From: Intestinimonas butyriciproducens
Lineage (GTDB): Bacteria > Bacillota > Clostridia > Oscillospirales > Butyricicoccaceae
NCBI RefSeq assembly: GCF_016901775.1
Contig: NZ_JACJKW010000003.1
Span: forward strand, 62,001 to 126,000
Direction of reading: 5' to 3'
Length of the DNA: 64,000 bases
Shown: positions 1 through 64,000 of the stretch, one piece after another
Position numbering within the stretch: position 1 is the first letter of the stretch
Layout: every line of letters starts with the position of its first letter
The notes under the pieces: model-generated
Database searches by the model: none
Told to the model about the DNA's origin: nothing
What the model saw: only the letters and a program-made list of their open reading frames with translations
Position numbers and translations under genes: made by a program

Positions 1-90
1 CAGCAATTTGCTGCCCACCGGTTCGGCGGTTTCAATATAATTTTCAATGATCGCTTTGAGGATCTTCCTCTTGCGCTCCGACAGGTCCAT
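1..90 (-). CDS. hrcA: Heat-inducible transcription repressor HrcA, N-terminal fragment (runs off the window)
   Basis: Only the first 30 codons are present. They read MDLSERKRKILKAIIENYIE and continue TAEPVGSKLL, the winged-helix start typical of HrcA. HrcA represses groE/dnaK class I heat-shock genes by binding CIRCE, and a perfect CIRCE lies 37 bp upstream of this start codon, so the gene is very probably autoregulated and may head an hrcA-grpE-dnaK operon outside the window. The rest of the gene lies beyond position 1. Confidence 0.93.
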   Translation of the reverse strand, partial: MDLSERKRKILKAIIENYIETAEPVGSKLL

Positions 91-126
91 CCAAAACACC
101 GCCTTTTTTCATTGCCTTACGGTGCG

Positions 127-153
127 TTAGCACTCTTCATCCCCGAGTGCTAA
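127..153. promoter_or_regulatory. CIRCE operator (HrcA binding site)
   Basis: TTAGCACTC and GAGTGCTAA form a perfect 9-bp inverted repeat with a 9-nt spacer, the canonical CIRCE. It sits just downstream of the hrcA -10 box, where bound HrcA would block transcription. Confidence 0.97.
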
Positions 154-157
154 GTCA

Positions 158-185
158 ATCCTATCACAAACTTTCAAAATGTCAA
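158..185 (-). promoter_or_regulatory. Sigma-A promoter of hrcA
   Basis: On the minus strand TTGACA (185-180) is followed after 16 nt by TAGGAT (163-158). CIRCE begins 4 bp downstream of the -10 box. Confidence 0.7.
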
Positions 186-263
186 GGACTGAAAATCAAG
201 TTCACAAATTCGTTTCAAATGGGGGGAGGATTTTAAATTTTTTCACAGAGTATCCGGGACATC

Positions 264-292
264 TTGTATTTATAACTAGATTCGTGTATACT
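264..292 (+). promoter_or_regulatory. Sigma-A promoter of degV
   Basis: TTGTAT (264-269), a 17-nt spacer and TATACT (287-292) lie about 50 bp upstream of the degV start codon. The promoter diverges from that of hrcA. Confidence 0.7.
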
Positions 293-344
293 CATAACAA
301 ACAAGCGGAATTTTATCAATCCTTTTTTGCAGGAGGCGTTTCCC

Positions 345-1190
345 ATGAAATACAAAATCCTCTCCGACAGTTCTTCCGATGTGACCCAGGCCTTTTTCTC
401 TGGGGAGACCGCTTTTGAATATGGAGTGGTCCCCATGTCCATCAACGGCCCCGGCGGTTTGTCCTATCTGGATCTGGAACCCACCCCGGCCCGGTATTTC
501 GTGGAAAAACCCCGGGAGATCAAGGGCCAGTGGAGTTCTTCCTGTCCCTCCCCTGCCGCCTATCTGAAAGAGATGCAGGGCGCCGAGGAGATCTTCGTGG
601 TCACCATTTCCTCCCGGCTCAGCGCTTCCTATTCCACCGCCTGCATGGCAGCCGACATGGCCCGGGCAGAAAATCCCGATGTGAAGATCCATGTGGTGGA
701 TTCCAAAAGCGCCTCTTCCGGCATGGCCCTGATGGTGTTCAAGCTGGCCGAACTGTGCCGGGAAGGCCTGCCTTTTGAGGAGATCGTGGAAAAAATCGAG
801 GAATTCCGCAAGAGCCACACCCTCTATTTCCTCATCGGTTCGCTGGAGACCCTGGTCAGCGCCGGACGGATGAACCGGGCGGTGGGGATGATGGCCACCA
901 TGCTCAACATCCATCCCCTCTGCGGCGAGGACGGAGACGGCAACATCAAGGTCTATCAGAAGGTGCGGGGCATGACCCAGGCCCTCAACCGGCTGGTGGA
1001 AATGGTGGGCGAGCGGGGAGAAACCCAGGGACGGCATCTGGTGATCAGCCAGTGCAACAACCCGGAAGACGCCGAAATGCTGCGCAAGGCCTGCCAGCGC
1101 CGTTACCCCTTTGCCAAGATCAGCGTGCTGGAAATGCGGGGCCTGGCCTCCTTCTATGCAGGGGACCGGGGGCTGATTCTGGCCTATTGA
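345..1190 (+). CDS. DegV family protein (fatty-acid binding)
   Basis: This 281-residue protein has the DegV layout: an N-terminal ILSDSSSDV motif, and a middle motif LVSAGRMNRAVGMMATMLNI that matches the family's glycine-rich segment before the lid domain. DegV proteins bind long-chain fatty acids and some (FakB) present them to the FakA kinase for phospholipid synthesis. No fakA is nearby, so the partner is unknown. The ATG at 345 is preceded by AGGAGG at 331-336; an upstream in-frame start at 327 would overlap that ribosome binding site. The gene is monocistronic, with its own promoter and a terminator at 1216-1245. Confidence 0.9.
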   Translation: MKYKILSDSSSDVTQAFFSGETAFEYGVVPMSINGPGGLSYLDLEPTPARYFVEKPREIKGQWSSSCPSPAAYLKEMQGAEEIFVVTISSRLSASYSTACMAADMARAENPDVKIHVVDSKSASSGMALMVFKLAELCREGLPFEEIVEKIEEFRKSHTLYFLIGSLETLVSAGRMNRAVGMMATMLNIHPLCGEDGDGNIKVYQKVRGMTQALNRLVEMVGERGETQGRHLVISQCNNPEDAEMLRKACQRRYPFAKISVLEMRGLASFYAGDRGLILAY

Positions 1191-1215
1191 TCCACAAGAA
1201 AATAATTTTTTTCGG

Positions 1216-1245
1216 AGCCCGGCAGATTGTTGCCGGGCTTTTCTT
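1216..1245 (+). terminator. Intrinsic terminator of degV
   Basis: AGCCCGGCA and TGCCGGGCT pair around a short loop and are followed by TTTTCTTTT. Confidence 0.85.
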
Positions 1246-1379
1246 TTGCTCATTCATAAAAATTTTGTCCAAATTTTTCTGTGAACATTCTTTAAACTGT
1301 GGGAAATCCTTCTCCTTCCTGTGCTATAATAAGAAAACGGAAAAGGGCGGCCTGGCCGCCGGGAAAGGGGAAAGAGCTT

Positions 1380-2132
1380 ATGCGCCTGATCTCGTGGAAT
1401 GTAAACGGCCTGCGGGCCTGTCTGGGAAAAGGGTTTTTGGATTATTTCAAGGAAAGTAAGGCCGATATCTTTTGCATCCAGGAGACCAAGATGCAGAAAG
1501 AACAGGCGGAGGTGGATACCCCCGGCTATTTTCAATATTGGAACAGCGCCCAGAAGAAGGGCTATTCCGGCACGGCGGTCTTTACCAAAGAAGAGCCCCT
1601 GGATGTGACCTATGGCCTGGGGCGGCCGGAGCATGACACCGAAGGCCGGGTGATCACTTGCCGCTTTCCGGCGTTTTTCCTGGTGAATGTGTACACTCCC
1701 AATTCCCAGCGGGGGCTGACACGCCTTCCCTACCGGATGGAGTGGGAGGATGCCTTCCGGGAGTATCTGCTCCGTCTCAAGGAAGAGCAGCCGGTGGTGG
1801 TGTGCGGGGATATGAATGTGGCCCACAAGGAGATCGATTTGAAAAATCCCCGTACCAATGTGAAAAATGCCGGTTTCACCCCGGAAGAGCGGCAGAAGAT
1901 GACAGAGCTTCTGGAAAGCGGATTTGTGGATTCCTTCCGCTTTCTTCATCCCGATGCCGTGGGGGCTTATTCCTGGTGGAGCTATATGTTCAATGCCCGG
2001 CAAAACAACGCCGGATGGCGTATCGATTATTTTCTCACATCGGAAGAGCTGAAAGACCGGATCGAAACAGCAGAGATCCATTCCCAGGTGCTGGGCAGCG
2101 ACCATTGCCCGGTGCTTTTGGAGCTGGCCTAG
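1380..2132 (+). CDS. exoA: Exodeoxyribonuclease III / AP endonuclease (ExoA, Xth type)
   Basis: This 250-residue protein belongs to the exonuclease III class of the EEP fold and cleaves the backbone 5' of abasic sites in base-excision repair. Visible motifs are SWNVNGLRA at the N-terminus, IQETK with the metal-binding Glu, YTPNSQ, CGDMNVAHKEIDLKNP with the catalytic Asp and Asn, and SDHCPVLLEL with the Asp-His pair at the C-terminus. Length is normal for the family. The ATG at 1380 follows a purine-rich ribosome binding site (GGGGAAAG), and a TATAAT-type -10 box lies at 1325-1330. The amidohydrolase gene starts 28 bp downstream on the same strand, so the two may be co-transcribed. Confidence 0.95.
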   Translation: MRLISWNVNGLRACLGKGFLDYFKESKADIFCIQETKMQKEQAEVDTPGYFQYWNSAQKKGYSGTAVFTKEEPLDVTYGLGRPEHDTEGRVITCRFPAFFLVNVYTPNSQRGLTRLPYRMEWEDAFREYLLRLKEEQPVVVCGDMNVAHKEIDLKNPRTNVKNAGFTPEERQKMTELLESGFVDSFRFLHPDAVGAYSWWSYMFNARQNNAGWRIDYFLTSEELKDRIETAEIHSQVLGSDHCPVLLELA

Positions 2133-2160
2133 GCTTTTCCTAGCAAAGGAGTGAACGAAA

Positions 2161-3756
2161 TTGAAGGATATTCTTTATTATGGCGGCCCCATCCTCACCA
2201 TGGCCGAGCCTCTTTATGCCGAAGCCCTGCTGGTGCGCCGCAGCAAGATCGTGTTCTGCGGAGACCTCAAAACGGCGGAGAGCCTGGCCGAAGAAGGGAC
2301 AGAGCGGGTGGATCTCAAGGGGCGGACGCTGATGCCGGCCTTTATCGATGCCCACAGCCACCTGTCCCATGTGGCCGATGCCATGAACTATGCCGATCTT
2401 TCCGGCTGCCAGAGCGTGGAAGAGATTGGAGAGCGGCTGCGCCAGTGGGCGGAGGAAAACAATCTGGAAGCGGGAAAGTGGATCATCGGCTCGGGCTATG
2501 ACCACAACGATCTGCCCGGCGGCTGCCATCCCACGGCAAAGCAGCTGGATGCCCTGGTGGGGGATCATCCGGTGCTCATCACCCATTCCTCGGGGCACAT
2601 GGGAGTGGCCAATACCCTTGGTCTGCGGGAGCTGTCCATCGGCTGCAATGCCTCCGATCCTCCGGGAGGGCGCATTGGCCGGGACGAAGAGGGAAATCTC
2701 ACCGGTTATCTGGAGGAAAATGCCCTGATCCAGCGCACCCGGCAGATCCCCAGACCCACCCAGCAGCAGCGGCTTTGCAATCTGAAAAAGGCCCAGCAGG
2801 TCTATCTCCGCAACGGCATCACCACTTGTCAGGACGGCAAGGTGAACCAGGCCGATTTTGAGTTTCTGTCAAACGCCGCCAAAAGCGGCCTGCTGGAAAT
2901 GGATGTGGTGGCCTATGCCGATCTGAAAAACAACGAAGAACTGATGGATCAATATGCCCAGTACCGCACCTATCAGCGGAATCTGCGGCTGGGAGGCTAC
3001 AAAATCTTTCTGGATGGGTCCCCTCAGGGCCGTACCGCCTGGATGACACAGCCCTATCTGGGAGGCAAGGAGGGCTATAAGGGTTATCCCATCTATACCG
3101 ACCAGGCGGTAGAGGAATTTTGTTCCACAGCTCTTCGCCGGGGCATACAGCTTCTGGCTCACTGCAACGGCGATGCTGCATCCCAGCAGTTTGTCGACGC
3201 CTATGAAAAAGCACTGGGCACTTGCCGGCAGAAGGAGTCCATCCGTCCGGTGATGGTCCACGCCCAGACCGTCCGGGCCGATCAGCTGGAGCGGATGGCC
3301 GCTTTGCAGATGATCGCTTCCTTCTTTGTGGCCCACACCTATTATTGGGGTGATGTGCACCGGAAAAACTTCGGGGACGAGCGGGCCATGAAGATCAGCC
3401 CCACCCATACCGCTTTGGAAAAGGGTGTGCTCTTTACCTTCCATCAGGATTCTCCGGTGGTTCCTCCCGATATGTGGCACACTGTGTGGTGCGCCGTGTG
3501 CCGTCAGAGCAAAGGCGGCGTCACCATGGGAGAAGAGGAACGCATTCCGGTGCTGGAGGCTTTGAAGGCCGTGACCATCAACGGAGCCTACCAGTATTTC
3601 GAAGAAAAGACCAAGGGTTCCCTGGAAGAGGGCAAATGGGCCGATCTGATGATTGTGGACAAAGACCCGCTGAAAGTGGATCCCATGGAGCTGAAAGGCA
3701 TCAAGGTGCTTTCCACCATCAAAGAAGGGTTTACCCTCTGGCAGGCGGAAGAGTAA
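2161..3756 (+). CDS. Amidohydrolase family 3 (YtcJ-like)
   Basis: This 531-residue metal-dependent hydrolase has the TIM-barrel amidohydrolase signature: FIDAHSHLSH supplies the HxH metal ligands, AHCNGDAA lies further along, and DGSPQGRTAWM with VVPPDMW is typical of the YtcJ subgroup. A carboxy-terminal composite sheet ends in ADLMIVDKDPL, the usual family ending. The natural substrate is unknown; the subgroup is annotated loosely as N-substituted formamide deformylase-like. The start is TTG at 2161 with AAAGGAGTG upstream; no better ATG exists. Termination is at the hairpin 3762-3783, the gene-side flank of repeat element copy 1. Confidence 0.88.
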   Translation: MKDILYYGGPILTMAEPLYAEALLVRRSKIVFCGDLKTAESLAEEGTERVDLKGRTLMPAFIDAHSHLSHVADAMNYADLSGCQSVEEIGERLRQWAEENNLEAGKWIIGSGYDHNDLPGGCHPTAKQLDALVGDHPVLITHSSGHMGVANTLGLRELSIGCNASDPPGGRIGRDEEGNLTGYLEENALIQRTRQIPRPTQQQRLCNLKKAQQVYLRNGITTCQDGKVNQADFEFLSNAAKSGLLEMDVVAYADLKNNEELMDQYAQYRTYQRNLRLGGYKIFLDGSPQGRTAWMTQPYLGGKEGYKGYPIYTDQAVEEFCSTALRRGIQLLAHCNGDAASQQFVDAYEKALGTCRQKESIRPVMVHAQTVRADQLERMAALQMIASFFVAHTYYWGDVHRKNFGDERAMKISPTHTALEKGVLFTFHQDSPVVPPDMWHTVWCAVCRQSKGGVTMGEEERIPVLEALKAVTINGAYQYFEEKTKGSLEEGKWADLMIVDKDPLKVDPMELKGIKVLSTIKEGFTLWQAEE

Positions 3757-3761
3757 GAAAT

Positions 3762-4010
3762 GGCCCCGGCTTTCGCCGGGGCGGAGCGTGTCGAAAAAGT
3801 GGCTTCCGCCACTTTTTCGAATTTTTGCAAGGGCCTGCATGCAGCCGATTGGCCAATTTTAGCGGTCAATCGGCCACACTTGCCCCTTGAGAGGTGCAAA
3901 AACCGACGCTCAGGTCGCCGGTTTTTGCGAATTGATAAGAGGTAAAGAAAATCCTTTCCTCTGGCTATATCGGTTTATCGACAGTCTGGGCCCCGGCTTT
4001 CGCCGGGGCG
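3762..4010 (-). repeat. Terminator-associated repeat element, copy R1, with both flanking hairpin copies
   Basis: The element core is 3784-3988, reverse orientation. Two identical 22-bp terminator hairpins (3762-3783 and 3989-4010) flank it; only the distal one is followed by a T-tract (4011-4020). From the gene side it holds hairpin 3 (TCGAAAAAGTGGC with its complement, 3791-3820), an arm pair around 3828-3890 containing GCCGATTGG and CCAATCGGC-type arms, hairpin 1 (3896-3927, GCAAAAACCG paired with CGGTTTTTGC), then a degenerate end reading TGTCGATAAA on the opposite strand. No protein is credible here. This accounts for the whole gap between the amidohydrolase and the S-layer gene. Confidence 0.85.
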
Positions 4011-4020
4011 TTTTCTTTTT
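3989..4020 (+). terminator. Distal terminator hairpin with T-tract (amidohydrolase gene)
   Basis: GCCCCGGC and GCCGGGGC pair around TTTC and are followed by a T-rich run. The hairpin is identical to the one at 3762-3783, which lacks the T-tract. Confidence 0.85.
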
Positions 4021-4071
4021 TTGCGTTTTATGATACCATAAGGGGAGTTTCAAAACAGGAGGAATGACCAG

Positions 4072-5397
4072 ATGGGAACAAACAGAAGAAAAAGGCTGCC
4101 GGCTTTTTTGCTGGCGGTATGTCTGCTTCTGCCCTTTTTGCCCCAGGGGAGTCATGCATCTTTTTCCGATGTGCAGGATCAGTGGTTTGCACCGGCGGTG
4201 GAGGAAATGGCTCAGCGGGGGCTGATCGGCGGCTTTCCCGATGGCACCTTCCGGCCGGGGGATTGGGTCAAGCGGGGAGAAGGGGCCAAAATGACCGCCC
4301 AGGCCGTGGGCCAGCTGCCCTATACCCTGCCTCAGACGGGAAAGGGCGATTTTGCCGATCTGAACGGCCATTGGTCGGCCAAATATGTGCGGCAGCTGCT
4401 GGTGGAAGAGATCATAGAGCCGGAGGATTACGGCACAGACTACGGCCCCAACCAGAAGCTCACCCGGCTGGAGATGGTGCGGATGCTTCTGCGGCTGCTG
4501 GGATTTACCCCTTCGGACACCTGGGAGGAAAGCGGCTTTCCCGATTTGGTCTCTTTGAACGCAGAAGACCGGTATTATTGTGAAAAGGCTGTGGAGATCG
4601 GTTTGATCCAGGGCTATTCCGACGGTTTGTTCCGGCCGGATTATCCCCTGTCCCGGGCTCAGGCTGCCGTGATGTTCCAGCGGGCGCTTCCCCTTGCAAC
4701 GGTATCGGTGGCGGGGCTGTCCGCTTACGGGGAAGCGCGCACCATCCCCCAGGCCGCGGAGTTTTTCCCTGTGGTGGAAAACAGCCAGGTCTCCGGCCAG
4801 GGAGAATACCAAGGGCGGCCCTTGTCCCTGTACCGTCATACTCTGACGGGCTGGGAGGAAGAAACGCTGGAAGAAGGCCTGAAGGAATATGAGCGGGTAT
4901 TGGCCTATCAGCAATATACCCTGGTGGAGGAAAGCCGGGGAAATGGAGTATGGTCCCTCCTTTTTGCCGATTTGCGGGGAAGTCAGTGCCTGCTTCTGGT
5001 GCTGCGGGAAAAGGAAGGAGATACCGGTCTCCCCTCTCTCACCGCAGGGCTGTGGCAGCAGACCAGCGGGGCGGAAAACTATGCGGCTTTCTGCCAGAGC
5101 CTGGGATGTCGGATGCTCTTTTTCACAAGAGGAATGGCGCCTTCCCGGTTTCTGCCTCTGACAGGGCCGGAGGGGCAGCGCTATGCCACTGAATGGTATG
5201 ACGCCGGGCTTCTGCCGGCCGGAGCCAGCCAGTGGGTGCAGGATGCGTTGAAAAGCGCCGGCTATGAGGAGACCGGGGAAACCATTTTGCTGGAGGGACG
5301 GGAAGGGATCCTGTTCCAGAAGGAAGGGGCCCAGGCGGCGGTGTGCCTGGATGAGGATTACCTGACTTTGTCCTATCTCCCTCAGGCAGAAGAGTAA
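4072..5397 (+). CDS. S-layer homology (SLH) domain surface protein
   Basis: This 441-residue exported protein has a basic signal peptide with a hydrophobic core (residues about 9-24) and a likely cleavage after SHA-29. Three SLH repeats follow at about residues 30-85, 86-150 and 151-205, recognisable from FSDVQDQWFAPAVEEMAQRG, GGFPDGTFRPGDWVKRGEGA, FADLNGHWSAKYVRQL and GYSDGLFRPDYPLSRAQAAV. SLH repeats bind pyruvylated secondary cell-wall polymers, so the protein should be anchored at the cell surface. Residues 206-441 are not recognised and could be a sensor or inhibitor-like module. The ATG at 4072 follows AGGAGG at 4058-4063. The gene ends in the shared bidirectional terminator at 5396-5434. 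Confidence 0.87.
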   Translation: MGTNRRKRLPAFLLAVCLLLPFLPQGSHASFSDVQDQWFAPAVEEMAQRGLIGGFPDGTFRPGDWVKRGEGAKMTAQAVGQLPYTLPQTGKGDFADLNGHWSAKYVRQLLVEEIIEPEDYGTDYGPNQKLTRLEMVRMLLRLLGFTPSDTWEESGFPDLVSLNAEDRYYCEKAVEIGLIQGYSDGLFRPDYPLSRAQAAVMFQRALPLATVSVAGLSAYGEARTIPQAAEFFPVVENSQVSGQGEYQGRPLSLYRHTLTGWEEETLEEGLKEYERVLAYQQYTLVEESRGNGVWSLLFADLRGSQCLLLVLREKEGDTGLPSLTAGLWQQTSGAENYAAFCQSLGCRMLFFTRGMAPSRFLPLTGPEGQRYATEWYDAGLLPAGASQWVQDALKSAGYEETGETILLEGREGILFQKEGAQAAVCLDEDYLTLSYLPQAEE

Positions 5398-5434
5398 AAA
5401 AGCGCAGAGCCGTCAAAGGCTCTGCGCTTTTTTT
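5396..5434. terminator. Bidirectional terminator between the SLH gene and the DUF1835 gene
   Basis: AGCGCAGAGCC and GGCTCTGCGCT pair around a 6-nt loop (5401-5428). A-run before and T-run after make it work on both strands. The stop codon of the minus-strand gene (5413-5415) lies inside the hairpin. Confidence 0.88.
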
Positions 5435-6372
5435 GCCAGTGTGCGGTGATAGAGGGGGCTTCCCTCTTCCGGCACGGTCACAGGCTCCAGGCGGCCCTGG
5501 GCGATCCACTCTTCCACACGCAGGGCCCAGAAGGTATCCCCCATACCCGTGGGATATTGCCCCAGAAGCCGGCCGATCAGGAGAGCTTCCTGGAATCGCT
5601 CCGGCAGTTTAAAAAGCTCCTGGCGGAGAAAACCATCGTAAAAATCTTCCGGCAGACTGAAAAGCTGCCCGGCGATGACACCCCGCAGCGGGGCGTTTTC
5701 TTTTTTCAGCCCTTTCCATTTTCGGGAAAAAGCCGCCCCTTGCCAGGGTTCCATCGCTTCTGTTTTCTGAGAGAGCGATCCCCAGAGCCAGGGCGGCACT
5801 TCACCCCAGCCGGTGGGAGCAAAAGCTCCGGCATCTCCCTGGAGAAGCGGGGGCAGCCATACCGCATCCACCTGGGGAGAAAAGGGCTCCAGCTGTTCCA
5901 TCAGCCAGTGAAAAGCGCAAAGCTCCTCTGGGTTCTGGCTGACCCATACCCGGATGGGTTGACCGGCTTTGGCGCCTTCTTTCAGGGCACACAGGCTCTT
6001 CTGGTTTTGGAGGATCAGCTCTTCGGCCACATCTTTCCCCTGGGGGAAGATGTTCATCAGGCGGGAAAGGACCTTTTGCCGTTTGGGGCCGGCTCCCTCT
6101 TCGTCGATCTCCCCCATGGTGAGGGCCAGGGAGAGGGGGCAGATGTTCCGCCGGTCCCCTGCCAACGGGACGGCCTTTTTCCACAACGCCTGCCGTCTTG
6201 CTTCTTCCTTACGGAGCAAAACTTCCTGTTCTGCGGAAGAAAGGGGCTCTTCCCCGGGAGAACAGATCACGCCAATGGCACTGGCCAGGGTGTGATCCTT
6301 CCCTGAAGCGGCCATGGCATAGGCCAGGGTTCCGGCGGCGCTTTGGGAAAATACCGCTTCCAGACAGCTCAT
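5413..6372 (-). CDS. DUF1835 / DUF3658 domain protein
   Basis: The 319-residue product has an N-terminal segment MSCLEAVFSQSAAGTLAYAM that matches the start of DUF1835, and a C-terminal segment (LLIGRLLG, TGMGDTFWALRVEEWI, EPVTVPEEGSPLYHRT) that matches DUF3658. Both domains usually occur together in Firmicutes in proteins of unknown biochemical function. No signal peptide or membrane segment is seen, so it should be cytoplasmic. Its ATG overlaps the stop codon of the upstream GNAT gene (ATGA), which points to translational coupling in a two-gene operon. I do not assign a function. Confidence 0.8.
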   Translation of the reverse strand: MSCLEAVFSQSAAGTLAYAMAASGKDHTLASAIGVICSPGEEPLSSAEQEVLLRKEEARRQALWKKAVPLAGDRRNICPLSLALTMGEIDEEGAGPKRQKVLSRLMNIFPQGKDVAEELILQNQKSLCALKEGAKAGQPIRVWVSQNPEELCAFHWLMEQLEPFSPQVDAVWLPPLLQGDAGAFAPTGWGEVPPWLWGSLSQKTEAMEPWQGAAFSRKWKGLKKENAPLRGVIAGQLFSLPEDFYDGFLRQELFKLPERFQEALLIGRLLGQYPTGMGDTFWALRVEEWIAQGRLEPVTVPEEGSPLYHRTLAKKAQSL

Positions 6373-6797
6373 AGGGACTTTTCCATAGGGATGTGGGGAC
6401 AGTGTTCGTCGTAAAACACTTCCCCACAGGGATGGTAGCCCAGCTGTTCATAAAAGGTCTGGGCATGGGTCTGGGCGCCCAGGCAGATGCCCTTTCCTCC
6501 CAGCTGCCGGGCCTTTTCCTCCAAAGCCCGTACCACCTTTTGGCCCAGATGGCGGCCACGGTAGGGTTTGCGCACTGCCACCCGGCCCATCACATAGACC
6601 CCATCTTCCCCATCCTTGGGGAACAGACGGCCGGTGGCCACCGGCTCGCCATCCAAAAACAAAAGCAGATGCCAGGCCCGTTCTTCTTCTTCGTCAAATT
6701 CCGTGCTGAAGCCCTGTTCCTGCAAAAAGATTTCCTCCCGGATGGGCCGGGCCAAAGGGGCATTCTGGAGCCCTTGGACAATGGTGATTTCCTCCAT
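6369..6797 (-). CDS. GNAT family N-acetyltransferase (ElaA/YjcF-like)
   Basis: This 142-residue protein carries the acetyl-CoA binding motif A as VRKPYRGRHLGQKVVRALEE and the following motif B region ICLGAQTHAQTFYEQLGYHP. The N-terminus (PIREEIFLQEQGFSTEFDEE) resembles the YjcF/ElaA branch, whose members acetylate small molecules or proteins of unknown identity. The ATG at 6797 has a purine-rich AAAAGGAGAACGATC leader; longer upstream extensions in this frame cross the promoter and are not coding. It is the first gene of a two-gene operon with the DUF1835 gene and is transcribed from the promoter at 6838-6866. Confidence 0.87.
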   Translation of the reverse strand: MEEITIVQGLQNAPLARPIREEIFLQEQGFSTEFDEEEERAWHLLLFLDGEPVATGRLFPKDGEDGVYVMGRVAVRKPYRGRHLGQKVVRALEEKARQLGGKGICLGAQTHAQTFYEQLGYHPCGEVFYDEHCPHIPMEKSL

Positions 6798-6837
6798 GAT
6801 CGTTCTCCTTTTCCCTTGGGGGAATGTTTTTTCTTTT

Positions 6838-6900
6838 ATTATATCCTGCTCCCCTTTGGCTGACAAGCCGTTTGCCCTGGGGGAGAAAAAAGAGTATAAT
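6838..6900. promoter_or_regulatory. Face-to-face divergent sigma-A promoters for GNAT and thioesterase genes
   Basis: Minus strand: TTGTCA (6866-6861), 17 nt, TATAAT (6843-6838). Plus strand: TTGCCC (6872-6877), 17 nt, TATAAT (6895-6900). The two -35 boxes are only 5 bp apart, so the promoters may compete for polymerase. Confidence 0.8.
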
Positions 6901-6945
6901 GACATCAGACCGGGCCACAGGCCCTTTGCACAAAGGAGTTCTATC

Positions 6946-7683
6946 ATGCCATACCAAAAAGAGATCATTGCACAGCAATATGAATGTGATATCCACGATG
7001 AATGGCCGGTGGGAGCCATTCTCCGCCATGTGCAGCAGGTGAGCACCGACCATTGTGATGCCGAAGGCCTGACCGCAGACCGATTCCAGGAAACCGGCAC
7101 GGCTTTTCTTTTGGCCAAACTGGCGTTGGAATATGTCCATCCCATTGCCGCCGGAAGCCATCTGCGCCTTGTCACCGAGCCTGCCGTTCCCCAGCGGGCG
7201 GTGTATCGCCGCTTTACCACCATCACCGACGAAGCGGGCCGGGAGGTCTGCCGGGTGGATGCCCGGTGGGTGCTCATCGATGTGAAGCAGCGGCATATTC
7301 TCCGCGCTCATCCTGAGGCACTGGCCTTCCCCTTTTCAGAGGAAGCAAACCGTACCCTGGATCTGTCCATCCCCCGGAGCGCAGAGCTTCAGTCCACCGG
7401 GGAATATACCGCCGCCTATTCCCGCACCGACCGGAATGGGCATCTGAACAACGCCTGCTATGCCGATCTGGTTTGTGATGTGCTGCCGCCGGAGGTTTTG
7501 TGCAAACGCTCCATCTGCCGCATGGCCATTTCCTACCATGAGGAATTGCGGCTGGGAGAAACCATGGAACTTTTCCTGGGACAGACCGGAAAAGACACCT
7601 ATTATATCTGCGGCAAAAAAAGGGGGCGGCGCTGCTTTGAAGCCAGCGTCACCCTGGGAGAAAGAGAGAAGGAGGAATCGTGA
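6946..7683 (+). CDS. Acyl-ACP thioesterase family protein (FatA/FatB-like)
   Basis: The 245-residue protein has the double hot-dog arrangement of acyl-ACP thioesterases. The first half opens with YECDIHDEWPVG and VSTDHCDAEGLTADRFQETG. The second half carries YSRTDRNGHLNNACYADLV, matching the catalytic D-x-N-x-H-x-N region. Such enzymes release free fatty acids from acyl-ACP. The ATG at 6946 is preceded by AAAGGAG. Its stop codon overlaps the start of the M24 peptidase gene (TGATG), so the two form an operon under the promoter at 6872-6900. The chain-length preference cannot be read from sequence. Confidence 0.85.
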   Translation: MPYQKEIIAQQYECDIHDEWPVGAILRHVQQVSTDHCDAEGLTADRFQETGTAFLLAKLALEYVHPIAAGSHLRLVTEPAVPQRAVYRRFTTITDEAGREVCRVDARWVLIDVKQRHILRAHPEALAFPFSEEANRTLDLSIPRSAELQSTGEYTAAYSRTDRNGHLNNACYADLVCDVLPPEVLCKRSICRMAISYHEELRLGETMELFLGQTGKDTYYICGKKRGRRCFEASVTLGEREKEES

Positions 7684-8960
7684 TGGATCATCCTGTGATC
7701 GGCCGTATTCTGGAAAAGCTGGAGAGCCGGGGACTGCTTCCCCTGGAAAAGCAGGCGGCATTGGAGGAAAAGCTGCTGGAAGAGCGTCTGGCCCTGCTGC
7801 CAGATCTGATGAAGGAGACCGGGCTTTCTTGCTGGCTGGTGCTGGCCCAGGAGAACAACGAGGACCCGGCCATGAAGGCTCTGATGACCTGGGACCGGCG
7901 CACCGCCCGCCGCCAGACCGCTCTGCTGTTTTTCCGGCAAGGGGATCAGGTGCGCGCACTCAGCTGGGGTATGCCTTCCCAGGTGATGGCCAAGTTCTAT
8001 ACCCCCTCCAAAGAAGGGGATGAAACCCTGTGCCAGGGCCTTGCCCGGCTGCTGAAACAGTACGACCCCCAGCAGATCGGCGTCAATATGGCGCCCCAGG
8101 CCGGCGGCTTCTGCGATGGCCTTTCCGCAGGGCTCTATCAGATGCTGGAGGAGGAGCTGCCTGCTCCCTGGAGAAACCGGCTGTGCTCGGCGGGGAGACT
8201 GTCCACCCGCTTCCTGGAGACTATGACAGCGGGAGAACACAAAGTGATGGAGACCCTGGTGGAGGTCACCGAGGACATCATCAAGGCCGCATATTCCCCT
8301 GATGTGATCACACCGGGCAAGACCACCACCCAGGATGTGGAATGGTTTATGCGCCATGTGATGGCCGCCTGCCAGCTGGACTTCTGGTTTGGTCCCGATG
8401 TGGACCTGCAGCGCCAAGGGCTGGAGAGCCTTGCAAGCGAAGGGGTTATTCAGCCGGGGGATCTGCTCCATTGCGACATCGGCGTCATGCTGAAATACAT
8501 CCCGGTGCTCACCGACAAGCAGTGGATGGCCTATGTGCGCCGCCCCGGTGAAACCGTCCCGCCCCAGGGACTGGAGCAGCTTTTCTCCCAGTGCAGCCGG
8601 TTCCAGGACATCACACGCAGCCATTTCCTCTCCGGCATACCGGGAAATCAGGTGTTCCACAAGGCGGTGGACCAAGGCAAGGCCGAGGGGCTGTGTCCCC
8701 AGCTTTATTGCCACGGCCTGGGCGTGTTTGGCCATGGCCCCGGCCCCATCATAGGCCGCTATGATCACCAGGACAGCATCTATCCCCGGGGAGAATACCC
8801 GGTGGGTCTCCATTCCAGCCACGCCTTGGAGCTGAATGTGCGGGGAAAAGTGCCGGAGTGGGATGATCAGGTGGTGCGCATCAGCCTGGAAGAGGATGTG
8901 CACATCGGTGAAACTTGTGAGTATGTTTATCACCATCAGGAGAAACTGATTATAATATAA
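7683..8960 (+). CDS. M24 family metallopeptidase (Xaa-Pro peptidase-like)
   Basis: This 425-residue protein has a creatinase-like N-terminal domain (residues about 1-190) and a pita-bread catalytic domain. Metal ligands are recognisable: the DLLHCDIGVM Asp, the HGLGVFGHGPGP His, and two Glu in HALELNVRG and SLEEDVHIGE. It probably cleaves peptides or amide bonds, but the specificity cannot be told from sequence. The ATG at 7683 overlaps the previous stop by one base; a GTG one codon upstream is an alternative. The gene is followed by repeat element copy R2 in a convergent intergenic region. Confidence 0.85.
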   Translation: MDHPVIGRILEKLESRGLLPLEKQAALEEKLLEERLALLPDLMKETGLSCWLVLAQENNEDPAMKALMTWDRRTARRQTALLFFRQGDQVRALSWGMPSQVMAKFYTPSKEGDETLCQGLARLLKQYDPQQIGVNMAPQAGGFCDGLSAGLYQMLEEELPAPWRNRLCSAGRLSTRFLETMTAGEHKVMETLVEVTEDIIKAAYSPDVITPGKTTTQDVEWFMRHVMAACQLDFWFGPDVDLQRQGLESLASEGVIQPGDLLHCDIGVMLKYIPVLTDKQWMAYVRRPGETVPPQGLEQLFSQCSRFQDITRSHFLSGIPGNQVFHKAVDQGKAEGLCPQLYCHGLGVFGHGPGPIIGRYDHQDSIYPRGEYPVGLHSSHALELNVRGKVPEWDDQVVRISLEEDVHIGETCEYVYHHQEKLIII

Positions 8961-8977
8961 CAAAAAGGATAAAGAGG

Positions 8978-9212
8978 TCTTTGCTTTTAAATGATCAGGG
9001 AGCGGATCTGATCAGAAGGAGCGGTTTGCCCTGCACCTATTGATTGGCAAAAAGCCGCGACCGGTGCGTGGCTTTTTGCACTTCTCAAGGGTCAAGTGTG
9101 GCCGATTGGCCACGGAAAGCGGCCAATCGGCTGCATGCAGACCCTTGCAAAAACTCGAAAAAGTGGCCGAAGCCACTTTTTCGACACGGTAAGGAGAGGG
9201 ATTTCCCTCTCC
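8978..9212 (+). repeat. Terminator-associated repeat element, copy R2, with gene-side hairpin
   Basis: Forward orientation. Hairpin 1 is at 9047-9079 (GCAAAAAGCC paired with GGCTTTTTGC). The central structure (9084-9149) has CAAGGGTC paired with GACCCTTG outside an 11-bp stem GCCGATTGGCC/GGCCAATCGGC. Hairpin 3 is at 9155-9184 (TCGAAAAAGTGGC paired with GCCACTTTTTCGA). The terminator hairpin of the minus-strand MATE gene (9193-9212) adjoins the hairpin-3 end. A decayed distal hairpin relic followed by T's on the minus strand lies near 8962-8977. The left boundary is approximate. Confidence 0.82.
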
Positions 9213-9217
9213 TTTTT
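9193..9217. terminator. Intrinsic terminator at the end of the MATE gene
   Basis: GGAGAGGG and CCCTCTCC pair around ATTT. The T-run (9213-9217) is on the plus strand; on the minus strand the element copy R2 follows directly. Confidence 0.75.
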
Positions 9218-9218
9218 G

Positions 9219-10538
9219 TTATTCCTGGGGGAAGCTGTCCCTTCCTTTCCACAGTAAAGTGACAGAAAACAGGGCCACCAGCCCTTCGGTGACGGGGAAC
9301 GTGAGCCAGACCCCGGTGAGATCCCACAGTTTAGAGAGCAAAAAGGCCATGGGCACGATGAGCACAAGTCCCCGGGACAAGGAGATCACATGGGCCGGCA
9401 TCGCCCGCTGGGTGGCGGCAAAATAGGTGGAGGCCACCGTGTTGATGCCCACGAAGGACAGGGCGATAAAATAGAGCCGCAGACCAAAGGAGGCCATTTG
9501 CTGCAAAAGGGCGTTGCCTTCGCTGTTGAATACCCCGGTGAGGGGTTGGGCGCCCAGGGTGAGAACCCCTTCCATCAGCAAGGCGGCTGCAAGAGACCAA
9601 ATGAGCCCCAGAAAGAGAATATGGCGCAGATTGTCCTTGTCCCGTGCGCCATAGGCCCGGCTGAGAATGGGCTGCATTCCCTGGGAAAGGCCGGTGAGCA
9701 CGGCCACCGCCACCAGCGATAGATTGGCTACCACACCATAGGCTGCCACCGCCACATCCCCCTGGAGAGACAGGAGGATGGTGTTGAACACGGCGATGAC
9801 CACACCGGAGGAAATTTCGGGCACCAAAGAGGGAATGCCCAGCAAAACCAACTGCAAAAGGGGAGCTTTTTTCCCTTCCTGCCAGCAAAAGTGGAAGCCG
9901 CTCTTTTTGCTCAGCCAGTGGGGGGACAGAATGGCGATGCCGATCAGAGGGGCGGCGCCGGTGGCCAGGGCGGCGCCGAACATCCCCAGGCCGCAGGGGA
10001 AAATGAAGATGTAGTCCAAAAGGATATTGGACAGGCTTCCTCCCAGCATGGCGGCCATAGCCCGGCGGGGATCGCCGTCATTGCGCACAAAACAGGTAAA
10101 GACATCGTTGAGCATAAAGGCCGGGGCAAAGACCATGAGCACCCGCAGATAGGAGCTGCTCATTTGCAGCACTTCCCCCTGGGCGCCCAAAATCTGGGCC
10201 AGGGGCCGGGCGAAGGTCAGACCGGTAATGGAAAAAAGCGCGCCCAGGAAAAGGGCCAGGCACAACGCCTGGGTGAAAGCGCCGTCGCCGCTTTGTTTGT
10301 CCCCCTGTCCCCTGCCGATGGAATAGCGGATGCCGCCGCCCATGCCCAGCATCAGCCCCAGGCCGTGGATCAGGCTGTAAACCGGCAAAGCCAGGTTGAG
10401 GGCGGCCAGTCCCTGGGCCCCGGTGGCCCGGGAAATGAAGAAGGTGTCCGCCAGGATATAGCAGGAGATCCCCAGCATCCCCAGCATATTCAGGCTGGCA
10501 TACCGGGCAAACTCCCGCTTTGCACTGTGTTTGTCCAT
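9219..10538 (-). CDS. MATE family efflux transporter
   Basis: This 439-residue protein has about 12 hydrophobic segments and the two-bundle MATE repeat pattern. Typical motifs are LADTFFISRATGAQGLAALN at the first helix pair, FTCFVRNDGDPRRAMAAMLG, and in the second half GLSQGMQPILSRAYGARDKD. MATE proteins export cationic compounds using Na+ or H+; the substrate here is unknown. The ATG at 10538 has GGAGGG six bases upstream. A strong promoter (10668-10696) is followed by a leader with its own intrinsic terminator (10560-10617), so expression may be attenuated. Confidence 0.9.
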   Translation of the reverse strand: MDKHSAKREFARYASLNMLGMLGISCYILADTFFISRATGAQGLAALNLALPVYSLIHGLGLMLGMGGGIRYSIGRGQGDKQSGDGAFTQALCLALFLGALFSITGLTFARPLAQILGAQGEVLQMSSSYLRVLMVFAPAFMLNDVFTCFVRNDGDPRRAMAAMLGGSLSNILLDYIFIFPCGLGMFGAALATGAAPLIGIAILSPHWLSKKSGFHFCWQEGKKAPLLQLVLLGIPSLVPEISSGVVIAVFNTILLSLQGDVAVAAYGVVANLSLVAVAVLTGLSQGMQPILSRAYGARDKDNLRHILFLGLIWSLAAALLMEGVLTLGAQPLTGVFNSEGNALLQQMASFGLRLYFIALSFVGINTVASTYFAATQRAMPAHVISLSRGLVLIVPMAFLLSKLWDLTGVWLTFPVTEGLVALFSVTLLWKGRDSFPQE

Positions 10539-10559
10539 CGTTTTCCCTCCATTGCTTGC

Positions 10560-10643
10560 AAAAAAGGACGCCAGAGCCTTCCATCTTCAACGGCCTACGA
10601 TGGAAAGCCTGGCGCCCATGGCCCCCATCCGGCGATGGAGGCC
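10560..10643 (-). promoter_or_regulatory. Structured leader with terminator-like hairpin upstream of the MATE gene
   Basis: On the minus strand a first hairpin (10643-10620, GGCCTCCATC with GGATGGGGGCC) is followed by a long stem (10617-10566) closed by six U's (10565-10560). The 5' arm GCCTCCATC of the first hairpin can also pair with GATGGAAGGC of the second, so the two structures may be mutually exclusive, as in an attenuator. I do not recognise a known riboswitch class. Confidence 0.6.
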
Positions 10644-10667
10644 TGCCTTTTGTTTCGTTGTGTTCTG

Positions 10668-10696
10668 AGTATACAAAAAGGAAGAAACTTTGTCAA
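10668..10696 (-). promoter_or_regulatory. Sigma-A promoter of the MATE gene
   Basis: TTGACA (10696-10691), a 17-nt spacer and TATACT (10673-10668): a near-perfect promoter placed about 130 bp upstream of the start codon. Confidence 0.85.
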
Positions 10697-10704
10697 CACC
10701 TGGT

Positions 10705-11946
10705 TTAATCGTATTCCACCCGTTTGCCCAGCAGGATAAAGTAACCCAGGGTGCAGCAGGAAGAAATGAGCATCATGGCCCCGAAGGCCGGGCTGTAAGA
10801 GCCGAAATAGTCATAGACCGAACCGATCATCACCGGCGTAAACACACCGGCCAGGTTGTTGCAGGCGGTGACCAGACCCAGAATGGCGCTGTAATTTTTC
10901 CGGCCGTAGATGCTTTGCACAATGATGGGGTTGGCCACCGAGCCGAAGGCGTTGCCCAGGGAAAATCCCGCCACAATGGCGGCGATCATCACAGGGAAGC
11001 GGCAGAAAAAGGCGCCTGTTACCCCCAGAACGGTGCAGCAGTTGGCCAGAAGCGTGGCCCGGCGGGCTCCCAGCTTGTCATAGAGCCAGCCCAAAAACAT
11101 TTTGCCGCAGGCCAGTCCGCCCAGCATGACGGCGGAAATATTGGCGGCGGTTTGCAGGCTGTATCCTTCATCGGAGAGATGGGGGGTCACATTCTGATTG
11201 AGGGCGCACAGGCTGATGTTGCCCAAAGCGGTGACCAGACACAAGGCCCAGAAGCGGCCGGTGTGCACCACTTCCTGTACCGTCATGCCCCGGTCGTCAA
11301 AGGACGCGGTGCTGCTCTCCCTTTCCTGGCCATAGGGCAAAAGTCCCAGGTCGGAAGGCCGGGTGCGCACCACCAGCCAGCACACCGGCACCAGAATCAA
11401 AAAGGCGATGATTCCCAGCACCCGATAGGTCTGGCGCCAGCCCACCGTGGTGATCAGCTGACCGGCCAGGGCGTTGAAAAGCATTCCGCCGATGCCGCTG
11501 CCCATAAAGGCCACCCCGATGGCAAAGCCCCGTCTTTCCCGGAACCAGTTGCCGATGAGGATGGAAAGGGGCATGGCGGCAATGCCGCCCATGGCAAAGC
11601 CCAGCACCACCGACAAAGCGTAATACATGGGCAAAGACTGGACAAAGGAATAGGAAAAATAGCTCACCGCCAGGGCGATGGAGCTGATGCGCATGATATT
11701 GCGCACATCAAAGCGGACGAAGATCTTTCCGCCAAACAGCGCCACGATCATCTGACAGGCCGACAGAATGGTCATGTTGACCCCCATGGCCCCCCGGGAA
11801 AAGCCCATATCGTCGCACACCGGCTTGATATAAAGCCCCGAGCAGTTGTTGACGATGCCGATGGAACAGAACATCACCAAAAATCCGGCGGCCACGATGT
11901 ACCAGCCGTAAAAAATACGGCCTTTTTTTACTCCCATCTCCCTCAT
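10705..11946 (-). CDS. MFS transporter (OFA / monocarboxylate-like)
   Basis: This 413-residue protein has 12 predicted membrane helices and a major-facilitator layout. The start FYGWYIVAAGFLVMFCSIGI resembles the oxalate/formate antiporter and related carboxylate branch. The conserved loop after helix 2 is weak, and a GNWFRERRGFAIGVAF segment matches the NW-ERRG motif common in this branch. The substrate is unknown, probably an organic anion. The start may be ATG 11946 or ATG 11937; the second has AAGGG at better spacing. TATAAT lies about 25-30 bp upstream on the minus strand. The gene ends just upstream of the MATE promoter. Confidence 0.87.
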   Translation of the reverse strand: MREMGVKKGRIFYGWYIVAAGFLVMFCSIGIVNNCSGLYIKPVCDDMGFSRGAMGVNMTILSACQMIVALFGGKIFVRFDVRNIMRISSIALAVSYFSYSFVQSLPMYYALSVVLGFAMGGIAAMPLSILIGNWFRERRGFAIGVAFMGSGIGGMLFNALAGQLITTVGWRQTYRVLGIIAFLILVPVCWLVVRTRPSDLGLLPYGQERESSTASFDDRGMTVQEVVHTGRFWALCLVTALGNISLCALNQNVTPHLSDEGYSLQTAANISAVMLGGLACGKMFLGWLYDKLGARRATLLANCCTVLGVTGAFFCRFPVMIAAIVAGFSLGNAFGSVANPIIVQSIYGRKNYSAILGLVTACNNLAGVFTPVMIGSVYDYFGSYSPAFGAMMLISSCCTLGYFILLGKRVEYD

Positions 11947-12175
11947 CCCTTCTCAGAAATCTTTACATTCATTATATACCTTTCCCAGAAAAGAGGATAG
12001 CAAAGGAGAAAAAAATCAGCTTTTTCCACAGTTTCTCCTTCCTTTGGAGTAAAGTATAACTGGACACTTTTACCGCCTTTTCGGGAAATTTACAAAACCT
12101 GCCCTTTCTCCGGGGGATTTCTATGGTACAATAACTCTGGATGCCCCGGCCTTCGGGGCCAAAGGAGGTTTTTGC

Positions 12176-12838
12176 TTGAAACTTACATTTGAAGACATCC
12201 GTGAAAATAAAGAGGTGCAGACCTATCTCCAGATGGGAAACAACGCCCTGGGCGTCATCGGCTTTACCGAGCACGGTTTTGCCCACGCCGGCATCTGTGC
12301 GGCCACCGCCGCCCAGATCCTGATGCAGATGGGCTATGATGAACACACCATTACATTGGCCCGGATCGCCGGGTATCTCCATGACATCGGCAACTGTGTC
12401 AACCGGGCTTCCCATGCCCAGACCGGCGCCATTATGGCCTTTCAGATCCTCAAGGGCTTGGGAATGGACCCTTCGGACATCGCCCAGGTGATCTGCGCCA
12501 TCGGCAACCACGACGAAGGAACCGGTACCGCTGTCACGCCGGTGTCCGCCGCCCTGATCCTGGCAGACAAAAGCGATGTGCGCCGCTCCCGGGTACGGGC
12601 TGTGCGCACCGTGGCCACCGACATTCATGATCGGGTCAATTATGCGGTGTATACCTCCGGGCTTTCCATCAGCCCTGACCGCAAGACCATCACCCTGTCT
12701 CTGAAAATCGACACTGCAATCAGCGCGGTGATGGATTATTTTGAAATTTTCCTCACCCGGATGCTCATGTGCCGCAAGGCTGCCGAGTTTCTGGGGCTTC
12801 AGTTCCAGCTGCAAATCAATGACACCCAGCTGCTTTAA
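12176..12838 (+). CDS. HD domain phosphohydrolase
   Basis: This 220-residue cytoplasmic protein contains an HD-type metal site: HGFAHAGICAATA near residue 38, YLHDIGNCVNRASHAQTGAI with the HD pair, and HDEGTG further on. HD enzymes act on nucleotides, cyclic dinucleotides or pyrophosphate linkages; the substrate here is not predictable. The start is TTG at 12176 with AAAGGAGG 6-7 bases upstream, and there is no ATG nearby. A short GC-rich hairpin (12143-12159) precedes the ribosome binding site. The alanyl-tRNA editing gene starts 29 bp downstream on the same strand, so co-transcription is likely. Confidence 0.85.
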   Translation: MKLTFEDIRENKEVQTYLQMGNNALGVIGFTEHGFAHAGICAATAAQILMQMGYDEHTITLARIAGYLHDIGNCVNRASHAQTGAIMAFQILKGLGMDPSDIAQVICAIGNHDEGTGTAVTPVSAALILADKSDVRRSRVRAVRTVATDIHDRVNYAVYTSGLSISPDRKTITLSLKIDTAISAVMDYFEIFLTRMLMCRKAAEFLGLQFQLQINDTQLL

Positions 12839-12867
12839 AAATACAGATAGAGAAACAGGAGAGAGAT

Positions 12868-14070
12868 ATGACAAAGCGTATATTTGATGATGCTCCCCTG
12901 CAAGGGGGGCTTTTGGCTCATGTGCAGCAGTGCCGCCCTCAGGGAAAAGAATTCTGCCTGATTCTGGATCAGACCATCTTCTTTCCCCGGGGAGGGGGAC
13001 AGAAATGTGATGAGGGGACCATCGGAGGAATCCCGGTGCTGGATGTGTATGAAGAAGAGGGAGAGATCCGTCACATCCTTCCCCGGGCCCCGGAGGGAGA
13101 TGAGGTGCTTTGCCGCATCGATCTGTGCACCCGTCTGTCCCACATGCAGCATCACACGGCCCAGCATCTGATCTCGGCCGCTGCCTGGCAGATGTTTCAG
13201 AACCCCACCATCATCGCCCGGATGGAGGACCCTTGGGGCCACATCGAGTTTCAGCGTCCTATGGAGGATGAGGAGCTTCTGGCTCTTTTGCGCCGGGTGG
13301 AGGAAATCGTAAAGGCCGATCTGCCCATTTTCTGCCGGTATTATACCCCGGAGCAGGCCGCGCAGATGGATGTGCGGGGCAAGATCACTCCCCATGAGCG
13401 CATCCGCCTGGTGGAGGTAGAGGGCTTTGACCGCAACGCCTGCGGCGGCACCCACTGTCCTTCCACCGGCCTTGTGGGACCGGTACGGTTTGTGGGCAGC
13501 AAAATGGTGCGGGGAGCCTACCGGCTTTATTTTGCTGCGGGACAGCGAGCCCATGACTTTGCTTTGGAGCAGGATCTGCGCACCCTCCGTCTGGGAAAAT
13601 ACACCGATGAGGAAAGCCCGGAGGATTGCGAAAAGCACATCGCCGACGCTTTGCACCGCCTGCCTGTGCTGGAAGAGAGTGTCCAGAAGCTGAGGCGGCA
13701 GCTTCTGGAGCAGACAGCGGAAAATCTGCTGCGCAAGGCATCGGAGCAGGAAGCATTCCCGGCGGTACTTCAGCTGCTGGAAGGCTGGGACAAAAAGGAC
13801 GGCAAGGCGCTGTGCGATGATCTCTTGCACCGGGGCGTCCGCTTTGTGGCCCTGGGCTTTGCAGAGGGCGAGAGCCTGGGGGTCATGGCCGCCCAGAAGA
13901 AGAGCAAAAAGATGATGCCCCTGGGCCGGGCCTTGAAGGAATTTTTCCCTGCCCATCAGGGGAAAGGGGGCGGCAGCGATGCTTTGGGCCAGGGCACCGT
14001 TCCCCTTTCGGCCTGGGAGGACTTTGCCATATTGTGTGCTCCCTTCCTTCGGGGAGAAGGGGCGGAATAA
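12868..14070 (+). CDS. Alanyl-tRNA editing protein (AlaX-L type, with DHHA1 domain)
   Basis: This 400-residue protein has the trans-editing domain related to the AlaRS editing region: the FFPRGGGQKCDEG motif, the zinc ligands in HMQHHTAQHLISA (HxxxH) and CGGTHCPSTG (Cys and His), followed by a helical linker and a C-terminal DHHA1 segment including GKGGGSDALGQG. AlaX proteins hydrolyse Ser- or Gly-mischarged tRNA(Ala). AlaRS itself is not encoded here, as the catalytic class II core is absent. The start at 12868 follows AGGAGAGA. It is probably the second gene of a transcript with the HD gene. Confidence 0.9.
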   Translation: MTKRIFDDAPLQGGLLAHVQQCRPQGKEFCLILDQTIFFPRGGGQKCDEGTIGGIPVLDVYEEEGEIRHILPRAPEGDEVLCRIDLCTRLSHMQHHTAQHLISAAAWQMFQNPTIIARMEDPWGHIEFQRPMEDEELLALLRRVEEIVKADLPIFCRYYTPEQAAQMDVRGKITPHERIRLVEVEGFDRNACGGTHCPSTGLVGPVRFVGSKMVRGAYRLYFAAGQRAHDFALEQDLRTLRLGKYTDEESPEDCEKHIADALHRLPVLEESVQKLRRQLLEQTAENLLRKASEQEAFPAVLQLLEGWDKKDGKALCDDLLHRGVRFVALGFAEGESLGVMAAQKKSKKMMPLGRALKEFFPAHQGKGGGSDALGQGTVPLSAWEDFAILCAPFLRGEGAE

Positions 14071-14077
14071 AGGCCCA

Positions 14078-14106
14078 TTGTCCCCTGGCGCGATCCGTGC
14101 TACAAT
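14078..14106 (+). promoter_or_regulatory. Sigma-A promoter of the HAD phosphatase gene
   Basis: TTGTCC (14078-14083), 17 nt, TACAAT (14101-14106), about 28 bp upstream of the start codon. Confidence 0.7.
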
Positions 14107-14133
14107 GGTGACATCCATCAATGGGAGGACACT

Positions 14134-14694
14134 ATGGATATCATCGGATATGATTTTGACAACACCGTTTACCGGGGCGACAGCAGCACCCACTTTACCT
14201 TCTGGTGCCTGGGGCATTACCCTAAAACCTGGCTGCATTTGCCGGCCATCCTGTTCTGGGGCGCTTTGTTCGGCCTGAAAATCTGCACCAAGACCCGGTT
14301 CAAATCCCATCTTTTCGGCTATCTCCGCCATGTGAAGGATGTGGATAAGGCGGTGGCCGACTTCTGGAAGAGCCACCGGAAAAACCTGAAAAGCTGGTAT
14401 CTCCCAAAGGATCACAGCCGGGATGTGATCATTTCGGCCTCGCCGGAGTTTCTCCTGGCGCCGGTCTTTGAAACCCTGCCGGTGCAGAAGCTGATGGGCA
14501 CCCCCATGGACAAGCACACCGGCGTCATCCACGGGGAAAACTGCTGGGGGCCGGAGAAGGTGCGCCGCCTGCGGGAATATGCCCCGGATTTTCATATGCT
14601 GGAGTTTTACTCCGATTCCCGGTCGGATACGCCTCTGGCCCAGGTGTCGGACAAGGCCTTTTTGGTCAAGGGAGATGAGATTCTCCCCTGGTAA
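14134..14694 (+). CDS. HAD-IB family phosphatase
   Basis: This 186-residue protein has all HAD motifs: motif I GYDFDNTVYRGDSS (nucleophile and acid Asp), motif II ISASPEFL, the motif III Lys region GPEKVRRL, and motif IV EFYSDSRSDTPL. The hydrophobic stretch TWLHLPAILFWGALFGLKI in the cap region is usual for the PSPase-like HAD-IB group. It resembles phosphoserine phosphatase homologues, but the substrate is unknown. The ATG at 14134 follows GGGAGG. The deacylase gene starts 42 bp further on the same strand. Confidence 0.86.
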   Translation: MDIIGYDFDNTVYRGDSSTHFTFWCLGHYPKTWLHLPAILFWGALFGLKICTKTRFKSHLFGYLRHVKDVDKAVADFWKSHRKNLKSWYLPKDHSRDVIISASPEFLLAPVFETLPVQKLMGTPMDKHTGVIHGENCWGPEKVRRLREYAPDFHMLEFYSDSRSDTPLAQVSDKAFLVKGDEILPW

Positions 14695-14736
14695 GTACAT
14701 TCCTTTTATTCTATAAGAAAGAGGTGGCAGAAAACC

Positions 14737-16326
14737 ATGTATGATCGGATCATCTGCGGCGGCCAAGTGATCGACGGCACGGGCAACCCGCCTTTCCGGG
14801 CCGATGTGGCGGTGAAGGATGGAAAGATTGCCTTTGTGGGTCTCCTTCCCCCGGAGGCCCAGGCCCAGGAGGTGCTGGACGCCCAGGGCCATTATGTGAC
14901 CCCCGGCTTTATCGATGCCCATTCCCATGCCGATGTGACGGTGTTCGGAAACCCTCAAAGCCACAACAAGGCAGGTCAGGGCATCACCACCGATATCAGC
15001 GGTCATTGCGGCACATCCAATGCCCCCCGGGATCAGGCCAGCCTTCGTCATGAGGAGGAAAAGCTGGGGCGGCCTGCTGGCTCCATGGGCTATCTTTCCA
15101 GCTATGGAAAGACCATTTCTCAGCTGGAAAGCATGAAACTGGGAGTAAATATGGCCCAGTATGTGGGCCACGGCTCCATTCGCGCCATCGTCTGCCAGGG
15201 GGAAAATCAGAACCGGCCTTTGACAAAGAAAGAGCTGGATCACATGGAGGGCCTGCTGAAAGAGGCCATGGAGGAAGGGGCCATGGGCGTCAGCTTCGGC
15301 CTGATCTATCCTCCGGGAAGCTATGCCGATCTGGATGAGCTGGTGGCAGCGGCCAGGGTGGCCGCCCGGTATGACCGGTCCTTCAGCGTACATATGCGTT
15401 CGGAGTCCCTGCGTCTGGTGGAATCGGTGAAGGATATGATCCAAGTGGCCCGCAGAGCCGATTGCCGGGCCCTTCTCTCCCACCATAAGGCCAAAGGCCG
15501 TGCAAATTGGGACAAGACCACCCTCACCCTGCCCCTCATCGAGCAGGCCAACCGGGAAGGGATGGAAGTGGAGCTGGATCAGTATCCCTATACCGCCAGC
15601 GCCACCTATCTGGGGGTCTATATCCCTCAGAAGTTCCAGGCCCAGGGCCGGGCCCATACCCTGGAGCTTTTGCGGGACAAAAACGCCCGCCAGGAGATCC
15701 GGAAGGCCATGGAGCAGGTCAATCCCCTGGAAGAGAGCAATTTCCAGAATGCCGGTTTTGCCGGGACGCTGATTTCCCGCAGCCCCAACCATCCCGAGGT
15801 GGAAGGGCTGACGGTGGCGGAGCTGGCGGAAAAATGGGGAAAAGATCCCTTTGACGCCGCCTTTGATCTGCTGCTGGAGGACAACTTCGACACCGACGGC
15901 ATCTATTTCATGATGAGTGAAAAGGATGTGATCCGGGTGCTGCAATACCGCCGCACCATGGTGGGCACCGACGGCGGCGGGGTCATGCCGGGACAGATCA
16001 CTCATCCCCGGATCGTGGGCAGTTTCCCCCAGATCCTGGGCCGGTATGTGCGGGATCTGGGCGTGCTGGAAGTGGAAGAGGCTATCCGGCGCATGACTTC
16101 CCTGCCTGCTCAGTTTTTCCGTCTGAAAAACAAGGGCCTGCTCCGGGAGGGTTTTGATGCCGATCTGGTGGTCTTTGATCCCCTTACCATCGGCTGTCCC
16201 AGCGATTATCATACCACCGTGCCCAACCAGGGAATAAAAGCGGTGTATATCGCCGGACAGAAAGTGGTGGAAGACAATATCTACAACGGAACCTGCGCCG
16301 GTCAGGTCATCCGGGCCGGACGGTAA
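14737..16326 (+). CDS. D-aminoacylase / N-acyl-D-amino-acid deacylase family amidohydrolase
   Basis: This 529-residue amidohydrolase has the family pattern of N-acyl-D-amino acid deacylases and dihydroorotase relatives: GGQVIDGTGNPPFRADVAV at the N-terminus, metal ligands in FIDAHSHADV, the GHCG Cys motif, SVHMRSES, LSHHKAKG, the GTDGG catalytic Asp region, and THPRIVGSFPQILGRYV at the C-terminus. Members release free D-amino acids from N-acyl derivatives; the exact substrate is unknown. The ATG at 14737 follows AAAGAGGTGG. The terminator 16338-16371 and repeat element R3 follow. Confidence 0.88.
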   Translation: MYDRIICGGQVIDGTGNPPFRADVAVKDGKIAFVGLLPPEAQAQEVLDAQGHYVTPGFIDAHSHADVTVFGNPQSHNKAGQGITTDISGHCGTSNAPRDQASLRHEEEKLGRPAGSMGYLSSYGKTISQLESMKLGVNMAQYVGHGSIRAIVCQGENQNRPLTKKELDHMEGLLKEAMEEGAMGVSFGLIYPPGSYADLDELVAAARVAARYDRSFSVHMRSESLRLVESVKDMIQVARRADCRALLSHHKAKGRANWDKTTLTLPLIEQANREGMEVELDQYPYTASATYLGVYIPQKFQAQGRAHTLELLRDKNARQEIRKAMEQVNPLEESNFQNAGFAGTLISRSPNHPEVEGLTVAELAEKWGKDPFDAAFDLLLEDNFDTDGIYFMMSEKDVIRVLQYRRTMVGTDGGGVMPGQITHPRIVGSFPQILGRYVRDLGVLEVEEAIRRMTSLPAQFFRLKNKGLLREGFDADLVVFDPLTIGCPSDYHTTVPNQGIKAVYIAGQKVVEDNIYNGTCAGQVIRAGR

Positions 16327-16337
16327 CCAATCAGGAA

Positions 16338-16371
16338 AAGAGGGTGCTTTCTTTGGGAAAGCACCCTCTTT
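16338..16371 (+). terminator. Terminator hairpin of the D-aminoacylase-like gene
   Basis: AAGAGGGTGCTTTC and GAAAGCACCCTCTT pair around a short loop. Only TTT follows before the repeat element begins (TGAGCGTGTCG), so the T-tract seems interrupted by the element. Confidence 0.8.
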
Positions 16372-16552
16372 GAGCGTGTCGAAAAAGTGGAAGACGCCAC
16401 TTTTTCGAGTTTTGCAAGGGTCTGCGTGCACGATTTTACGCACACTTGACCCTTGAGAGGTGCAAAAAGCTGCGCACAGGTCGCAGCTTTTTGCACCTCG
16501 ATTAGGAATAGGGCAAACCGCTCTCTTTTGCGATATCATTTTTGTTAGTCTG
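16372..16552 (-). repeat. Terminator-associated repeat element, copy R3
   Basis: Reverse orientation. Gene-side end CGTGTCGAAAAAG; hairpin 3 at 16379-16408; the outer stem GCAAGGGTC/GACCCTTG (16414-16455) encloses a variant apical stem (TGCGTGCACG... TACGCACA); hairpin 1 at 16461-16493 (GCAAAAAGCTG with CAGCTTTTTGC). The far end reads GGTTTGCCCT on the minus strand and then AACAAAAATGAT, a weak match to the usual end. No distal copy of the terminator is seen. It fills the convergent gap up to the orphan gene. Confidence 0.82.
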
Positions 16553-16574
16553 CAGAGAATACCAGTCCCGAGAC

Positions 16575-16865
16575 TCAGCCCTCCAGAGGGGAAAGGAGCA
16601 CATAGCCCTCCCGCTCGCCCAGGCGGAAGGAAAGCCGTCTTTCGCCCCGGGGGCCCCGGCCGCCGCAGGGAGCCAGCTGGAATCCACGCAGCCCCAGCAT
16701 CCCTTCCAGGCTCTGGCGGCATTGGTCGATAAAAGGCTCCAGACCAAACAGGGCGATCTGTTCCCGGCTTTCCCGGGAAAGCACCAAAGGCACCTCCAAC
16801 CGTTCCCCTTTGTTCCAGTTTTTCAGACTGTCTGCAAACTTCACATTGACTGTTTCAGCGTTCAT
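16575..16865 (-). CDS. Small protein of unknown function downstream of a T-box
   Basis: A 96-residue product that I do not recognise. It is soluble, with no signal peptide, Cys pair or known nucleotide-binding motif visible, and contains a Gly/Arg-rich stretch (APCGGRGPRGERR). The ATG at 16865 has GTGAGGA nine bases upstream. It is the only gene between a sigma-A promoter plus T-box leader and the next feature, which supports it being real and controlled by tRNA charging. Its residue content (2 Ile) gives no hint why an amino-acid sensor should control it. The stop lies 23 bp from repeat element R3. Confidence 0.65.
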   Translation of the reverse strand: MNAETVNVKFADSLKNWNKGERLEVPLVLSRESREQIALFGLEPFIDQCRQSLEGMLGLRGFQLAPCGGRGPRGERRLSFRLGEREGYVLLSPLEG

Positions 16866-16904
16866 GTTCTTTTCCTCACTTTCCGGTCATGTGCAAAGGG
16901 GAAA

Positions 16905-17165
16905 CAAAAAAGCCTTCGACCCGTATGAAACGGGACGAAGGCTTTGCTTTCGTTCTACCACCCATTACAACATACCAACATATGCGCCCCGGATAACGGC
17001 GGGAAACCGGCATCACTTACTAAGGGAGAAACCCTGTTCAGCCTGCGACTCCAGAGGGATCTTCCGCTATGGATTACTTGCACCGGGCTCCCACTGTCCC
17101 CGGTTCGCTGGGCCGTTCCTGCCAAAGCGTACTGTCTCTGTCAAAGTCTTTTCTTGTTTGATTGT
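16905..17165 (-). ncRNA. T-box riboswitch leader (tRNA-sensing), candidate Ile specifier
   Basis: The transcript starts near 17165. Stem I has the loop-E pair AGTA (17133-17130) and GAA (17064-17062) flanking an upper helix CGCTTTGG/CCATAGCG. The specifier strand after GAA reads GATCCC; ATC (17060-17058, Ile) is the most likely codon. An AG-rich upper loop with ACCGGGGA is present. The antiterminator contains GGG, a 7-nt bulge TGGTAGA (16960-16954) and GAACGAAAGC-type pairing; TGGT calls for discriminator A, which fits tRNA-Ile. The bulge ends AGA instead of the usual ACC. A terminator (16944-16905: AGCCTTCG... CGAAGGCT, then U's) overlaps the antiterminator. Confidence 0.85.
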
Positions 17166-17171
17166 GGGTTT

Positions 17172-17200
17172 ACTGTACCACGCTATTCTCTCTTTGTCAA
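17172..17200 (-). promoter_or_regulatory. Sigma-A promoter of the T-box transcript
   Basis: TTGACA (17200-17195), 17-nt spacer, TACAGT (17177-17172). Confidence 0.85.
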
Positions 17201-17215
17201 GGAGAAAAAGGGGTC

Positions 17216-17452
17216 TCAACGATCTTTTTTGCCAAACAGCCGGCTCATGGCGCTGTCGATGCGCCCTTTTCGGGCCAGGGTGTCCTGCGTGTCCCGGTGA
17301 AAATGGGTCCCGTCCCACCGGAGGGTGTCCCCCGGCTGAGCATCAGGCGGCAGGGCGGAAGCGGGTACATCCCAGGTGCGGCCCTGCCCTTCCAGCACGG
17401 CCACATCCCCTTCCAGCCGGTCCAGCACATAGCTAGCGGGCGGCAGACACAT
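17216..17452 (-). CDS. DUF3006 domain protein
   Basis: The 78-residue product has the DUF3006 pattern: VLDRLEGDVAVLEGQG near the start and GDTLRWDGTHFHRD in the middle. DUF3006 genes are commonly found next to ComEC/Rec2-like metallo-beta-lactamase genes, exactly as here; a role is unknown. The ATG at 17452 has AAGGAGGG eight bases upstream and overlaps the end of the metallohydrolase gene by 20 bp, so it is the last gene of the long rimP operon. GTG at 17428 is a weaker alternative start. Confidence 0.82.
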   Translation of the reverse strand: MCLPPASYVLDRLEGDVAVLEGQGRTWDVPASALPPDAQPGDTLRWDGTHFHRDTQDTLARKGRIDSAMSRLFGKKDR

Positions 17453-18305
17453 GAAGCTGGCCCTCCTTCACCGTAAAGACAATGGAGCCCTTTTCATCGG
17501 TGCGCAGCACCTGGCAGCTTTCATCCAGCCGCTCCAGCATGGCAGGAGAAGGATGGCCGTAGCTGTTGCCGGCCCCCACGCTGATGACCACATATTCCGG
17601 CTGGGCCTTTTGCAAAAAGGCTTCTGTGCTGGAAGTATCGCTGCCATGGTGTCCGGCTTTGAGCACTGTCACCGGCTGCACCTGAGAAAGGAATCCTTCT
17701 TCGGCCGTTTCGCCTGCATCGCCGGTGAGCAGGAAGGAATATTCTCCATAGGTCACCTGGAGCACCAGGGAAATTTCATTGGGATCAGAGGTGTCAAAGC
17801 CCTCGGAGGGCCACAGAAGCTTCAGCTGGGCATCTCCCAGCGCAAAAGTGTCCCCGGCCACACCGTAGGCCGTCTGGCACCCGGCCTGTTCCACACTGGC
17901 CAGCATGTTTTCAAAGGTCTGGGTGTAGCTGACCATCTCCGGCATGATGAAATTGTCGCAGCCGAAGGTGTCCACTACCGCCGCCATGCTGCCGATGTGG
18001 TCGGCATGGGGATGGGTGGCAAAAATATACTTGGGTTTGCCGATGTTCTGGCTTTGGAGATAGGAAAGAAGATCTTCTTCACATTGGGGCGTACCTGCAT
18101 CCACAATGGCGGTCTCCCCATCGCAGGAGAGCAGGATGGCGTCTCCCTGGCCCACATCGATGAAATGCACCGCCAGCTCTCCATCGGGGGTCTGGGGTGT
18201 GGAGGAAGGCAAAAACTGCATCCCTCCGTAAAAAACCGCTGCGGCCACAAGGCAGGCCAGGCTCAACAGAGTGGCGGGGCGTTTGTTTCTTCGTCTTTTT
18301 CTCAT
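17433..18305 (-). CDS. ComEC/Rec2-like metallo-beta-lactamase fold hydrolase (membrane-anchored)
   Basis: This 290-residue protein has an N-terminal hydrophobic anchor (residues about 13-31) and a metallo-beta-lactamase domain with VHFIDVGQGDAILL, the metal motif ATHPHADHIGSM (HxHxDH), a later Asp in LTGDAGETA and AGHHGSDTSS. This is the soluble extracytoplasmic domain type found in ComEC; the membrane channel region is missing, so it is a stand-alone nuclease- or phosphodiesterase-like enzyme facing the outside. Its start overlaps the stop of the M20 peptidase gene (ATGA), and no clear ribosome binding site is seen, which suggests translational coupling. Confidence 0.86.
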   Translation of the reverse strand: MRKRRRNKRPATLLSLACLVAAAVFYGGMQFLPSSTPQTPDGELAVHFIDVGQGDAILLSCDGETAIVDAGTPQCEEDLLSYLQSQNIGKPKYIFATHPHADHIGSMAAVVDTFGCDNFIMPEMVSYTQTFENMLASVEQAGCQTAYGVAGDTFALGDAQLKLLWPSEGFDTSDPNEISLVLQVTYGEYSFLLTGDAGETAEEGFLSQVQPVTVLKAGHHGSDTSSTEAFLQKAQPEYVVISVGAGNSYGHPSPAMLERLDESCQVLRTDEKGSIVFTVKEGQLHVSAAR

Positions 18306-19807
18306 AATTTTTTCAAAAGGTTCTCATAGAAGATCACTCCGGCGGTATAGCTGCGGCAGGGCAGATGCTCATCGGGGCCGTGGACGGCTCCCAGCGTGGC
18401 ATCGCTCACCGCCAGAGGGATAAAGCGGATAATGTGATGGGAAAGTTCCTGATAATGCTTGGTGTCGGTGCCCGCAGGCATGATGGTGGGGATGCAGGGC
18501 AGACGGCCGAAGGTCTCTTCCACTGCGCCTTTCACCAGCTGATAGCCCATGCCGGCGGTATCGGTGATGGCAGAGGGGTCCTGACAGGAAACCATTTCCA
18601 CGGTCACTGGCAGATCATCCAGCAAAGAACGCAGATATTCCAGCAGTTTTTCCCCGGTGTCCCCCTGGAGAATACGGGCATTGACCAGGGCAGAAGCCGT
18701 TTCCGGCAGCACATTGGGGGCGCTGCCCCCTTCCAGACAGGTGGCAGCAAAGGTGGAATGGAACAAAGCGGAAAGCTGCAGATTGTGCCGGGTGCCCCGG
18801 AAGAGCAGCGGACGGGTAAAGGGGAGATTGGCCACCATGGCCCGCTGCAAACTCCCCATAGCCGGGGCAGAAAGCAGCAGACATTGCTGCATCACCGGCA
18901 GCAGCCGCTTGTGGAGGGGCGCTGATTCGATGCGGCAGATGGCTTCGGACAAATACCCCACCGCCGTGTGCTGGGGCGGCATGGCCGCGTGTCCGGCCTT
19001 TTGCCGGGCGGTGAGCCGAAAGGTGGCCTGGCCTTTTTCCGCCACGCCCAGCAGGGCGGCAGGGAAGTTTTCTTTCCCCAGGTGAGCGGTGCTGATGGGG
19101 GTGCCCTCGTCCAGGATCAGGTCAAAGTGCAGCCCCCGCATCTTCAGCTGCTTGGCGATGTGAGCGGCTCCTTCTGCGCCGCCGGTCTCCTCGTCGCAGC
19201 CAAAGGCCAGATACACATCCCGGCCCGGGGTAAATCCATCCCGCAAAAGTTCTTCCACGGCCTGGAGAATGCCGCAAAGGGTGCCTTTGCAATCCAGAGC
19301 GCCCCGGCCATAGACGGTCTCTTCCTTGATTTCCCCTTCAAAAGGAGGATGGGTCCAGTTCTGACCCTCTGCGGGCACCACATCCATGTGGGCGCACAGC
19401 AGCACCGGCCCCTTTTCCCCTTTCTCCGGACAGCGCCACTGGAGCAGAAGCCCATCCCCTGGGCAGGGAAGCACCCGCAGCCGGGAAAAAACCAGAGGGA
19501 AGCTTTCCTTCAGCCAGCTGCGGAACCGGGACATGGCTTCTTTGTCCCCGGTGACGGTGGGAAAGCTCACCGCCTGGGAAAGCCTGCGGCACCATTCCTC
19601 ACTTTGGGTTTTGGAAGGCTCCGGCAGGTTGAGGTGGGCTTCGGTGTGGCGCACCCGCCGTCCCAGGCGGATGCTGCGCCACAGGAAGAGCCCCACAGCG
19701 GCCAGCACCAACAAAAGGAGAAGGCCGTTGACCCACAGACCATAGCGGTCGGTAAAGTTGCCGGCAAAAATCTGAAAGGAAGCCCACAGGTCATTAAGGA
19801 AGGTCAT
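18302..19807 (-). CDS. M20 family carboxypeptidase (CPS1/PM20D1-like), membrane-anchored
   Basis: The product of about 501 residues has one N-terminal transmembrane segment (GLWVNGLLLLLVLAAVGLFL) followed by an M20 peptidase domain. LCAHMDVVPA gives a metal His and Asp, RGALDCKGTLCGILQ the bridging Asp, and GCDEETGG the catalytic Glu. A dimerisation domain is inserted, and the final metal His is near the C-terminus. The CPS1 branch cleaves C-terminal amino acids or N-acyl amino acids. The ATG at 19807 has GGAG eight bases upstream; a GTG at 19816 lacks a good site. It overlaps ribF by 14 bp. Confidence 0.87.
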   Translation of the reverse strand: MTFLNDLWASFQIFAGNFTDRYGLWVNGLLLLLVLAAVGLFLWRSIRLGRRVRHTEAHLNLPEPSKTQSEEWCRRLSQAVSFPTVTGDKEAMSRFRSWLKESFPLVFSRLRVLPCPGDGLLLQWRCPEKGEKGPVLLCAHMDVVPAEGQNWTHPPFEGEIKEETVYGRGALDCKGTLCGILQAVEELLRDGFTPGRDVYLAFGCDEETGGAEGAAHIAKQLKMRGLHFDLILDEGTPISTAHLGKENFPAALLGVAEKGQATFRLTARQKAGHAAMPPQHTAVGYLSEAICRIESAPLHKRLLPVMQQCLLLSAPAMGSLQRAMVANLPFTRPLLFRGTRHNLQLSALFHSTFAATCLEGGSAPNVLPETASALVNARILQGDTGEKLLEYLRSLLDDLPVTVEMVSCQDPSAITDTAGMGYQLVKGAVEETFGRLPCIPTIMPAGTDTKHYQELSHHIIRFIPLAVSDATLGAVHGPDEHLPCRSYTAGVIFYENLLKKL

Positions 19808-20720
19808 AGATATCACTCCGGTCTAAGGATTGGAGCAGCTGCTGGGTGCGTTTGGTGTCCTTTGCGATCTGCTCCACCAAAAGGGTGGCGTTTTCGAATT
19901 TCTGCTCTTCCCGCAGATAGGCCCAGAACCATACCCGCACCCGGCGGCCGTACAGGTTCCCCTGAAAGCCGGTGAGGTGGGTTTCCATGGTGGCCTCTCC
20001 CTGGGTGCGGAAGGTGGGACGCATCCCCACATTGGTGAGGGAGGGCCAGGTCTCTCCGTCTTCCATCTGGGTCAGGGTGGCGTAGACTCCCACCCGGGGC
20101 CATAAAGCCCCTTCCGGCGGGGTCAGGTTGATGGTGGGAATCCCCAGGCGGTGGCCCCGCCCGTCGCCGTGGACGATCTCCCCGGCCAGGGAAAAGGGCC
20201 GGCCCAGGCAGCGGAAGGCCTCCTGGGCATCCCCTTCCCGCAGAAGGGTGCGGATCAAAGTGGAGCTGACCGTTTTGCCCTTTTCCAGCACCGGCGATGC
20301 CACCCGGCAAAAAAGCCCTAGTTTCTGGCACAGCTCCAGAAGCAAAGAGGCGTTTCCCGCCGCCTTGGCGCCGAAATGGAAATTATCCCCACAGCACAGG
20401 CCGCCGCAGCGGTAATCCTCTATCAGCATCCGGAGAAATTCCTCCGGGGTTTGGGCGGAAAAATGGGCATCAAAGGGGATCATGACGATCTCCTCCATGC
20501 CATAATGGGCAAACAGGGCCCGCCGTTCCTCCGGCGTTGTGAGAAGAGGCGGTGCGCTGCCTCCTACCACGCTCTGGGGGTGGTTTTCATAGGTAAATAC
20601 CCCCGGGCGCATCCCCGTTTCCCGGGCCAGCTGCCGGGCGGTTTCCAAAATGGCCTGGTGGCCTTTATGTACCCCGTCAAAAAAGCCCAGGGCATAGATC
20701 ACTTTCTCTTGGCGGGACAT
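19794..20720 (-). CDS. ribF: Bifunctional riboflavin kinase / FAD synthetase RibF
   Basis: This 308-residue enzyme makes FMN from riboflavin and then FAD. The N-terminal adenylyltransferase domain has ALGFFDGVHKGHQAIL (nucleotidyl-transferase HxGH) and FFCQ-type RVASPVLEKGKTVSSTLIR, close to the ISSTxIR motif. The C-terminal kinase domain has GDGRGHRLGIPTINL and GVYATL. The length is normal. It lies in the conserved translation operon, 10 bp downstream of truB, where ribF is found in most Firmicutes. Confidence 0.95.
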   Translation of the reverse strand: MSRQEKVIYALGFFDGVHKGHQAILETARQLARETGMRPGVFTYENHPQSVVGGSAPPLLTTPEERRALFAHYGMEEIVMIPFDAHFSAQTPEEFLRMLIEDYRCGGLCCGDNFHFGAKAAGNASLLLELCQKLGLFCRVASPVLEKGKTVSSTLIRTLLREGDAQEAFRCLGRPFSLAGEIVHGDGRGHRLGIPTINLTPPEGALWPRVGVYATLTQMEDGETWPSLTNVGMRPTFRTQGEATMETHLTGFQGNLYGRRVRVWFWAYLREEQKFENATLLVEQIAKDTKRTQQLLQSLDRSDIYDLP

Positions 20721-20729
20721 ACCGTTCCC

Positions 20730-21638
20730 TCATTCCCCAAAGATTTTATGGCAGAAAATAGCAGGCGGCCCCATGTCCAGCAGACCGCCTTTGCCAGTCA
20801 TCAGAAATTTCCCTTCCGGCGTATACACCCGGCACAGGGAGTCCACCGGGGGGATCTCCCCGGTGAGCAGATGCTTCTGGGCGGCATGGGCGCCGTTGCG
20901 GGCCCGCTTGGCCCCTTCTTCTGTCAGTGTGACAGCCGGCAGGGAGGCAAAGAGCCTGTCCACCGGCAGGATGTGTTGCTGCAATGCTCCTTCTTTGGTG
21001 AGCTGCTCCACTTCTCCCAGGGTCAGAGCGTTTTCCAAAGAAAAATCCCCGGCCTGCACCCGGGTCAGGGCGCTCATGGCCCCGCCGCAGCCCAGGCGCT
21101 GGCCCAGGTCGTGGCACAGAGTGCGGATATAGGTGCCCTTGGAGCAGCGCACCCGCAGTTTCCCACGGGGCGCCTCAAAAGACAAAAGCTCCAGCAGAGG
21201 CAGGGCGATAAACCGGCTCTCCCGCTCTACTTCCTTTCCCTTGCGGGCCAGGTCGTAAAGCCGCACTCCGTCCTTTTGAATGGCGGAGTACATGGGAGGA
21301 ACCTGATCGTATCCTCCTTCAAAGGAAGAGAGGGCCTGCCGCAGCTGCGTCTCTGTCACATCCACCGGCGCTTCTGCCAAAACATTGCCGGTGGTGTCCT
21401 GGGTGTCAGTTTCAACTCCCAGTATAAAATCGGCGATATATTCCTTTTCGGCGCCGGAAGCGTATTCGCTGGCCCGGGTGGCCTTCCCCAGCAGCATCAC
21501 CAGCAACCCCTGGGCCATGGGGTCCAGGGTGCCGGCGTGGCCGATGCGGCGGAAGCGCAGGATGCCCCGCAGCTTGGCCACCGCATCATGGGAAGTAAAA
21601 CCCGGCTCCTTGTTCAAAAGCAGGATGCCATTATACAT
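20730..21638 (-). CDS. truB: tRNA pseudouridine(55) synthase TruB
   Basis: This 302-residue enzyme converts U55 in the T-loop of tRNAs to pseudouridine. Motif I LLNKEPGFTSHDAVAKLR and the catalytic segment GHAGTLDPMAQGLLVMLLGK with the Asp are clear, followed by KGTYIRTLCHDLGQRLGCGG. The C-terminal tail is a PUA-like region. Its ATG at 21638 overlaps the nrnA stop by 8 bp. Confidence 0.95.
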   Translation of the reverse strand: MYNGILLLNKEPGFTSHDAVAKLRGILRFRRIGHAGTLDPMAQGLLVMLLGKATRASEYASGAEKEYIADFILGVETDTQDTTGNVLAEAPVDVTETQLRQALSSFEGGYDQVPPMYSAIQKDGVRLYDLARKGKEVERESRFIALPLLELLSFEAPRGKLRVRCSKGTYIRTLCHDLGQRLGCGGAMSALTRVQAGDFSLENALTLGEVEQLTKEGALQQHILPVDRLFASLPAVTLTEEGAKRARNGAHAAQKHLLTGEIPPVDSLCRVYTPEGKFLMTGKGGLLDMGPPAIFCHKIFGE

Positions 21639-22590
21639 AACCCAGTTCCTCCTGGGCGGCTTTCACCAGCCGGGAAAGGCAGTCCTCCCCCTCCCCTTCC
21701 AGGGTGCAGCCAGCCGCACGGGCATGACCGCCGCCGCCGAAACGGGCGCACAGGCGGGAGGCATCCACCGGCGCATCGGTGCGCACCGAGCCTTTGAAGC
21801 GGCCCGGGCCCACCTGGCTGAGCAAAATGGAGCAGCACACCCCTTCGATCTGCCGGGGCAGAGCCGACAGGTTGTCCAGCTCGTCCTTGGTGGCTTCCAG
21901 CCGGTCCAGGGCTTCCTTGGTCAGGCATACCGCGGCGATCTTTCCCTGGGCCGACAGCCGGATGTTCTGGAATACATGGTTTTCCACCTGGATGCGCTTC
22001 CAGCTTTTTGTCTCAAAAAACTGCCGGTTCAGGCGGGAGAAATCCGCCCCGTTTTCCATGCACAAAGCGGCGATCCGGTGGGTCTGGGGGGTGGTGTTGG
22101 AATAGCAGAAGCAGCCGGTATCGGTGGAAATGGCGGTGTAAATTGCATCGCAGAACAAGGGGGCAGGAGAATATTCCAGCGTTTCCCCCAGCAGCCAGAT
22201 CAGCTCTCCGGTGGCCGCACAGCCAGCTTCCAGCAGGGTATTTTTGGCGTAGCCTGTGTTGGAGGGGTGGTGGTCGATGCACAGATCCACCCGCTCTGCA
22301 AAGGGAGCGGCATTTTTGCACAAAAGCTCCCGGGTGGCCACATCTACGGCTACCACGGCCCCGGGCACAAAGCTGTCGGGCGCCAGCAGATCCTGGCAAA
22401 AAAAGCCTAATCGGGGTGTCAGGTCCTCATTGGGCAGGAGGAAAGCCTGCTTTCCCAGTCCCCGCAGCAGACGGCACAGGGCGCTGGCCGAACCCACGGT
22501 ATCCCCATCGGGACGACCATGGGTGAGGATGAGAAAATCATCCCCCTGCCGGAGAAACCCGGCGGCTTCATTCAGCGTCAGCGTCGTCAT
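21631..22590 (-). CDS. nrnA: DHH/DHHA1 phosphoesterase NrnA (oligoribonuclease / pAp phosphatase)
   Basis: The 319-residue protein carries HGRPDGDTVGSASAL (motif I), VDVATRELLC, LCIDHHPSN (the DHH box) and the DHHA1 glycine-rich end RFGGGGHARAAGCTLEGEG. NrnA-type enzymes degrade nanoRNA and dephosphorylate pAp, and often sit between rbfA and truB, as here. The ATG at 22590 has AGGAGG upstream and lies 23 bp inside the end of rbfA. Confidence 0.93.
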   Translation of the reverse strand: MTTLTLNEAAGFLRQGDDFLILTHGRPDGDTVGSASALCRLLRGLGKQAFLLPNEDLTPRLGFFCQDLLAPDSFVPGAVVAVDVATRELLCKNAAPFAERVDLCIDHHPSNTGYAKNTLLEAGCAATGELIWLLGETLEYSPAPLFCDAIYTAISTDTGCFCYSNTTPQTHRIAALCMENGADFSRLNRQFFETKSWKRIQVENHVFQNIRLSAQGKIAAVCLTKEALDRLEATKDELDNLSALPRQIEGVCCSILLSQVGPGRFKGSVRTDAPVDASRLCARFGGGGHARAAGCTLEGEGEDCLSRLVKAAQEELGYV

Positions 22591-22945
22591 GGCGTTCCTC
22601 CTGAAGCTCGGGCAGCTGATGGAGCAGCTGGTTGATGTGGGCGCCCTCCTGGATGGAGTCGTCCAGAACAAACACCAGCTCCGGCGTATAGCGCAGGCTC
22701 AGGCTGTGGGCCAGCTCCCGACGCAGATAGCCCGAACAGGATTTCAGGCCCTTTTTCAGTTCTTTTTCATCAAATTGGCCCAAGGTGCTGAGATAGACCT
22801 TGCACCAGCGCAGGTCATTGGTCACTTCGCACCGGATAATGCTGAGCAGTCCGCCGCCCAGACGGGGATCTTTGACGGTGGGCAGCAGCCGGGCCAGTTC
22901 CCGCATCACTTCTTCGTTGATACGGCCGATTCGGTTGGAAGGCAT
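22568..22945 (-). CDS. rbfA: 30S ribosome-binding factor RbfA
   Basis: This 125-residue protein has the KH-like RbfA fold signature: RIGRINEEVMRELARLL at the N-terminus, CEVTNDLRWCKVYLSTLG in the middle and LSLRYTPELVFVLDDSIQEG at the end. It aids maturation of the 16S rRNA 5' end. The acidic tail (EERHDDADAE) overlaps the start of nrnA. The gene follows infB after 110 bp that include a GC-rich hairpin (23006-23037). Confidence 0.94.
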   Translation of the reverse strand: MPSNRIGRINEEVMRELARLLPTVKDPRLGGGLLSIIRCEVTNDLRWCKVYLSTLGQFDEKELKKGLKSCSGYLRRELAHSLSLRYTPELVFVLDDSIQEGAHINQLLHQLPELQEERHDDADAE

Positions 22946-23005
22946 AAAAAAGCCCCCTTTCCTGTAAAGATAAAGATTTCCGGGGAAAAGTCCCCTCTTT
23001 CCAGT

Positions 23006-23037
23006 ATCCCCGCGGGATAGAATTATCCCGCGGGGAT
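23006..23037 (-). other. GC-rich hairpin in the infB-rbfA spacer
   Basis: ATCCCCGCGGGATA and TATCCCGCGGGGAT form a 14-bp inverted repeat with no U-tract directly after it. It could be an RNA processing or stability hairpin rather than a terminator, as the operon continues. Confidence 0.6.
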
Positions 23038-23055
23038 GGGTGTAAAACGGTTTTT

Positions 23056-25389
23056 TTACCGCTTGATCTCTTCCATCACGAAGGCTTCGATCACATCGCC
23101 TTCCTTGATGTCGTTGTATTTTTCAAAGCTCATGCCGCATTCATAGCCGGAGGCCACTTCTCTGGCATCGTCCTTAAAGCGGCGGAGAGTGGACAGCACG
23201 CCCTCGTGGATGACGATGTTGTCACGCACAATGCGAACCTGGGCGGCCCGCTGCACTTTGCCGTCGGTGACATAGCAGCCGGCGATGGTGCCCACACCGG
23301 AAACCTTGAAGGTTTGGCGCACTTCGGCGTGGCCGATGACCACTTCCTGGAATTTGGGAGCCAGCATGCCCTTCATGGCCGATTCGATCTCTTCCAGGCA
23401 GTCGTAGATGATCCGGTAGGTGCGGATCTCCACATCCTGGCGGGAAGCGCTGTCGGCGGCAGCCGGTTCAGGACGCACATTGAAGCCCACGATGATGGCG
23501 CCGGAGGCGGCGGCCAGCATTACATCGGATTCGTTGATGCCGCCTACGCCGGAATGGATGACCTGCACCCGCACTTCCTCGTTGGACAGCTTGCGCAGGG
23601 ATGCAGTGACCGCTTCGGCGCTGCCCTGCACATCGGCCTTGACGATGATGTTGAAGTCCTTGACTTCCCCTTCCTTGATGTGGCTGAACAGGTTTTCCAG
23701 GGTGACCTTTTCCTGCATCTTGGCCTTTTCGTCTTTTTCCTCGTTCTTCCGCTGTTCGGCCAGCTCGCGGGCCATGCGCTCGTCCTCTACGGCGTAGAAC
23801 AGATCGCCGGCATCCGGCACTTCGGAAAGGCCGATGATCTCCACCGGCATGGAAGGGGCGGCGCTGTCCAGCTTGCGGCCCCGGTCGTCGGTCATGGCAC
23901 GCACACGGCCCACGGTCTTGCCGGCGATGACGATATCGCCGGTGTGCAGGGTACCGTTCTGGATGAGGATGGTGGCCACAGGGCCGCGGCCCCGGTCCAG
24001 CTTGGCTTCGATGACGGTGCCCTTGGCCCGGCGGTCCGGGTTGGCCTTCAGCTCCTGGATGTCAGCGGTGAGCAGCACCATTTCCAAAAGGTTTTCGATG
24101 CCGATCTTCTGCTTGGCCGAGATGTTGCACACAATGGTATCGCCGCCCCACTCTTCGGGAACCAGTTCATACTCGGTGAGTTGCTGGAGCACCCGGTCGG
24201 GGTTGGCGCCTTCTTTATCGATCTTGTTCACCGCCACGATGATGGGCACACCGGCGGCTTTGGCGTGGTTGATGGCTTCCACTGTTTGGGGCATGACGCC
24301 GTCGTCGGCGGCCACCACCAGAATGGCCACATCGGTGACCTGAGCGCCGCGGGCCCGCATGGAGGTAAAGGCGGCGTGGCCGGGGGTGTCCAGGAAGGTG
24401 ATCAGACGGTCATCCAGCTGCACCTGGTAAGCGCCGATGTGCTGGGTGATGCCGCCGGCCTCCCCTTCGGTGACATGGGCATGACGGATGGCGTCCAGCA
24501 GGGAGGTTTTGCCGTGGTCAACATGGCCCATAACCACAACCACAGGAGGTCTGGGCTGCAGGTTCTTTTCGTCGTCGGTGCTGTCGTCGATGAGTTTTTC
24601 CTCGATGGTAACGATGACTTCGTGCTCCACCTTGGCGCCGAATTCCTCAGCCACAAGGCTGGCGGTGTCAAAGTCCACGCTTTGGGACACATTGGCCATG
24701 ACGCCCAGCTTCATCAGCTGCTTGATCACATCGGCGGCGGTCTTTTTCAGCCGCACAGCCAGCTCGCCCACATTGATCTCATCGGGAATGAGCACCTTCA
24801 GCTGCACTTTTTTGGCCTTTTCCTGCATCTGCAGGCGGCGCAGGCGCTCCTGCTCCTCCTGACGCTTTTTGTTGCTCACAAAGCCCCGGCGGTCGGCCTG
24901 GCGCTTGATCTTCTGCTTGCCCTGGGGGGTGTTGTTGATCTTCTGGGCCCGCTCGGGAACCAGCTGATCCATCCGCTCATCGTATTTGGAAAGATCCACC
25001 GAGTTGCCCCGGGTGTCCACACGGGTGGTGCGGGGGCCTTTGGTGGAGGAAGTGGGCTGCTGTTCGATGACAACTTTCCCCTGCTGCTTCTGCGGCTCGG
25101 CGGCCTTCTGGGCCTTGGGCTGCTCCTTCTGCTGCTTTTCCAGGATGCGCTTTTCCGATTCCTGGCGCCGCTTCAGGGCGGCTTCGGCGGCGGGAGCAAA
25201 GACCTGATCCAGACTCTCCACCTGGTTTTTCTGGGTCAGGTATTCAAAGATCACATCCAGCTCCGGCTCCTTCAGGGCCTGGGCATTGCTTTTGGGCGCC
25301 TGAAGATAATCGCCCAGAATCTCGGCGATCTCCTTGTTGGGGCGGCCAAAATCCTTGGCCACATCACTTACCCGGTATTTTATCATCAT
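23056..25389 (-). CDS. infB: Translation initiation factor IF-2
   Basis: This 777-residue GTPase delivers initiator tRNA to the ribosome. The N-terminus ([20 protein letters not shown]) is an IF2_N domain, followed by a charged linker (about 75-200), a second IF2_N ([20 protein letters not shown]), and the G domain with [23 protein letters not shown] and VNKID. Domains II-IV and the C2 domain complete the protein. Length is within the bacterial range. Tandem ATGs lie at 25389 and 25386 after GGGGGAA. The position after ylxQ (3 bp gap) is standard. Confidence 0.97.
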
Positions 25390-25392
25390 AGG

Positions 25393-25815
25393 TTATATTC
25401 CCCCTTTGCGTCTGTGAGAACCGGCGCCTTTGCCCTGGGCCCGGTCGATCTTCTTCTGTTTCCGTTTTTTCTCCCGGGCCAGGCGCTCTGAGAGGGCCTG
25501 GGCGGTCTCTTCCATCTGGCATTTGCGGCACAGGGACAGGGCGAAACCGGTGTCGGTGACGGCAAAGGCCGCGCATTCCCGCATCCCCAGCGCCCCGCCC
25601 AGTTCCTCTTTGGAACAGGGGAGGGTGATGTGGGGCACCTGGTATTGCTTCGCCACGGCCCGGGCCTGGCCCATGGTGTTGTCTCCGGCGTTCTGGGCCA
25701 GCACCATCAGCCGTGCCTTGTGGGTGCGGGCGGCATCATAGGCGTTTTCGCCGCCGATGGCCAGGCTGCCCGCTTTTTTCATCAGGCCGATAAAGGCCAA
25801 AAGATTATTTTCCAT
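25393..25815 (-). CDS. ylxQ: L7Ae/L30e-like ribosome-associated protein YlxQ
   Basis: The 140-residue product has the L7Ae fold: [60 protein letters not shown] and [12 protein letters not shown]. YlxQ-type proteins bind kink-turn RNA. A basic C-terminal extension (residues about 108-140, Lys/Arg-rich) is present. It overlaps ylxR by 11 bp and is followed by infB after 3 bp. Confidence 0.92.
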
Positions 25816-26086
25816 CCTGGGCCCCTTCCTCCATCAGCTGCTGCCGCAAGGTGTCATAGACCTCATCGGGGATCTGGCAGTCAAGTGCCCGGGCCAGCGC
25901 CCGGCTCTTGATGGCCTTTTCCAGACAGGAGACGCTTTTGCACAGATAGGCGCCCCGGCCGGGGGCTTTTCCCTTGGGGTCATAGATGATGTCTCCCTGG
26001 GGCGTGCGGGTGATCCGGGCCAGTTGGGGTTTTTCCTTTTGCTGACGGCAGGCCACGCATTGGCGCACCGGGATCTTTTTTGGCAT
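25805..26086 (-). CDS. ylxR: YlxR / RnpM family RNA-binding protein
   Basis: The 93-residue product has the YlxR signature: [20 protein letters not shown] at the start and [20 protein letters not shown], which contains the GRGAYLC motif. In Bacillus the homologue (RnpM) modulates RNase P. The ATG at 26086 has GGAGGAGGG upstream; longer versions of this frame run into nusA. It is located between nusA and ylxQ as in nearly all Firmicutes. Confidence 0.94.
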
Positions 26087-26138
26087 GATACCCTCCTCCT
26101 GTCTTCTGTCCCGGGACAATCCCGGGAGGTCTTGCTTT

Positions 26139-27257
26139 TTATTCTTCCGTTCCTTCGGCCACCGCAGCGGCGTCGGCCAGGGCCTTTTCCAGGGCCTGGG
26201 ACTGGGGTTTGATGTCGATCTTCCAGCCGGTGAGCTTGGCGGCCAGACGGGCATTCTGTCCTTCCTTGCCGATGGCCAGGGACAGCTGGTCGTCAGGCAC
26301 CACTACGCTGCAGCTTTTGCCGTCGGCGATGGGGGTGACCAGCAGCACATCCGCAGGAGACAGGGCCTCGGCCACAAACTGCACCGGGTCGTCGGAATAT
26401 TTGATGATGTCGATCTTTTCGCCCTGGAGCTCTTCCACGATGCCGGCCACACGGGAGCCCCGGGGGCCCACGCAGGCGCCGATGGGATCCACATTTTCAT
26501 CGGTGCTGGATACGGCGATTTTGGTGCGGCTGCCCGCTTCCCGGGCGATGGAGTTGATCAGCACGGTGCCGTCGTGGATTTCGGGCACTTCCAGCTCAAA
26601 CAGCCGCTTGACCAGTCCCGGATGGGTACGGGAAATGATCATCTGAGGGCCTTTGACGCCCCGGCGCACTTCCACCAGATAGACCTTCAGCCGCTGGCCT
26701 TCCCGGATGGTCTCGTTCTTCACCTGTTCGGCCGCAGGGAGGATGGCCTCGGTCTTTTCTCTTCCGGTGCCCAATTCCAGGATCACCGTGCCGTAGCGGG
26801 GATCGATGCGGGTGACGGTGCCGTTTAAGATCTCGTGCTCTTTGGAGGCAAACTCATCGGCCACCATGCCCCGTTCGGCTTCCCGGATGCCCTGGATGAT
26901 CACCTGCTTTGCCGTCTGGGTGGCGATGCGGCCGAATTTGCTGGCGTCGATGTCGATGCGGATCTCGTCGCCCACAGAGGCCTTGGAAGAGTGCTGGAGC
27001 GCTTCCTCCAGAGAGATCTCGGTGGCCGGATTGAGCACTTCGTCCACCACGGTTTTGACAGCGTGCATGGCGATGGCGCCGGTTTCCGGGTGGATCTCCA
27101 CAAACACATTGTCCAAAGCGGCGCTCTGGGCATCCTTTTTATAAATGGCCTTGTAGGCGGCGGCCAGAGCCTGGGCGATGCGGTCCAGCATATAATCTTT
27201 CTTGATGCCCTTTTCCTTTTCCAGATCGGTCAGGGCCTGCATCAGTTCAGCGTTCAT
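26139..27257 (-). CDS. nusA: Transcription termination/antitermination factor NusA
   Basis: This 372-residue protein has the NusA N-terminal RNA polymerase-binding domain ([20 protein letters not shown]), an S1 domain starting near [20 protein letters not shown], and two KH domains with [19 protein letters not shown] and [20 protein letters not shown]. The length and the absence of acidic C-terminal repeats are normal for Firmicutes. The ATG at 27257 follows AAAGGAGAAGG. It lies 22 bp downstream of rimP. Confidence 0.97.
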
Positions 27258-27279
27258 TTCTGCCTTCTCCTTCTTTCCT

Positions 27280-27747
27280 TCAACCTTTGATGGATGTAAA
27301 ATCAAAATATTCCCGGCAGCCGGCCACATCCCCCATGGGATAACAGACCCCGTCCACTGTCAGGGAATCGCCGTCATAGTTTTCCAAAACGCCCACTTTG
27401 GTTTTCTGGCCGTCATGGGGCTTATAGAAAGAAAGCTCCACCCGGCGGCCCAGAGCCCACTGAAAGTGTTCCGGCCGGCGCAGCGCCCGCTCCATGCCGG
27501 CGGAGGAGACGCAGAGGGTATAGGGGGGCAGGCTGTTAAATTCCGGCGCATCCAGCAGAGGATCGATGGCCCGGCTGACATATTCGCAGTCCTCGATGTC
27601 CACACCGCTTTCCTTATCCACCACCACGGTGAGCAGATAACGGGGCCCTTCCTTTTCGAAAGTCACATCCCATAGCGTCAGGCCCCGATGGGCCACAGGC
27701 TCACGGCACATGGCATTCACCTTTTCCAGCAGCACCTTTGTCTGCAT
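27280..27747 (-). CDS. rimP: Ribosome maturation factor RimP
   Basis: This 155-residue protein has the RimP motifs VDIEDCEYVSRAIDPLLD and LCVSSAGMERALRRPEHF (the SPG-like region reads SSAG) with a C-terminal SH3-like fold. It is needed for 30S subunit maturation and heads the nusA-infB operon. Two ATGs are available; the one at 27747 is preferred since GGAGGG lies six bases upstream, while it abuts the first ATG at 27753. Confidence 0.94.
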   Translation of the reverse strand: MQTKVLLEKVNAMCREPVAHRGLTLWDVTFEKEGPRYLLTVVVDKESGVDIEDCEYVSRAIDPLLDAPEFNSLPPYTLCVSSAGMERALRRPEHFQWALGRRVELSFYKPHDGQKTKVGVLENYDGDSLTVDGVCYPMGDVAGCREYFDFTSIKG

Positions 27748-27782
27748 ATCCATCCCTCCTATTTTGGTCTTTTCAATAAGAA

Positions 27783-27802
27783 AGAGTGGGTCACCCCACT
27801 CT
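27783..27802 (-). promoter_or_regulatory. Leader hairpin upstream of rimP
   Basis: AGAGTGGG and CCCACTCT pair around a GTGA tetraloop on the minus strand, followed by TTCTTATT. It may be a weak terminator or attenuator in the rimP-nusA operon leader. Confidence 0.5.
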
Positions 27803-27827
27803 CAGCGTTACACTCTACGGATAAAAC

Positions 27828-27856
27828 ATACATAGTATATCATTTCCCTTTGTCAA
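27828..27856 (-). promoter_or_regulatory. Sigma-A promoter of the rimP-nusA-infB operon
   Basis: TTGACA (27856-27851) with a -10 of ATGTAT/TATGTA after 16-17 nt (near 27828-27834). Confidence 0.65.
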
Positions 27857-27934
27857 AAGCAAGAGCCGGAGGGGGGATTTCCCAAAAAACTACCCTCGTT
27901 CACGGTTTTTTCATAGGGGTTTCACAGCTTATTC

Positions 27935-27964
27935 TTGATTTGAAACGCTGGAATTTATTATAAT
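27935..27964 (+). promoter_or_regulatory. Promoter of the zinc-ribbon membrane protein gene
   Basis: TTGATT (27935-27940), 18 nt, TATAAT (27959-27964). A short hairpin AAAAGCAA/TTGCTTTT followed by CTTTTTT (27968-27993) lies at the start of the transcript. Confidence 0.6.
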
Positions 27965-28021
27965 AAGAAAAGCAAGGGTTGCTTTTCTTTTTTGGAAAGC
28001 ACCTGGAAAGGAGCGTTCCTT

Positions 28022-29038
28022 ATGGAAAATATCTGTCCTTACTGCGGACGCACTCTGGCGGAAGGGGAAAGCTGCACCTGTCCTCAGAGCGTTCTGCTGG
28101 AACATCAAAAGAAACAGGAGGAGGCAGAGGCCAATATGCCCCGGCCAGAGCCGGAAGAAAGACCCCTGGCCCCTCAGATCGACCCCGAGGCCATGGAGCC
28201 CCGGGCCAAAGAGGGAGAGCCTTCCCCTTCCCAGCCGGATGAGCCCAGGGAAGAAAACACCGCCCAGGCGCCTCCGCCGGAGTTTGACCCCGCCTTTTCT
28301 CAGCCGGCGCCTGCGCCCCGGTATCCTTCCCGGCTGACTCTGGCCTTTGAAAACTTCATTCCCTTTTTCAAGGCCTATTTCCGCGCGCCGGCCCAGACGA
28401 TAGAAACCGCCTGCCGTCATCACGATCTGCCGCTGGGGCTGCTCTATCTGATCCTGCCCCTGGTTTCCTCGGCCGCTTTCTTTGTGTTGGGGCTGTGCCA
28501 GGGGCTGCGGGAGCTGGCTTATTATCTCAATCAGCTGTCGTCTGTGTTGTCCATCGCCGGAGCCGGCGGCCAGATCACTCTGGATCTGCCCCGGGCCATT
28601 CTGGGCGGCGTTCTGCTGCCGCTGGGTGTGATGGTGGTCTTTGCCCTGGGTCTGTTTTTGCTGGGGAAGACCGTCAAAGGCCCCATGGATCTGCAAAGCG
28701 CATTCCTCACTGTGGTTCTTAATTCCATTCTGCCCTCTGTTTTGCTGATCATTGCCATCCCGTTGCTCTATGTTTCCCTGTGGGTGTCGGCGGCCCTGGT
28801 CATGCTGGCTTTCCTCAGCTGGATTCTTTTGATGTTCCATACGGTGCATCATCTGTGTGCTCCCGCCCAGGGCGGCCGCTTTTGCTGGTGCTCCCTTTTC
28901 TTCTTCGCCCTTTCTTTGGCAGTGAGCGCCGTGCTTTGCGGCTTTATTCTGGAATTTGCCCTGGAGGCAGTGTCCATCACCAGCCCCCTGTTCAATCAGT
29001 TTATGAGTCCCTCCGGTTATCGCACCTACGGCTGGTAA
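28022..29038 (+). CDS. Zinc-ribbon multi-pass membrane protein (YIP1-like)
   Basis: The 338-residue product begins with a zinc ribbon (CPYCGRTLAEGESCTC), then a Pro/Glu-rich linker (residues about 25-105), and a C-terminal membrane domain with about five hydrophobic segments, such as GLLYLILPLVSSAAFFVLGL and AILGGVLLPLGVMVVFALGL. Zinc-ribbon plus YIP1-like membrane proteins are common in clostridia; no function is known. The ATG at 28022 follows AAAGGAG at 28006-28012. The gene has its own promoter and ends in the terminator at 29046-29098. Confidence 0.75.
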   Translation: MENICPYCGRTLAEGESCTCPQSVLLEHQKKQEEAEANMPRPEPEERPLAPQIDPEAMEPRAKEGEPSPSQPDEPREENTAQAPPPEFDPAFSQPAPAPRYPSRLTLAFENFIPFFKAYFRAPAQTIETACRHHDLPLGLLYLILPLVSSAAFFVLGLCQGLRELAYYLNQLSSVLSIAGAGGQITLDLPRAILGGVLLPLGVMVVFALGLFLLGKTVKGPMDLQSAFLTVVLNSILPSVLLIIAIPLLYVSLWVSAALVMLAFLSWILLMFHTVHHLCAPAQGGRFCWCSLFFFALSLAVSAVLCGFILEFALEAVSITSPLFNQFMSPSGYRTYGW

Positions 29039-29045
29039 AAATCGT

Positions 29046-29098
29046 TGTTCCCCTTTTTCCTCTTTCTGAAAAAAGAATGGGAAAAGGGGAACTTTTTT
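29046..29098 (+). terminator. Intrinsic terminator of the zinc-ribbon gene
   Basis: GTTCCCCTTTTTCC and GGAAAAGGGGAAC pair, followed by TTTTTT. Confidence 0.88.
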
Positions 29099-29154
29099 CT
29101 GTCCTTCTTCGTCCAAAGGCCAGAAAAAATTTCTGGAACCAAGGAGGATCACAG

Positions 29155-29946
29155 ATGAAACGATGGACATGGATTATGGCGCTGATGCTGGCGCTGATGA
29201 TCCCTTTGCAGGGATGCACATCCGATGCCCCCAAAGACGAGGGCGAGGAGCAAAACCAGCAGGAGCAGCAGGAAGAGGAACTGGAGCAGGAGGAAGACAA
29301 GGAGCCTGAGGAGGAGAAGGAGCCGGAGGATACCCAGGCCCCCACAGATGAGCCGGAAAATTCCGACGGCGATACACCGGTGTCCAATCAGGGACAGAAC
29401 AACACATCTTCGGAAAATACTTCTGCTTCGGTTCAAAAGCCCCAGGGCGGCGGCAGCTCTTCCAGCCAGGGCAGCAGCCAGCCTTCCCAGGGGGGAGGAA
29501 CCCAGCCCCAGCAGCCTCAGCAGCCCCAGCAGCCGGAAAAACCGGATGAGAAGCCTCAGCCTGCCCTGACCGCCAGTCAGGTGGTCTCCAACCTGCTGGG
29601 CCAGCATTCCATGGGCGACCTGGCCGATTATAACGGCATGGTGGGCACTCTCTATGGCGGCATTGACCTGTCCCAGATGGAGAGCTACTGTATCAAAGGC
29701 CCGGCCATGGGTACCACAGCCACCGAGATCGCCGTATTTCAGGTGAAGGACGGCGGCAGCACAGCCAGCGTGGAAAAAGCTCTGCGCCAGCGGGCCGATG
29801 ATATTGCCCGCACCTTTGAGCAATACGATCCGGAACAGTATGAGATCGCCAAAAAAGCTGTGGTGCGCACCGAAGGCAATTATGTGTGCATGGTCATCGG
29901 CAGCAATGCCTCGGCCGTTGCATCCAGTTTTGAAAAGCTGGTATAA
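29155..29946 (+). CDS. DUF4358 domain lipoprotein
   Basis: This 263-residue protein has a lipoprotein signal peptide ending in PLQGC (lipidated Cys about residue 21). A long low-complexity region rich in Glu, Gln, Ser and Pro (residues about 25-138) leads to a C-terminal DUF4358-like domain (GTLYGGIDLSQMESYCIKGP, EIAVFQVKDGGS, RQRADDIARTFEQYDPEQYE). The tail should be outside the membrane. The ATG at 29155 has AAGGAGG upstream. Function is unknown. Confidence 0.8.
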   Translation: MKRWTWIMALMLALMIPLQGCTSDAPKDEGEEQNQQEQQEEELEQEEDKEPEEEKEPEDTQAPTDEPENSDGDTPVSNQGQNNTSSENTSASVQKPQGGGSSSSQGSSQPSQGGGTQPQQPQQPQQPEKPDEKPQPALTASQVVSNLLGQHSMGDLADYNGMVGTLYGGIDLSQMESYCIKGPAMGTTATEIAVFQVKDGGSTASVEKALRQRADDIARTFEQYDPEQYEIAKKAVVRTEGNYVCMVIGSNASAVASSFEKLV

Positions 29947-29954
29947 GCGCCAGA

Positions 29955-29986
29955 AGGCGTGTCCCACATGGGGCACGCCTTTTTTC
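29955..29986 (+). terminator. Intrinsic terminator of the DUF4358 lipoprotein gene
   Basis: AGGCGTGTCCC and GGGGCACGCCT pair around ACAT and are followed by TTTTTT. Confidence 0.85.
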
Positions 29987-30081
29987 TTGCCCATTTCCTC
30001 CCGGTCAAAAAGGTGATATAATATCAACATCCAGAAGAAACCGGGCTTAAAACCCGGACAGCAGAAAAGGAGAGATGGTCT

Positions 30082-31119
30082 ATGAAGATGAAAAAACTGG
30101 GGCGCACCGGCCTGATGGTCACCGAAAATTCCTTCGGCGCCCTGCCTATCCAGCGTATCGATCAGAAGAGCGCCGTGGAGCTTCTGCACATGGCCTATGA
30201 CGCTGGCATCAATTATTACGACACCGCCCGGGCCTACACCGACAGCGAGGAAAAGCTGGGTGCGGCCTTCCATGACCGCCGCAGCTCCATTGTGATCTCC
30301 ACCAAAAGCCAGGGCAAGACCAAACAGCAGGTGCTGGACGATCTGGACACCAGCCTGAAAAACCTGCGCACCGATTATGTGGATATTCTCCAGCTGCACA
30401 ACATCGCTTCCCTCCCCGATCCCCAGGATCCCGACGGCATCCATGCCGCTTTGGAAGAGGCGCGGAAGCAGGGCAAGTGCCGGTTTATCGGCATCACCTC
30501 TCACCGCCGTCCGGTGGCCGAAGCGGCAGCCAAGAGCGGCCTGTACGACACCGTTCAGTTCCCTGTGTCCCACATTTCTCCCCAGGAGGACATCGATCTC
30601 ATCGACCTGTGCGGCAAGCTGGATGTGGGATTTATCGCCATGAAGGCCCTGTCCGGCGGCCTGATCACCTGTGCCCAGGCGGCCTATGCCTTCTTCCAGC
30701 AGATTCCCAACGCCGTGCCCATCTGGGGCATCCAGAAAAAAGAGGAATTGCAGCAATTTCTGGATTGCGCCCAGCAGGAAATCACCATGACCCCCGAGCT
30801 TCAGGCCGTCATCGAAAAGGACCGGAAGGAGCTGGCCGGGAACTTCTGCCGTGGCTGCGGCTATTGTATGCCCTGCCGGGAAGGCATCCAGATCAACACC
30901 ATCGCCCGCCTGCCCCAGCTGCTGCGCCGCTCTCCCTGGCAGCAGTACATGACCGAGGAATGGTGCAAGGAGATGGAAAAGGTGGAAAACTGCCGCCGCT
31001 GCGGCGCTTGCGAAAGCAAGTGCCCCTATGGCCTGAACTGCACCCAGCTGCTGCGGGAAAGCCTGGAAGACTGGAAACAGTTCCGCAAGGAAAAGGGCTA
31101 TACCGATCACATTGATTGA
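30082..31119 (+). CDS. Aldo/keto reductase with C-terminal 4Fe-4S cluster domain
   Basis: This 345-residue protein has an N-terminal aldo/keto reductase barrel (KKLGRTGLMVTENSFGALPI, INYYDTARAYTDSEEKLG with catalytic Asp and Tyr, VDILQLHN with the usual His). A C-terminal ferredoxin-like region carries two cysteine clusters, CRGCGYCMPCREG and CRRCGACESKCPYG. This combination is common in anaerobes and suggests reduction coupled to ferredoxin or flavin electron carriers. The substrate is unknown. The ATG at 30082 follows AAAGGAGAG, and TATAAT lies at 30017-30022. Confidence 0.9.
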   Translation: MKMKKLGRTGLMVTENSFGALPIQRIDQKSAVELLHMAYDAGINYYDTARAYTDSEEKLGAAFHDRRSSIVISTKSQGKTKQQVLDDLDTSLKNLRTDYVDILQLHNIASLPDPQDPDGIHAALEEARKQGKCRFIGITSHRRPVAEAAAKSGLYDTVQFPVSHISPQEDIDLIDLCGKLDVGFIAMKALSGGLITCAQAAYAFFQQIPNAVPIWGIQKKEELQQFLDCAQQEITMTPELQAVIEKDRKELAGNFCRGCGYCMPCREGIQINTIARLPQLLRRSPWQQYMTEEWCKEMEKVENCRRCGACESKCPYGLNCTQLLRESLEDWKQFRKEKGYTDHID

Positions 31120-31149
31120 TGTTTTGCAAATTTAATACAGATAGTATAA

Positions 31150-31186
31150 AGCCCCTTGGCGTGTTTATGCCAAGGGGCTGTTTTTA
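31150..31186. terminator. Terminator between the convergent AKR and M56 genes
   Basis: AGCCCCTTGGC and GCCAAGGGGCT pair around GTGTTTAT and are followed by GTTTTTAT on the plus strand. An A-run before it may let it serve both genes. Confidence 0.82.
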
Positions 31187-32815
31187 TCGGCGGATACAAT
31201 AGGAAAGATGAGGGGAATCCACTCCCTGATCCTTGGCATCGCCCCACAGAGACAAAGACTGATCACCCTGCATCAGCAGCAGATCCTTTCCCTGAGAAGC
31301 GATGGTGAAAAAGGATACGGAGCCATCTTGAGACACGGCCTGCACCATGGGAGTTTCACGATTTTCCCCGAAGGAGAACATGGCAAAATCACAGGAATAG
31401 ATGTTGAAATATTCCACCTTATCTTCTTCCAAGGCGGCCAGAGCGAAGGTAAAGAGTCCGGAAGTGGGACCGCAGCACAGATAGCAGACCTCTTTGACGC
31501 CGTCCCCATCCACATCCAGAAGAGCCTGGTCCATATAGGGCGTCCAGGTTTCAGGGACAAACAGGCTGCCGTCGGGCACGGCGGAGGAAAGAGCAGCGCC
31601 GGGAGAGTAGCGAAAGGACGGCATGGGATCGGAGCCTTCCGCCTGGAAAACAAGACCGCCCTGCTGCGGGAGGAATCGGTAGACCGTTCCCTGGGCGCTT
31701 TCCAGTGTGATGGCGTCCTTCTGCTCCTGGTAGCGGCCGGTGTAGAGGGCAGAGGATAAAAAGCTGGGAGAGAAAGTAAATTCTTTGGTGTCCGGGAAGA
31801 GGGTCAGGCGGGCGGTGTCCTGGGAAGAGGAAAAGACATATTGCTCCCCAGAATGGGACAAGACGGCGGAATCTTCCGGGTTTGGGGCGCCCTTGGGCGC
31901 AGTAAACAGGCACAGGGCGGCCAGCAGGCAAGCGGTGGCCCCCAGGAAGTACCAGCGGCCAGCGGGCTTTTGGTAATGAAGAGCTTGCCGGATGCGGCTT
32001 TTCAAAGAGCTTTCCCCAAAGGCCAGGGCACAGGGAGCGGTGAATTTTCCCGGAACGCTGCACCGGATCAGAGCCTGGCAATATCCCTTTTTGTGTTCTG
32101 TTCCCAGTTTGTCCAGCACCCGCTGATCGCAGAAAAACTCCAGATCCCTGCAAAAAAGCAGATAGGCAAGCCACAGCACCGGATTGAACCAATGGACGGC
32201 CAGAATAAGAAAGGCCAGCAGCTTCCACACATGGTCAAGGCTTTTCAGATGGGTCTGCTCATGGGCCACCACATAGGGAATGTCCCCGGTTGGGAGGGAG
32301 GAGGGGAGATAGATTTTCGGACGGAACAGTCCCAGCAGGAAGGGGGACGGCAAATGATCGCACAGCCGGATGTTTTCCTTCCAGACTACGCTTTCCCCCA
32401 ATTTGCGCCGGAGCGCCAGGAAGGAAAAGAGGGTGTAACCGGCCATCACGCCCAATCCGGCCACCCACAGGAAAAAGGCGGCCGTCATGGGGGAAGGGGC
32501 ATTTTTCCCTGGAGTTTCTGTGGCAGATGGCACATCAAAGGTCACATCCGGAATGCCATTGATGTTTTCCGGGGAAAAGGGCGAAGGCTGGGCTATGGCC
32601 CCTTCCCTTTCCGATGGGGCCCAAGGGGATGGGGCCAGCGCAAAAGGAAGCTCCAGAGTAAAAGGGCACCAAAGCCGCAGGGCCACGAAAGCCCACAGCA
32701 GCAGTGTGCACCACCGGGGTGCTTTTTTGAGAAAAAGGCGCAGCACCATCACGGCCAGGGCCCCGCCGGCTCCGGCCAGGCTGATGGAAAGCAGCTGGGA
32801 GAAAAAGGATGCCAT
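31184..32815 (-). CDS. M56 family metallopeptidase, BlaR1-like sensor
   Basis: This 543-residue membrane protein has an N-terminal bundle of about three to four membrane helices and a zinc peptidase site VVAHEQTHLKSLDHVWKLLA (HEQTH), with the downstream FFCDQRVL motif supplying the third ligand. The C-terminal half (about 330-543) is extracellular and does not look like a penicillin-binding sensor, so the signal is unknown. It is paired with a BlaI repressor 3 bp upstream, as in BlaR1/BlaI systems, where the peptidase relieves repression. The stop lies in the terminator 31150-31186. Confidence 0.87.
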   Translation of the reverse strand: MASFFSQLLSISLAGAGGALAVMVLRLFLKKAPRWCTLLLWAFVALRLWCPFTLELPFALAPSPWAPSEREGAIAQPSPFSPENINGIPDVTFDVPSATETPGKNAPSPMTAAFFLWVAGLGVMAGYTLFSFLALRRKLGESVVWKENIRLCDHLPSPFLLGLFRPKIYLPSSLPTGDIPYVVAHEQTHLKSLDHVWKLLAFLILAVHWFNPVLWLAYLLFCRDLEFFCDQRVLDKLGTEHKKGYCQALIRCSVPGKFTAPCALAFGESSLKSRIRQALHYQKPAGRWYFLGATACLLAALCLFTAPKGAPNPEDSAVLSHSGEQYVFSSSQDTARLTLFPDTKEFTFSPSFLSSALYTGRYQEQKDAITLESAQGTVYRFLPQQGGLVFQAEGSDPMPSFRYSPGAALSSAVPDGSLFVPETWTPYMDQALLDVDGDGVKEVCYLCCGPTSGLFTFALAALEEDKVEYFNIYSCDFAMFSFGENRETPMVQAVSQDGSVSFFTIASQGKDLLLMQGDQSLSLWGDAKDQGVDSPHLSYCIRR

Positions 32816-32817
32816 GT

Positions 32818-33180
32818 TTACTCCTCCTGGTATTCATCCACCATGCGGCGCAGGTACTCCACATCCTCCGGTGTCAGGTTTTTCCGGGAAGAAAAGGCGG
32901 CCAGAAAAGCAGGAAGGGAGCCTTGGAAGGTATCCTCCACAAATTTTTCGCTTTGGGCAGCGTAAAAGGCATCCCGGGACATGAGAGAGGTCACCGTTCC
33001 CTTTTGGTTTTGGAAGATCCCCTTTTCGCACAAACGCCGCAGCACCGTGAAAGAGGTGCTCTTTTTCCACCCCAGCAGCCGCAGGCTCTCCTGGGCCAGC
33101 TGGCCGGAGGAAATGGGTTCGTTGTTCCAGATGATATCGGCAAAGCGGGACTCGATGGCCCCCATGGTGAGATCGGGCAT
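32818..33180 (-). CDS. BlaI/MecI/CopY family transcriptional repressor
   Basis: The 120-residue winged-helix protein has the family pattern: EIWNNEP-like ADIIWNNEPISSGQLAQESL in the helix-turn-helix region and GWKKSTSFTVLRRLCEKGIF in the recognition helix area. It should bind as a dimer to TACA/TGTA sites; two such half-site groups lie over its own promoter (33199-33234). The partner is the M56 peptidase gene directly downstream. The ATG at 33180 has AAGGAGG upstream. The true target signal (antibiotic, envelope stress or other) is unknown. Confidence 0.9.
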   Translation of the reverse strand: MPDLTMGAIESRFADIIWNNEPISSGQLAQESLRLLGWKKSTSFTVLRRLCEKGIFQNQKGTVTSLMSRDAFYAAQSEKFVEDTFQGSLPAFLAAFSSRKNLTPEDVEYLRRMVDEYQEE

Positions 33181-33198
33181 GGATAAAACCTCCTTGGT

Positions 33199-33244
33199 CT
33201 ACATTGTGTAGCTTTAGTTTACCATGTGTAGACCGCGCTGTCAA
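33199..33244 (-). promoter_or_regulatory. blaI promoter with BlaI-type operators
   Basis: TTGACA (33244-33239), 17 nt, TAAACT (33221-33216). An inverted repeat CTACATTGTGTAG (33199-33211) and a second TGTGTAGA (33225-33232) sit about two helical turns apart, one downstream of and one inside the promoter. Confidence 0.75.
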
Positions 33245-33250
33245 GAAAAA

Positions 33251-33479
33251 AGCCGCCTCAAAAGAGGCGGCTCCAGGCTGTCAAAACCCATGTGGTTGAA
33301 GTGGACGGTTTGCCCTACCCTTCAACAATCCGCAAAAAGCCGCGACCTGTGCGTGGCTTTTTGCACCGCTCAAGGGGCAAGCGTGCGCCAAAGGCGTGCA
33401 TACAGCCCCTTGCAAAAATTCGAAAAAGTGGCATTGAGCCACTTTTTCGATACACGCAAGCCGCCCCAAAAGGGCGGCT
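33251..33479 (+). repeat. Terminator-associated repeat element, copy R4, with both hairpin copies
   Basis: Forward orientation; core 33273-33458. Near-identical hairpins flank it: AGCCGCCTC/GAGGCGGCT at 33251-33272 and AGCCGCCC/GGGCGGCT at 33459-33479. Read from the minus-strand SurA gene the distal copy (33272-33251) is followed by TTTTTTCTT and the proximal one is not. Hairpin 1 at 33332-33364, outer stem CAAGGGGC/GCCCCTTG (33371-33412) with a short apical stem CGCC...GGCG, hairpin 3 at 33420-33450. The far end reads CTGTCAAAACC. It occupies the gap between BlaI and the lipoprotein gene. Confidence 0.85.
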
Positions 33480-33484
33480 TGAAA

Positions 33485-34453
33485 CTACTCTACATAGTCC
33501 CACAGGTTGCCAAAATCCATCTTTTTATAGATGTCGGTGGTGCGCACGCTGGCTTCCTCGGTCCACTTTTCCAGAAGCTCATTGAACTGCACATCCCGGG
33601 CCTCCTGCAAAATGGCTTCCTGGTTTTCGTCGTAATAGGTCACAGCCAGGGGCAGACGCTTGACGATGTAATAGCCATCGGTACCCACCAGCACACCGGT
33701 GATCTCCCCTTCTTCCAGCTCAAAAACCGTTTCAAACTGGGGGGAATTTGCACATTGGGAAGCCGTCATGACGATGCCCTGCACATTTTCCGTCATATAG
33801 GGGTCGTCGTTGTAGAGGGCCACCATCTGGGTGAAATCGGCGCCGGGCACCTGGGCCTGATCCAGGATGGTCTGGGCCCGGTCCATGCCCCGCTCAGGGG
33901 CGGAAGAAAAGGCCAGGCGGATATACTGCACGGTGGCATAATTTTCCGAGAAAAACTGCCGCAGATCCACATCGGAGAAGGAATACTCTCCCCCTTCCCC
34001 TACCATGTGATCATACAGCTTGTCATAGTAAAGGGTGTTTTCCTGGAATTTGTCATATACCCGGTCGGCCATAGCGGCCTGACGCAGGTATTTCAGGTAT
34101 CCCGCCGTGCCGCCCTGGGCTTCGATCAGCTCGTCCTTGTTCTGCTTCAGATCCTCTTTTTCCTCTTTGGAAAGATCCAGGCCCAGCTTGTCGCATTGCT
34201 GCCGCACGATCTCGGCGGTGACGATCTGTTCCAGAGCGGCTTCCTTGGCTTCCTCCAGGGAGGGGTCGGCGTCCTCCTCTTCGGTGCTTCCGTCCTGGGA
34301 CTGGAGATTGAGACGGTTGTATTCCAGATAAAAAGCCAGTTCAGCGGCATCCACCTTGTTTTTTCCCACCACAACGGCGGTGGGGCTGGGGGAGCAGCCG
34401 CCCAAAAGGCAGAGCGCCACAAGACAGCACAGAATATTCCGGTATTTCCTCAT
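33485..34453 (-). CDS. PrsA/SurA-like peptidylprolyl isomerase lipoprotein
   Basis: The 322-residue lipoprotein has a signal peptide ending in LLGGC and a SurA-type N-terminal helical chaperone region (VVVGKNKVDAAELAFYLEYN). A parvulin-like domain follows at residues about 165-290 (VQYIRLAFSSAPERGMDRAQ, DFTQMVALYNDDPYMTEN, FETVFELEEGEITGVLVGTD, GYYIVKRL). The family helps folding of exported proteins. The start overlaps the stop of mfd (ATGA), so it is translated from the mfd transcript. Repeat R4 follows its 3' end. Confidence 0.85.
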   Translation of the reverse strand: MRKYRNILCCLVALCLLGGCSPSPTAVVVGKNKVDAAELAFYLEYNRLNLQSQDGSTEEEDADPSLEEAKEAALEQIVTAEIVRQQCDKLGLDLSKEEKEDLKQNKDELIEAQGGTAGYLKYLRQAAMADRVYDKFQENTLYYDKLYDHMVGEGGEYSFSDVDLRQFFSENYATVQYIRLAFSSAPERGMDRAQTILDQAQVPGADFTQMVALYNDDPYMTENVQGIVMTASQCANSPQFETVFELEEGEITGVLVGTDGYYIVKRLPLAVTYYDENQEAILQEARDVQFNELLEKWTEEASVRTTDIYKKMDFGNLWDYVE

Positions 34454-37400
34454 TTTTTATCCTCCGTGGGGCTGTTTTTCTCTATGGTATCACGGTTTTG
34501 TTCCTGATATAGCTCGAAAAAGGACGAGACCACCTTTTTGGCTTCTTCCAGGGGGTTCTGGGTTTTGCCCATCATCAAAGACAGATAGGGGGCGGCCCCG
34601 GCGGAAAGCAGCATCCGGCCCTTGAAGGAAGGATGGGAGCAAAGGATGCCGGCGATGGCAATGTCCCGGGGAGAGAAGGAGAACATCAACCGGCCCTCCC
34701 GCTGGTTGATCTCGCTGATGCCGCACTGACCGGCATGGGCCCGGAGCAGGGCGATCTCCAACAGGTTCATGGCCTGCTTGGGCACATCCCCGTACCGGTC
34801 CAGCATCTCATCCACCATATCGTCGTAATCGTCCCGGCTGCGGATGAGGGCGATGCGCCGGTAAAGATCCACCCGCTGGCCGGAATCGGGCACATAGCTT
34901 TGGGGCAGAGAGGCGCTGACAAGCAGGTCTGCGCTGCATTCGGTGTAAGCCGGACGGCTCTGGCCTCCGGCCTCTGCCACCGCCTCTTCCAACAGCTTCA
35001 GATACAGATCGTAGCCCACCGACAGCATATGGCCGCTTTGTTCGGCCCCCAGCACATTGCCTGCGCCCCGGATCTCCAGATCCCGCATGGCGATCTTGAA
35101 GCCGGAACCGAACTCGGCAAACTCCCGGATGGCCGAAAGCCGCTTCTGGGAGATCTCCGACAGCACCTTCCCCCGCCGGTAGGTGAGGTAGGCATAGGCC
35201 CGCCGGTGAGAGCGGCCAATGCGGCCCCGGATCTGATGAAGCTGGGCCAGGCCCATATAGTCGGCGTCCTCGATGACCAGGGTGTTGGCGTTGGCGATGT
35301 CAATGCCTGTTTCGATGATGGTGGTGCACACCAGGATCTGCACTTCCCCGTTGTAGGTGCGGGTCATCACCGAGGACAGTTCGTGCTCGCTCATTTTGCC
35401 GTGGGCAATGCCGATGGTGGCATCGGGGAACTGCTGCTGAAGGAAGGAGACCACTTTGTCCATGGAATCGATCCGGTTGTGCAGGTAATACACCTGTCCG
35501 CCCCGGGCCAGCTCCTTACGGATGGCGTCGCAGATCACTCCCTGGTCGTATTCCAGCACATAGGTCTGCACCGGCTGCCGGTCGTGGGGGGCCTCCTCCA
35601 GCACCGACATATCCCGGATGCCCGACAGGGCCATGTTCAGGGTACGGGGAATGGGGGTGGCGGTGAGGGTGAGCACATCCACCTGATGGGCCATTTCCTT
35701 GATCTGTTCCTTGTGGGACACGCCGAAGCGCTGCTCCTCGTCCACCACCAAAAGGCCCAGATCCTTGAAGTGCACATCCTTCTGGAGCATCCGGTGGGTG
35801 CCGATGACGATGTCGATCTCCCCGGAATGGAGCATCCGCAGAGTCTCCTTCTGCATTTTGGGGGTGCGGAAGCGGCTGAGGGTGTCGATCTTGATGGGAT
35901 AGCCGGAAAAACGGGACAGGGCGGTGAGAAAATGCTGCCGGGCCAAAACGGTGGTGGGCACCAGCACGGCGGCCTGTTTTCCCGACATGACGCATTTCAT
36001 AATGGCCCGGAAAGCCACTTCGGTTTTGCCGAAGCCCACATCCCCGCACAGCAGCCGGTCCATGGGATGGGGCTGTTCCATATCTTTCTTGATTTCCCGG
36101 GTGCAGGTCAGCTGGTCCTCGGTCTCCTCGTAGGGGAAAGCCTCTTCAAAGCTGCGCTGCCAGTCGTCGTCGGGCAGGAAAGCAAAGCCCGGGGTGCTGC
36201 GGCGGGCGGCATAGAGCTTGATCAGCTGGTCGGCCAGATCCCGGGCGGCCTTCTTGGCCCGCACCTTGGTTTTGGCCCAGGAGGTCCCTCCCAGCTTGCT
36301 GAGCCGGATGTTGGCATCCTCCGGAGCGCCGATGTATTTGCTCACCAGGTCCAGGGCGGTGGCAGGCACATAGAGAAAGTCGGTGCCCGCAAAGGCGATC
36401 TTCAGATAATCCCGGGTGACTCCGTCGCTCTGGATGCGCTCCACGCCCACGAACCGGCCGATGCCGTGGTGCTCGTGGACCACATAATCCCCCGGGGTCA
36501 GATCGCTGAAGGATTTGACCCGGTCCCGGTTGCTGGCCTTTTTCCGGGGGGCGCTGTCCCGCCGCCGCTGGAGAATGGCTCCGTCGCACAAAATGGCCAG
36601 GGCGATGGAGGGATACTCTACCCCGGCGGATAAAGACCCTTCCAGCAGACACACATGATCCCGCTCCGAAAAATCGGTGGTGTAGGGAACATCGTTTTCC
36701 GCCAGAAGCCGGGCCATGTTTTGCAGCCGCTGGGGGCCGCCGGTGAGGACGCACACCTGGTAGCCCAGGGAAAGGTAGGTGCGGATATCCCCCAGAGCGG
36801 TTTCCAGACTGCCGCCGTAGGGAGGCAGCTGCTTGGCCGTCAGGGAAAAGATGGCGTCGGGAGACAGTCCGCCGGAGGAAGTGAGGAAAGAGTCCATGGC
36901 CACCAGTCCCAGGCTTTCCAGCCGGGCCAGAGCCTGCTCAAAGCTGAGGGAGAAGGTGCAGTGGGAAGGGATCAGGCATCCCTGTTCCAGAAGGCTTGCC
37001 ACATCCTCACTGACCCGGAAGGCAAAACCGCTCCCCCCTTCCCGCAGAGCGGGAGTATCGTCCAGAATCACCAGGGTGTTTTCCGGCAGATAGTCCAGAG
37101 CGGTGGGCAGGCCGGGATAGATCAGGGGCAGATACCGGTCGCAGGCCGGAAACAGTCCTTCCTGCTGGAGCCGCTGGGCGTCCTGTTCCAGGTTTTTCCG
37201 CAAGGCGGGGGCGGTGTTTTTGTGCCCAGCCAGCTTCAGAAGCTGCTGGGCCAGCCCTTCCTTTCCCCCCTCATACAGTTGGGGCAGGGTTTCCCGGGCA
37301 GGGAGAACCAGTACCTTTTCCACATTTTGCAGCCGCCGCTGGCTCTGGGGATCAAACTGGCCCAGAGAGTCCACGGTATCTCCGAAAAATTCCGCCCGCA

Positions 37401-37983
37401 CCGGCAAAGTGGCCCCGGCGGGGAAAATATCCACAATACCGCCCCGCACCGAAAACTGGCCGCTTCCTTCCACCGAAAGACAGCGGGTATAGCCTGCTCC
37501 CACCAGAGCCTGCTCCAGCTCTTCCAGGGGCACTTCCCCATCCAGCTCCAGGGAGATGGCCGCCTGCTCCAGGGCTTTCGGCGGGATGCAGGCCATCATC
37601 AGTCCTTCGATGGATGCCGCCATCACCGGGTGCTTTCCATGGGAAAAGGTATAAAGGGCCTCCAAACGCTGGTGTTCGTAGTCCCGGGAGGCGCCTTCCA
37701 TATTGTGGAACACATATTCCCGCCCGGGCAGCAGGGAGACAGGCAGGCCGGACAGATGGGAAAAATCCCCGGCCAGCCGCCGGGCGCTTTCTTCATCCCG
37801 GCTGACCATCACCACCGGCCGGCCGGTGTCTTTTTGCAGGGCGGCGGCAAAATGAGCCTTGTGCACCGGGGATACACCGTAGAGAGAAACGGTCTTTTTT
37901 CCCTCATCCAGGGCCTGTTTCAGCCCTCTGTATTCCGGCAGAGCATTGAGACTTTGCAGCAGTTCTTTCATGTTTTTCTCCAT
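34450..37983 (-). CDS. mfd: Transcription-repair coupling factor Mfd
   Basis: This protein of about 1177 residues removes stalled RNA polymerase and recruits UvrA. The UvrB-homology module is at the N-terminus, the polymerase-interaction domain begins near DYVVHEHHGIGRFVGVE, and the helicase has Walker A LLCGDVGFGKTEVAFRA, VVDEEQRFG and RGRIGRS motifs; the TRCF domain ends it. Start choice is open between ATG 37983 and 37971. A hairpin ending in GGGGGAT (just upstream, 37992-38014) would cover a ribosome binding site for the first, while GGAG within the coding start suits the second. Confidence 0.96.
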   Translation of the reverse strand: MEKNMKELLQSLNALPEYRGLKQALDEGKKTVSLYGVSPVHKAHFAAALQKDTGRPVVMVSRDEESARRLAGDFSHLSGLPVSLLPGREYVFHNMEGASRDYEHQRLEALYTFSHGKHPVMAASIEGLMMACIPPKALEQAAISLELDGEVPLEELEQALVGAGYTRCLSVEGSGQFSVRGGIVDIFPAGATLPVRAEFFGDTVDSLGQFDPQSQRRLQNVEKVLVLPARETLPQLYEGGKEGLAQQLLKLAGHKNTAPALRKNLEQDAQRLQQEGLFPACDRYLPLIYPGLPTALDYLPENTLVILDDTPALREGGSGFAFRVSEDVASLLEQGCLIPSHCTFSLSFEQALARLESLGLVAMDSFLTSSGGLSPDAIFSLTAKQLPPYGGSLETALGDIRTYLSLGYQVCVLTGGPQRLQNMARLLAENDVPYTTDFSERDHVCLLEGSLSAGVEYPSIALAILCDGAILQRRRDSAPRKKASNRDRVKSFSDLTPGDYVVHEHHGIGRFVGVERIQSDGVTRDYLKIAFAGTDFLYVPATALDLVSKYIGAPEDANIRLSKLGGTSWAKTKVRAKKAARDLADQLIKLYAARRSTPGFAFLPDDDWQRSFEEAFPYEETEDQLTCTREIKKDMEQPHPMDRLLCGDVGFGKTEVAFRAIMKCVMSGKQAAVLVPTTVLARQHFLTALSRFSGYPIKIDTLSRFRTPKMQKETLRMLHSGEIDIVIGTHRMLQKDVHFKDLGLLVVDEEQRFGVSHKEQIKEMAHQVDVLTLTATPIPRTLNMALSGIRDMSVLEEAPHDRQPVQTYVLEYDQGVICDAIRKELARGGQVYYLHNRIDSMDKVVSFLQQQFPDATIGIAHGKMSEHELSSVMTRTYNGEVQILVCTTIIETGIDIANANTLVIEDADYMGLAQLHQIRGRIGRSHRRAYAYLTYRRGKVLSEISQKRLSAIREFAEFGSGFKIAMRDLEIRGAGNVLGAEQSGHMLSVGYDLYLKLLEEAVAEAGGQSRPAYTECSADLLVSASLPQSYVPDSGQRVDLYRRIALIRSRDDYDDMVDEMLDRYGDVPKQAMNLLEIALLRAHAGQCGISEINQREGRLMFSFSPRDIAIAGILCSHPSFKGRMLLSAGAAPYLSLMMGKTQNPLEEAKKVVSSFFELYQEQNRDTIEKNSPTEDKK

Positions 37984-38044
37984 AAGGCTATCCCCCGTTC
38001 CCAAAGGAACGGGGGTGTGAAAAATGTCAAATTTTGCGTTCTGC

Positions 38045-38659
38045 TCATTCTTTGGGGGCGGGAGGCGCGCCGTTGAACGCCTGCATGGCGGCGTCCACTC
38101 CCTGAAAGATCAGGGTAAGGGCGGCTTCCGGGGCCCGCTTGATCCCTTCATAGGCATCGGAATCCACGGTGTCCAGCACAAAATCTTTCAGATCCTCCTC
38201 CCCTTTCTGGGGAGCGCCCACACCGATCTTCACCCGGGGGAACTGATCGGAGGACAGCTGGTAGATGATGTTTTTGATGCCGTTGTGACCGCCGGCCGAG
38301 CCGCTGCGGCGCACCCGCAGCCGTCCGGAAGGCAGGCTGATGTCGTCATAAAGCACCACGATGTGCTCCGGGGGCACCTGGAAGGTCTGAGCCAGATCAC
38401 GCACCGCTTCCCCCGACAGGTTCATAAAGGTCTGGGGCTTTGCCAGAAGCAGGGTCTTGCCATCCTTCTGGCAAAAGGTGTAGAGAGCCCGGTGCTTGGC
38501 CTGATTGATCCGATCCACACCCAGCTCTCGGGCCAGAAGGTCCAGGGCCATAAAACCGGCGTTGTGGCGGGTGGTCTCATATTGCCGCCCCGGATTCCCC
38601 AGGCCGACGATGAGATAGTCGGCCTTTTGGGGAGGGGTTTCTTTTTTTCGTCTGAAAAT
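38045..38659 (-). CDS. pth: Peptidyl-tRNA hydrolase Pth, probably starting at ATT
   Basis: The enzyme recycles peptidyl-tRNA. From codon 2 the frame reads FRRKKETPPQKADYLIVGLG, then NPGRQYETTRHNAGFMALD, with the catalytic His in RHNAGF and the later Asp in DDISLPSG. All of this is coding, but the frame has no ATG, GTG or TTG upstream of the internal Met at 38551, which is beyond the catalytic His. The ATT at 38659 follows GAGGTG at suitable spacing and gives a 204-residue protein of normal length. AUU starts are rare (known for infC). A sequencing frameshift is the alternative. Confidence 0.85.
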   Translation of the reverse strand: MFRRKKETPPQKADYLIVGLGNPGRQYETTRHNAGFMALDLLARELGVDRINQAKHRALYTFCQKDGKTLLLAKPQTFMNLSGEAVRDLAQTFQVPPEHIVVLYDDISLPSGRLRVRRSGSAGGHNGIKNIIYQLSSDQFPRVKIGVGAPQKGEEDLKDFVLDTVDSDAYEGIKRAPEAALTLIFQGVDAAMQAFNGAPPAPKE

Positions 38660-38680
38660 GGGGATACACCTCGCAGGGGC

Positions 38681-39640
38681 TTAGTTGAACAGATCGGACA
38701 CAGAAGACTCGTCATAGATGCGCTTGATGGCTTCGGTGAAGATCTCGGCCACGGAGAGCACCTTGAATTTGTCGCTCTTCTTGTGCTCAGGCAGGGGGAT
38801 GGTATCCAGCAGGATCACTTCTTTGATGACGCTGTCATTGAGCCGCTGGATGGCCGGGCCGGAGAGCACGCCGTGGGTGGCGCAGGCATAAACTTCCTTG
38901 GCGCCGCCGATTTCCACCAGAGCCTTGGCGGCGTTGCACAGAGTGCCGGCGGTGTCGATCATATCGTCGGCCAGGATGACGGTCTTGCCTTCCACATTGC
39001 CGATGATGTTCATCACTTCAGACACATTGGCCTGGGGACGGCGCTTGTCGATGATGGCCACAGGCAGATCCAGCTTTTCGGTGAACTTCCGGGCGCGGCC
39101 CACGCTGCCCAGGTCGGGAGCAACCATCATCACATCCGGATTGCCAATGCCGAATTTCTTGGCAAAATAGGGGATCAGCACCGAAGAGCCCAGCATATGA
39201 TCCACAGGGATGTTGAAGAAGCCCTGGATCTGAGCAGCGTGCAGGTCCATGGTCAACACCCGGTCGGCGCCGGCGGCGGTGATCAGGTCGGCCACCAGCT
39301 TGGCGGAGATGGGATCGCGGGCCTTGGCCTTCCGGTCCTGACGGGCATAGCCGAAATAGGGCATAACGGCGGTGATACGGCCGGCAGAAGCCCGGCGCAG
39401 AGCGTCGATCATGATGAGCATTTCCATCAGATGATCGTTCACCGGCTCGCAGGTGGACTGGATCAGGAACACATCGGTGCCCCGCACCGACTCATTGATG
39501 GAGACCGAAATCTCTCCATCGGAAAAGCGTTTCAGGCTGGCGTCGCCCAGAGGCACGCCCACCATGGTGCAGATGTCGGAAGCCAACTTGGGATTGGAGT
39601 TTCCGGTGAAGATCTTGATGCTGTTGCCGTGCGGAATCAT
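38681..39640 (-). CDS. prs: Ribose-phosphate pyrophosphokinase
   Basis: This 319-residue enzyme makes PRPP for nucleotide, His and Trp synthesis. Motifs include IFTGNSNPKLASDICTMVGV at the start, DLHAAQIQGFF, VAPDLGSVGRARKF and the PRPP-binding loop ADDMIDTAGTLCNAA. Length is normal. It is followed after 21 bp by pth and preceded by the glmU-like gene on the same strand, a common Firmicutes order (glmU-prs-pth-mfd). Confidence 0.96.
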   Translation of the reverse strand: MIPHGNSIKIFTGNSNPKLASDICTMVGVPLGDASLKRFSDGEISVSINESVRGTDVFLIQSTCEPVNDHLMEMLIMIDALRRASAGRITAVMPYFGYARQDRKAKARDPISAKLVADLITAAGADRVLTMDLHAAQIQGFFNIPVDHMLGSSVLIPYFAKKFGIGNPDVMMVAPDLGSVGRARKFTEKLDLPVAIIDKRRPQANVSEVMNIIGNVEGKTVILADDMIDTAGTLCNAAKALVEIGGAKEVYACATHGVLSGPAIQRLNDSVIKEVILLDTIPLPEHKKSDKFKVLSVAEIFTEAIKRIYDESSVSDLFN

Positions 39641-39686
39641 AGCACATTCCCCTTTTTATAGAATTTCAAAATAATAAATCACACTT

Positions 39687-40844
39687 TTAAAGCAGGCCCT
39701 TTTCCCGGCGGCGGCGGACCCATTCCTCTTTGTTCACCTGGCGGGCCCGGGCAATGGCCAGAGCCTCAGCGGGCACATCGTCGGTGATGGTGGAGCCGGC
39801 GGAAATATAAGTATCATCCCCCAGATGCACCGGAGAGATCAGGTTTACATTGCAGCCGATGAAGCTGTCGTCGCCCACAATGGTTTTGTATTTTTTCTTG
39901 CCGTCGTAGTTGACCACGATGACGCCGCCGCCCACATTGCACCGCTCACCCAGCTCGATGTCACCCAGATAGGACAGGTGAGCGATTTTGGTACCGGTGC
40001 CGATCTTGGCCTTTTTCAGCTCCACAAAGTCGCCGATGCGCACCTTTTCTCCCACATCGCAGCCGGGGCGGATGTAGGCATAGGGACCGACGGTGGTCTG
40101 GGCGCCGATGGTGCTTTCGATCACCTGGGAGGAGTTGACCGAAGCGCCGCAGCCGATGACGCTGTCCACGATCATGGCGTTGGGGCCCACTTTGGCGGTG
40201 GCCTCGATGTGGCTGCGGCCATAGATATAGCAGCCGGGCATGATGAGACTGCCGCTTTCCAGAAGAGCATCCGGAGAAATATGTGTAGTGGCGGGGTCGA
40301 CGATGATCACCCCTGCTTCCATATGGGACCGGTTGATCCGCTGGCGGAGAAGCTCCTGACAGCGGTACACATCCAGGCCGTTCTGTATGGCGCAGCCGTC
40401 TTCCGGAGAGAGGGAGACTTCGGTGAGCATGGGGCCCAGAGCCCGCAGCTCGTCCACCAGGGTGATGCGGCGGCCAGACAGGCGCTGCAATACATCCCAA
40501 GGGGCATACAGGGCCATGGGATGGTGGTTTTCGTCAGCCAGAAGGCCGCAGGATTGCTCCATCAGTTTGCCCAGAGTGCCCCGGGTCAAAGCGGGGAGAC
40601 ATTCAAAAAACACCAGCCCCTGCTGTGCCCCATCCACTTGGGAAAACAGAGAGGGCTCACCGGAAAAATCGGTTTCCAGGGCGGGAACATCCAGACCGCT
40701 GCAAGCCTGGCCCGCCAGATAGATCTGCTGACAGCCGAAGGCTTTGGCCAGAGTCACCGGGTAAGAGCAGGCGGGCCGGGACAAGATCTCAGCCTGAGAG
40801 GAAAGATCAGCGGGATCGTTATAGATCAGGGCGCATACATCCAT
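39687..40844 (-). CDS. glmU: GlmU-like protein: intact acetyltransferase, degenerate uridylyltransferase domain
   Basis: The 385-residue protein is shorter than GlmU (about 450). The C-terminal left-handed beta-helix is complete, with residues matching the acetyltransferase site: IRPG Arg, LKKAKIG Lys, AHLSYLGD His/Tyr, VVNYDGKKK Asn/Tyr, SFIGCN Ser and ARAR Arg. The N-terminal 160 residues keep scattered GlmU features (NGLDVYRCQELLRQRINRSH, GVIIVDPATTHI), but the nucleotide-binding LxAGxGTRM motif is replaced by ALIYNDPADLSSQ and no Gly-rich loop is seen. UDP-GlcNAc formation from this protein is doubtful. The ATG at 40844 follows AGGAGG. Confidence 0.85.
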   Translation of the reverse strand: MDVCALIYNDPADLSSQAEILSRPACSYPVTLAKAFGCQQIYLAGQACSGLDVPALETDFSGEPSLFSQVDGAQQGLVFFECLPALTRGTLGKLMEQSCGLLADENHHPMALYAPWDVLQRLSGRRITLVDELRALGPMLTEVSLSPEDGCAIQNGLDVYRCQELLRQRINRSHMEAGVIIVDPATTHISPDALLESGSLIMPGCYIYGRSHIEATAKVGPNAMIVDSVIGCGASVNSSQVIESTIGAQTTVGPYAYIRPGCDVGEKVRIGDFVELKKAKIGTGTKIAHLSYLGDIELGERCNVGGGVIVVNYDGKKKYKTIVGDDSFIGCNVNLISPVHLGDDTYISAGSTITDDVPAEALAIARARQVNKEEWVRRRREKGLL

Positions 40845-41149
40845 GGGGATCGCCTCCTGTATGAAATTTTTCACAGGGATGGGGACAAAGCCCCGTCGGC
40901 CGTGCTTCCCTTCTCCCCCGAAGGGAAGAGGAAAGGGCCGTAAAAAATGGAGGTATCATGGCCGGAGGGCCATAACACACTAATTATAGCAGAGAAACAG
41001 CGAAAAAGCACCACCCTTTCGGGAAAAATATAAATCTTTACCCGGCGGGAGAGAATTGCTATAATATTTTCAGACAAAATACCCCCAAAAAGTGCCCCCT
41101 CTTTTTCCAAAAGAGGCAGGGCATTTTTCCGTGGGGAAAGGAGGATGCC
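40845..41149. promoter_or_regulatory. Divergent glmU/dnaD intergenic region
   Basis: On the minus strand a TATAAT (40988-40983) probably drives glmU. On the plus strand TTTACC (41037-41042), 17 nt, TATAAT (41060-41065) drives dnaD. A terminator-like hairpin (TGCCCCCTCTTTT with AAAAGAGGCAGGGCA, then TTTTT, 41093-41128) lies in the dnaD leader, before the ribosome binding site AAAGGAGG. Other hairpins (CTTCCCTTC/GAAGGGAAG near 40907-40930) lie in the glmU leader. Confidence 0.65.
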
Positions 41150-42382
41150 ATGGAACCGATTTTGCGTATCCGCCAGGATGTGCGCAAGGCCTGCGCCCAG
41201 GTAGCGGCGGTGAAGGACCCGGATATGGCGCTGCTGTTCTGCTATATTGCCGCCCGGGGCGAGGGCTGCGCTCTGCCGGAGCCCCGGCAGCTGGGGCTGG
41301 ACGAAACCCGGCTGCAAAAGGCACGCAGTCTGCTGGTGCTCTACGGGGTGTGCAGCGACAGTGAAGGCCCGCAAAAACCCCGGAAAGAAATCCAGTGGGA
41401 CCCGGGAGAGATCAAGGAAGCCCGGCAGCATGATCAGGCTTTTTCCGGCCTGTGCCAATATTATGAAGGCGCCCTGGGGCGGATGCTGCGCAAAAGCGAA
41501 CTGGAGATCCTCTATTCGGTGTACAGCGGCCTGGGGATGCCCGCTGAGGTGCTGATGCTGCTCATCAACTACTGCGCCGGACGGAACCGGCTTTCCTCCC
41601 GGTTTTTCGAGCAGGAGGCCTACCGGTGGCAGAAGGACGGCGTGGAGACCTACGCCCAGGCCGAGGAATACCTGGCTGCTTTGGAGCGCCGCCACAGCCG
41701 CCAGGGGGAGATCATGAGCCTGTTCGGCATCCGGGACCGGAAGCTGTCGGAAAGCGAACAGCTGATGGTGGACAAGTGGATTTCCCACGGCTATGACAAC
41801 GATCTCATTGCCCTGGCCTATGACCGGACGGTGCTGCGCACCGGCGGGCTGAAATGGGCCTATCTGGACAGTATTCTGGAAAGCTGGAAAACGGCGGGCT
41901 ACAAGACCCGGGATGAAGTGGAAAAGGGCGAAGGAAAGAGCGCACCGGCCCGGCAAAATGCCCCCTCGCCTCAGCCTGTCCACAGCCGGGGTGAGTTTGA
42001 AAGCGGTGTGGTAGCCGCTGTCACAAAGGCCTTTGAACGCAAGCGCCTTCAGCGGCAGCAGCTTCAGCAAGCCCGGCTGGAAGGACTGCGAAAAGACGGG
42101 GAGTTTGCCCAGAACGAACGGGAATTGCGGCTGTGCGCCAGCCGGGCGGCCCGGGCGGCCCTGGGGGAGGAACCGGGAGAAGTGCAGCGGCTGCGGGAGG
42201 AAAACAACCGGCTTTTGGTCCGGCGCAGACAGATCCTCCTTCGCCTGGGCCATGGGGAGGATTATCTGGAACCGCCCTACGAATGCCCTCACTGCAAGGA
42301 CCAGGGATACATCGGCACCGAAATGTGCCAGTGTTTCCGGCAGGCCTGTGAGAAGGAGCAGGCCCGCCGGCAGAACGGATAA
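41150..42382 (+). CDS. DnaD-domain replication protein fused to a DnaC/DnaI-like N-terminal zinc region
   Basis: This 410-residue protein has two DnaD/DnaB2-type domains: residues about 95-165 (LRKSELEILYSVYSGLGMPA, LLINYCAGRN) and about 185-255 (LSESEQLMVDKWISHGYDND, LAYDRTVLRTGGLKWAYLDS). Residues about 290-410 resemble the N-terminal part of the DnaI/DnaC helicase loader, with a helical segment and the zinc motif CPHCKDQGYIGTEMCQCF. The AAA+ ATPase that should follow is missing: the frame stops at 42380-42382 and repeat element R5 begins 6 bp later. DnaD proteins act in replication initiation and restart. Confidence 0.85.
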   Translation: MEPILRIRQDVRKACAQVAAVKDPDMALLFCYIAARGEGCALPEPRQLGLDETRLQKARSLLVLYGVCSDSEGPQKPRKEIQWDPGEIKEARQHDQAFSGLCQYYEGALGRMLRKSELEILYSVYSGLGMPAEVLMLLINYCAGRNRLSSRFFEQEAYRWQKDGVETYAQAEEYLAALERRHSRQGEIMSLFGIRDRKLSESEQLMVDKWISHGYDNDLIALAYDRTVLRTGGLKWAYLDSILESWKTAGYKTRDEVEKGEGKSAPARQNAPSPQPVHSRGEFESGVVAAVTKAFERKRLQRQQLQQARLEGLRKDGEFAQNERELRLCASRAARAALGEEPGEVQRLREENNRLLVRRRQILLRLGHGEDYLEPPYECPHCKDQGYIGTEMCQCFRQACEKEQARRQNG

Positions 42383-42388
42383 ACAAAA

Positions 42389-42619
42389 CTGTCGAAAAGC
42401 TTGCATGGTGGAAAGGGGCTGGCTGCCCTTCCCTTCACCAATTCGCAAAAAACAGTGACCTGTGCGGCGCTTTTTGCACTTCTCAAGGGGCAAGTGTGGC
42501 CGATTGGCCACGAAAAGCGGTCAATCGGCTGCATGCAGACCCTTGCAAAACCCCCTAAAGTGGCTTTGGCCACTTTTTCGACACACTGAAAAGGACTGGG
42601 AAAATTCCCAGTCCTTTTT
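42389..42619 (+). repeat. Terminator-associated repeat element, copy R5, with gene-side terminator
   Basis: Forward orientation; core 42389-42587. The far end CTGTCGAAAAG (42389-42399) is the best-preserved terminal repeat and begins 6 bp after the dnaD stop. Hairpin 1 (42444-42477) is partly broken. The central arms are GCCGATTGG/TCAATCGGC inside CAAGGGGC/GACCCTTG (42484-42545). Hairpin 3 (42556-42581) has lost part of its left arm. The terminator of the minus-strand M20D gene (AAGGACTGGG/CCCAGTCCTT, 42590-42618) adjoins the hairpin-3 end. Confidence 0.83.
42588..42619. terminator. Terminator of the downstream M20D gene
   Basis: AAAGGACTGGG and CCCAGTCCTTT pair around AAAATT; U-runs exist on both strands. 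Confidence 0.85.
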
Positions 42620-42628
42620 GCTTGTTTG

Positions 42629-43993
42629 TTAGTTCTGATAATCCAGAGTGATGGTGCCGTCCTCGTTTTGTTTGACGGCCTCTTTGTCCAAAAACAGCTC
42701 GTCGATGGCATGGAAGAACTCTTCCATGGAAGAGAAGCGCAGCTTGGCGTTCTGGATGATCTTTTTACCCAGCTCGGCGTTGTTGGAAAGCAGAGCTTCG
42801 GCCATGAGCACCTGATACTGGGCGGACATGACCAGGGCGGATTCCGGATCGGCAATGCGGTAATCGGAGCCGTGGGCCACGCCGCAGGCGCCGGAGGCAT
42901 AGGGCTGGACGGTGGGCATGACGGCGGACACATCGCCCACATCGGTGCAGCCGGTGCTGCGGCCCCGCTTGACCAGAGCGTCCTCGCCGAAGCACTGCTT
43001 GACGATTTCGCAGGTCAGGTCATAAAGCTGCTCATCGTTTTCCAGAGGGGTGTAGCCCGGACGGTCTTTCAGCACCACATTGGCGCCCATGGAGGCAGCC
43101 GAAGCGGCCAGCGCACGGTTGATCTTGGTGTTGGCTTCCTTGATGGCTTCCAAAGAAGCGCCACGCACATAGCTTTCCATGCGCACATCGTTGGGGATGG
43201 CGTTGACAGCGCCGCCGCCCTTGGTGATGATGGGATGGAAGCGGATGGTGTCCTTCTCCTGGAAGGTCTCCCGGAGAGCGTTGGCAGCGTTCATGGCCTG
43301 GCTGGCTGCATACAGGGCATTGACGCCCAGATGGGGAGCGCCGCCGGCATGGGCCGAAACGCCTATAAAATTGATGTTCTTGGTGACGCAGCCGTTGTTG
43401 CCCGGAGTCAGGGCGATGGAGGGATGATCTCCGACGCCGGTGTGGACCAGAAGGGCGATGTCGCAGCCGTCCATATAGCCACGGTGCATGAACTCCACTT
43501 TGCCGCCGAAGTATTTGATGACGCCCTGCTTGCGCAGTTCTTCCCGGAAGCCGATTTCGATCAGCTCTTCGGCGGGGACGGCCATCAGGCGGATGGAGCC
43601 GCTCATGTTGTCCATGGCGCCGGGCTGCTTCAGCGCGGCGGCGATGCCCAGAAGGGCAGAAACCTGGCAGTGGTGGCCGCAGGCGTGGACATAGCCGGTC
43701 TCCGGGTCACAGTCGGGGTGAGTGGAGACGATCAGGCTGTCCAGCTCGCCCATGATCAGCAGCTTGGGGCCGGGTTTACCGGTGTCGATGTCGGTATAGA
43801 AACCGGGGATGTTCCCCGCTTCCACCAGCTCATAGCCCAGCTTTTTGAATTCTTCGGCCAGGTAGGCGTGGGTTTTCCACTCCCGATAGCCGGTCTCCGG
43901 ATGCTTCCAGATGTAATCGGCGGCGGAAAACATCACTTCCCGCTGGGAAGCCACGATCTCTTTCAGTTGATTTGCCCGTTCGGTGCTTATCAT
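42629..43993 (-). CDS. M20D amidohydrolase, AbgB-like, paralogue 1
   Basis: This 454-residue metal-dependent hydrolase resembles p-aminobenzoyl-glutamate hydrolase subunit B and related amidohydrolases. Motifs include WKHPETGYREWKTHAYLAEE, GELDSLIVSTH, HACGHHCQVSALLGIAAALK (metal ligands), MAVPAEELIE, SAHAGGAPHLGVNAL and DVGDVSAVMPTVQPYASGAC. It is strikingly similar to the gene at 44234-45604. Substrate unknown, possibly acyl-amino acids or peptides. No ribosome binding site issue: AAAAGGAGAAG precedes the start at 43993. Confidence 0.87.
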   Translation of the reverse strand: MISTERANQLKEIVASQREVMFSAADYIWKHPETGYREWKTHAYLAEEFKKLGYELVEAGNIPGFYTDIDTGKPGPKLLIMGELDSLIVSTHPDCDPETGYVHACGHHCQVSALLGIAAALKQPGAMDNMSGSIRLMAVPAEELIEIGFREELRKQGVIKYFGGKVEFMHRGYMDGCDIALLVHTGVGDHPSIALTPGNNGCVTKNINFIGVSAHAGGAPHLGVNALYAASQAMNAANALRETFQEKDTIRFHPIITKGGGAVNAIPNDVRMESYVRGASLEAIKEANTKINRALAASAASMGANVVLKDRPGYTPLENDEQLYDLTCEIVKQCFGEDALVKRGRSTGCTDVGDVSAVMPTVQPYASGACGVAHGSDYRIADPESALVMSAQYQVLMAEALLSNNAELGKKIIQNAKLRFSSMEEFFHAIDELFLDKEAVKQNEDGTITLDYQN

Positions 43994-44178
43994 TTTGATC
44001 TTCTCCTTTTCCCGGGGCGCGCCCCTTTGTATTTGTTCCGCTTTTTATTATACTGCCCCTTGCGAAAAAAATGCAGGGGTGAGGATGGAGAAATTCCCCC
44101 GGAAAATCTGGTGAAACCGCCCAAAATCAAAACTGGTCGCAGCCGCAATGGGGACATTTGAGAAAACAAAGCTTATAT

Positions 44179-44223
44179 CATCAATCTGCAAAAAGCGGGA
44201 GCATGATGCTCCCGCTTTTGCGA
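44179..44223 (-). terminator. Terminator of M20D paralogue 2, with a possible relic of the repeat element
   Basis: GCGGGAGCAT and ATGCTCCCGC form a 10-bp stem (44194-44214) followed on the minus strand by TTTTTGCAGATTGATGATAT. That tail matches the far end of the repeat family (GCTTTTTGCGGATTGATGA) for about 17 bp, although no other element parts remain. Confidence 0.6.
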
Positions 44224-44233
44224 TGAAATTTTG

Positions 44234-45604
44234 TTAGATATTCTGGAAGTCCAGAGTGATGGTGCCGTCCTCGTTCTGGGTGACGGCCTTTTTGTCCAGG
44301 AAGATCTTGTCCACGGCGGCGAAGTAATCCTTCTTGTCGGGATAAAGGAGATCGGCTTCCTTGATGACCTTCTGGGCCATCTCGGCGTTGTTACTCAGCA
44401 GAGCCTCGGCCATCAGCACCTGGTACTGGGCCGAAACCACCAGAGCGGTTTCCGGATCGCTGATGCCGTAGTCGGAGCCGTGGCCCACGCCGCAGGCGCC
44501 GGAGCAATAGGGCTGGATAGTGGGCATCACACAGGAAATATCACCCATGTCGGTGCAGCCGGTGCCCCACTTGGTGTCCTCTTGGATCCATTCTTCGCCA
44601 AAAGCTTCCTTCACCACATCCACGGTCAGCTGATACAGATTCTTGTCGTTGTACAGGGGGCAGTAGCCGGGGAAGTCCTGGAGATGCACATTGGCGCCCA
44701 TGGCCGCAGCAGAAGAGGCCAGAGCCCGGTTGATCCGGTTGTTGGCCGAGACGATGGCCTCGATGCTGGCGCCCCGCACATAGCTTTCCACCCGCACATC
44801 GTTGGGGATGGCGTTGACTGCGCCGCCGCCCTTGGTGATCACCGGATGGAAGCGGATGTAATCCTTCTCCTGGAAGGTCTCCCGGAGAGCGTTGACGGCG
44901 TTGAGGCCCAGGTTGGCCGCATACAGAGCGTTGACGCCCAGATGAGGTGCGCCGCCTGCATGAGCGGAAACGCCTTCGTAGTTGATGTTCTTGGTCAGGC
45001 AGCCGTTGTTGCCCACGCCCACACCGATGCCTTTGTGCTCGCTGTTGGAGGTGTGCACCAGAAGGGCGATGTCGCAGTCGTCCATAAAGCCGCGGTACAT
45101 GAACTCCACTTTGCCGCCGAAATATTTGATGATGCCCTGTTCCCGCAGGCTGGCCCGGTAGCCGATTTCGATCAGTTCTTCGGCGGGCACGGCCATCAGG
45201 CGGATGGAGCCGCTCATGCCGTCCAGAGCGCCGGGCTGCTTCAGCGCAGCAGCGATGCCCAGCAGGGCGGCAGACTGGGCGTGGTGGCCGCAGGCGTGGA
45301 CATAGCCGGTCTCCGGATCACACTCGGGATGGGTGGAGACGATCAGGCTGTCCAGCTCGCCCATGATCAGCAGTTTGGGGCCGGGCTTGCCGGTATCGAT
45401 ATCGGTATAGAAACCGGGGATGTTGCCCGCTTCCACCAGTTCATAACCCAGCTTCCGGTATTCAGCGGCCAGATATTCGTGGGTCTTCCACTCACGGTAA
45501 CCGGTTTCGGGATGCTTCCAAATATGGCGCTCGGCGGCGAACATCAGCTCACGCTGGGAGGCCACCATTTCTTTCAGGGCTTTCACCCGATCGGGATTCA
45601 TCAT
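44234..45604 (-). CDS. M20D amidohydrolase, AbgB-like, paralogue 2
   Basis: The 456-residue protein is colinear with the neighbouring 42629-43993 product, sharing long identical stretches (for example MAVPAEELIEIG, SAHAGGAPHLGVNALYAA, KLLIMGELDSLIVSTHP). Metal ligands are conserved in HACGHHAQSAALLGIAAALK. The strongest differences lie in the segment RQGII/REQGIIKYFGGKVE onwards and at the C-terminus. The tandem pair is a recent duplication and may have divergent substrates. Its terminator is at 44194-44223. Confidence 0.87.
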   Translation of the reverse strand: MMNPDRVKALKEMVASQRELMFAAERHIWKHPETGYREWKTHEYLAAEYRKLGYELVEAGNIPGFYTDIDTGKPGPKLLIMGELDSLIVSTHPECDPETGYVHACGHHAQSAALLGIAAALKQPGALDGMSGSIRLMAVPAEELIEIGYRASLREQGIIKYFGGKVEFMYRGFMDDCDIALLVHTSNSEHKGIGVGVGNNGCLTKNINYEGVSAHAGGAPHLGVNALYAANLGLNAVNALRETFQEKDYIRFHPVITKGGGAVNAIPNDVRVESYVRGASIEAIVSANNRINRALASSAAAMGANVHLQDFPGYCPLYNDKNLYQLTVDVVKEAFGEEWIQEDTKWGTGCTDMGDISCVMPTIQPYCSGACGVGHGSDYGISDPETALVVSAQYQVLMAEALLSNNAEMAQKVIKEADLLYPDKKDYFAAVDKIFLDKKAVTQNEDGTITLDFQNI

Positions 45605-45701
45605 AAGGCATCTTCTCCTTTTCTGTTTGTGGGAGAGACTATCACAGCCGCTCCACAGTTATTATACCATGGGCCGGATGGGAAGAAAGGGGCAGAGACA
45701 G

Positions 45702-45740
45702 AAAAAATCCCTGGGGAATAGAGAAATTCCCCAGGGAAAA
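45702..45740 (-). terminator. Terminator downstream of the small membrane protein gene
   Basis: CCCTGGGGAA and TTCCCCAGGG pair with an inner loop, and on the minus strand TTTTTTC follows. Confidence 0.82.
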
Positions 45741-45760
45741 CTGTGCATTTTTGCAGAAAA

Positions 45761-46243
45761 TCAGGAGATATCCAGTCCCTGGCTTTTTGCCTCTTCGTCA
45801 AACAGGCGGCCGATTTCCTCATCCAGCTGCTTGTAAATTTCTTTATCGGAACGGTAGAAGCGGGCCTGCAATCGGGAACCATCGTCCATTATGAAAACCA
45901 CTATGTTGCCATCGATGCTCACCTGGCCTTGTGGAGCGGCATAGCTGAAAGTCCATCCGCCACCATAAGGCTGATTGTTGATAATAGGTGAGCCAAGACT
46001 TTTGACAAACTGCACCATCAGTTCCCGTGCCTTCGGAGTGAGCTGTTGGGGCTGGATGGTGACGGGATAAATAGAGATCGGTTTCATGGTGGATTCGGTG
46101 GTGAAAGAATCCAGGGCGGCTCTCAGAGGCCGGAGCTTGACCCACTGCCACAAATGAAAACCGCCCCAGACCAGCAGGAGAAATCCTGCAACGATGACCA
46201 AACCCCGGAAAAGGGGAGGCGTGCGGTTGCTGCGATTTTTCAT
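45761..46243 (-). CDS. Small single-pass membrane protein, paralogue B
   Basis: The 160-residue product has an N-terminal membrane anchor (residues about 13-32, LVIVAGFLLLVWGGFHLWQW) and an extracytoplasmic domain. It shares KRTPPL/NRTPPL, RPLRAALDSFT/RPLQAALDSFT, LTPKARELM/FSPQARQQL and GGWTFSYAAPQGQVS/GGWSLSFSAPQGDVS with the 46296-46775 gene. Function unknown. It follows the paralogue after 52 bp and probably shares its transcript. Confidence 0.72.
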   Translation of the reverse strand: MKNRSNRTPPLFRGLVIVAGFLLLVWGGFHLWQWVKLRPLRAALDSFTTESTMKPISIYPVTIQPQQLTPKARELMVQFVKSLGSPIINNQPYGGGWTFSYAAPQGQVSIDGNIVVFIMDDGSRLQARFYRSDKEIYKQLDEEIGRLFDEEAKSQGLDIS

Positions 46244-46295
46244 CGTCTGTCACCTCCATGGAAGGGTGTCACTTATTTTTCTGTTTGAGATACCG

Positions 46296-46775
46296 TTACG
46301 CTGCTTCCATTTCTGCTGCGGCTTGGTCAATCAGGCGCTCCACTTCATCATATACCCGGGAAAAGGCTTTTTTATCATAGAAAAAATACTCCACCCGCAA
46401 AAGGGTGCCGTCCTCCCCATGAAACACCACTTGGGAGGGGGTAATGGACACATCGCCTTGGGGAGCGGAAAAAGACAGGCTCCATCCGCCGGCCGGCTGG
46501 GCTTTCACGATGAGAGGAAACCGGTAGCTTTTCGCCAGCGTTTCCAGCTGCTGCCGTGCCTGCGGTGAGAAATCCTGAATATCCACCTTGAAAGGCGGAT
46601 AGGACATACGGAAGGACAGGGGCGTTTCCGCAGTGAAAGAGTCCAGGGCGGCCTGGAGAGGGCGGGTGCGATACCATTGCCACAGGGAGAAGCCGCCCAA
46701 AATAAGCAGGATCAAACCCGTCAGGGCCAGGGCTCCTTGAAGCAGCGGAGGGGTGCGCTTGCTGGTGTTTTTCAT
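46296..46775 (-). CDS. Small single-pass membrane protein, paralogue A
   Basis: A 159-residue protein with an N-terminal anchor (ALALTGLILLILGGFSLWQW) and a soluble domain of unknown function. About 40 % of positions seem shared with the next gene by eye. Start at 46775 has GGAGGTG upstream. Both genes may be a local duplication that has diverged. Confidence 0.72.
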   Translation of the reverse strand: MKNTSKRTPPLLQGALALTGLILLILGGFSLWQWYRTRPLQAALDSFTAETPLSFRMSYPPFKVDIQDFSPQARQQLETLAKSYRFPLIVKAQPAGGWSLSFSAPQGDVSITPSQVVFHGEDGTLLRVEYFFYDKKAFSRVYDEVERLIDQAAAEMEAA

Positions 46776-46860
46776 AGCACATCACCTCCGAATGTTGCTA
46801 TATTTTTAATATACTATTTCATTAAAGAAAAGTCAACTGCCTGATGTGTTTTTTGACGCA

Positions 46861-46890
46861 AAAAAACCGGCTCCCGAAGGAGCCGGTTTT
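46861..46890 (-). terminator. Intrinsic terminator of rny
   Basis: AACCGGCTCC and GGAGCCGGTT pair around CGAA, and on the minus strand the stem is followed by TTTTTT. Confidence 0.85.
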
Positions 46891-46903
46891 AGGTTCGAAA
46901 ATG

Positions 46904-48460
46904 TTATTTTGCGTAGTCGATGGCCCGGGTTTCCCGCACCACATGGACTTTGATCTGGCCGGGATAACTCATCTCGGCTTCGATCTTCTTGGAAAGGTCG
47001 TGGGCCAGAAGCAGCATATCGTCGTCCTTGACGATCTCCGGCTTGACGATGATGCGGATTTCACGGCCAGCCTGGATGGCGTAGGAAGTCTCTACCCCGT
47101 CAAAGCTCTCGGCCAGTTCTTCCAGTTTCTCCAGACGCTTGATGTAGGCTTCCAGATTTTCTCTCCGGGCGCCGGGACGGGCGGCGGAGATGGCATCGGC
47201 TGCCTGCACAAGGCAAGCCACCACAGTGCGTGCTTCCACATCCCCATGGTGGGCTTCAATGGCGTGGATGACTTCGGGATTTTCCCGGTATTTCTTGGCC
47301 AAGTCCACACCGATGGCCACATGGGAACCTTCCACCTCGTGGTCGATGGCCTTGCCGATGTCGTGGAGCAGACCGGCCCGCTTGGCCAGGGTCACATCAG
47401 CACCCAGCTCGGCAGCCAGCAGCCCGGCAATATGGGCCACTTCGATGGAGTGGTTCAGCACATTCTGGCCGTAACTGGTGCGGTAGCGCATCCGGCCCAG
47501 AATCTTCACCAGCTCCGGGTTCAGACCGTGGACGCCGGTTTCGAACATGGCCCGCTCGCCTTCCTGCTTGATGGTGGCGGCCACTTCGGCCTTGGCCTTT
47601 TCCACCATTTCCTCGATGCGGGTGGGATGGATACGGCCGTCGGCAATGAGTTTTTCCAGAGAAATGCGGGCGATCTCCCGGCGCACCGGATCGAAGGAGG
47701 ACAGGGTGATGGCCTCCGGGGTGTCGTCGATGATCAGATCCACGCCGGTGAGGTTTTCCAGAGCACGGATGTTCCGGCCTTCCCGGCCGATGATCCGGCC
47801 CTTCATCTCGTCATTGGGCAGGGGCACCACCGAAACGGTGACTTCGCTGGCATGGTCGGCGGCGCAGCGCTGGATGGCCAGGGCAATGACCTCCCGGGCT
47901 CTCCGCTCTCCCTCTTCCTTCAGCTGCTGATCCAGCTCCTTCAGTTTGAGGGCGGTGTCGTGACGGGCTTCTTCTTCCACTTTGGCCAGAAGGAAATTTT
48001 TCGCTTCTTCGGCGGTGAAGCCGGAGATCTTTTCCAGCTCGGCCATCTGGGTTTTCTTCAGCTCGTCGATCTCTTCCAGAGATTCGTCGGCTTTTTTCAG
48101 TTTTTGAGTGAGCTTTTCTTCTTTTTTCTCGATGCTTTCATATTTGCGGTCCAGCTGTTCTTCCTTCTGCTGAACCCGGCGTTCCTGCTTCTGCACATCG
48201 CTGCGGCGCTCTTTCAGTTCCTTGTCGGTCTCAGTGCGGATCTTGAAAGCTTCCTCACGGGCTTCCACCACAGCTTCCCGCTTCTTGGTCTCGGCGGCCT
48301 TGATGGCGTCGTTCAGAATGCGGGTGGCTTCCTCTTCGGCGCTGCCGATCTCCTTTTCGGCGATCTTTTTACGGTAAATGGCGCCGGTGAAAAAGCCTGC
48401 GGCGCAAAGGACAATGGCGATCAGAGCAAAAACGATATAAAAACCTGGGTTGGTAGGCAA
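46904..48460 (-). CDS. rny: Ribonuclease Y
   Basis: The endoribonuclease starts mRNA decay in Firmicutes. After a membrane anchor ([20 protein letters not shown]) come a long coiled coil (about residues 45-200), a KH domain ([20 protein letters not shown]) and an HD domain ([17 protein letters not shown]). A TTG at 48460 with AAGGAGGG at ideal spacing gives 518 residues, close to the usual length. An ATG at 48493 with GGGAG gives 529 residues and cannot be excluded. The stop is 14 bp from the terminator. Confidence 0.95.
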
Positions 48461-48721
48461 AGACGCTCCCTCCTTTTCCTTATATTTCGGCATAACCTCT
48501 CCCGAAAACCCAAAGGGGGCAACCACAAAAACAGCGCAAAGAAATTGCGCTGGACAGGGCCATGGTTCCGTTGTTTTATGGGCATCCACCAAAAAAGGCG
48601 GAAGAAAAGGCAAAATACCATGTATATTTTATATCCTGCCAGGGACGGTGTCAAGAAGGGAAACCGATGCAAAAGCGCCCTCCGAAGATTTTTCGCCCAA
48701 GGCGGAAAAATGGCAAAAAAA
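48461..48721 (-). promoter_or_regulatory. rny 5' region with sigma-A promoter
   Basis: TTGACA (48654-48649), 17 nt, TAAAAT (48631-48626) gives a 5' leader of about 160 nt. A hairpin AGCGCAA/TTGCGCT (about 48532-48551) lies in it. No other gene is credible here. A T-tract on the minus strand (48721-48708) follows the distal hairpin copy of repeat R6. Confidence 0.7.
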
Positions 48722-48981
48722 TGCCGCCCGGACACCAGGCGGCACAGACTGTGGAAAAACCGATCTGATTAGACAAACAGTTTGCTTTTCTACCTCATCA
48801 ATCTGTAAAAACCGGTGAGCCCAGTGCCTGGGCAGGCAACCTTTCTTCGACTTGGTCGATACAACCTACCATGGCAAAGAGAGGAACGGGAGCGGCGGCT
48901 CGCCGCAGACCCTTGCAAAACTCGGAAAAGTGGCTCTTGACACTTTTCCGAAGCGCTCTGCCGCCCGGATACCGGACGGCA
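48722..48981 (+). repeat. Terminator-associated repeat element, copy R6 (degenerate), with both hairpin copies
   Basis: Core 48745-48958, forward orientation. Hairpin copies TGCCGCCCGGA..CGGCA lie at 48722-48744 and 48959-48981 (three differences, two in the loop). Read from the minus-strand sleB gene, the distal copy is followed by TTTTTTT, the proximal one by GAGCGCTTCGG. The far end CAGACTGTGGAAAAACC and GACCCTTGC with hairpin 3 (TCGGAAAAGTG/CACTTTTCCGA) are preserved; the left outer stem is replaced by about 70 bp of unrelated sequence. It fills the gap between rny's upstream region and sleB. Confidence 0.78.
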
Positions 48982-48988
48982 AAGGGGA

Positions 48989-49675
48989 TCATTTGGCGAA
49001 AACATGGTCGCCGATCTGGGCGATCACCGGGCGGGAATAGATCCACTGATTGGTGGTTTTCTGGGGGTTATAATAATAGATGGCGCCGCCGGTGGGGTCC
49101 CAGCCGCTCATGGCGTCCTGGGCGGCCCTGCGGGCGCTTTCGGCGATGGGCTCATCAAACTGACCGTCGTTCAGTGCGGAAAAGGCTCCCGGCTGATAGA
49201 TCACGCCGGCGATGGTATTGGGAAAGGAGGGGTGGCGCACCCGGTTGAGGATGACCGCCCCCACCGCCACCTGGCCGGTGTAAGGCTCTCCCCGGGCCTC
49301 GGCTGAGATCATGCGGGAGAGAAGATACAGGTCATTGTCCCGGCCCGATTCGCTGCCCGAAGAGGAACCGGAGGACATCCCCAGGGCCTGGAGAGTGGCC
49401 GGGCCCACGATGCCGTCCACAGTCAGGCCGTTTTTCCGCTGGAAATACTCCACCGCCTTCCGTGTGCCGCTGCCGTAGACGCCGTCCACCGCACCGTCAT
49501 AATAGCCCCACCGTTTCAGCTTTTCCTGGATCTGCCGCACCGTCTCCCCCTGGGAGCCCTGCTGGTAGACGGCGGCCTGGGAGGAAATGCCCAGCCACTG
49601 AAAACCGGCGATGAGGGCGATGTTCAAAAGAAAAATAACGGCCAGAGCCGCCGCAAGTTTTTTGTTTCGTGGCAT
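48989..49675 (-). CDS. sleB: Spore cortex-lytic enzyme SleB
   Basis: The 228-residue protein has a membrane anchor/signal segment (residues about 8-28), a peptidoglycan-binding repeat (GETVRQIQEKLKRWGYYDGA to residue about 97) and a C-terminal hydrolase_2 (SleB) domain beginning at LLSRMISAEARGEPYTGQVA with the catalytic Glu. It cleaves the muramic-lactam-containing spore cortex during germination. A sigma-G-like promoter lies directly upstream (49703-49731). The ypeB partner is not adjacent in this window. Confidence 0.93.
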   Translation of the reverse strand: MPRNKKLAAALAVIFLLNIALIAGFQWLGISSQAAVYQQGSQGETVRQIQEKLKRWGYYDGAVDGVYGSGTRKAVEYFQRKNGLTVDGIVGPATLQALGMSSGSSSGSESGRDNDLYLLSRMISAEARGEPYTGQVAVGAVILNRVRHPSFPNTIAGVIYQPGAFSALNDGQFDEPIAESARRAAQDAMSGWDPTGGAIYYYNPQKTTNQWIYSRPVIAQIGDHVFAK

Positions 49676-49702
49676 CCTGATCCATCCTTTGTGTGTTTTC
49701 CC

Positions 49703-49731
49703 TATTGTGCCCAGGGAGAGAAAGGCTATTC
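49703..49731 (-). promoter_or_regulatory. Candidate sigma-G promoter of sleB
   Basis: GAATA (49731-49727), 17 nt, CACAATA (49709-49703) fits the sigma-G pattern (GNATR and CATNNTA) with one mismatch at the third base of the -10 element. This is the expected sigma factor for a forespore enzyme. Confidence 0.6.
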
Positions 49732-49785
49732 TCCTTTTTTAAAAATCATGGTACAATACTTCAATCAGAAGAAAGGGGGAAGGAT

Positions 49786-50484
49786 ATGAAGCAGGTGCAG
49801 CTGCGGGGCGGATACCGTATTTTTCAGCAAAAAGGCGGGCTGGGGCTGACCCAGGACAGTGTGCTTCTGGCCGATTTCCTCACCCTTCGCCTGGGAGAAC
49901 GGGCCATCGAGCTGGGCTGCGGCCAGGGCGGACTTTGGGTGCTGACTTTATTGAAGCATCCGGGGGCCACATTGGACGCCTTGGAGCTGGACCCACGGAG
50001 TTTGGAGCAGGCCAGGGAGAACGCCGCCCGCTGCGGCCTTTGGGAAAGAGGGCAGTTTTTCCAGGGGGATGCGGCAGATTTTCGCCCTGCCGGGTTCCAT
50101 TATGATGTGTGCATTTCCAATCCTCCCTATGCCGTCCCCGGACCCTCCTCTCCCGATGAGCGACGCCGCCTGGCCCGAAGCGGTTCCCCGGAACCTTTTT
50201 TTCAGGGGGTCAAAGGGATGCTGGGACAAAAGGGGCGGTTTTATTTCTGTTGGCCGGCCCGGCATTTTTTCCGGGCGGTGGAGCTTTTGCAGGAAAATGG
50301 ATTTTCCCCCCGGCAGGTGCGCTTCGTCCACGGGAAACCGGGAGAAGAAGCCCAGCTGGCCCTGGTGATGGCCCGTCGGGGCCGGGGAGAAAGTCAGTTT
50401 CTCCCGCCCCTTGTGCTGCGGGATGAAATGGGGGAATACACCCAAGAATACCGCCGGATCTACGGCGTCATGGAGGAAGAATAG
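49786..50484 (+). CDS. tRNA1(Val) adenine-N6 methyltransferase family (TrmN6/YfiC-like)
   Basis: This 232-residue class I SAM methyltransferase has AIELGCGQGGLWVLTLLKHP as the SAM motif I and CISNPPYAVPG as the catalytic NPPY motif for exocyclic amino methylation. The C-terminal WPARHFFRAVELL and RFVHGKPGEEAQLALVMARR regions match the YfiC/TrmN6 group. The target is probably A37 of a tRNA; an rRNA target is not excluded. The ATG at 49786 follows GAAAGGGGGAAGG. RsmI begins 3 bp after its stop, a frequent pairing in Firmicutes. Confidence 0.88.
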   Translation: MKQVQLRGGYRIFQQKGGLGLTQDSVLLADFLTLRLGERAIELGCGQGGLWVLTLLKHPGATLDALELDPRSLEQARENAARCGLWERGQFFQGDAADFRPAGFHYDVCISNPPYAVPGPSSPDERRRLARSGSPEPFFQGVKGMLGQKGRFYFCWPARHFFRAVELLQENGFSPRQVRFVHGKPGEEAQLALVMARRGRGESQFLPPLVLRDEMGEYTQEYRRIYGVMEEE

Positions 50485-50487
50485 CGT

Positions 50488-51327
50488 ATGGCAGGAACAT
50501 TGTATGTGGTCTCCACCCCCATCGGCAACCTGGGGGACTTTTCTCCCCGGGCCCAGGAGGTGTTGTCCCAGGTGGATTTCATCGCCGCCGAGGACACCCG
50601 GGTGGGGGCCAAGCTGCTCAATAAATTCGGCATCAAAAAGCCTCAGATCAGCTATTTCGAGCACAACCGGAAGATGAAAGGCCAGCTGATCGCCCAGCGT
50701 ATCCTGGCGGGGGAGAGCTGCGCCCTGATCACCGACGCCGGCACCCCGGCCATCAGCGATCCCGGCTGCGATCTGGTGGACATCTGCTCCCGGGAGGGCA
50801 TCCAGGTGGTGGCGGTGCCCGGGCCCTGCGCCCTTATCGCCGCTCTGTCCATCGCCGGGATGGACTGCGGCCGCTTTTGCTTTGAGGGTTTTTTGTCGGT
50901 GAACAAAAAAAGCCGCCGGGAGCATCTGGAGGACATCCGGGAGGAAAAGCGCACCATGGTCTTTTATGAGGCCCCACACAAGCTGCTGCGCACTCTGGAG
51001 GATTTTTACAAAACTCTGGGAGAGCGTCCCATTGCCCTGGTGCGGGAGATCACCAAGGTCCATGAGCAGGTGTGGCGCACCACCCTTTCGGAAGCCATCG
51101 CCCATTATACAGAAGAGCCGCCCCGGGGGGAATTTGTGCTCATCCTGGGAGGCAAGCAGGAGGAAGAGGAAAAGGAGCCTGCCATCGACCCCATGGATCG
51201 GGTAGGGGAGCTTCTGGAAGAGGGGCTTTCCATCAGCCTGGCCGTCAAACAGACGGCAAAAGAGCTGGGAGTGCCCAAAAACAGCATTTACAACGAGGCG
51301 CTGGAGCGCTTCTCACAAAAGGAATAA
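50488..51327 (+). CDS. rsmI: 16S rRNA 2'-O-methyltransferase RsmI
   Basis: The 279-residue SPOUT-unrelated tetrapyrrole-methylase-fold enzyme modifies C1402 of 16S rRNA. Motifs: YVVSTPIGNLGDFSPRAQEV, DFIAAEDTRVGAKLLNKFGI, LITDAGTPAISDPGCDLV and ALVREITKVHEQVWR. Normal length. It is three bases downstream of the methyltransferase gene and overlaps the 3' end of the convergent spmB (51313-51327). Confidence 0.94.
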   Translation: MAGTLYVVSTPIGNLGDFSPRAQEVLSQVDFIAAEDTRVGAKLLNKFGIKKPQISYFEHNRKMKGQLIAQRILAGESCALITDAGTPAISDPGCDLVDICSREGIQVVAVPGPCALIAALSIAGMDCGRFCFEGFLSVNKKSRREHLEDIREEKRTMVFYEAPHKLLRTLEDFYKTLGERPIALVREITKVHEQVWRTTLSEAIAHYTEEPPRGEFVLILGGKQEEEEKEPAIDPMDRVGELLEEGLSISLAVKQTAKELGVPKNSIYNEALERFSQKE

Positions 51328-51825
51328 CCGCACACTGAGGGCCGAGAGAAAGAAGGCTGCAAGATCACCCGCCAGGGCTGCCGGAAGGGCCCAGCGGGTG
51401 TTTTTGATTCCCAGGGCGGCGCTGTAGAGGGCGATGCAGTAAATGCTGGTCTCGCTGGAGCCCAGCATCACCGCCGCCGTCAATCCGGCCAGGCTGTCAG
51501 GGCCCTGGCTGCGGATGATGTCACTTCCGATGGACAGCGCCCCCGAGCCGGAAAAGGGCCGCAGCAGGGCCAGGGGCAGGCAGGGGGCAGGGATTCCCAG
51601 GGCCTCTGTCAAAGGAGCCAGGGCCTGGGACAGCGCCTCCACAGCGCCGCTGGCCCGCAGCATGGCCAAAGCGGTGAGCATGGCCAAGAGGGCGGGAAAG
51701 ATGGAAAGCAGGGTGTCCAGACCCTGGCGCACCCCTTTGAGAAAGGCGGCGTATACATCGCAGCCATGAAAAAGACCGTAGACCATCACACCGGCGGCCA
51801 GCAGAGGGATGAGAAGAGCGGTCAT
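51313..51825 (-). CDS. spmB: Spore maturation protein B
   Basis: This 170-residue membrane protein with a nucleoside-recognition (gate) domain is needed for spore core dehydration in Bacillus. The conserved segments are LLRPFSGSGALSIGSDIIRS and AVMLGSSETSIYCIALYSAA. It forms an operon with spmA: its ATG (51825) overlaps the spmA stop (ATGA). The 3' end overlaps rsmI by 15 bp. Confidence 0.92.
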   Translation of the reverse strand: MTALLIPLLAAGVMVYGLFHGCDVYAAFLKGVRQGLDTLLSIFPALLAMLTALAMLRASGAVEALSQALAPLTEALGIPAPCLPLALLRPFSGSGALSIGSDIIRSQGPDSLAGLTAAVMLGSSETSIYCIALYSAALGIKNTRWALPAALAGDLAAFFLSALSVRLFLL

Positions 51826-52406
51826 GGGCGCCACACCCGTTCCAGCAGGGCGGAAACGGCCAGGGCGGCGCACACCGAACCCAGGGAGGCCAGCCACACG
51901 GCGGGCAGAATGGCAAAAGGCTGGACGCTGCCTGCTGCCGCCCGCACCGCCGCCACATTGGCGGGGATCAGCTGGAGGGAAGCGGAATTGAGCACCATCA
52001 GCCGCAAAACCGCGGAATGGTCCGGCCTGCCGCCAGTCTGGGCCAAGCGCCGGGCGGCCCGCAGTCCTGCCGGAGTGGCGGCGCTGCCCAGCCCCAGAAG
52101 GTTTGCCGCCATGTTCTGGCTCAGGGCCTGACGGGCCTGTTTGTCCTGGGCCGCCTTGCCGAAAATGCCCCGGATCACCGGGGACAAAAGCCGGGAGACC
52201 TTTTCGGTCAGCCCGCTCTGATCCATCACTTCTAAAATTCCCGACCATACGCACATCGTCCCGCCGATGGAGAGCGCCAGCTCCACCCCTCCTGCCGCTC
52301 CCTGGGGAAGCGCCGCCGATACCTGCTCCAACTTGCCTCCGGCCGCGCCAAAGCACAGAGCCAGGACAAAAAGCAGGGAAAATACCTTTGCCATCATGGA
52401 TTTCAC
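51822..52406 (-). CDS. spmA: Spore maturation protein A
   Basis: The 194-residue membrane protein is the partner of SpmB. Its gate domain carries GGTMCVWSGILEVMDQSGLT, NMAANLLGLGSAATPAGLRA and LRLMVLNSASLQLIPANVAA. The first start (52406) follows GGCGGTGA. No sigma-E or sigma-G promoter is clear; the stretch GCATGG...CATAGAA near 52430-52460 is a weak candidate. Confidence 0.92.
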   Translation of the reverse strand: MKSMMAKVFSLLFVLALCFGAAGGKLEQVSAALPQGAAGGVELALSIGGTMCVWSGILEVMDQSGLTEKVSRLLSPVIRGIFGKAAQDKQARQALSQNMAANLLGLGSAATPAGLRAARRLAQTGGRPDHSAVLRLMVLNSASLQLIPANVAAVRAAAGSVQPFAILPAVWLASLGSVCAALAVSALLERVWRP

Positions 52407-52537
52407 CGCCTTTTTGCTCCATTTCTATGCTCTTTTTCCCAGTTCCATGCAAAAAAGCAGGAGAAGGCATGGAGAAACTTCCTGAATAGTCCAACTATTG
52501 GACAAATAAAAACCTTGATATACCAAGCTTCTTTGGG

Positions 52538-52582
52538 CAATTTTGTCACGGTATTGTCTTGAATAATTAACAATTTTGTCAC
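52538..52582 (+). promoter_or_regulatory. Direct repeat upstream of abrB
   Basis: CAATTTTGTCAC occurs at 52538-52549 and 52571-52582, exactly 33 bp apart (about three helical turns), just upstream of the abrB -35 box at 52593. An inverted repeat GTCCAA/TTGGAC lies at 52489-52503. Confidence 0.5.
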
Positions 52583-52592
52583 ATGTCGTTTA

Positions 52593-52621
52593 TTGACACT
52601 TTTTGTAAAGGTTGTTATGAT
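52593..52621 (+). promoter_or_regulatory. Sigma-A promoter of abrB
   Basis: TTGACA (52593-52598), 17 nt, TATGAT (52616-52621), followed by AGAGGAGG before the start codon. Confidence 0.85.
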
Positions 52622-52657
52622 ATTGTAGAAATACCAAAAGAATAGAGGAGGTTCTGT

Positions 52658-52906
52658 ATGAAATCCACCGGAATCGTCAGAAACATCGACAGCCTGGGGC
52701 GGATCGTGCTGCCCATCGAGCTGCGCCGCACCCTGAACATTGACGCCAGCAAGGGTGATCCCATTGAGATCTACATGGACGGCACTTCCATTGTGCTGCG
52801 CAAGTATGAGCCCAACTGCGTCTTCTGCGGCAGCTCCAAAAAAGTGTCGGAATTTAAAGGAAAGAATGTGTGCGAAAACTGCCGCAAGGAACTGGCTGAA
52901 AAGTAA
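52658..52906 (+). CDS. abrB: AbrB/SpoVT family transition-state regulator
   Basis: The 82-residue DNA-binding protein has the AbrB swapped-hairpin domain (KSTGIVRNIDSLGRIVLPIE, LRRTLNIDASKGDPIEIYMD) and a C-terminal two-Cys-pair motif (NCVFCGSSKKVSEFKGKNVC, ENCRK) suggesting zinc binding. In clostridia such regulators control entry to stationary phase and sporulation. It is preceded by a strong promoter and by a 33-bp-spaced direct repeat that may be its operator, and ends in a terminator at 52936-52973. Confidence 0.93.
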   Translation: MKSTGIVRNIDSLGRIVLPIELRRTLNIDASKGDPIEIYMDGTSIVLRKYEPNCVFCGSSKKVSEFKGKNVCENCRKELAEK

Positions 52907-52930
52907 GAGCCGTTTTTGCTGCAGCATAAA

Positions 52931-52974
52931 AGGGCCCGTCTCAGAATTTTCATTCTGGGACGGACCCTTTTTTA
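52931..52974. terminator. Terminator between abrB and the DUF1836 gene
   Basis: AAGGGCCCGTCTCAGAA and TTCTGGGACGGACCCTT pair across a small loop and are followed by TTTTT. It serves abrB, and the A-rich 5' side may serve the convergent gene. Confidence 0.82.
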
Positions 52975-53568
52975 ATGCTGTTTTGTCTTATCTTTATCGG
53001 TCTTTGCCTTTGGGGGAACCTGGGTTTCCTGCTGCAGAAGGGAAGCGATCTTCTGGGCCAGGATCCGGTTGGCATTGGCCTGGGCGGAAAACTTCAAAGC
53101 CAGCTGAGCCAGACCCTGGCGGAGATTTTCCTCATCCAGGGCGGAAATATCCTCCCGGGCTCCCCGGGCGGTGTGCTCCAGGGCCTGGCTCTGCTCCAGG
53201 GTCAGCTGGTCAAAGCTTTCCGGCAGGCCGGTTTGCTGGGCGCCCTTGCCTGTCAGGTAGGACAGGGTGGGGATGGGCATAACCTGCTTGAGCATGCAGA
53301 TGGTCATCAGCCGCACCAGGTGTTCCCGGCTGTATTTTTTCTTCACCGGCGGGGGGATGAGGCCCAGTTTTACATAATTGTTGATCATGGAGGGGGTGAT
53401 CAGTTTGTCCTTGCCGTCGCTGAACAGGGCCAGATACCGCTCCATCAGCATGATCACCTGATCCATATACAGATCCAGCTGGGGCAGACTCTCCCAGGAA
53501 GGAAGCTGAGGCGTCTCAAGCCCATCCAGTCCTTCCAGGGCTTTCTGGCGCAGTGTGCTGTTGTCCAT
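52972..53568 (-). CDS. DUF1836 domain protein
   Basis: The 198-residue product has the DUF1836 pattern: TPSMINNYVKLGLIPPPVKK and KYSREHLVRLMTICMLKQVM, which resembles a MerR-like helix-turn-helix, then PTLSYLTGKGAQQTG. These proteins are common in Firmicutes and likely bind DNA, but the targets are unknown. ATG at 53568 follows GGGTGAATCGG. The coding 3' end lies in the terminator shared with abrB. Confidence 0.82.
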   Translation of the reverse strand: MDNSTLRQKALEGLDGLETPQLPSWESLPQLDLYMDQVIMLMERYLALFSDGKDKLITPSMINNYVKLGLIPPPVKKKYSREHLVRLMTICMLKQVMPIPTLSYLTGKGAQQTGLPESFDQLTLEQSQALEHTARGAREDISALDEENLRQGLAQLALKFSAQANANRILAQKIASLLQQETQVPPKAKTDKDKTKQH

Positions 53569-53673
53569 TGCCGATTCACCCCTGATAAAATCATTTTGTT
53601 GAGAACAAAACATATTGTACCACTGCCTCCCATTCATCGCAATGGTTTTTGCCATGGGAATATCACACAAAAG

Positions 53674-53715
53674 AAACCGGGAAAGGAAGTTTTGAAAACT
53701 CCCTTTCCCGGTTTT
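53674..53715 (-). terminator. Terminator of the TSUP transporter gene
   Basis: AAACCGGGAAAGG and CCTTTCCCGGTTT pair, with a T-run on both sides. Confidence 0.83.
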
Positions 53716-53720
53716 GTCAT

Positions 53721-54440
53721 TCAGCCGTTGAAGGCGATCCACAGTCCAGAAGCCGCCATGACCATATAGACAGCGCTTTTCAGTTTCCTGGCGTTGATGG
53801 AGCGGAAGATCCTGCCGCCCAGAAAACTGCCGATGAGCAGGCCGGCAGCCCCCCACAGAGTGGGCGCCAGAATGCCGCCGGGGATCAGGTGAAGCAGGCT
53901 GCGCACCAAAAGAAGATAGATGTTGTTGAGAAGAAAATAGCACTGGGTGGTGCCCATGTATTCTTCCTTATCGGGAATCACCGACACGAAATAGAGGATC
54001 ATAGGCGGGCCGCTGACGCTGAACAGGCCGCCGCACAGACCGGAGATCACGCCCACGATGGCGGCGTTGCGCAGCAGGGGACGGATGTGCACTTTGCCGC
54101 TGAAAAAATAGAACCAGATGGCAAGGCACACCAGGAACACGCCCAGCAGCCGCTTGTAAATGGGAGAAGGGGATTCATGCATCAGCCACATCCCCGCAGA
54201 AGAACCCATGATGCAGAACAGGGCGGGGAAGGCCAGCAGCTTCCAGTTGATATGTTTCCAGCACCGGGCCAGAATGGTCAGGTTCAGAGAAAGGGATAGA
54301 ATGGTGGAAATGTTCAAAGCGGCTTCATAGGGGAGAAACAGGGGCATGATGGCCATCATCACGATGCCGAAACCGAAGCCGGTGACGGCCTGGAGCAGGG
54401 AGCTGCTCATGGAAGCCAGGCCCAGCAAGAGCATTTGCAT
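53721..54440 (-). CDS. TSUP / TauE-SafE family anion transporter
   Basis: The 239-residue protein has about seven to eight membrane helices in two repeats. The motifs LLQAVTGFGFGIVMMAIMPL and GVISGLCGGLFSVSGPPMIL (the duplicated GxGG/ P-rich signature) identify the sulfite/sulfonate exporter family. Substrate unknown; the family moves sulfur-containing organic anions. The ATG at 54440 has AGGAGGATC upstream. Its terminator is at 53674-53715. Confidence 0.87.
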   Translation of the reverse strand: MQMLLLGLASMSSSLLQAVTGFGFGIVMMAIMPLFLPYEAALNISTILSLSLNLTILARCWKHINWKLLAFPALFCIMGSSAGMWLMHESPSPIYKRLLGVFLVCLAIWFYFFSGKVHIRPLLRNAAIVGVISGLCGGLFSVSGPPMILYFVSVIPDKEEYMGTTQCYFLLNNIYLLLVRSLLHLIPGGILAPTLWGAAGLLIGSFLGGRIFRSINARKLKSAVYMVMAASGLWIAFNG

Positions 54441-54605
54441 AAAAAAAGATCCTCCTTGTCTGCCGGAACCTTTTGTCCCGGACGGTCTCACAAAGGATAT
54501 TGTAGACCAGATCGGGGTAAATTGCAAAACAAAATGTTGCTCTTGCAAGATGGGAGGGGGGTGGCTATAATGGTCATAATGAACAAAACAGGAGGAAGAT
54601 ACGGG

Positions 54606-55526
54606 ATGATCACGCAGCAGCGTCTGGAAGAGCTGGTAAACGAATGTGCCTTTGCCACAAAGCAGGGGAAAGTGGCTTCTTATATCCCCAAACTGGCGGA
54701 AGCCGATCCCCAGCAGCTGGGGGTTTACTGGATGGATCTGGAAGGAAACGGCATGGGCGCCGGAGAATGGGAAAAGAGGGTGACGGTGCAGAGCATCGTG
54801 AAAGTGGCCATTTTTCTCCAGGCTCTGGCCGATTGTCCTCTGGATGAGCTGACCCGCCGGATCAGCCTCAACGCCACTGCTGAAACCTTCAATTCCATTG
54901 TGGATCTGGAAGTGAAAAATCATCACCGGCCTCTCAATCCCTATATCAACAGCGGCGCCATTGCTTCGCTGTATATGGTCTCCGGCGGGCCGGAGGGCCG
55001 CCTTCAGCGGGTGATGGATCTGCTGGGGAAGCTGACGGCCAACGACGCCCTTTCCATTGACGAGCAGGTGTATGTGTCGGAAAAACAGACCGGCCATCGT
55101 AACCGGGCCATTGCCTATTTTATGAAGAGCACCCAGATCATCGACGGGGATGTGGAGCAGCTTCTGGACGAATATTTCCGCTTGTGCTCGGTGAAGGTCA
55201 ACTGCCGGGATCTGGCGATCATGGCCGCCACACTGGCAAACGGCGGGAAAAACCCGGTCACCGGTGTGTGCTGTGCCCGGAAGAGCCACTGCAAAACCGC
55301 CATGGCTGTCATGGTGTCCTGCGGAATGTACGGCCAGTCGGGGGAATTTCTGGTGCGCACCGGTATGCCCGCCAAAAGCGGCGTGGGCGGGGGCATCATG
55401 GCGGCCATCCCCGGAAAAGGCGGCCTGGGCGTCGTGGGCCCGGCCCTTAATGAAACGGGCAACAGCGCCGGCGGCATCGAGCTTCTTTCCCGCCTGTCGG
55501 ATGAGATGGATCTGAGCATTTTGTAA
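54606..55526 (+). CDS. glsA: Glutaminase A
   Basis: This 306-residue enzyme hydrolyses glutamine to glutamate and ammonia. It belongs to the serine-dependent beta-lactamase-like family: the SxxK catalytic pair is SIVK (Ser63/Lys66), with NSIVDLEVKNHHRPLNPYIN and GMYGQSGEFLVRTGMPAKSG. Normal length. The start at 54606 follows AGGAGGAAG. Followed 33 bp later by the small acidic gene, with which it may form an operon. Confidence 0.93.
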   Translation: MITQQRLEELVNECAFATKQGKVASYIPKLAEADPQQLGVYWMDLEGNGMGAGEWEKRVTVQSIVKVAIFLQALADCPLDELTRRISLNATAETFNSIVDLEVKNHHRPLNPYINSGAIASLYMVSGGPEGRLQRVMDLLGKLTANDALSIDEQVYVSEKQTGHRNRAIAYFMKSTQIIDGDVEQLLDEYFRLCSVKVNCRDLAIMAATLANGGKNPVTGVCCARKSHCKTAMAVMVSCGMYGQSGEFLVRTGMPAKSGVGGGIMAAIPGKGGLGVVGPALNETGNSAGGIELLSRLSDEMDLSIL

Positions 55527-55559
55527 AAGCCGGAACTTCCCGGAGAAAGGACGAATACA

Positions 55560-56018
55560 ATGAAACAATACACCCCGGCCATCGTGGGCGAAATCAAGAA
55601 AAAAAGCATTTTCTCTTTCAGCCGGAAATATGAGACCCGGTATTATGAAGGGATACACCGTCAGGATGAAACGGTGCGGGCCCTGTGGATCGAGATGAAT
55701 GCCCTGGGCAAACCGCTGTGCTATCCCTGCGCTTTGTGGGAAGGGGAAAAACTCATGGCCTTCCGCAGCGGCATGACCCGGGAAAACAAGGCCATGCTTC
55801 AGCGGTGGACAGAGGTGATCTCCCCGGAGAAGAAAGAGGAGTTTTCCATCGATGAGCTGGAAGAGACGGTATTTTCTTCCCTTTATCAGAAAGCCAAGGA
55901 CAAGGCAGATCAGCTGGAAGGGCTGATCATGCCCGACGAGGAGGAATGGACCGACGAAGAGCTTCTGGCCGATGAGTCTCTGGCCGATGAGGACGAGGAC
56001 GAATCTTCACTAAATTGA
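55560..56018 (+). CDS. Small acidic protein of unknown function
   Basis: The 152-residue product is not recognised. The N-terminal part (residues about 1-75) is basic and aromatic; the C-terminal part is very acidic (PDEEEWTDEELLADES and LADEDEDESS). The ATG at 55560 has GAAAGGACG upstream. It follows glsA closely and ends before the terminator at 56035-56080. Confidence 0.75.
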   Translation: MKQYTPAIVGEIKKKSIFSFSRKYETRYYEGIHRQDETVRALWIEMNALGKPLCYPCALWEGEKLMAFRSGMTRENKAMLQRWTEVISPEKKEEFSIDELEETVFSSLYQKAKDKADQLEGLIMPDEEEWTDEELLADESLADEDEDESSLN

Positions 56019-56034
56019 ATAAATCAACCAAGCA

Positions 56035-56084
56035 CAGCGGGACGGAAATTCACGATGTTGAATTTTCGCCCCGCTGTTTTTTCT
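56035..56084 (+). terminator. Terminator downstream of the small acidic gene
   Basis: CAGCGGG and CCCGCTG (with an inner AAATTCA/TGAATTT pair) form a stem and are followed by TTTTTTC. The loop ACGATGT recurs at 56258-56264, without clear meaning. Confidence 0.75.
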
Positions 56085-56314
56085 TTTTTCTTGCTGGTTC
56101 GTTTGGGAGAAAGCAAAAGAAAAGTCGGTCAAAATCCATGAAAAACCCGGGAAAAATCCCGGATATTTGTGCTCAGAGCCGAAAAATCCCCAAAGACATA
56201 AAAAAGTCCGGCCAAGGCTTGACAAAAACGAGATTATATACTATTATGAACGCACATTCACGATGTTAAAAACCGGTGAGCCGGGAAATTCAAAGAGAAA
56301 GAGGCGAATGTGCG

Positions 56315-57889
56315 ATGCAGAAGAAAACGAGAAAAATGGTGGCGCTGGTTCTGGCGGGAGCGCTGATGAGCGGCATATTCGCCGCCTGTGCCAAGGACAG
56401 TGGCGCCAAAGAAGGTTCGGCTGTCAGCCGCAGCATGGAAAACGATGGGGATACCGCCTCGGCGGAAAAGCGGAGCACCCTGGTGATCGCCACCGAAAGC
56501 GAGCCGCCCACTTTGCACCCTTTTGATCACAAGGCGGTTACCGCCACCTATATGAACCTGCTCACCTTCAATGCCCTGATGGCCATTGATCCTGAAACAT
56601 TGGAACCGGTGACCGACCTGGCCGAAAGCTATGAGGCCGTGAGTGAAACCGAATGGGTTTTTACTTTGAAGCAGGGCGTCACCTTCCATGACGGAAGCAC
56701 TTTGGATGCCCAGGATGTGAAAGCTTCCATGGAATATGCCAAGACCTACCCCACCACCAAGGACTACACCTCCTTCTGGACCAACATCCAGGTGGTGGAC
56801 GACACCCATGTGAAAATCACCACCGACGGCCCCTATGCCATGGTGCTCAACGATATGGCCAGCATTGACATTCTGCCCAGCGAACTGATCGATGAAGGCA
56901 ATGACTTTAACGAAAACCCGGTGGGCACCGGCCCCTATTGTTTCGTAGAGTGGAACCGGGGCGACAATATTACCTTTGAGAAGAACCCCAATTTCTTTGA
57001 CACAGAGCATCAGCCCTCCATGGAAACCATCACCTGGCGGATCATTCCCGAAGGCTCTTCCCGCACCATTGCCCTTCAGGCCGGGGAAGTGGACTTCATT
57101 ATGGAAGTGGAAGCCACCGATATCACCCGCCTGAAAGAAGACGAGGCCGTTACCGTGCAGGAAAACGAAGGCACCCGTATGAACTTCATGGCCATGAACA
57201 GCGAAGCCGGGCCCTTTGAGAATCCCTGGTTCCGCAAAGCGGTAAGCGCTGCGGTGGACAGAGATGCCGTGATCACAGTATCCTGCGATGGTCAGGGCAT
57301 TGTGGCTCTGGGCCAGACCTCTCCCGCCTTCCCCGGATACAGCGAGGAAAACTCCCAGGAATATGATGTGGAAAAGGCCAAGGAGTATCTGGAGAAATCG
57401 GGTATTGATCCGGAAGATGCCACCTTCACTTGCCTGGCCTGCACCGATGCCAACCGTCGGGCCGCCGAAGTGATCCAGGCCAATCTGATGGAGATCGGCA
57501 TTCAGATGGAGATCGAGACCCTGGACTATGCCACCCACCTCAACGCCATTATGAGCGGCGATTATGAAGCGGCCATCCAGGGCTACACCGCCAGCAATAT
57601 GTATGCCTACAATGTGGGCCTCTATCATTCCTCCGCCATCGACGCCGCCAATCTGGCCCGTATCGATGATCCCAAGGTGGATAGCCTGATCCAGCAGGCC
57701 AAAACCCAGCTGGACAGCACCCAGCGGGAAGCCACTTTCACAGAGCTTTCGGAGTATCTCAATGACTGGACTCCCTTTGTCCCCTTGTATCAGACCGTTG
57801 TGATCAAGGCCTATGACAAAGACCTGGAAGGGGTCGTTGTGGGCAAAGACGGCAATGTGGCCTTTGAAGATGTGCGCTGGAGCGCTTAA
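56315..57889 (+). CDS. Peptide/nickel-type ABC transporter substrate-binding lipoprotein
   Basis: This 524-residue protein has a signal peptide ending in FAAC and a SBP_bac_5 fold: STLVIATESEPPTLHPFDHK, VTDLAESYEAVSETEWVFTL, DGPYAMVLNDMASIDILP, NENPVGTGPYCF and EWNRGDNITFEKNPNFFDTE. Such proteins capture oligopeptides or other small molecules for DppBCDF-type importers. Only one permease gene (59220-60128, opposite strand) is nearby; ATPase genes are absent. The ATG at 56315 has a weak GAGGCG site. The terminator at 57924-57966 follows. Confidence 0.88.
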   Translation: MQKKTRKMVALVLAGALMSGIFAACAKDSGAKEGSAVSRSMENDGDTASAEKRSTLVIATESEPPTLHPFDHKAVTATYMNLLTFNALMAIDPETLEPVTDLAESYEAVSETEWVFTLKQGVTFHDGSTLDAQDVKASMEYAKTYPTTKDYTSFWTNIQVVDDTHVKITTDGPYAMVLNDMASIDILPSELIDEGNDFNENPVGTGPYCFVEWNRGDNITFEKNPNFFDTEHQPSMETITWRIIPEGSSRTIALQAGEVDFIMEVEATDITRLKEDEAVTVQENEGTRMNFMAMNSEAGPFENPWFRKAVSAAVDRDAVITVSCDGQGIVALGQTSPAFPGYSEENSQEYDVEKAKEYLEKSGIDPEDATFTCLACTDANRRAAEVIQANLMEIGIQMEIETLDYATHLNAIMSGDYEAAIQGYTASNMYAYNVGLYHSSAIDAANLARIDDPKVDSLIQQAKTQLDSTQREATFTELSEYLNDWTPFVPLYQTVVIKAYDKDLEGVVVGKDGNVAFEDVRWSA

Positions 57890-57923
57890 CCCCCCTCACC
57901 TCTATTTATAGAACGCAAATGGA

Positions 57924-57966
57924 AAAGGACCCGTTCTCCACAGTCTGTGGGAAACGGGTCCTTTCC
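57924..57966. terminator. Bidirectional terminator after the SBP gene
   Basis: AAAGGACCCGTT and AACGGGTCCTTT pair around a loop with CCACAGTCTGTGG and lie between convergent genes. Confidence 0.83.
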
Positions 57967-57972
57967 TGCTTA

Positions 57973-58581
57973 TCAGGGGTTTTCAATGTCCATGCGGCAC
58001 ATTTCTTCATAAGATACGCCGTTTTCTTTGCCATAGATCTTCCAATACCGGTTGCCTGCCCGGATAAACAGGAAGCGGGGCAGCGGCATAGCCGTGGCGA
58101 TTTCCGTCGCTTTTCCCTGCTCCACAGCGGCGGCCAGCTGGCCGATGGCCTTTTCCGCCCGGGAACGGAAGGGGGTGCGCAAAATGGCTTCCCCGCTGCC
58201 CAGCTTCATGACAGAGCCCATGGGAAAGCCGGTTTCTTTGGCAAACAGCCGCAGAATATCCACCGCCACATCGTTTTGCCCCGGCTCCAGAAAACCGCAG
58301 TTGATGAGCACCGACAGGCGGGGTTTGTTCTGAGGAGGGTTGTGCTGCACTTCCGCCAGGAAGGCCAGAAGATCTACTGGCAGGCTGTCCACATACAGGG
58401 GAAAAACCAGAAGCAGATGGGAGAAGTGTTCCATCTCCTGAATGAGCCGGGAAGCCGGCTGGCCTTTGAGGGCAAAATACTGGCAGGGAAGGGAGCAGCG
58501 GGCAGAAAAAATGGCAGCGTATTCCTTGGAGTTGGAACGGGCAGCCCGGGGGCTGGCGTTGAGGATCATCACTTGTTCCAT
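57973..58581 (-). CDS. Flavodoxin-like / NADPH-dependent FMN reductase family protein (1)
   Basis: The 202-residue product begins with VMILNASPRAARSNSKEYAA, the FMN phosphate-binding region of the flavodoxin-like FMN reductases, and continues with LLLVFPLYVDSLPVDLLAFL and LSVLINCGFLEPGQND. It is probably an oxidoreductase or electron carrier. It overlaps the second flavodoxin-like gene by 13 bp (58569-58581), which starts earlier in the transcript. Substrate unknown. Confidence 0.82.
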   Translation of the reverse strand: MEQVMILNASPRAARSNSKEYAAIFSARCSLPCQYFALKGQPASRLIQEMEHFSHLLLVFPLYVDSLPVDLLAFLAEVQHNPPQNKPRLSVLINCGFLEPGQNDVAVDILRLFAKETGFPMGSVMKLGSGEAILRTPFRSRAEKAIGQLAAAVEQGKATEIATAMPLPRFLFIRAGNRYWKIYGKENGVSYEEMCRMDIENP

Positions 58582-59075
58582 GAAAGCACCTCCTGCATGG
58601 CGGCTTCCTGCACTTCTTCTTCCCGGCAGAAAAAAACTTTGTAGGATTTGAAGTTCATGTTCCGCCGGTTGCGCTCCACCAGGCGGCAGAACAGATCCTT
58701 TTCTTCCTGGCTCTCCGGGCCGTAGGCCAGAATAACGGCCTCTTTTTCCTCCACCAGCCGCTGCACATGATGGGTCTCCCCCATGTGGGGGCGGAGGAAG
58801 GCCTGCTGAATGGGAAGGGAACGCTCCAGCATGGCTTTCATCCGGGGCGCCCAGCTGCCGAATATCACCTGGCTCACATAGAGCACCCGGTGGCTGCGGG
58901 CAATCAGGGGGTAGATCTGGGGCGCATCATCCCGTATGACACACCGGCCGGGGGTTTTGACCCAGCAGCCGAAGCAGCCCACACAGGGAGTTATTTTCTT
59001 TTGGGACAGATCAATATATTCCCGCTGCGGGGCTGCGGGCAGGGAAAGGGGTCGATCGCTGAGGATCAGCTCCAT
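58569..59075 (-). CDS. Flavodoxin-like / NADPH-dependent FMN reductase family protein (2)
   Basis: The 168-residue protein has the CVGCFGCWVKTPGRCVIRDD motif of anaerobe FMN reductases with a Cys-rich loop, then RVLYVSQVIFGSWAPRMKAM. The usual glycine-rich FMN loop at the very N-terminus is short or missing (MELILSDRPLSLPAAPQREY), so binding may be altered. It is paired with the downstream flavodoxin gene. Terminators and promoters were not resolved. Confidence 0.78.
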   Translation of the reverse strand: MELILSDRPLSLPAAPQREYIDLSQKKITPCVGCFGCWVKTPGRCVIRDDAPQIYPLIARSHRVLYVSQVIFGSWAPRMKAMLERSLPIQQAFLRPHMGETHHVQRLVEEKEAVILAYGPESQEEKDLFCRLVERNRRNMNFKSYKVFFCREEEVQEAAMQEVLSWNK

Positions 59076-59171
59076 AAATAAAGTCCTCCATTTGATTTTG
59101 GAATAAAAAATGAAATCGATTTATTATAAAGGATTTTAGGGAAAAAATATAGAGTGAATTTTATGGCAATG

Positions 59172-59206
59172 AAAAAAGCCCTCCCACATAAGCAGGAGGG
59201 CTTTTG
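59172..59206 (-). terminator. Terminator of the permease gene
   Basis: AAAAGCCCTCC and GGAGGGCTTTT pair around CACATAAGCA, giving U-runs on both strands. Confidence 0.83.
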
Positions 59207-59219
59207 GTATTCTTTTGGT

Positions 59220-60128
59220 TTACGAACGGCTGAACTGGGAGCGGATGCGAGGGTCGATGACCACATACAAAAGGTCTACCACCAGATTGATAATAGAGAA
59301 GCAGAAAGCAAAGGTGATGACGCAACCCAGAATCATGGGGAAATCCCGTTCGTTGATGGAGTCCACCAGAAGCCGGCCGATGCCGGGCCAGGAGAAGATC
59401 AGCTCCACCAGAATGGAACCGCTGAACACCTCGCACAGCCGCAGGCCCATGACGGTGACAATGGGGATCAGGGCATTGCGCAGAGCGTGTTTCCGCACCA
59501 CCGCTTTGAATGCCTGGCCCTTGGCCCGGGCGGTGGTGATGTAATCCTGGCGGATGGTCTCCAGCATGGAGGAGCGGGTAATACGGGAAATAAAGGCCAT
59601 GTTTCCGAAAGCCAGAGTAAAGGCTGGAAGCACCAGACTGCTGAATGTCAGGCTGCCGGAGGTGGGGAACCAGCCCAGATGCAGCGCAAAAAGAATGAGC
59701 ATCAGCATTCCCAGCCAGAAGTTGGGCATGCTCACGCCGAAAAAGGAGATCAGCATGCTCACATTGTCAAAAAGGGTGTTTTGCTTGATGGCAGCACACA
59801 CGCCGATGGGAAGGGACAAAACCAGGGTGACAATACCGGCTGCTGCGGTGAGCTTGATGGTTTTGGGCAAACGCACGCCCAGCTGGACACGCACAAAACT
59901 GTCTTCGGCGAAGATCTCTTTCATAGTGCGGGCATATTGCACCAGAATGGGATCGTTGAGCCCCCGTTCCTCCCGGATGATCTCGGCTTCCTCCGGGGTG
60001 GCCGCTTTGCGCACCGCCGAACGGTCGGCATTGCCTGGGGCAAAATAAAAGAGCAGATAGACGATAAAGGTGGCGCCGAAAAGCACCGGCAGCAGGATGA
60101 TCAGTCGTTTGAATACATATTTCCACAT
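59220..60128 (-). CDS. DppB-type ABC transporter permease
   Basis: The 302-residue membrane protein has the DppB pattern: KRLIILLPVLFGATFIVYLL at the N-terminus, ATTRAKG-like TTARAKGQAFKAVVRKHALR (the EAA loop that contacts the ATPase) and EVFSGSILVELIFSWPGIGR. Six membrane helices. The partner permease (DppC) and ATPases are not encoded here. The ATG at 60128 was chosen because a longer version overlaps the promoter region. Sigma-A promoter at 60204-60232. Confidence 0.87.
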   Translation of the reverse strand: MWKYVFKRLIILLPVLFGATFIVYLLFYFAPGNADRSAVRKAATPEEAEIIREERGLNDPILVQYARTMKEIFAEDSFVRVQLGVRLPKTIKLTAAAGIVTLVLSLPIGVCAAIKQNTLFDNVSMLISFFGVSMPNFWLGMLMLILFALHLGWFPTSGSLTFSSLVLPAFTLAFGNMAFISRITRSSMLETIRQDYITTARAKGQAFKAVVRKHALRNALIPIVTVMGLRLCEVFSGSILVELIFSWPGIGRLLVDSINERDFPMILGCVITFAFCFSIINLVVDLLYVVIDPRIRSQFSRS

Positions 60129-60203
60129 GGGCGGACCCTCGATTCCTTTATTGGAATAGGCCAAAAGGGCAAAGAAAAAAGGCCGCTGATTTGGCACTAT
60201 TAA

Positions 60204-60232
60204 ACCATAACACAATCCCTTGTCCATTTCAA
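60204..60232 (-). promoter_or_regulatory. Sigma-A promoter of the permease gene
   Basis: TTGAAA (60232-60227), 17 nt, TATGGT (60209-60204). Confidence 0.6.
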
Positions 60233-60334
60233 GGCGGCAGAGGGCCGGGAAAGGAGTTTCGGGGCTGAACGGATAGAGAAAAAAAGAGGGCGGTTTTGTG
60301 CAAATTAGTTAATTACTTTGTAACAACTAAAAAA

Positions 60335-60568
60335 ATCCCCAAGGACGCAGGTCCTTGGGGACAATGGATGAGAAAAGGATATGACAGGAAAACACTTTTG
60401 CCCTGCTTTTCATCAATCCGCAACAACTGGCGACCTGTGCGTCAGTTGTTGCACTTCTCAAGGGGCCAGTGTGCGCCACAGGCGTGCATGCAGCCCCTTG
60501 CAGAAACTCAAAAAAGCGGCAAAGCCGCTTTTTTGACAGGCATCCCCAAGGACGCAGGTCCTTGGGGA
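60335..60568 (+). repeat. Terminator-associated repeat element, copy R7, with both hairpin copies
   Basis: Core 60362-60541. Two identical 27-bp hairpins (60335-60361 and 60542-60568; ATCCCCAAGGAC/GTCCTTGGGGA) flank it. Read from the minus-strand MATE gene, the distal one is followed by TTTTTTTAG while the proximal one is not. Hairpin 1 (60419-60452) has the variant stem GCAACAACTG/CAGTTGTTGC; outer stem CAAGGGGC/GCCCCTTG (60459-60500) with short apical stem; hairpin 3 (60508-60536) has TCAAAAAAGCGGC/GCCGCTTTTTTGA. Each variant preserves pairing. It fills the gap between the permease promoter and the MATE gene. Confidence 0.87.
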
Positions 60569-60592
60569 TGGATGGAAAAGAAAAAAATGAGA

Positions 60593-61969
60593 TCACACGG
60601 CCGGAGAAACCGGCTTGCTTTCCAGGTTGTGGATGTGCAGCTTATAGAAGCGGCTGAAGAGCAGGAGACTGGCCACCAGAGAGATGATCTCCGCCAGAGG
60701 GAAGGCATACCACACATAGCCCAGGCCGATTTTGGAGAACAGATAGGCGGCCGGCAGAATGACGATCAGCTGGCGCAGCACCGAAATGAACAGGCTGTTT
60801 TTGCCCCGTCCCACCGCCTGGAAGATGGTGGAGAAAATGACGCCGAAGGCTGCGGGGATAAAGCACAGGCTGATGGAGCGGAAGGCCGGCACGCCGATGG
60901 CCAGCATTTCGCCGGAGCCGTCAAAGATGGTCAGCAGCTGGGCGGGGAAGATCCAGAACAGCAGCGTGCCCACTGCCATAATGCCGCAGGCGATGCAGAT
61001 GCCGATGCGCAGGCAGCTGAGCAGGCGTGCCTTTTTCCGGGCGCCGTAGTTGTAGCCCATGATGGGCATCAGTCCATGGGTCAGGCCGAAGACCGGCATG
61101 AACACAAAGGACTGGAGCTTGTAATAGACGCCCAGCACCGAGATGGCCGTCTCAGAAAAGGCCGAAAGGATCTGGTTCAGGCCCATCACCAGGAAGGAGC
61201 TGATGGACTGCATGATCATGGAAGGAATGCCTACGGAGTAGATATCCCGGATGGTGGGGCCGTGGAAACGGAAGCCCTTGAGGGTCACATGGACGGCATG
61301 GCTTTTGCGGAACATCACATAAAGGCTGAAGCACATGGCCAGGATCTGACCGATGACGGTGGCTACTGCCGCGCCCAGGATGCCCATCTTGGGCAGGCCG
61401 AACAGGCCAAAGATCAGAATGGGGTCCAGAATGATGTTGGTGACGCAGCCCACCAGCATAAAGAGCATGGGATAGATCATGTTGCCGGTGGCCTGGAGGG
61501 TCTTTTCAAAGGCGATTTCCACAAAGCTGCCGAAGGAGCAGATGCACACCACCGACAGATACTGGGTGCCCAGATCGATCACATTGGCGTTCTGGCTGAA
61601 AAGGCCCAGGAACCACCGGGAGCCAAACAGGCCGAAGAGGGCGAAAAGCAGAGAGGTGAAGAAGGCCAGGATCGCCCCGTGGCAGGCGGCCAGGTCAGCT
61701 TCCCGCTGGCGTTTTTCTCCCAGACGGCGGGACACCAGGGAATTGACGCCCACCCCGGTGCCGACGGCCAGGGAGATCATCAACTGCTGGATGGGGAAAG
61801 CCAGGGAAACGGCGGTGAGGGCATCCATGCTGATCTTGGCCACAAAATAACTGTCCACAATATTATAAAGGGACTGGACCAGCATGGAGAAAATGGCCGG
61901 CAGAGACATGGAGATGATCAGCCGGAGCATGGGCGTGTTGCCCATTTTGTTTTCGCGGATTTCTTCCAT
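60593..61969 (-). CDS. MATE family efflux transporter (second)
   Basis: The 458-residue protein has the MATE family pattern: MLRLIISMSLPAIFSMLVQS, YNIVDSYFVAKISMDALTAV, VGVNSLVSRRLGEKRQREAD and, in the second half, HGLMPIMGYNYGARKKARLL. It is only distantly similar to the MATE at 9219-10538. Substrate unknown. The ATG at 61969 is preferred over GTG 61978: AAAGGAA lies about 9 bases upstream. It ends at the gene-side hairpin of element R7. Confidence 0.9.
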   Translation of the reverse strand: MEEIRENKMGNTPMLRLIISMSLPAIFSMLVQSLYNIVDSYFVAKISMDALTAVSLAFPIQQLMISLAVGTGVGVNSLVSRRLGEKRQREADLAACHGAILAFFTSLLFALFGLFGSRWFLGLFSQNANVIDLGTQYLSVVCICSFGSFVEIAFEKTLQATGNMIYPMLFMLVGCVTNIILDPILIFGLFGLPKMGILGAAVATVIGQILAMCFSLYVMFRKSHAVHVTLKGFRFHGPTIRDIYSVGIPSMIMQSISSFLVMGLNQILSAFSETAISVLGVYYKLQSFVFMPVFGLTHGLMPIMGYNYGARKKARLLSCLRIGICIACGIMAVGTLLFWIFPAQLLTIFDGSGEMLAIGVPAFRSISLCFIPAAFGVIFSTIFQAVGRGKNSLFISVLRQLIVILPAAYLFSKIGLGYVWYAFPLAEIISLVASLLLFSRFYKLHIHNLESKPVSPAV

Positions 61970-62467
61970 CAAATGCACTTCCTTTGGGATAAAATAATAA
62001 TTTCAACCGGTTAGGCCGGAAAAAAGGCAAAGGCAAAAAAAGAGACGGCCCAAGGCCGCCGCAAAAAAAGGGATGCGTATGCCGGGCGCCGCTTTTTCCT
62101 CCAGAACTGGATGCGGCGTACTGGGAAAAAGTATAACATAAAAAGGGCAAAAGGACAAGGATTGTTAAAAAAGAAGCAAAAAGCCGCCCAAAATGGGCGG
62201 ACTTTCCGCAAAGAGGAGACAAGATGCAGCGCCATTTGAAAATTTATGAGGAAGCAGGAGAGAAACAGGGAGCAAAAAAACAGCGCTGCAAAAGGAAACG
62301 GGAGGTTATGGGAACTCCCGGCGCAGAGGAAAAGCATCTGCGCATGAACTGGAAATAGGATGCAGCTGACCGGGAAAACCCGTTCTGCGATTTCAGTGTA
62401 GCAAATCGACAGAGCGGAGGCAAGAAAAAATTCATCCCGAGAAAGAGTGCGCCAAGGGGGGTGAATA

Positions 62468-62513
62468 TATTTAATACGGTATAAATAAGAAAAAAGAAAA
62501 ACCGTATTAAATA
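62468..62513. promoter_or_regulatory. Perfect 13-bp inverted repeat in the nuoE upstream region
   Basis: TATTTAATACGGT (62468-62480) and ACCGTATTAAATA (62501-62513) are separated by a 20-nt purine-rich spacer. They lie about 45-90 bp upstream of the -35 box. They could bind a regulator as a dimer or form an AT-rich cruciform. Confidence 0.6.
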
Positions 62514-62556
62514 AAAAATATTTTTCTGCGGAAAGGGTATCGTTAAAAAAATATCA

Positions 62557-62585
62557 TTGCAATCTGTCTCCGGGTCGGCTACACT
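62557..62585 (+). promoter_or_regulatory. Sigma-A promoter of nuoEF
   Basis: TTGCAA (62557-62562), 17 nt, TACACT (62580-62585). A classical Rex palindrome was not found. Confidence 0.65.
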
Positions 62586-62623
62586 GAGATCACAACAGAT
62601 ATTTTTTTGGAGGGGATGCGTCC

Positions 62624-63109
62624 ATGAACAATGGAGTGGATTTTGCCGTCATCGACCGCATACTGGATCGTCACGGAGCCCAGGCCAGCAATGTCATTGC
62701 CATTTTGCAGGATATCCAGGGAGAATACCGGTATCTGCCCCGGGAAATTTTTCCCTATCTGGCGAGAAAATTACAGATGAGCGCCGCGAAAATTTACAGC
62801 GTGGCTACTTTTTATGAGAATTTTTCCCTGGAACCCAAGGGGAAATATGTGATCAAGATCTGCGACGGCACTGCCTGCCATGTGCGCAAAAGCATTCCCA
62901 TTCTGGAGAAGATGCGGGAAACTTTGGGCCTTTCCTCTCAGAAGATCACCACCGACGATATGCTCTTTACCGTGGAGACCGTCTCCTGTCTGGGAGCCTG
63001 CGGTCTGGCCCCGGCCTGTACCGTCAATGACAAAGTCTATCCTTCCATGACGCCGGAGAAAGCGGTGGAATTGCTGGATGAGCTGAAGAAGGAGGGGACG
63101 GCATGCTGA
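62624..63109 (+). CDS. NuoE-type [2Fe-2S] subunit (HndA/HydA-like, 24 kDa)
   Basis: The 161-residue subunit carries the thioredoxin-like [2Fe-2S] fold: an N-terminal helical segment (QDIQGEYRYLPREIFPYLAR) and four conserved Cys in CDGTACHVRKS and CLGACGLAP. It transfers electrons to the NuoF-like partner in NAD(P)-linked complexes (complex I modules, bifurcating hydrogenases). Start at 62624 follows GGAGGGG. It overlaps the next gene by 7 bp. Confidence 0.93.
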   Translation: MNNGVDFAVIDRILDRHGAQASNVIAILQDIQGEYRYLPREIFPYLARKLQMSAAKIYSVATFYENFSLEPKGKYVIKICDGTACHVRKSIPILEKMRETLGLSSQKITTDDMLFTVETVSCLGACGLAPACTVNDKVYPSMTPEKAVELLDELKKEGTAC

Positions 63110-64000
63110 AAACAAGAGAAGAACTTTCCGTCCTGCGCCAGACCCTGGAAGGCCGCTTTGCTTCTCAGGTGAAGAAGATCCTGGTGTGTGCCGGTACCGG
63201 CTGTGTGGCCGGCGGCTCTTTGGACATCTATGCCCGTCTGGTGGAGCTACTTCAGGAAAAAGGCATCCACTGTCAGGTGGACCTGGCCCATGAGCCTCAT
63301 GGGGATGATGTGGGCGTCAAGCGCAGCGGCTGCCACGGCTTTTGTGAAATGGGTCCTCTGGTGCGTATTGAGCCTCAGGGCTGGCTGTATATTAAGGTAA
63401 AGAAGGACGACTGCCAGGAGATCATCGAAAAGACCGTCCTGGGCGGCGAGCCCATCGACCGGCTGTGCTATAAGATGAATGGGGAGATCTATAAAACCCA
63501 GGAAGAAATCCCCTTCTATAAAAAGCAGACCCGTACTGTGTTGGAGCACTGCGGCCACATCGACGCTACCTCCATTCAGGAGTACATCGCCATCGGCGGC
63601 TACAAAGCCTTTGAAAAGGCTTTGTTTGACATGGATGGCCAGGAGATCGTGGATGAGATCCAGAAATCCAACCTGCGTGGCCGGGGCGGCGGCGGCTTCC
63701 CGGCCGGCCGGAAATGGGCTCAGGTGCGCGCCCAGGAAGCCACTCCCAAGTACATCGTCTGCAACGGTGACGAAGGAGACCCGGGCGCCTTTATGGACCG
63801 ATCGGTGATGGAGGGCGACCCCCACCGGCTGCTGGAAGGCATGATGATCGCCGGTGTGGCCTGCGGGGCCAGCCAGGGCTATATTTATGTCCGGGCCGAA
63901 TATCCCATGGCCGTCAGCCGTCTGGACGGCGCCATTCAGCAGGCCAGAGAGCTGGGACTGCTGGGAACCAATATTCTGGGAAGCGGCTTTGATTTTGACA
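63103..64000 (+). CDS. NuoF-type NADH-binding subunit, N-terminal fragment (HndC/HydB-like)
   Basis: The first 299 codons are present; the gene continues past the window. An N-terminal thioredoxin-fold [2Fe-2S] region (CAGTGCVAGG and CHGFCEMGP) precedes the NuoF body: NLRGRGGGGFPAGRKW (NADH/FMN loop) and NGDEGDPGAFMDRSVMEGDP. The added N-terminal cluster is typical of hydrogenase-linked and formate dehydrogenase-linked NuoF homologues in clostridia. The partner hydrogenase would be expected downstream. Confidence 0.93.
   Translation, partial: MLKTREELSVLRQTLEGRFASQVKKILVCAGTGCVAGGSLDIYARLVELLQEKGIHCQVDLAHEPHGDDVGVKRSGCHGFCEMGPLVRIEPQGWLYIKVKKDDCQEIIEKTVLGGEPIDRLCYKMNGEIYKTQEEIPFYKKQTRTVLEHCGHIDATSIQEYIAIGGYKAFEKALFDMDGQEIVDEIQKSNLRGRGGGGFPAGRKWAQVRAQEATPKYIVCNGDEGDPGAFMDRSVMEGDPHRLLEGMMIAGVACGASQGYIYVRAEYPMAVSRLDGAIQQARELGLLGTNILGSGFDFD

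Follow-up and report, generated by a model that had tools for sequence, protein, structure and literature searches.

Organisation of the locus

The window analysed in this work is a 64,000-nucleotide stretch of the Intestinimonas butyriciproducens genome, in which a small gene preceded by a long leader is found on the minus strand. Transcription is predicted to start from a sigma-70/sigma-A type promoter (17172-17200) composed of TTGACA (17200-17195) and TACAGT (17177-17172) separated by 17 nt. It agrees with the consensus at 10 of 12 positions and is the sole promoter-like site between 16300 and 17300, where 0.2 sites are expected from shuffled sequences. The leader that follows spans about 250 nt from Stem I to the terminator (16897-17151, or 17151-16905 in an alternative delimitation). 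The gene itself (16575-16865) encodes 96 amino acids, and its ATG lies 8 nt downstream of a GAGG (16874-16877) that reads as a Shine-Dalgarno-like site. It is the only gene seen between the leader and a convergent gene ending at 16326, and we consider it as coding on the basis of its codon usage and of the selection acting on one block of the protein.

Several inverted repeats were noticed by eye between positions 16337 and 16499, in the gap separating an amidohydrolase gene from the small gene. One of them (16337-16351 with 16357-16371) is probably a terminator, and another joins 16457-16474 with 16482-16499. A few kb away, on the plus strand, positions 12868-14070 encode an AlaX-like stand-alone protein, which matches tRNA_SAD and a portion of the model for alanyl-tRNA synthetase.

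All elements of the leader are also on the minus strand. Stem I (17053-17139) was delimited from an alignment of related leaders and from pair counts; its basal helix is formed by 17139-17136 and 17056-17053. The apical hairpin, ACCGGG/CCCGGT (17104-17082), is preceded by an AGCGA stretch, and we take this apex to be the AG-bulge/GNUG-type apical loop. The specifier triplet is ATC (17058-17060), an isoleucine codon. The base 3' of it is C in both species of the genus and in two other leaders (L037 and L039), A being the commoner base. The antiterminator (16929-16966) consists of the helices GGG/CCC and ACGAA/TTCGT flanking the bulge UGGUAGA, in which UGGU (16960-16957) is complementary to the 5'-ACCA-3' end of an uncharged tRNA, a discriminator A (A73) being a fit predicted from the sequence. 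It is mutually exclusive with an intrinsic terminator (16905-16944), AAGCCTTCGTCCCGT-TTCAT-ACGGGTCGAAGGCTT and a T run, assigned from the fold and from a covarying helix (alignment columns 240-249 with 261-270), and not listed by a simple terminator scan.

Identification of the leader as an isoleucine T-box

The Rfam T-box model RF00230 did not report the leader at its gathering score over the window, nor did it match it at E values up to 10 when 501 or 266 bases were searched. The same model found nine other T-boxes in the genome of this bacterium, this leader not being among them. Five relatives of the leader were also scored; all matched the model but remained below the gathering score of 93 (L027, 77.1 bits; L012, 67.5; L011 of a sister species, 61.4; L022, 60.7; L039, 59.5). 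Rfam's T-box model thus scores members of this leader subtype low or misses them.

A covariance model named R2, built from 36 leaders from which both species of the genus were left out, gave 197.2 bits (E 2.9e-57) for the window leader and 192 bits for that of the sister species (genome G053), with 21-68 bits for eight other T-box loci of the own genome. The alignment used for pair counting comprised 30 leaders, i.e. those of the window and of the sister species and 28 others. In it, the six helices including the antiterminator were paired in 95.1% of 898 cells, a score that is favoured by the structure having been derived in part from the consensus of the same alignment, and two-sided changes occurred in 13 of 30 pairs (46 cells). 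Neither the paired fraction nor the two-sided pair changes were reached by any of 500 shuffles, while 7 of 500 attained the number of further pair types. Pairing fell to 37-54% when the partners were shifted by 1-3 columns. The antiterminator helices 5 and 6 were paired in 97.3% and 85.3% of their cells, and the terminator helix covaries as well. The fold of the leader was also better than that of 200 out of 200 shuffles (z -3.25). A chance hairpin is ruled out by model R2 and by the pair counts.

All leaders of the alignment but one carry ATC as the specifier (29 of 30; L026 has CTC), which rules out the alternative readings GAT (Asp) and TCC (Ser). A pattern search for tRNA-Ile gave no match, and no tRNA-Ile was annotated in the 30 loci retrieved for 46 tRNA matches. 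The leader has the features by which a T-box is recognised, namely a Stem I with a specifier triplet and an apical loop-type feature in conserved columns and covarying helices, and an antiterminator with a UGGN bulge that excludes an intrinsic terminator. It is confirmed as a T-box of the transcriptional class I, with a predicted specificity for isoleucine. We call it a T-box despite the RF00230 miss because these structural features are present, and the score of a library model reflects the detector rather than the RNA itself. The original prediction, made from the sequence alone, had proposed a T-box leader with a sigma-A promoter, an ATC specifier, a TGGT bulge and a single short downstream gene, and each of these proposals was supported. 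It had named the absence of a covariance hit as evidence against it; the Rfam model indeed gave none, and this outcome was overturned by the model trained on relatives.

Genes downstream of related leaders

A blastn search with the leader in 87 genomes of the family gave a match at E ≤ 0.1 in 56 of them, many of these matches being short. Thirty places were kept as loci, the window locus included. In the alignment of 30 leaders, 24 are followed by genes for a four-subunit 2-oxoacid:ferredoxin oxidoreductase, whose gamma subunit was identified as TIGR02175 in the one locus scanned (at L035 only later subunits were seen), and three precede a peptide-type ABC binding protein. L036 has no assigned client, and the leaders of the window and of the sister species each precede a lone small ORF.

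The search was extended to 394 sampled genomes of the order, using a model (R1) that includes the window leader and a threshold of E ≤ 1e-38. It yielded 78 places in 66 genomes. The client is ileS2, encoding the type-2 isoleucyl-tRNA synthetase (IleRS2), at 42 of these, assigned 36 times by position relative to profile matches and six times by reading. It is the oxidoreductase at 17, a peptide-transporter binding protein at 16 and a small ORF at two, one place being at a contig edge. All 16 binding-protein leaders belong to four genomes of one genus. The lone small ORF occurs as a client only in the two examined species of the Intestinimonas genus. Other R1 matches in the own genome reached 25-87 bits, and the leader of the small gene would seem to be the sole one of its subtype there. 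One Ile T-box subtype could in this way be mapped across an order while switching clients between a synthetase, a ferredoxin oxidoreductase, peptide-transporter binding proteins and a mini-protein.

In the genomes of the family, and in a single one from a different family (G300), genes for the 2-oxoacid:ferredoxin oxidoreductase stand behind Ile T-boxes (L012-L025, L027-L035, L038 and L143-L145). This association suggests that the enzyme may have a part in supplying isoleucine, possibly through reductive synthesis from a branched acyl-CoA. In genomes G056, G060, G061 and G062, three to five copies of the subtype are present per genome (L134-L140), and every copy has a peptide-type ABC binding protein downstream. 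Some of their specifiers read as Leu (CTC) and at least one as Ile.

Trees were computed from 59 leaders with FastTree and from 54 leaders with IQ-TREE. The leaders of the window and the sister species, which have 82.7% identity over 254 bases, form a pair whose sister group consists of the ileS2 leaders L052 and L063 of two genomes of another family (G145 and G184), with a support of 0.993 in FastTree and of 95.8/99 in IQ-TREE (SH-aLRT/UFBoot). An early blastn hint had suggested that the leader came from an oxidoreductase operon of the same family. The tree sides with the ileS2 leaders, and a single clade joining the two leaders of the genus with the oxidoreductase leaders was rejected (AU p 0.016), while no rejection resulted from forcing the oxidoreductase leaders alone together (p 0.119). 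Four T-boxes for other amino acids and the ileS2 leaders L046, L053 and L078 fell in unexpected places in the rooted tree, so that its deep branches are untrustworthy. According to Wels et al. (PMC2494555), T-box trees are unreliable overall, but well-supported clusters can be taken as closely related, and synthetase-like T-boxes have been acquired by transporter genes.

The small protein and its similarity to isoleucyl-tRNA synthetase

The 96-amino-acid protein belongs to no family in Pfam, NCBIfam or PHROGs (best PHROGs E 0.3), and against PDB sequences it gave one match only (E 0.65). On its own it matched nothing else at E ≤ 0.001 in the 87 genomes of the family, nor anything in the contigs of a wider set of genomes. 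A counterpart was found through the orthologous leader of the sister species, behind which lies a lone ORF of 146 amino acids in a different neighbourhood (DUF4914 and, by eye, a Sir2-like gene). This protein also has no family in Pfam, NCBIfam or PHROGs. The two proteins share a block of 36 residues, 16 of which are identical (E 7e-6 in a single comparison), and align poorly outside of it. Isoleucine is significantly rare in the sister protein (1 of 146 residues, P 0.0006) and not significantly so in the window protein (2 of 96, P 0.14).

A profile (A1) built from the two small proteins matched 82 further genomes out of 394. In 81 of these the match falls on identical model positions, the frame being in most cases about 1050 residues long; the outlier, G273, has a 58-amino-acid frame at other model positions. 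Against the wider genome contigs it found 13 loci, and in all nine that were read the block is preceded by HIGH and GWDTHGLPVE. GWDTHGLPVE or GWDCHGLPVE was likewise present in 18 of the 18 whole-genome loci checked. One A1 locus scanned in full passes the NCBIfam model TIGR00392 (ileS) and is closest to MupA/MupB, that is, type 2, and every matched locus that was read is an IleRS2. The similarity covers residues 23-53 of the window protein (16707-16799), i.e. about 31 residues matching the eukaryote-like IleRS2 right after the HIGH/GWDTHGLPVE region.

The relation was also found in the reverse direction. An IleRS2 profile gave the window protein 18.9 bits and the sister protein 3.4 bits, scores that none of 3000 shuffles attained in either case (best 2.4 and 0.8, respectively). 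An earlier version of the profile scored them at 19.2 and 5.1 bits, respectively; for the sister protein, a value of 5.2 was reached once among 3000 shuffles. When 1,321 stop-to-stop frames from six natural stretches were ranked with the IleRS2 profile, the window protein came first (E 2.1e-5) and the sister protein second (E 1.1). At the DNA level, the window gene and the ileS2 of L052 have 20 of 22 bases in common at the same residues. No support was obtained for a match between IleRS2 and the N-terminal region of the window protein, and that of the C-terminal part of the sister protein to IleRS2 region 247-293 is suggestive only (-0.4 bits, a score equalled or exceeded by 3 of 3000 shuffles).

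Neither HIGH nor KMSKS occurs in the 96-amino-acid protein or its 146-amino-acid counterpart. Judging from these missing motifs, the small protein cannot charge tRNA, and we do not file it as an IleRS. The genome encodes a 936-amino-acid IleRS with HMGH and KSLGN, by reading of these motifs a type 1 enzyme (IleRS1), and a ValRS; the two synthetase matches in the sister genome are taken to be the same two genes. A full IleRS2 was found in neither genome, and neither R2 nor Rfam detected a T-box in the 213 bases before the 936-amino-acid IleRS gene. Background on IleRS1 and IleRS2 can be found in PMC4861432.

AlphaFold2 models of the window protein reached a pLDDT of 60.5 with an alignment of IleRS2 segments and of 72.4 (pTM 0.55) without alignment. 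Both depict a compact domain composed of a helix, a strand, two helices and three strands. Searches with these models gave nothing at E ≤ 0.001 in Foldseek and no match at a Z of 5 or more in VIA-align. The weak look-alikes include glyoxalase-fold and nucleotidyltransferase proteins and others, with no synthetase among the matches listed. These predicted folds neither support nor exclude descent from a synthetase.

Origin of the small gene

We consider it probable that the locus derives from an ileS2 gene with its T-box, in which the synthetase was reduced to a small protein without catalysis that is induced when isoleucine is scarce. The original prediction had described an orphan small protein of no recognised family, which could be a new amino-acid-related factor, and had proposed a search for homologues and their T-box context. 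That search was fruitful, the sister species having a counterpart in the same context. The description was only half right: Pfam and NCBIfam indeed hold no family for the protein, but it could be linked distantly to IleRS2, and it is no longer an orphan. A role related to amino acids stays plausible. The novelty of the factor does not hold as well: a reduced ileS2 is likelier than a new unrelated factor, since a counterpart exists behind the orthologous leader and the core of both proteins matches IleRS2, the commonest client of the subtype.

Alternatively, a factor confined to this lineage and without kinship to IleRS could have captured an Ile T-box, as transporters do, and resemble the synthetase over 31 residues by chance; this seems to us unlikely. 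Acquisition of T-boxes by other genes is documented in PMC2494555, and is seen here for the oxidoreductase and peptide-transporter genes. The predicted fold is not synthetase-like, and the match of the sister protein to IleRS2 is weak when taken alone. Yet the two proteins occupy ranks 1 and 2 of 1,321 frames, the reverse profile scores were equalled by no shuffle, and the sole family matched is the very one that most often follows leaders of this subtype.

Behind this explanation ranks, as a rather improbable one, a pseudogene: the ORF would be an ileS2 in decay, with a leader that decay has so far spared. The loss of HIGH and KMSKS and the frequency of ileS2 as a client would fit such a remnant, as would the different lengths of the two proteins (96 and 146 residues) and their poor alignment outside the shared block. 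The two species are, however, far apart, a neighbouring protein having a best match of 58% identity and its DNA an identity of 67.6% over 629 aligned bases. In spite of this distance, each species has kept an open frame with a start codon and a Shine-Dalgarno-like site, and the leader is conserved at the level given above. Codon usage is gene-like as well. The window ORF scores 0.39 bits per codon in frame and negatively in the other five frames, lying between the means of 11 genes of the window (0.42-0.71) and their weakest 96-codon pieces (0.29). The ORF of the sister species scores 0.27 in frame, counted from one codon late and including the stop, and 0.04 in one opposite frame. Within the shared block, codon positions 1, 2 and 3 agree at 25, 19 and 10 of 36, and 11 of the 16 identical residues are encoded by different codons. 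This pattern between the two sequences shows that the block has been under protein-level selection after synonymous saturation. A functional small protein is thus to be preferred over a neutral remnant, which would hardly keep both frames open, in the two species examined.

It is highly improbable that the RNA itself, the leader alone or with a short read-through, is the product, for instance as a tRNA-Ile sponge with an incidental ORF: although the leader surpasses the ORF in conservation, the ORF displays protein-level constraint, and the antiterminator and terminator, needless for a sponge, are both conserved.

Discussion

The proposed reduced ileS2 cassette can be compared with several known systems. 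Complete ileS2 genes, encoding the eukaryote-like, mupirocin-insensitive IleRS behind Ile T-boxes, resemble the locus in leader subtype, specifier, order of leader and gene, neighbours in the tree and the 31-residue block. In contrast to them, the small gene encodes 96 instead of about 1050 amino acids, has no HIGH or KMSKS and leaves the rest of the enzyme unmatched. The oxidoreductase operons have the same leader subtype and Ile specifier in common with it, but theirs is a four-subunit enzyme, and its gamma subunit has no match in the own genome. HisZ, PoxA, SLIMP and SbzA are much larger proteins. The window protein keeps only a short core, unlike these synthetase paralogs with new jobs, which it would resemble in being synthetase-derived and without the usual charging role, as they are described in PMC9437257. 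It is also reminiscent of the hypothetical genes assigned by their T-box in Table 2 of Wels et al. 2008 (PMC2494555), such as the 'Ile related hypothetical' LBA1071 of L. acidophilus, an uncharacterised gene; this likeness is by description and not by sequence, and the portion of that paper at hand describes no short protein derived from a synthetase. In the open-access literature, partly among the matches listed, we recognised no publication on an IleRS-derived mini-protein under a T-box.

From what is known of T-boxes, isoleucine shortage would lead uncharged tRNA-Ile(GAU) to pair with the AUC specifier and, by its ACCA end, with the UGGU bulge, upon which the antiterminator would form and the 96-amino-acid gene be transcribed. 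Most probably, the genus once possessed or obtained an ileS2 gene with its T-box, continued to rely on IleRS1 for charging and then lost the greater part of ileS2. The remaining short gene, devoid of catalysis, would have been kept as a protein, selection being apparent for one block. Its likely role, which is a guess, would be that of a starvation-induced non-catalytic helper, e.g. a binder of IleRS1 or tRNA-Ile.

We put forward, more tentatively, that a synthetase gene was whittled down to a selected non-catalytic mini-protein with its tRNA-sensing switch kept, and that this starvation-induced protein may have the remaining IleRS1 or tRNA-Ile as its target. The mini-protein would be a novel type of T-box output, to which the lone LeuA regulatory domain behind another T-box of the own genome may be a parallel. 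This second T-box-driven enzyme fragment was observed on contig C1, where a T-box at about 240836-241108 on the minus strand (RF00230, 82.5 bits; likely Leu specifier CTG by eye) precedes a lone 133-amino-acid stand-alone LeuA allosteric domain (PF08502, E 1.2e-32).

The question raised is whether the mini-protein touches IleRS1 or tRNA-Ile during starvation. If the proposed origin is true, the locus would be a case of a regulatory RNA that has outlived the enzyme it served and drives a short protein derived from that enzyme.
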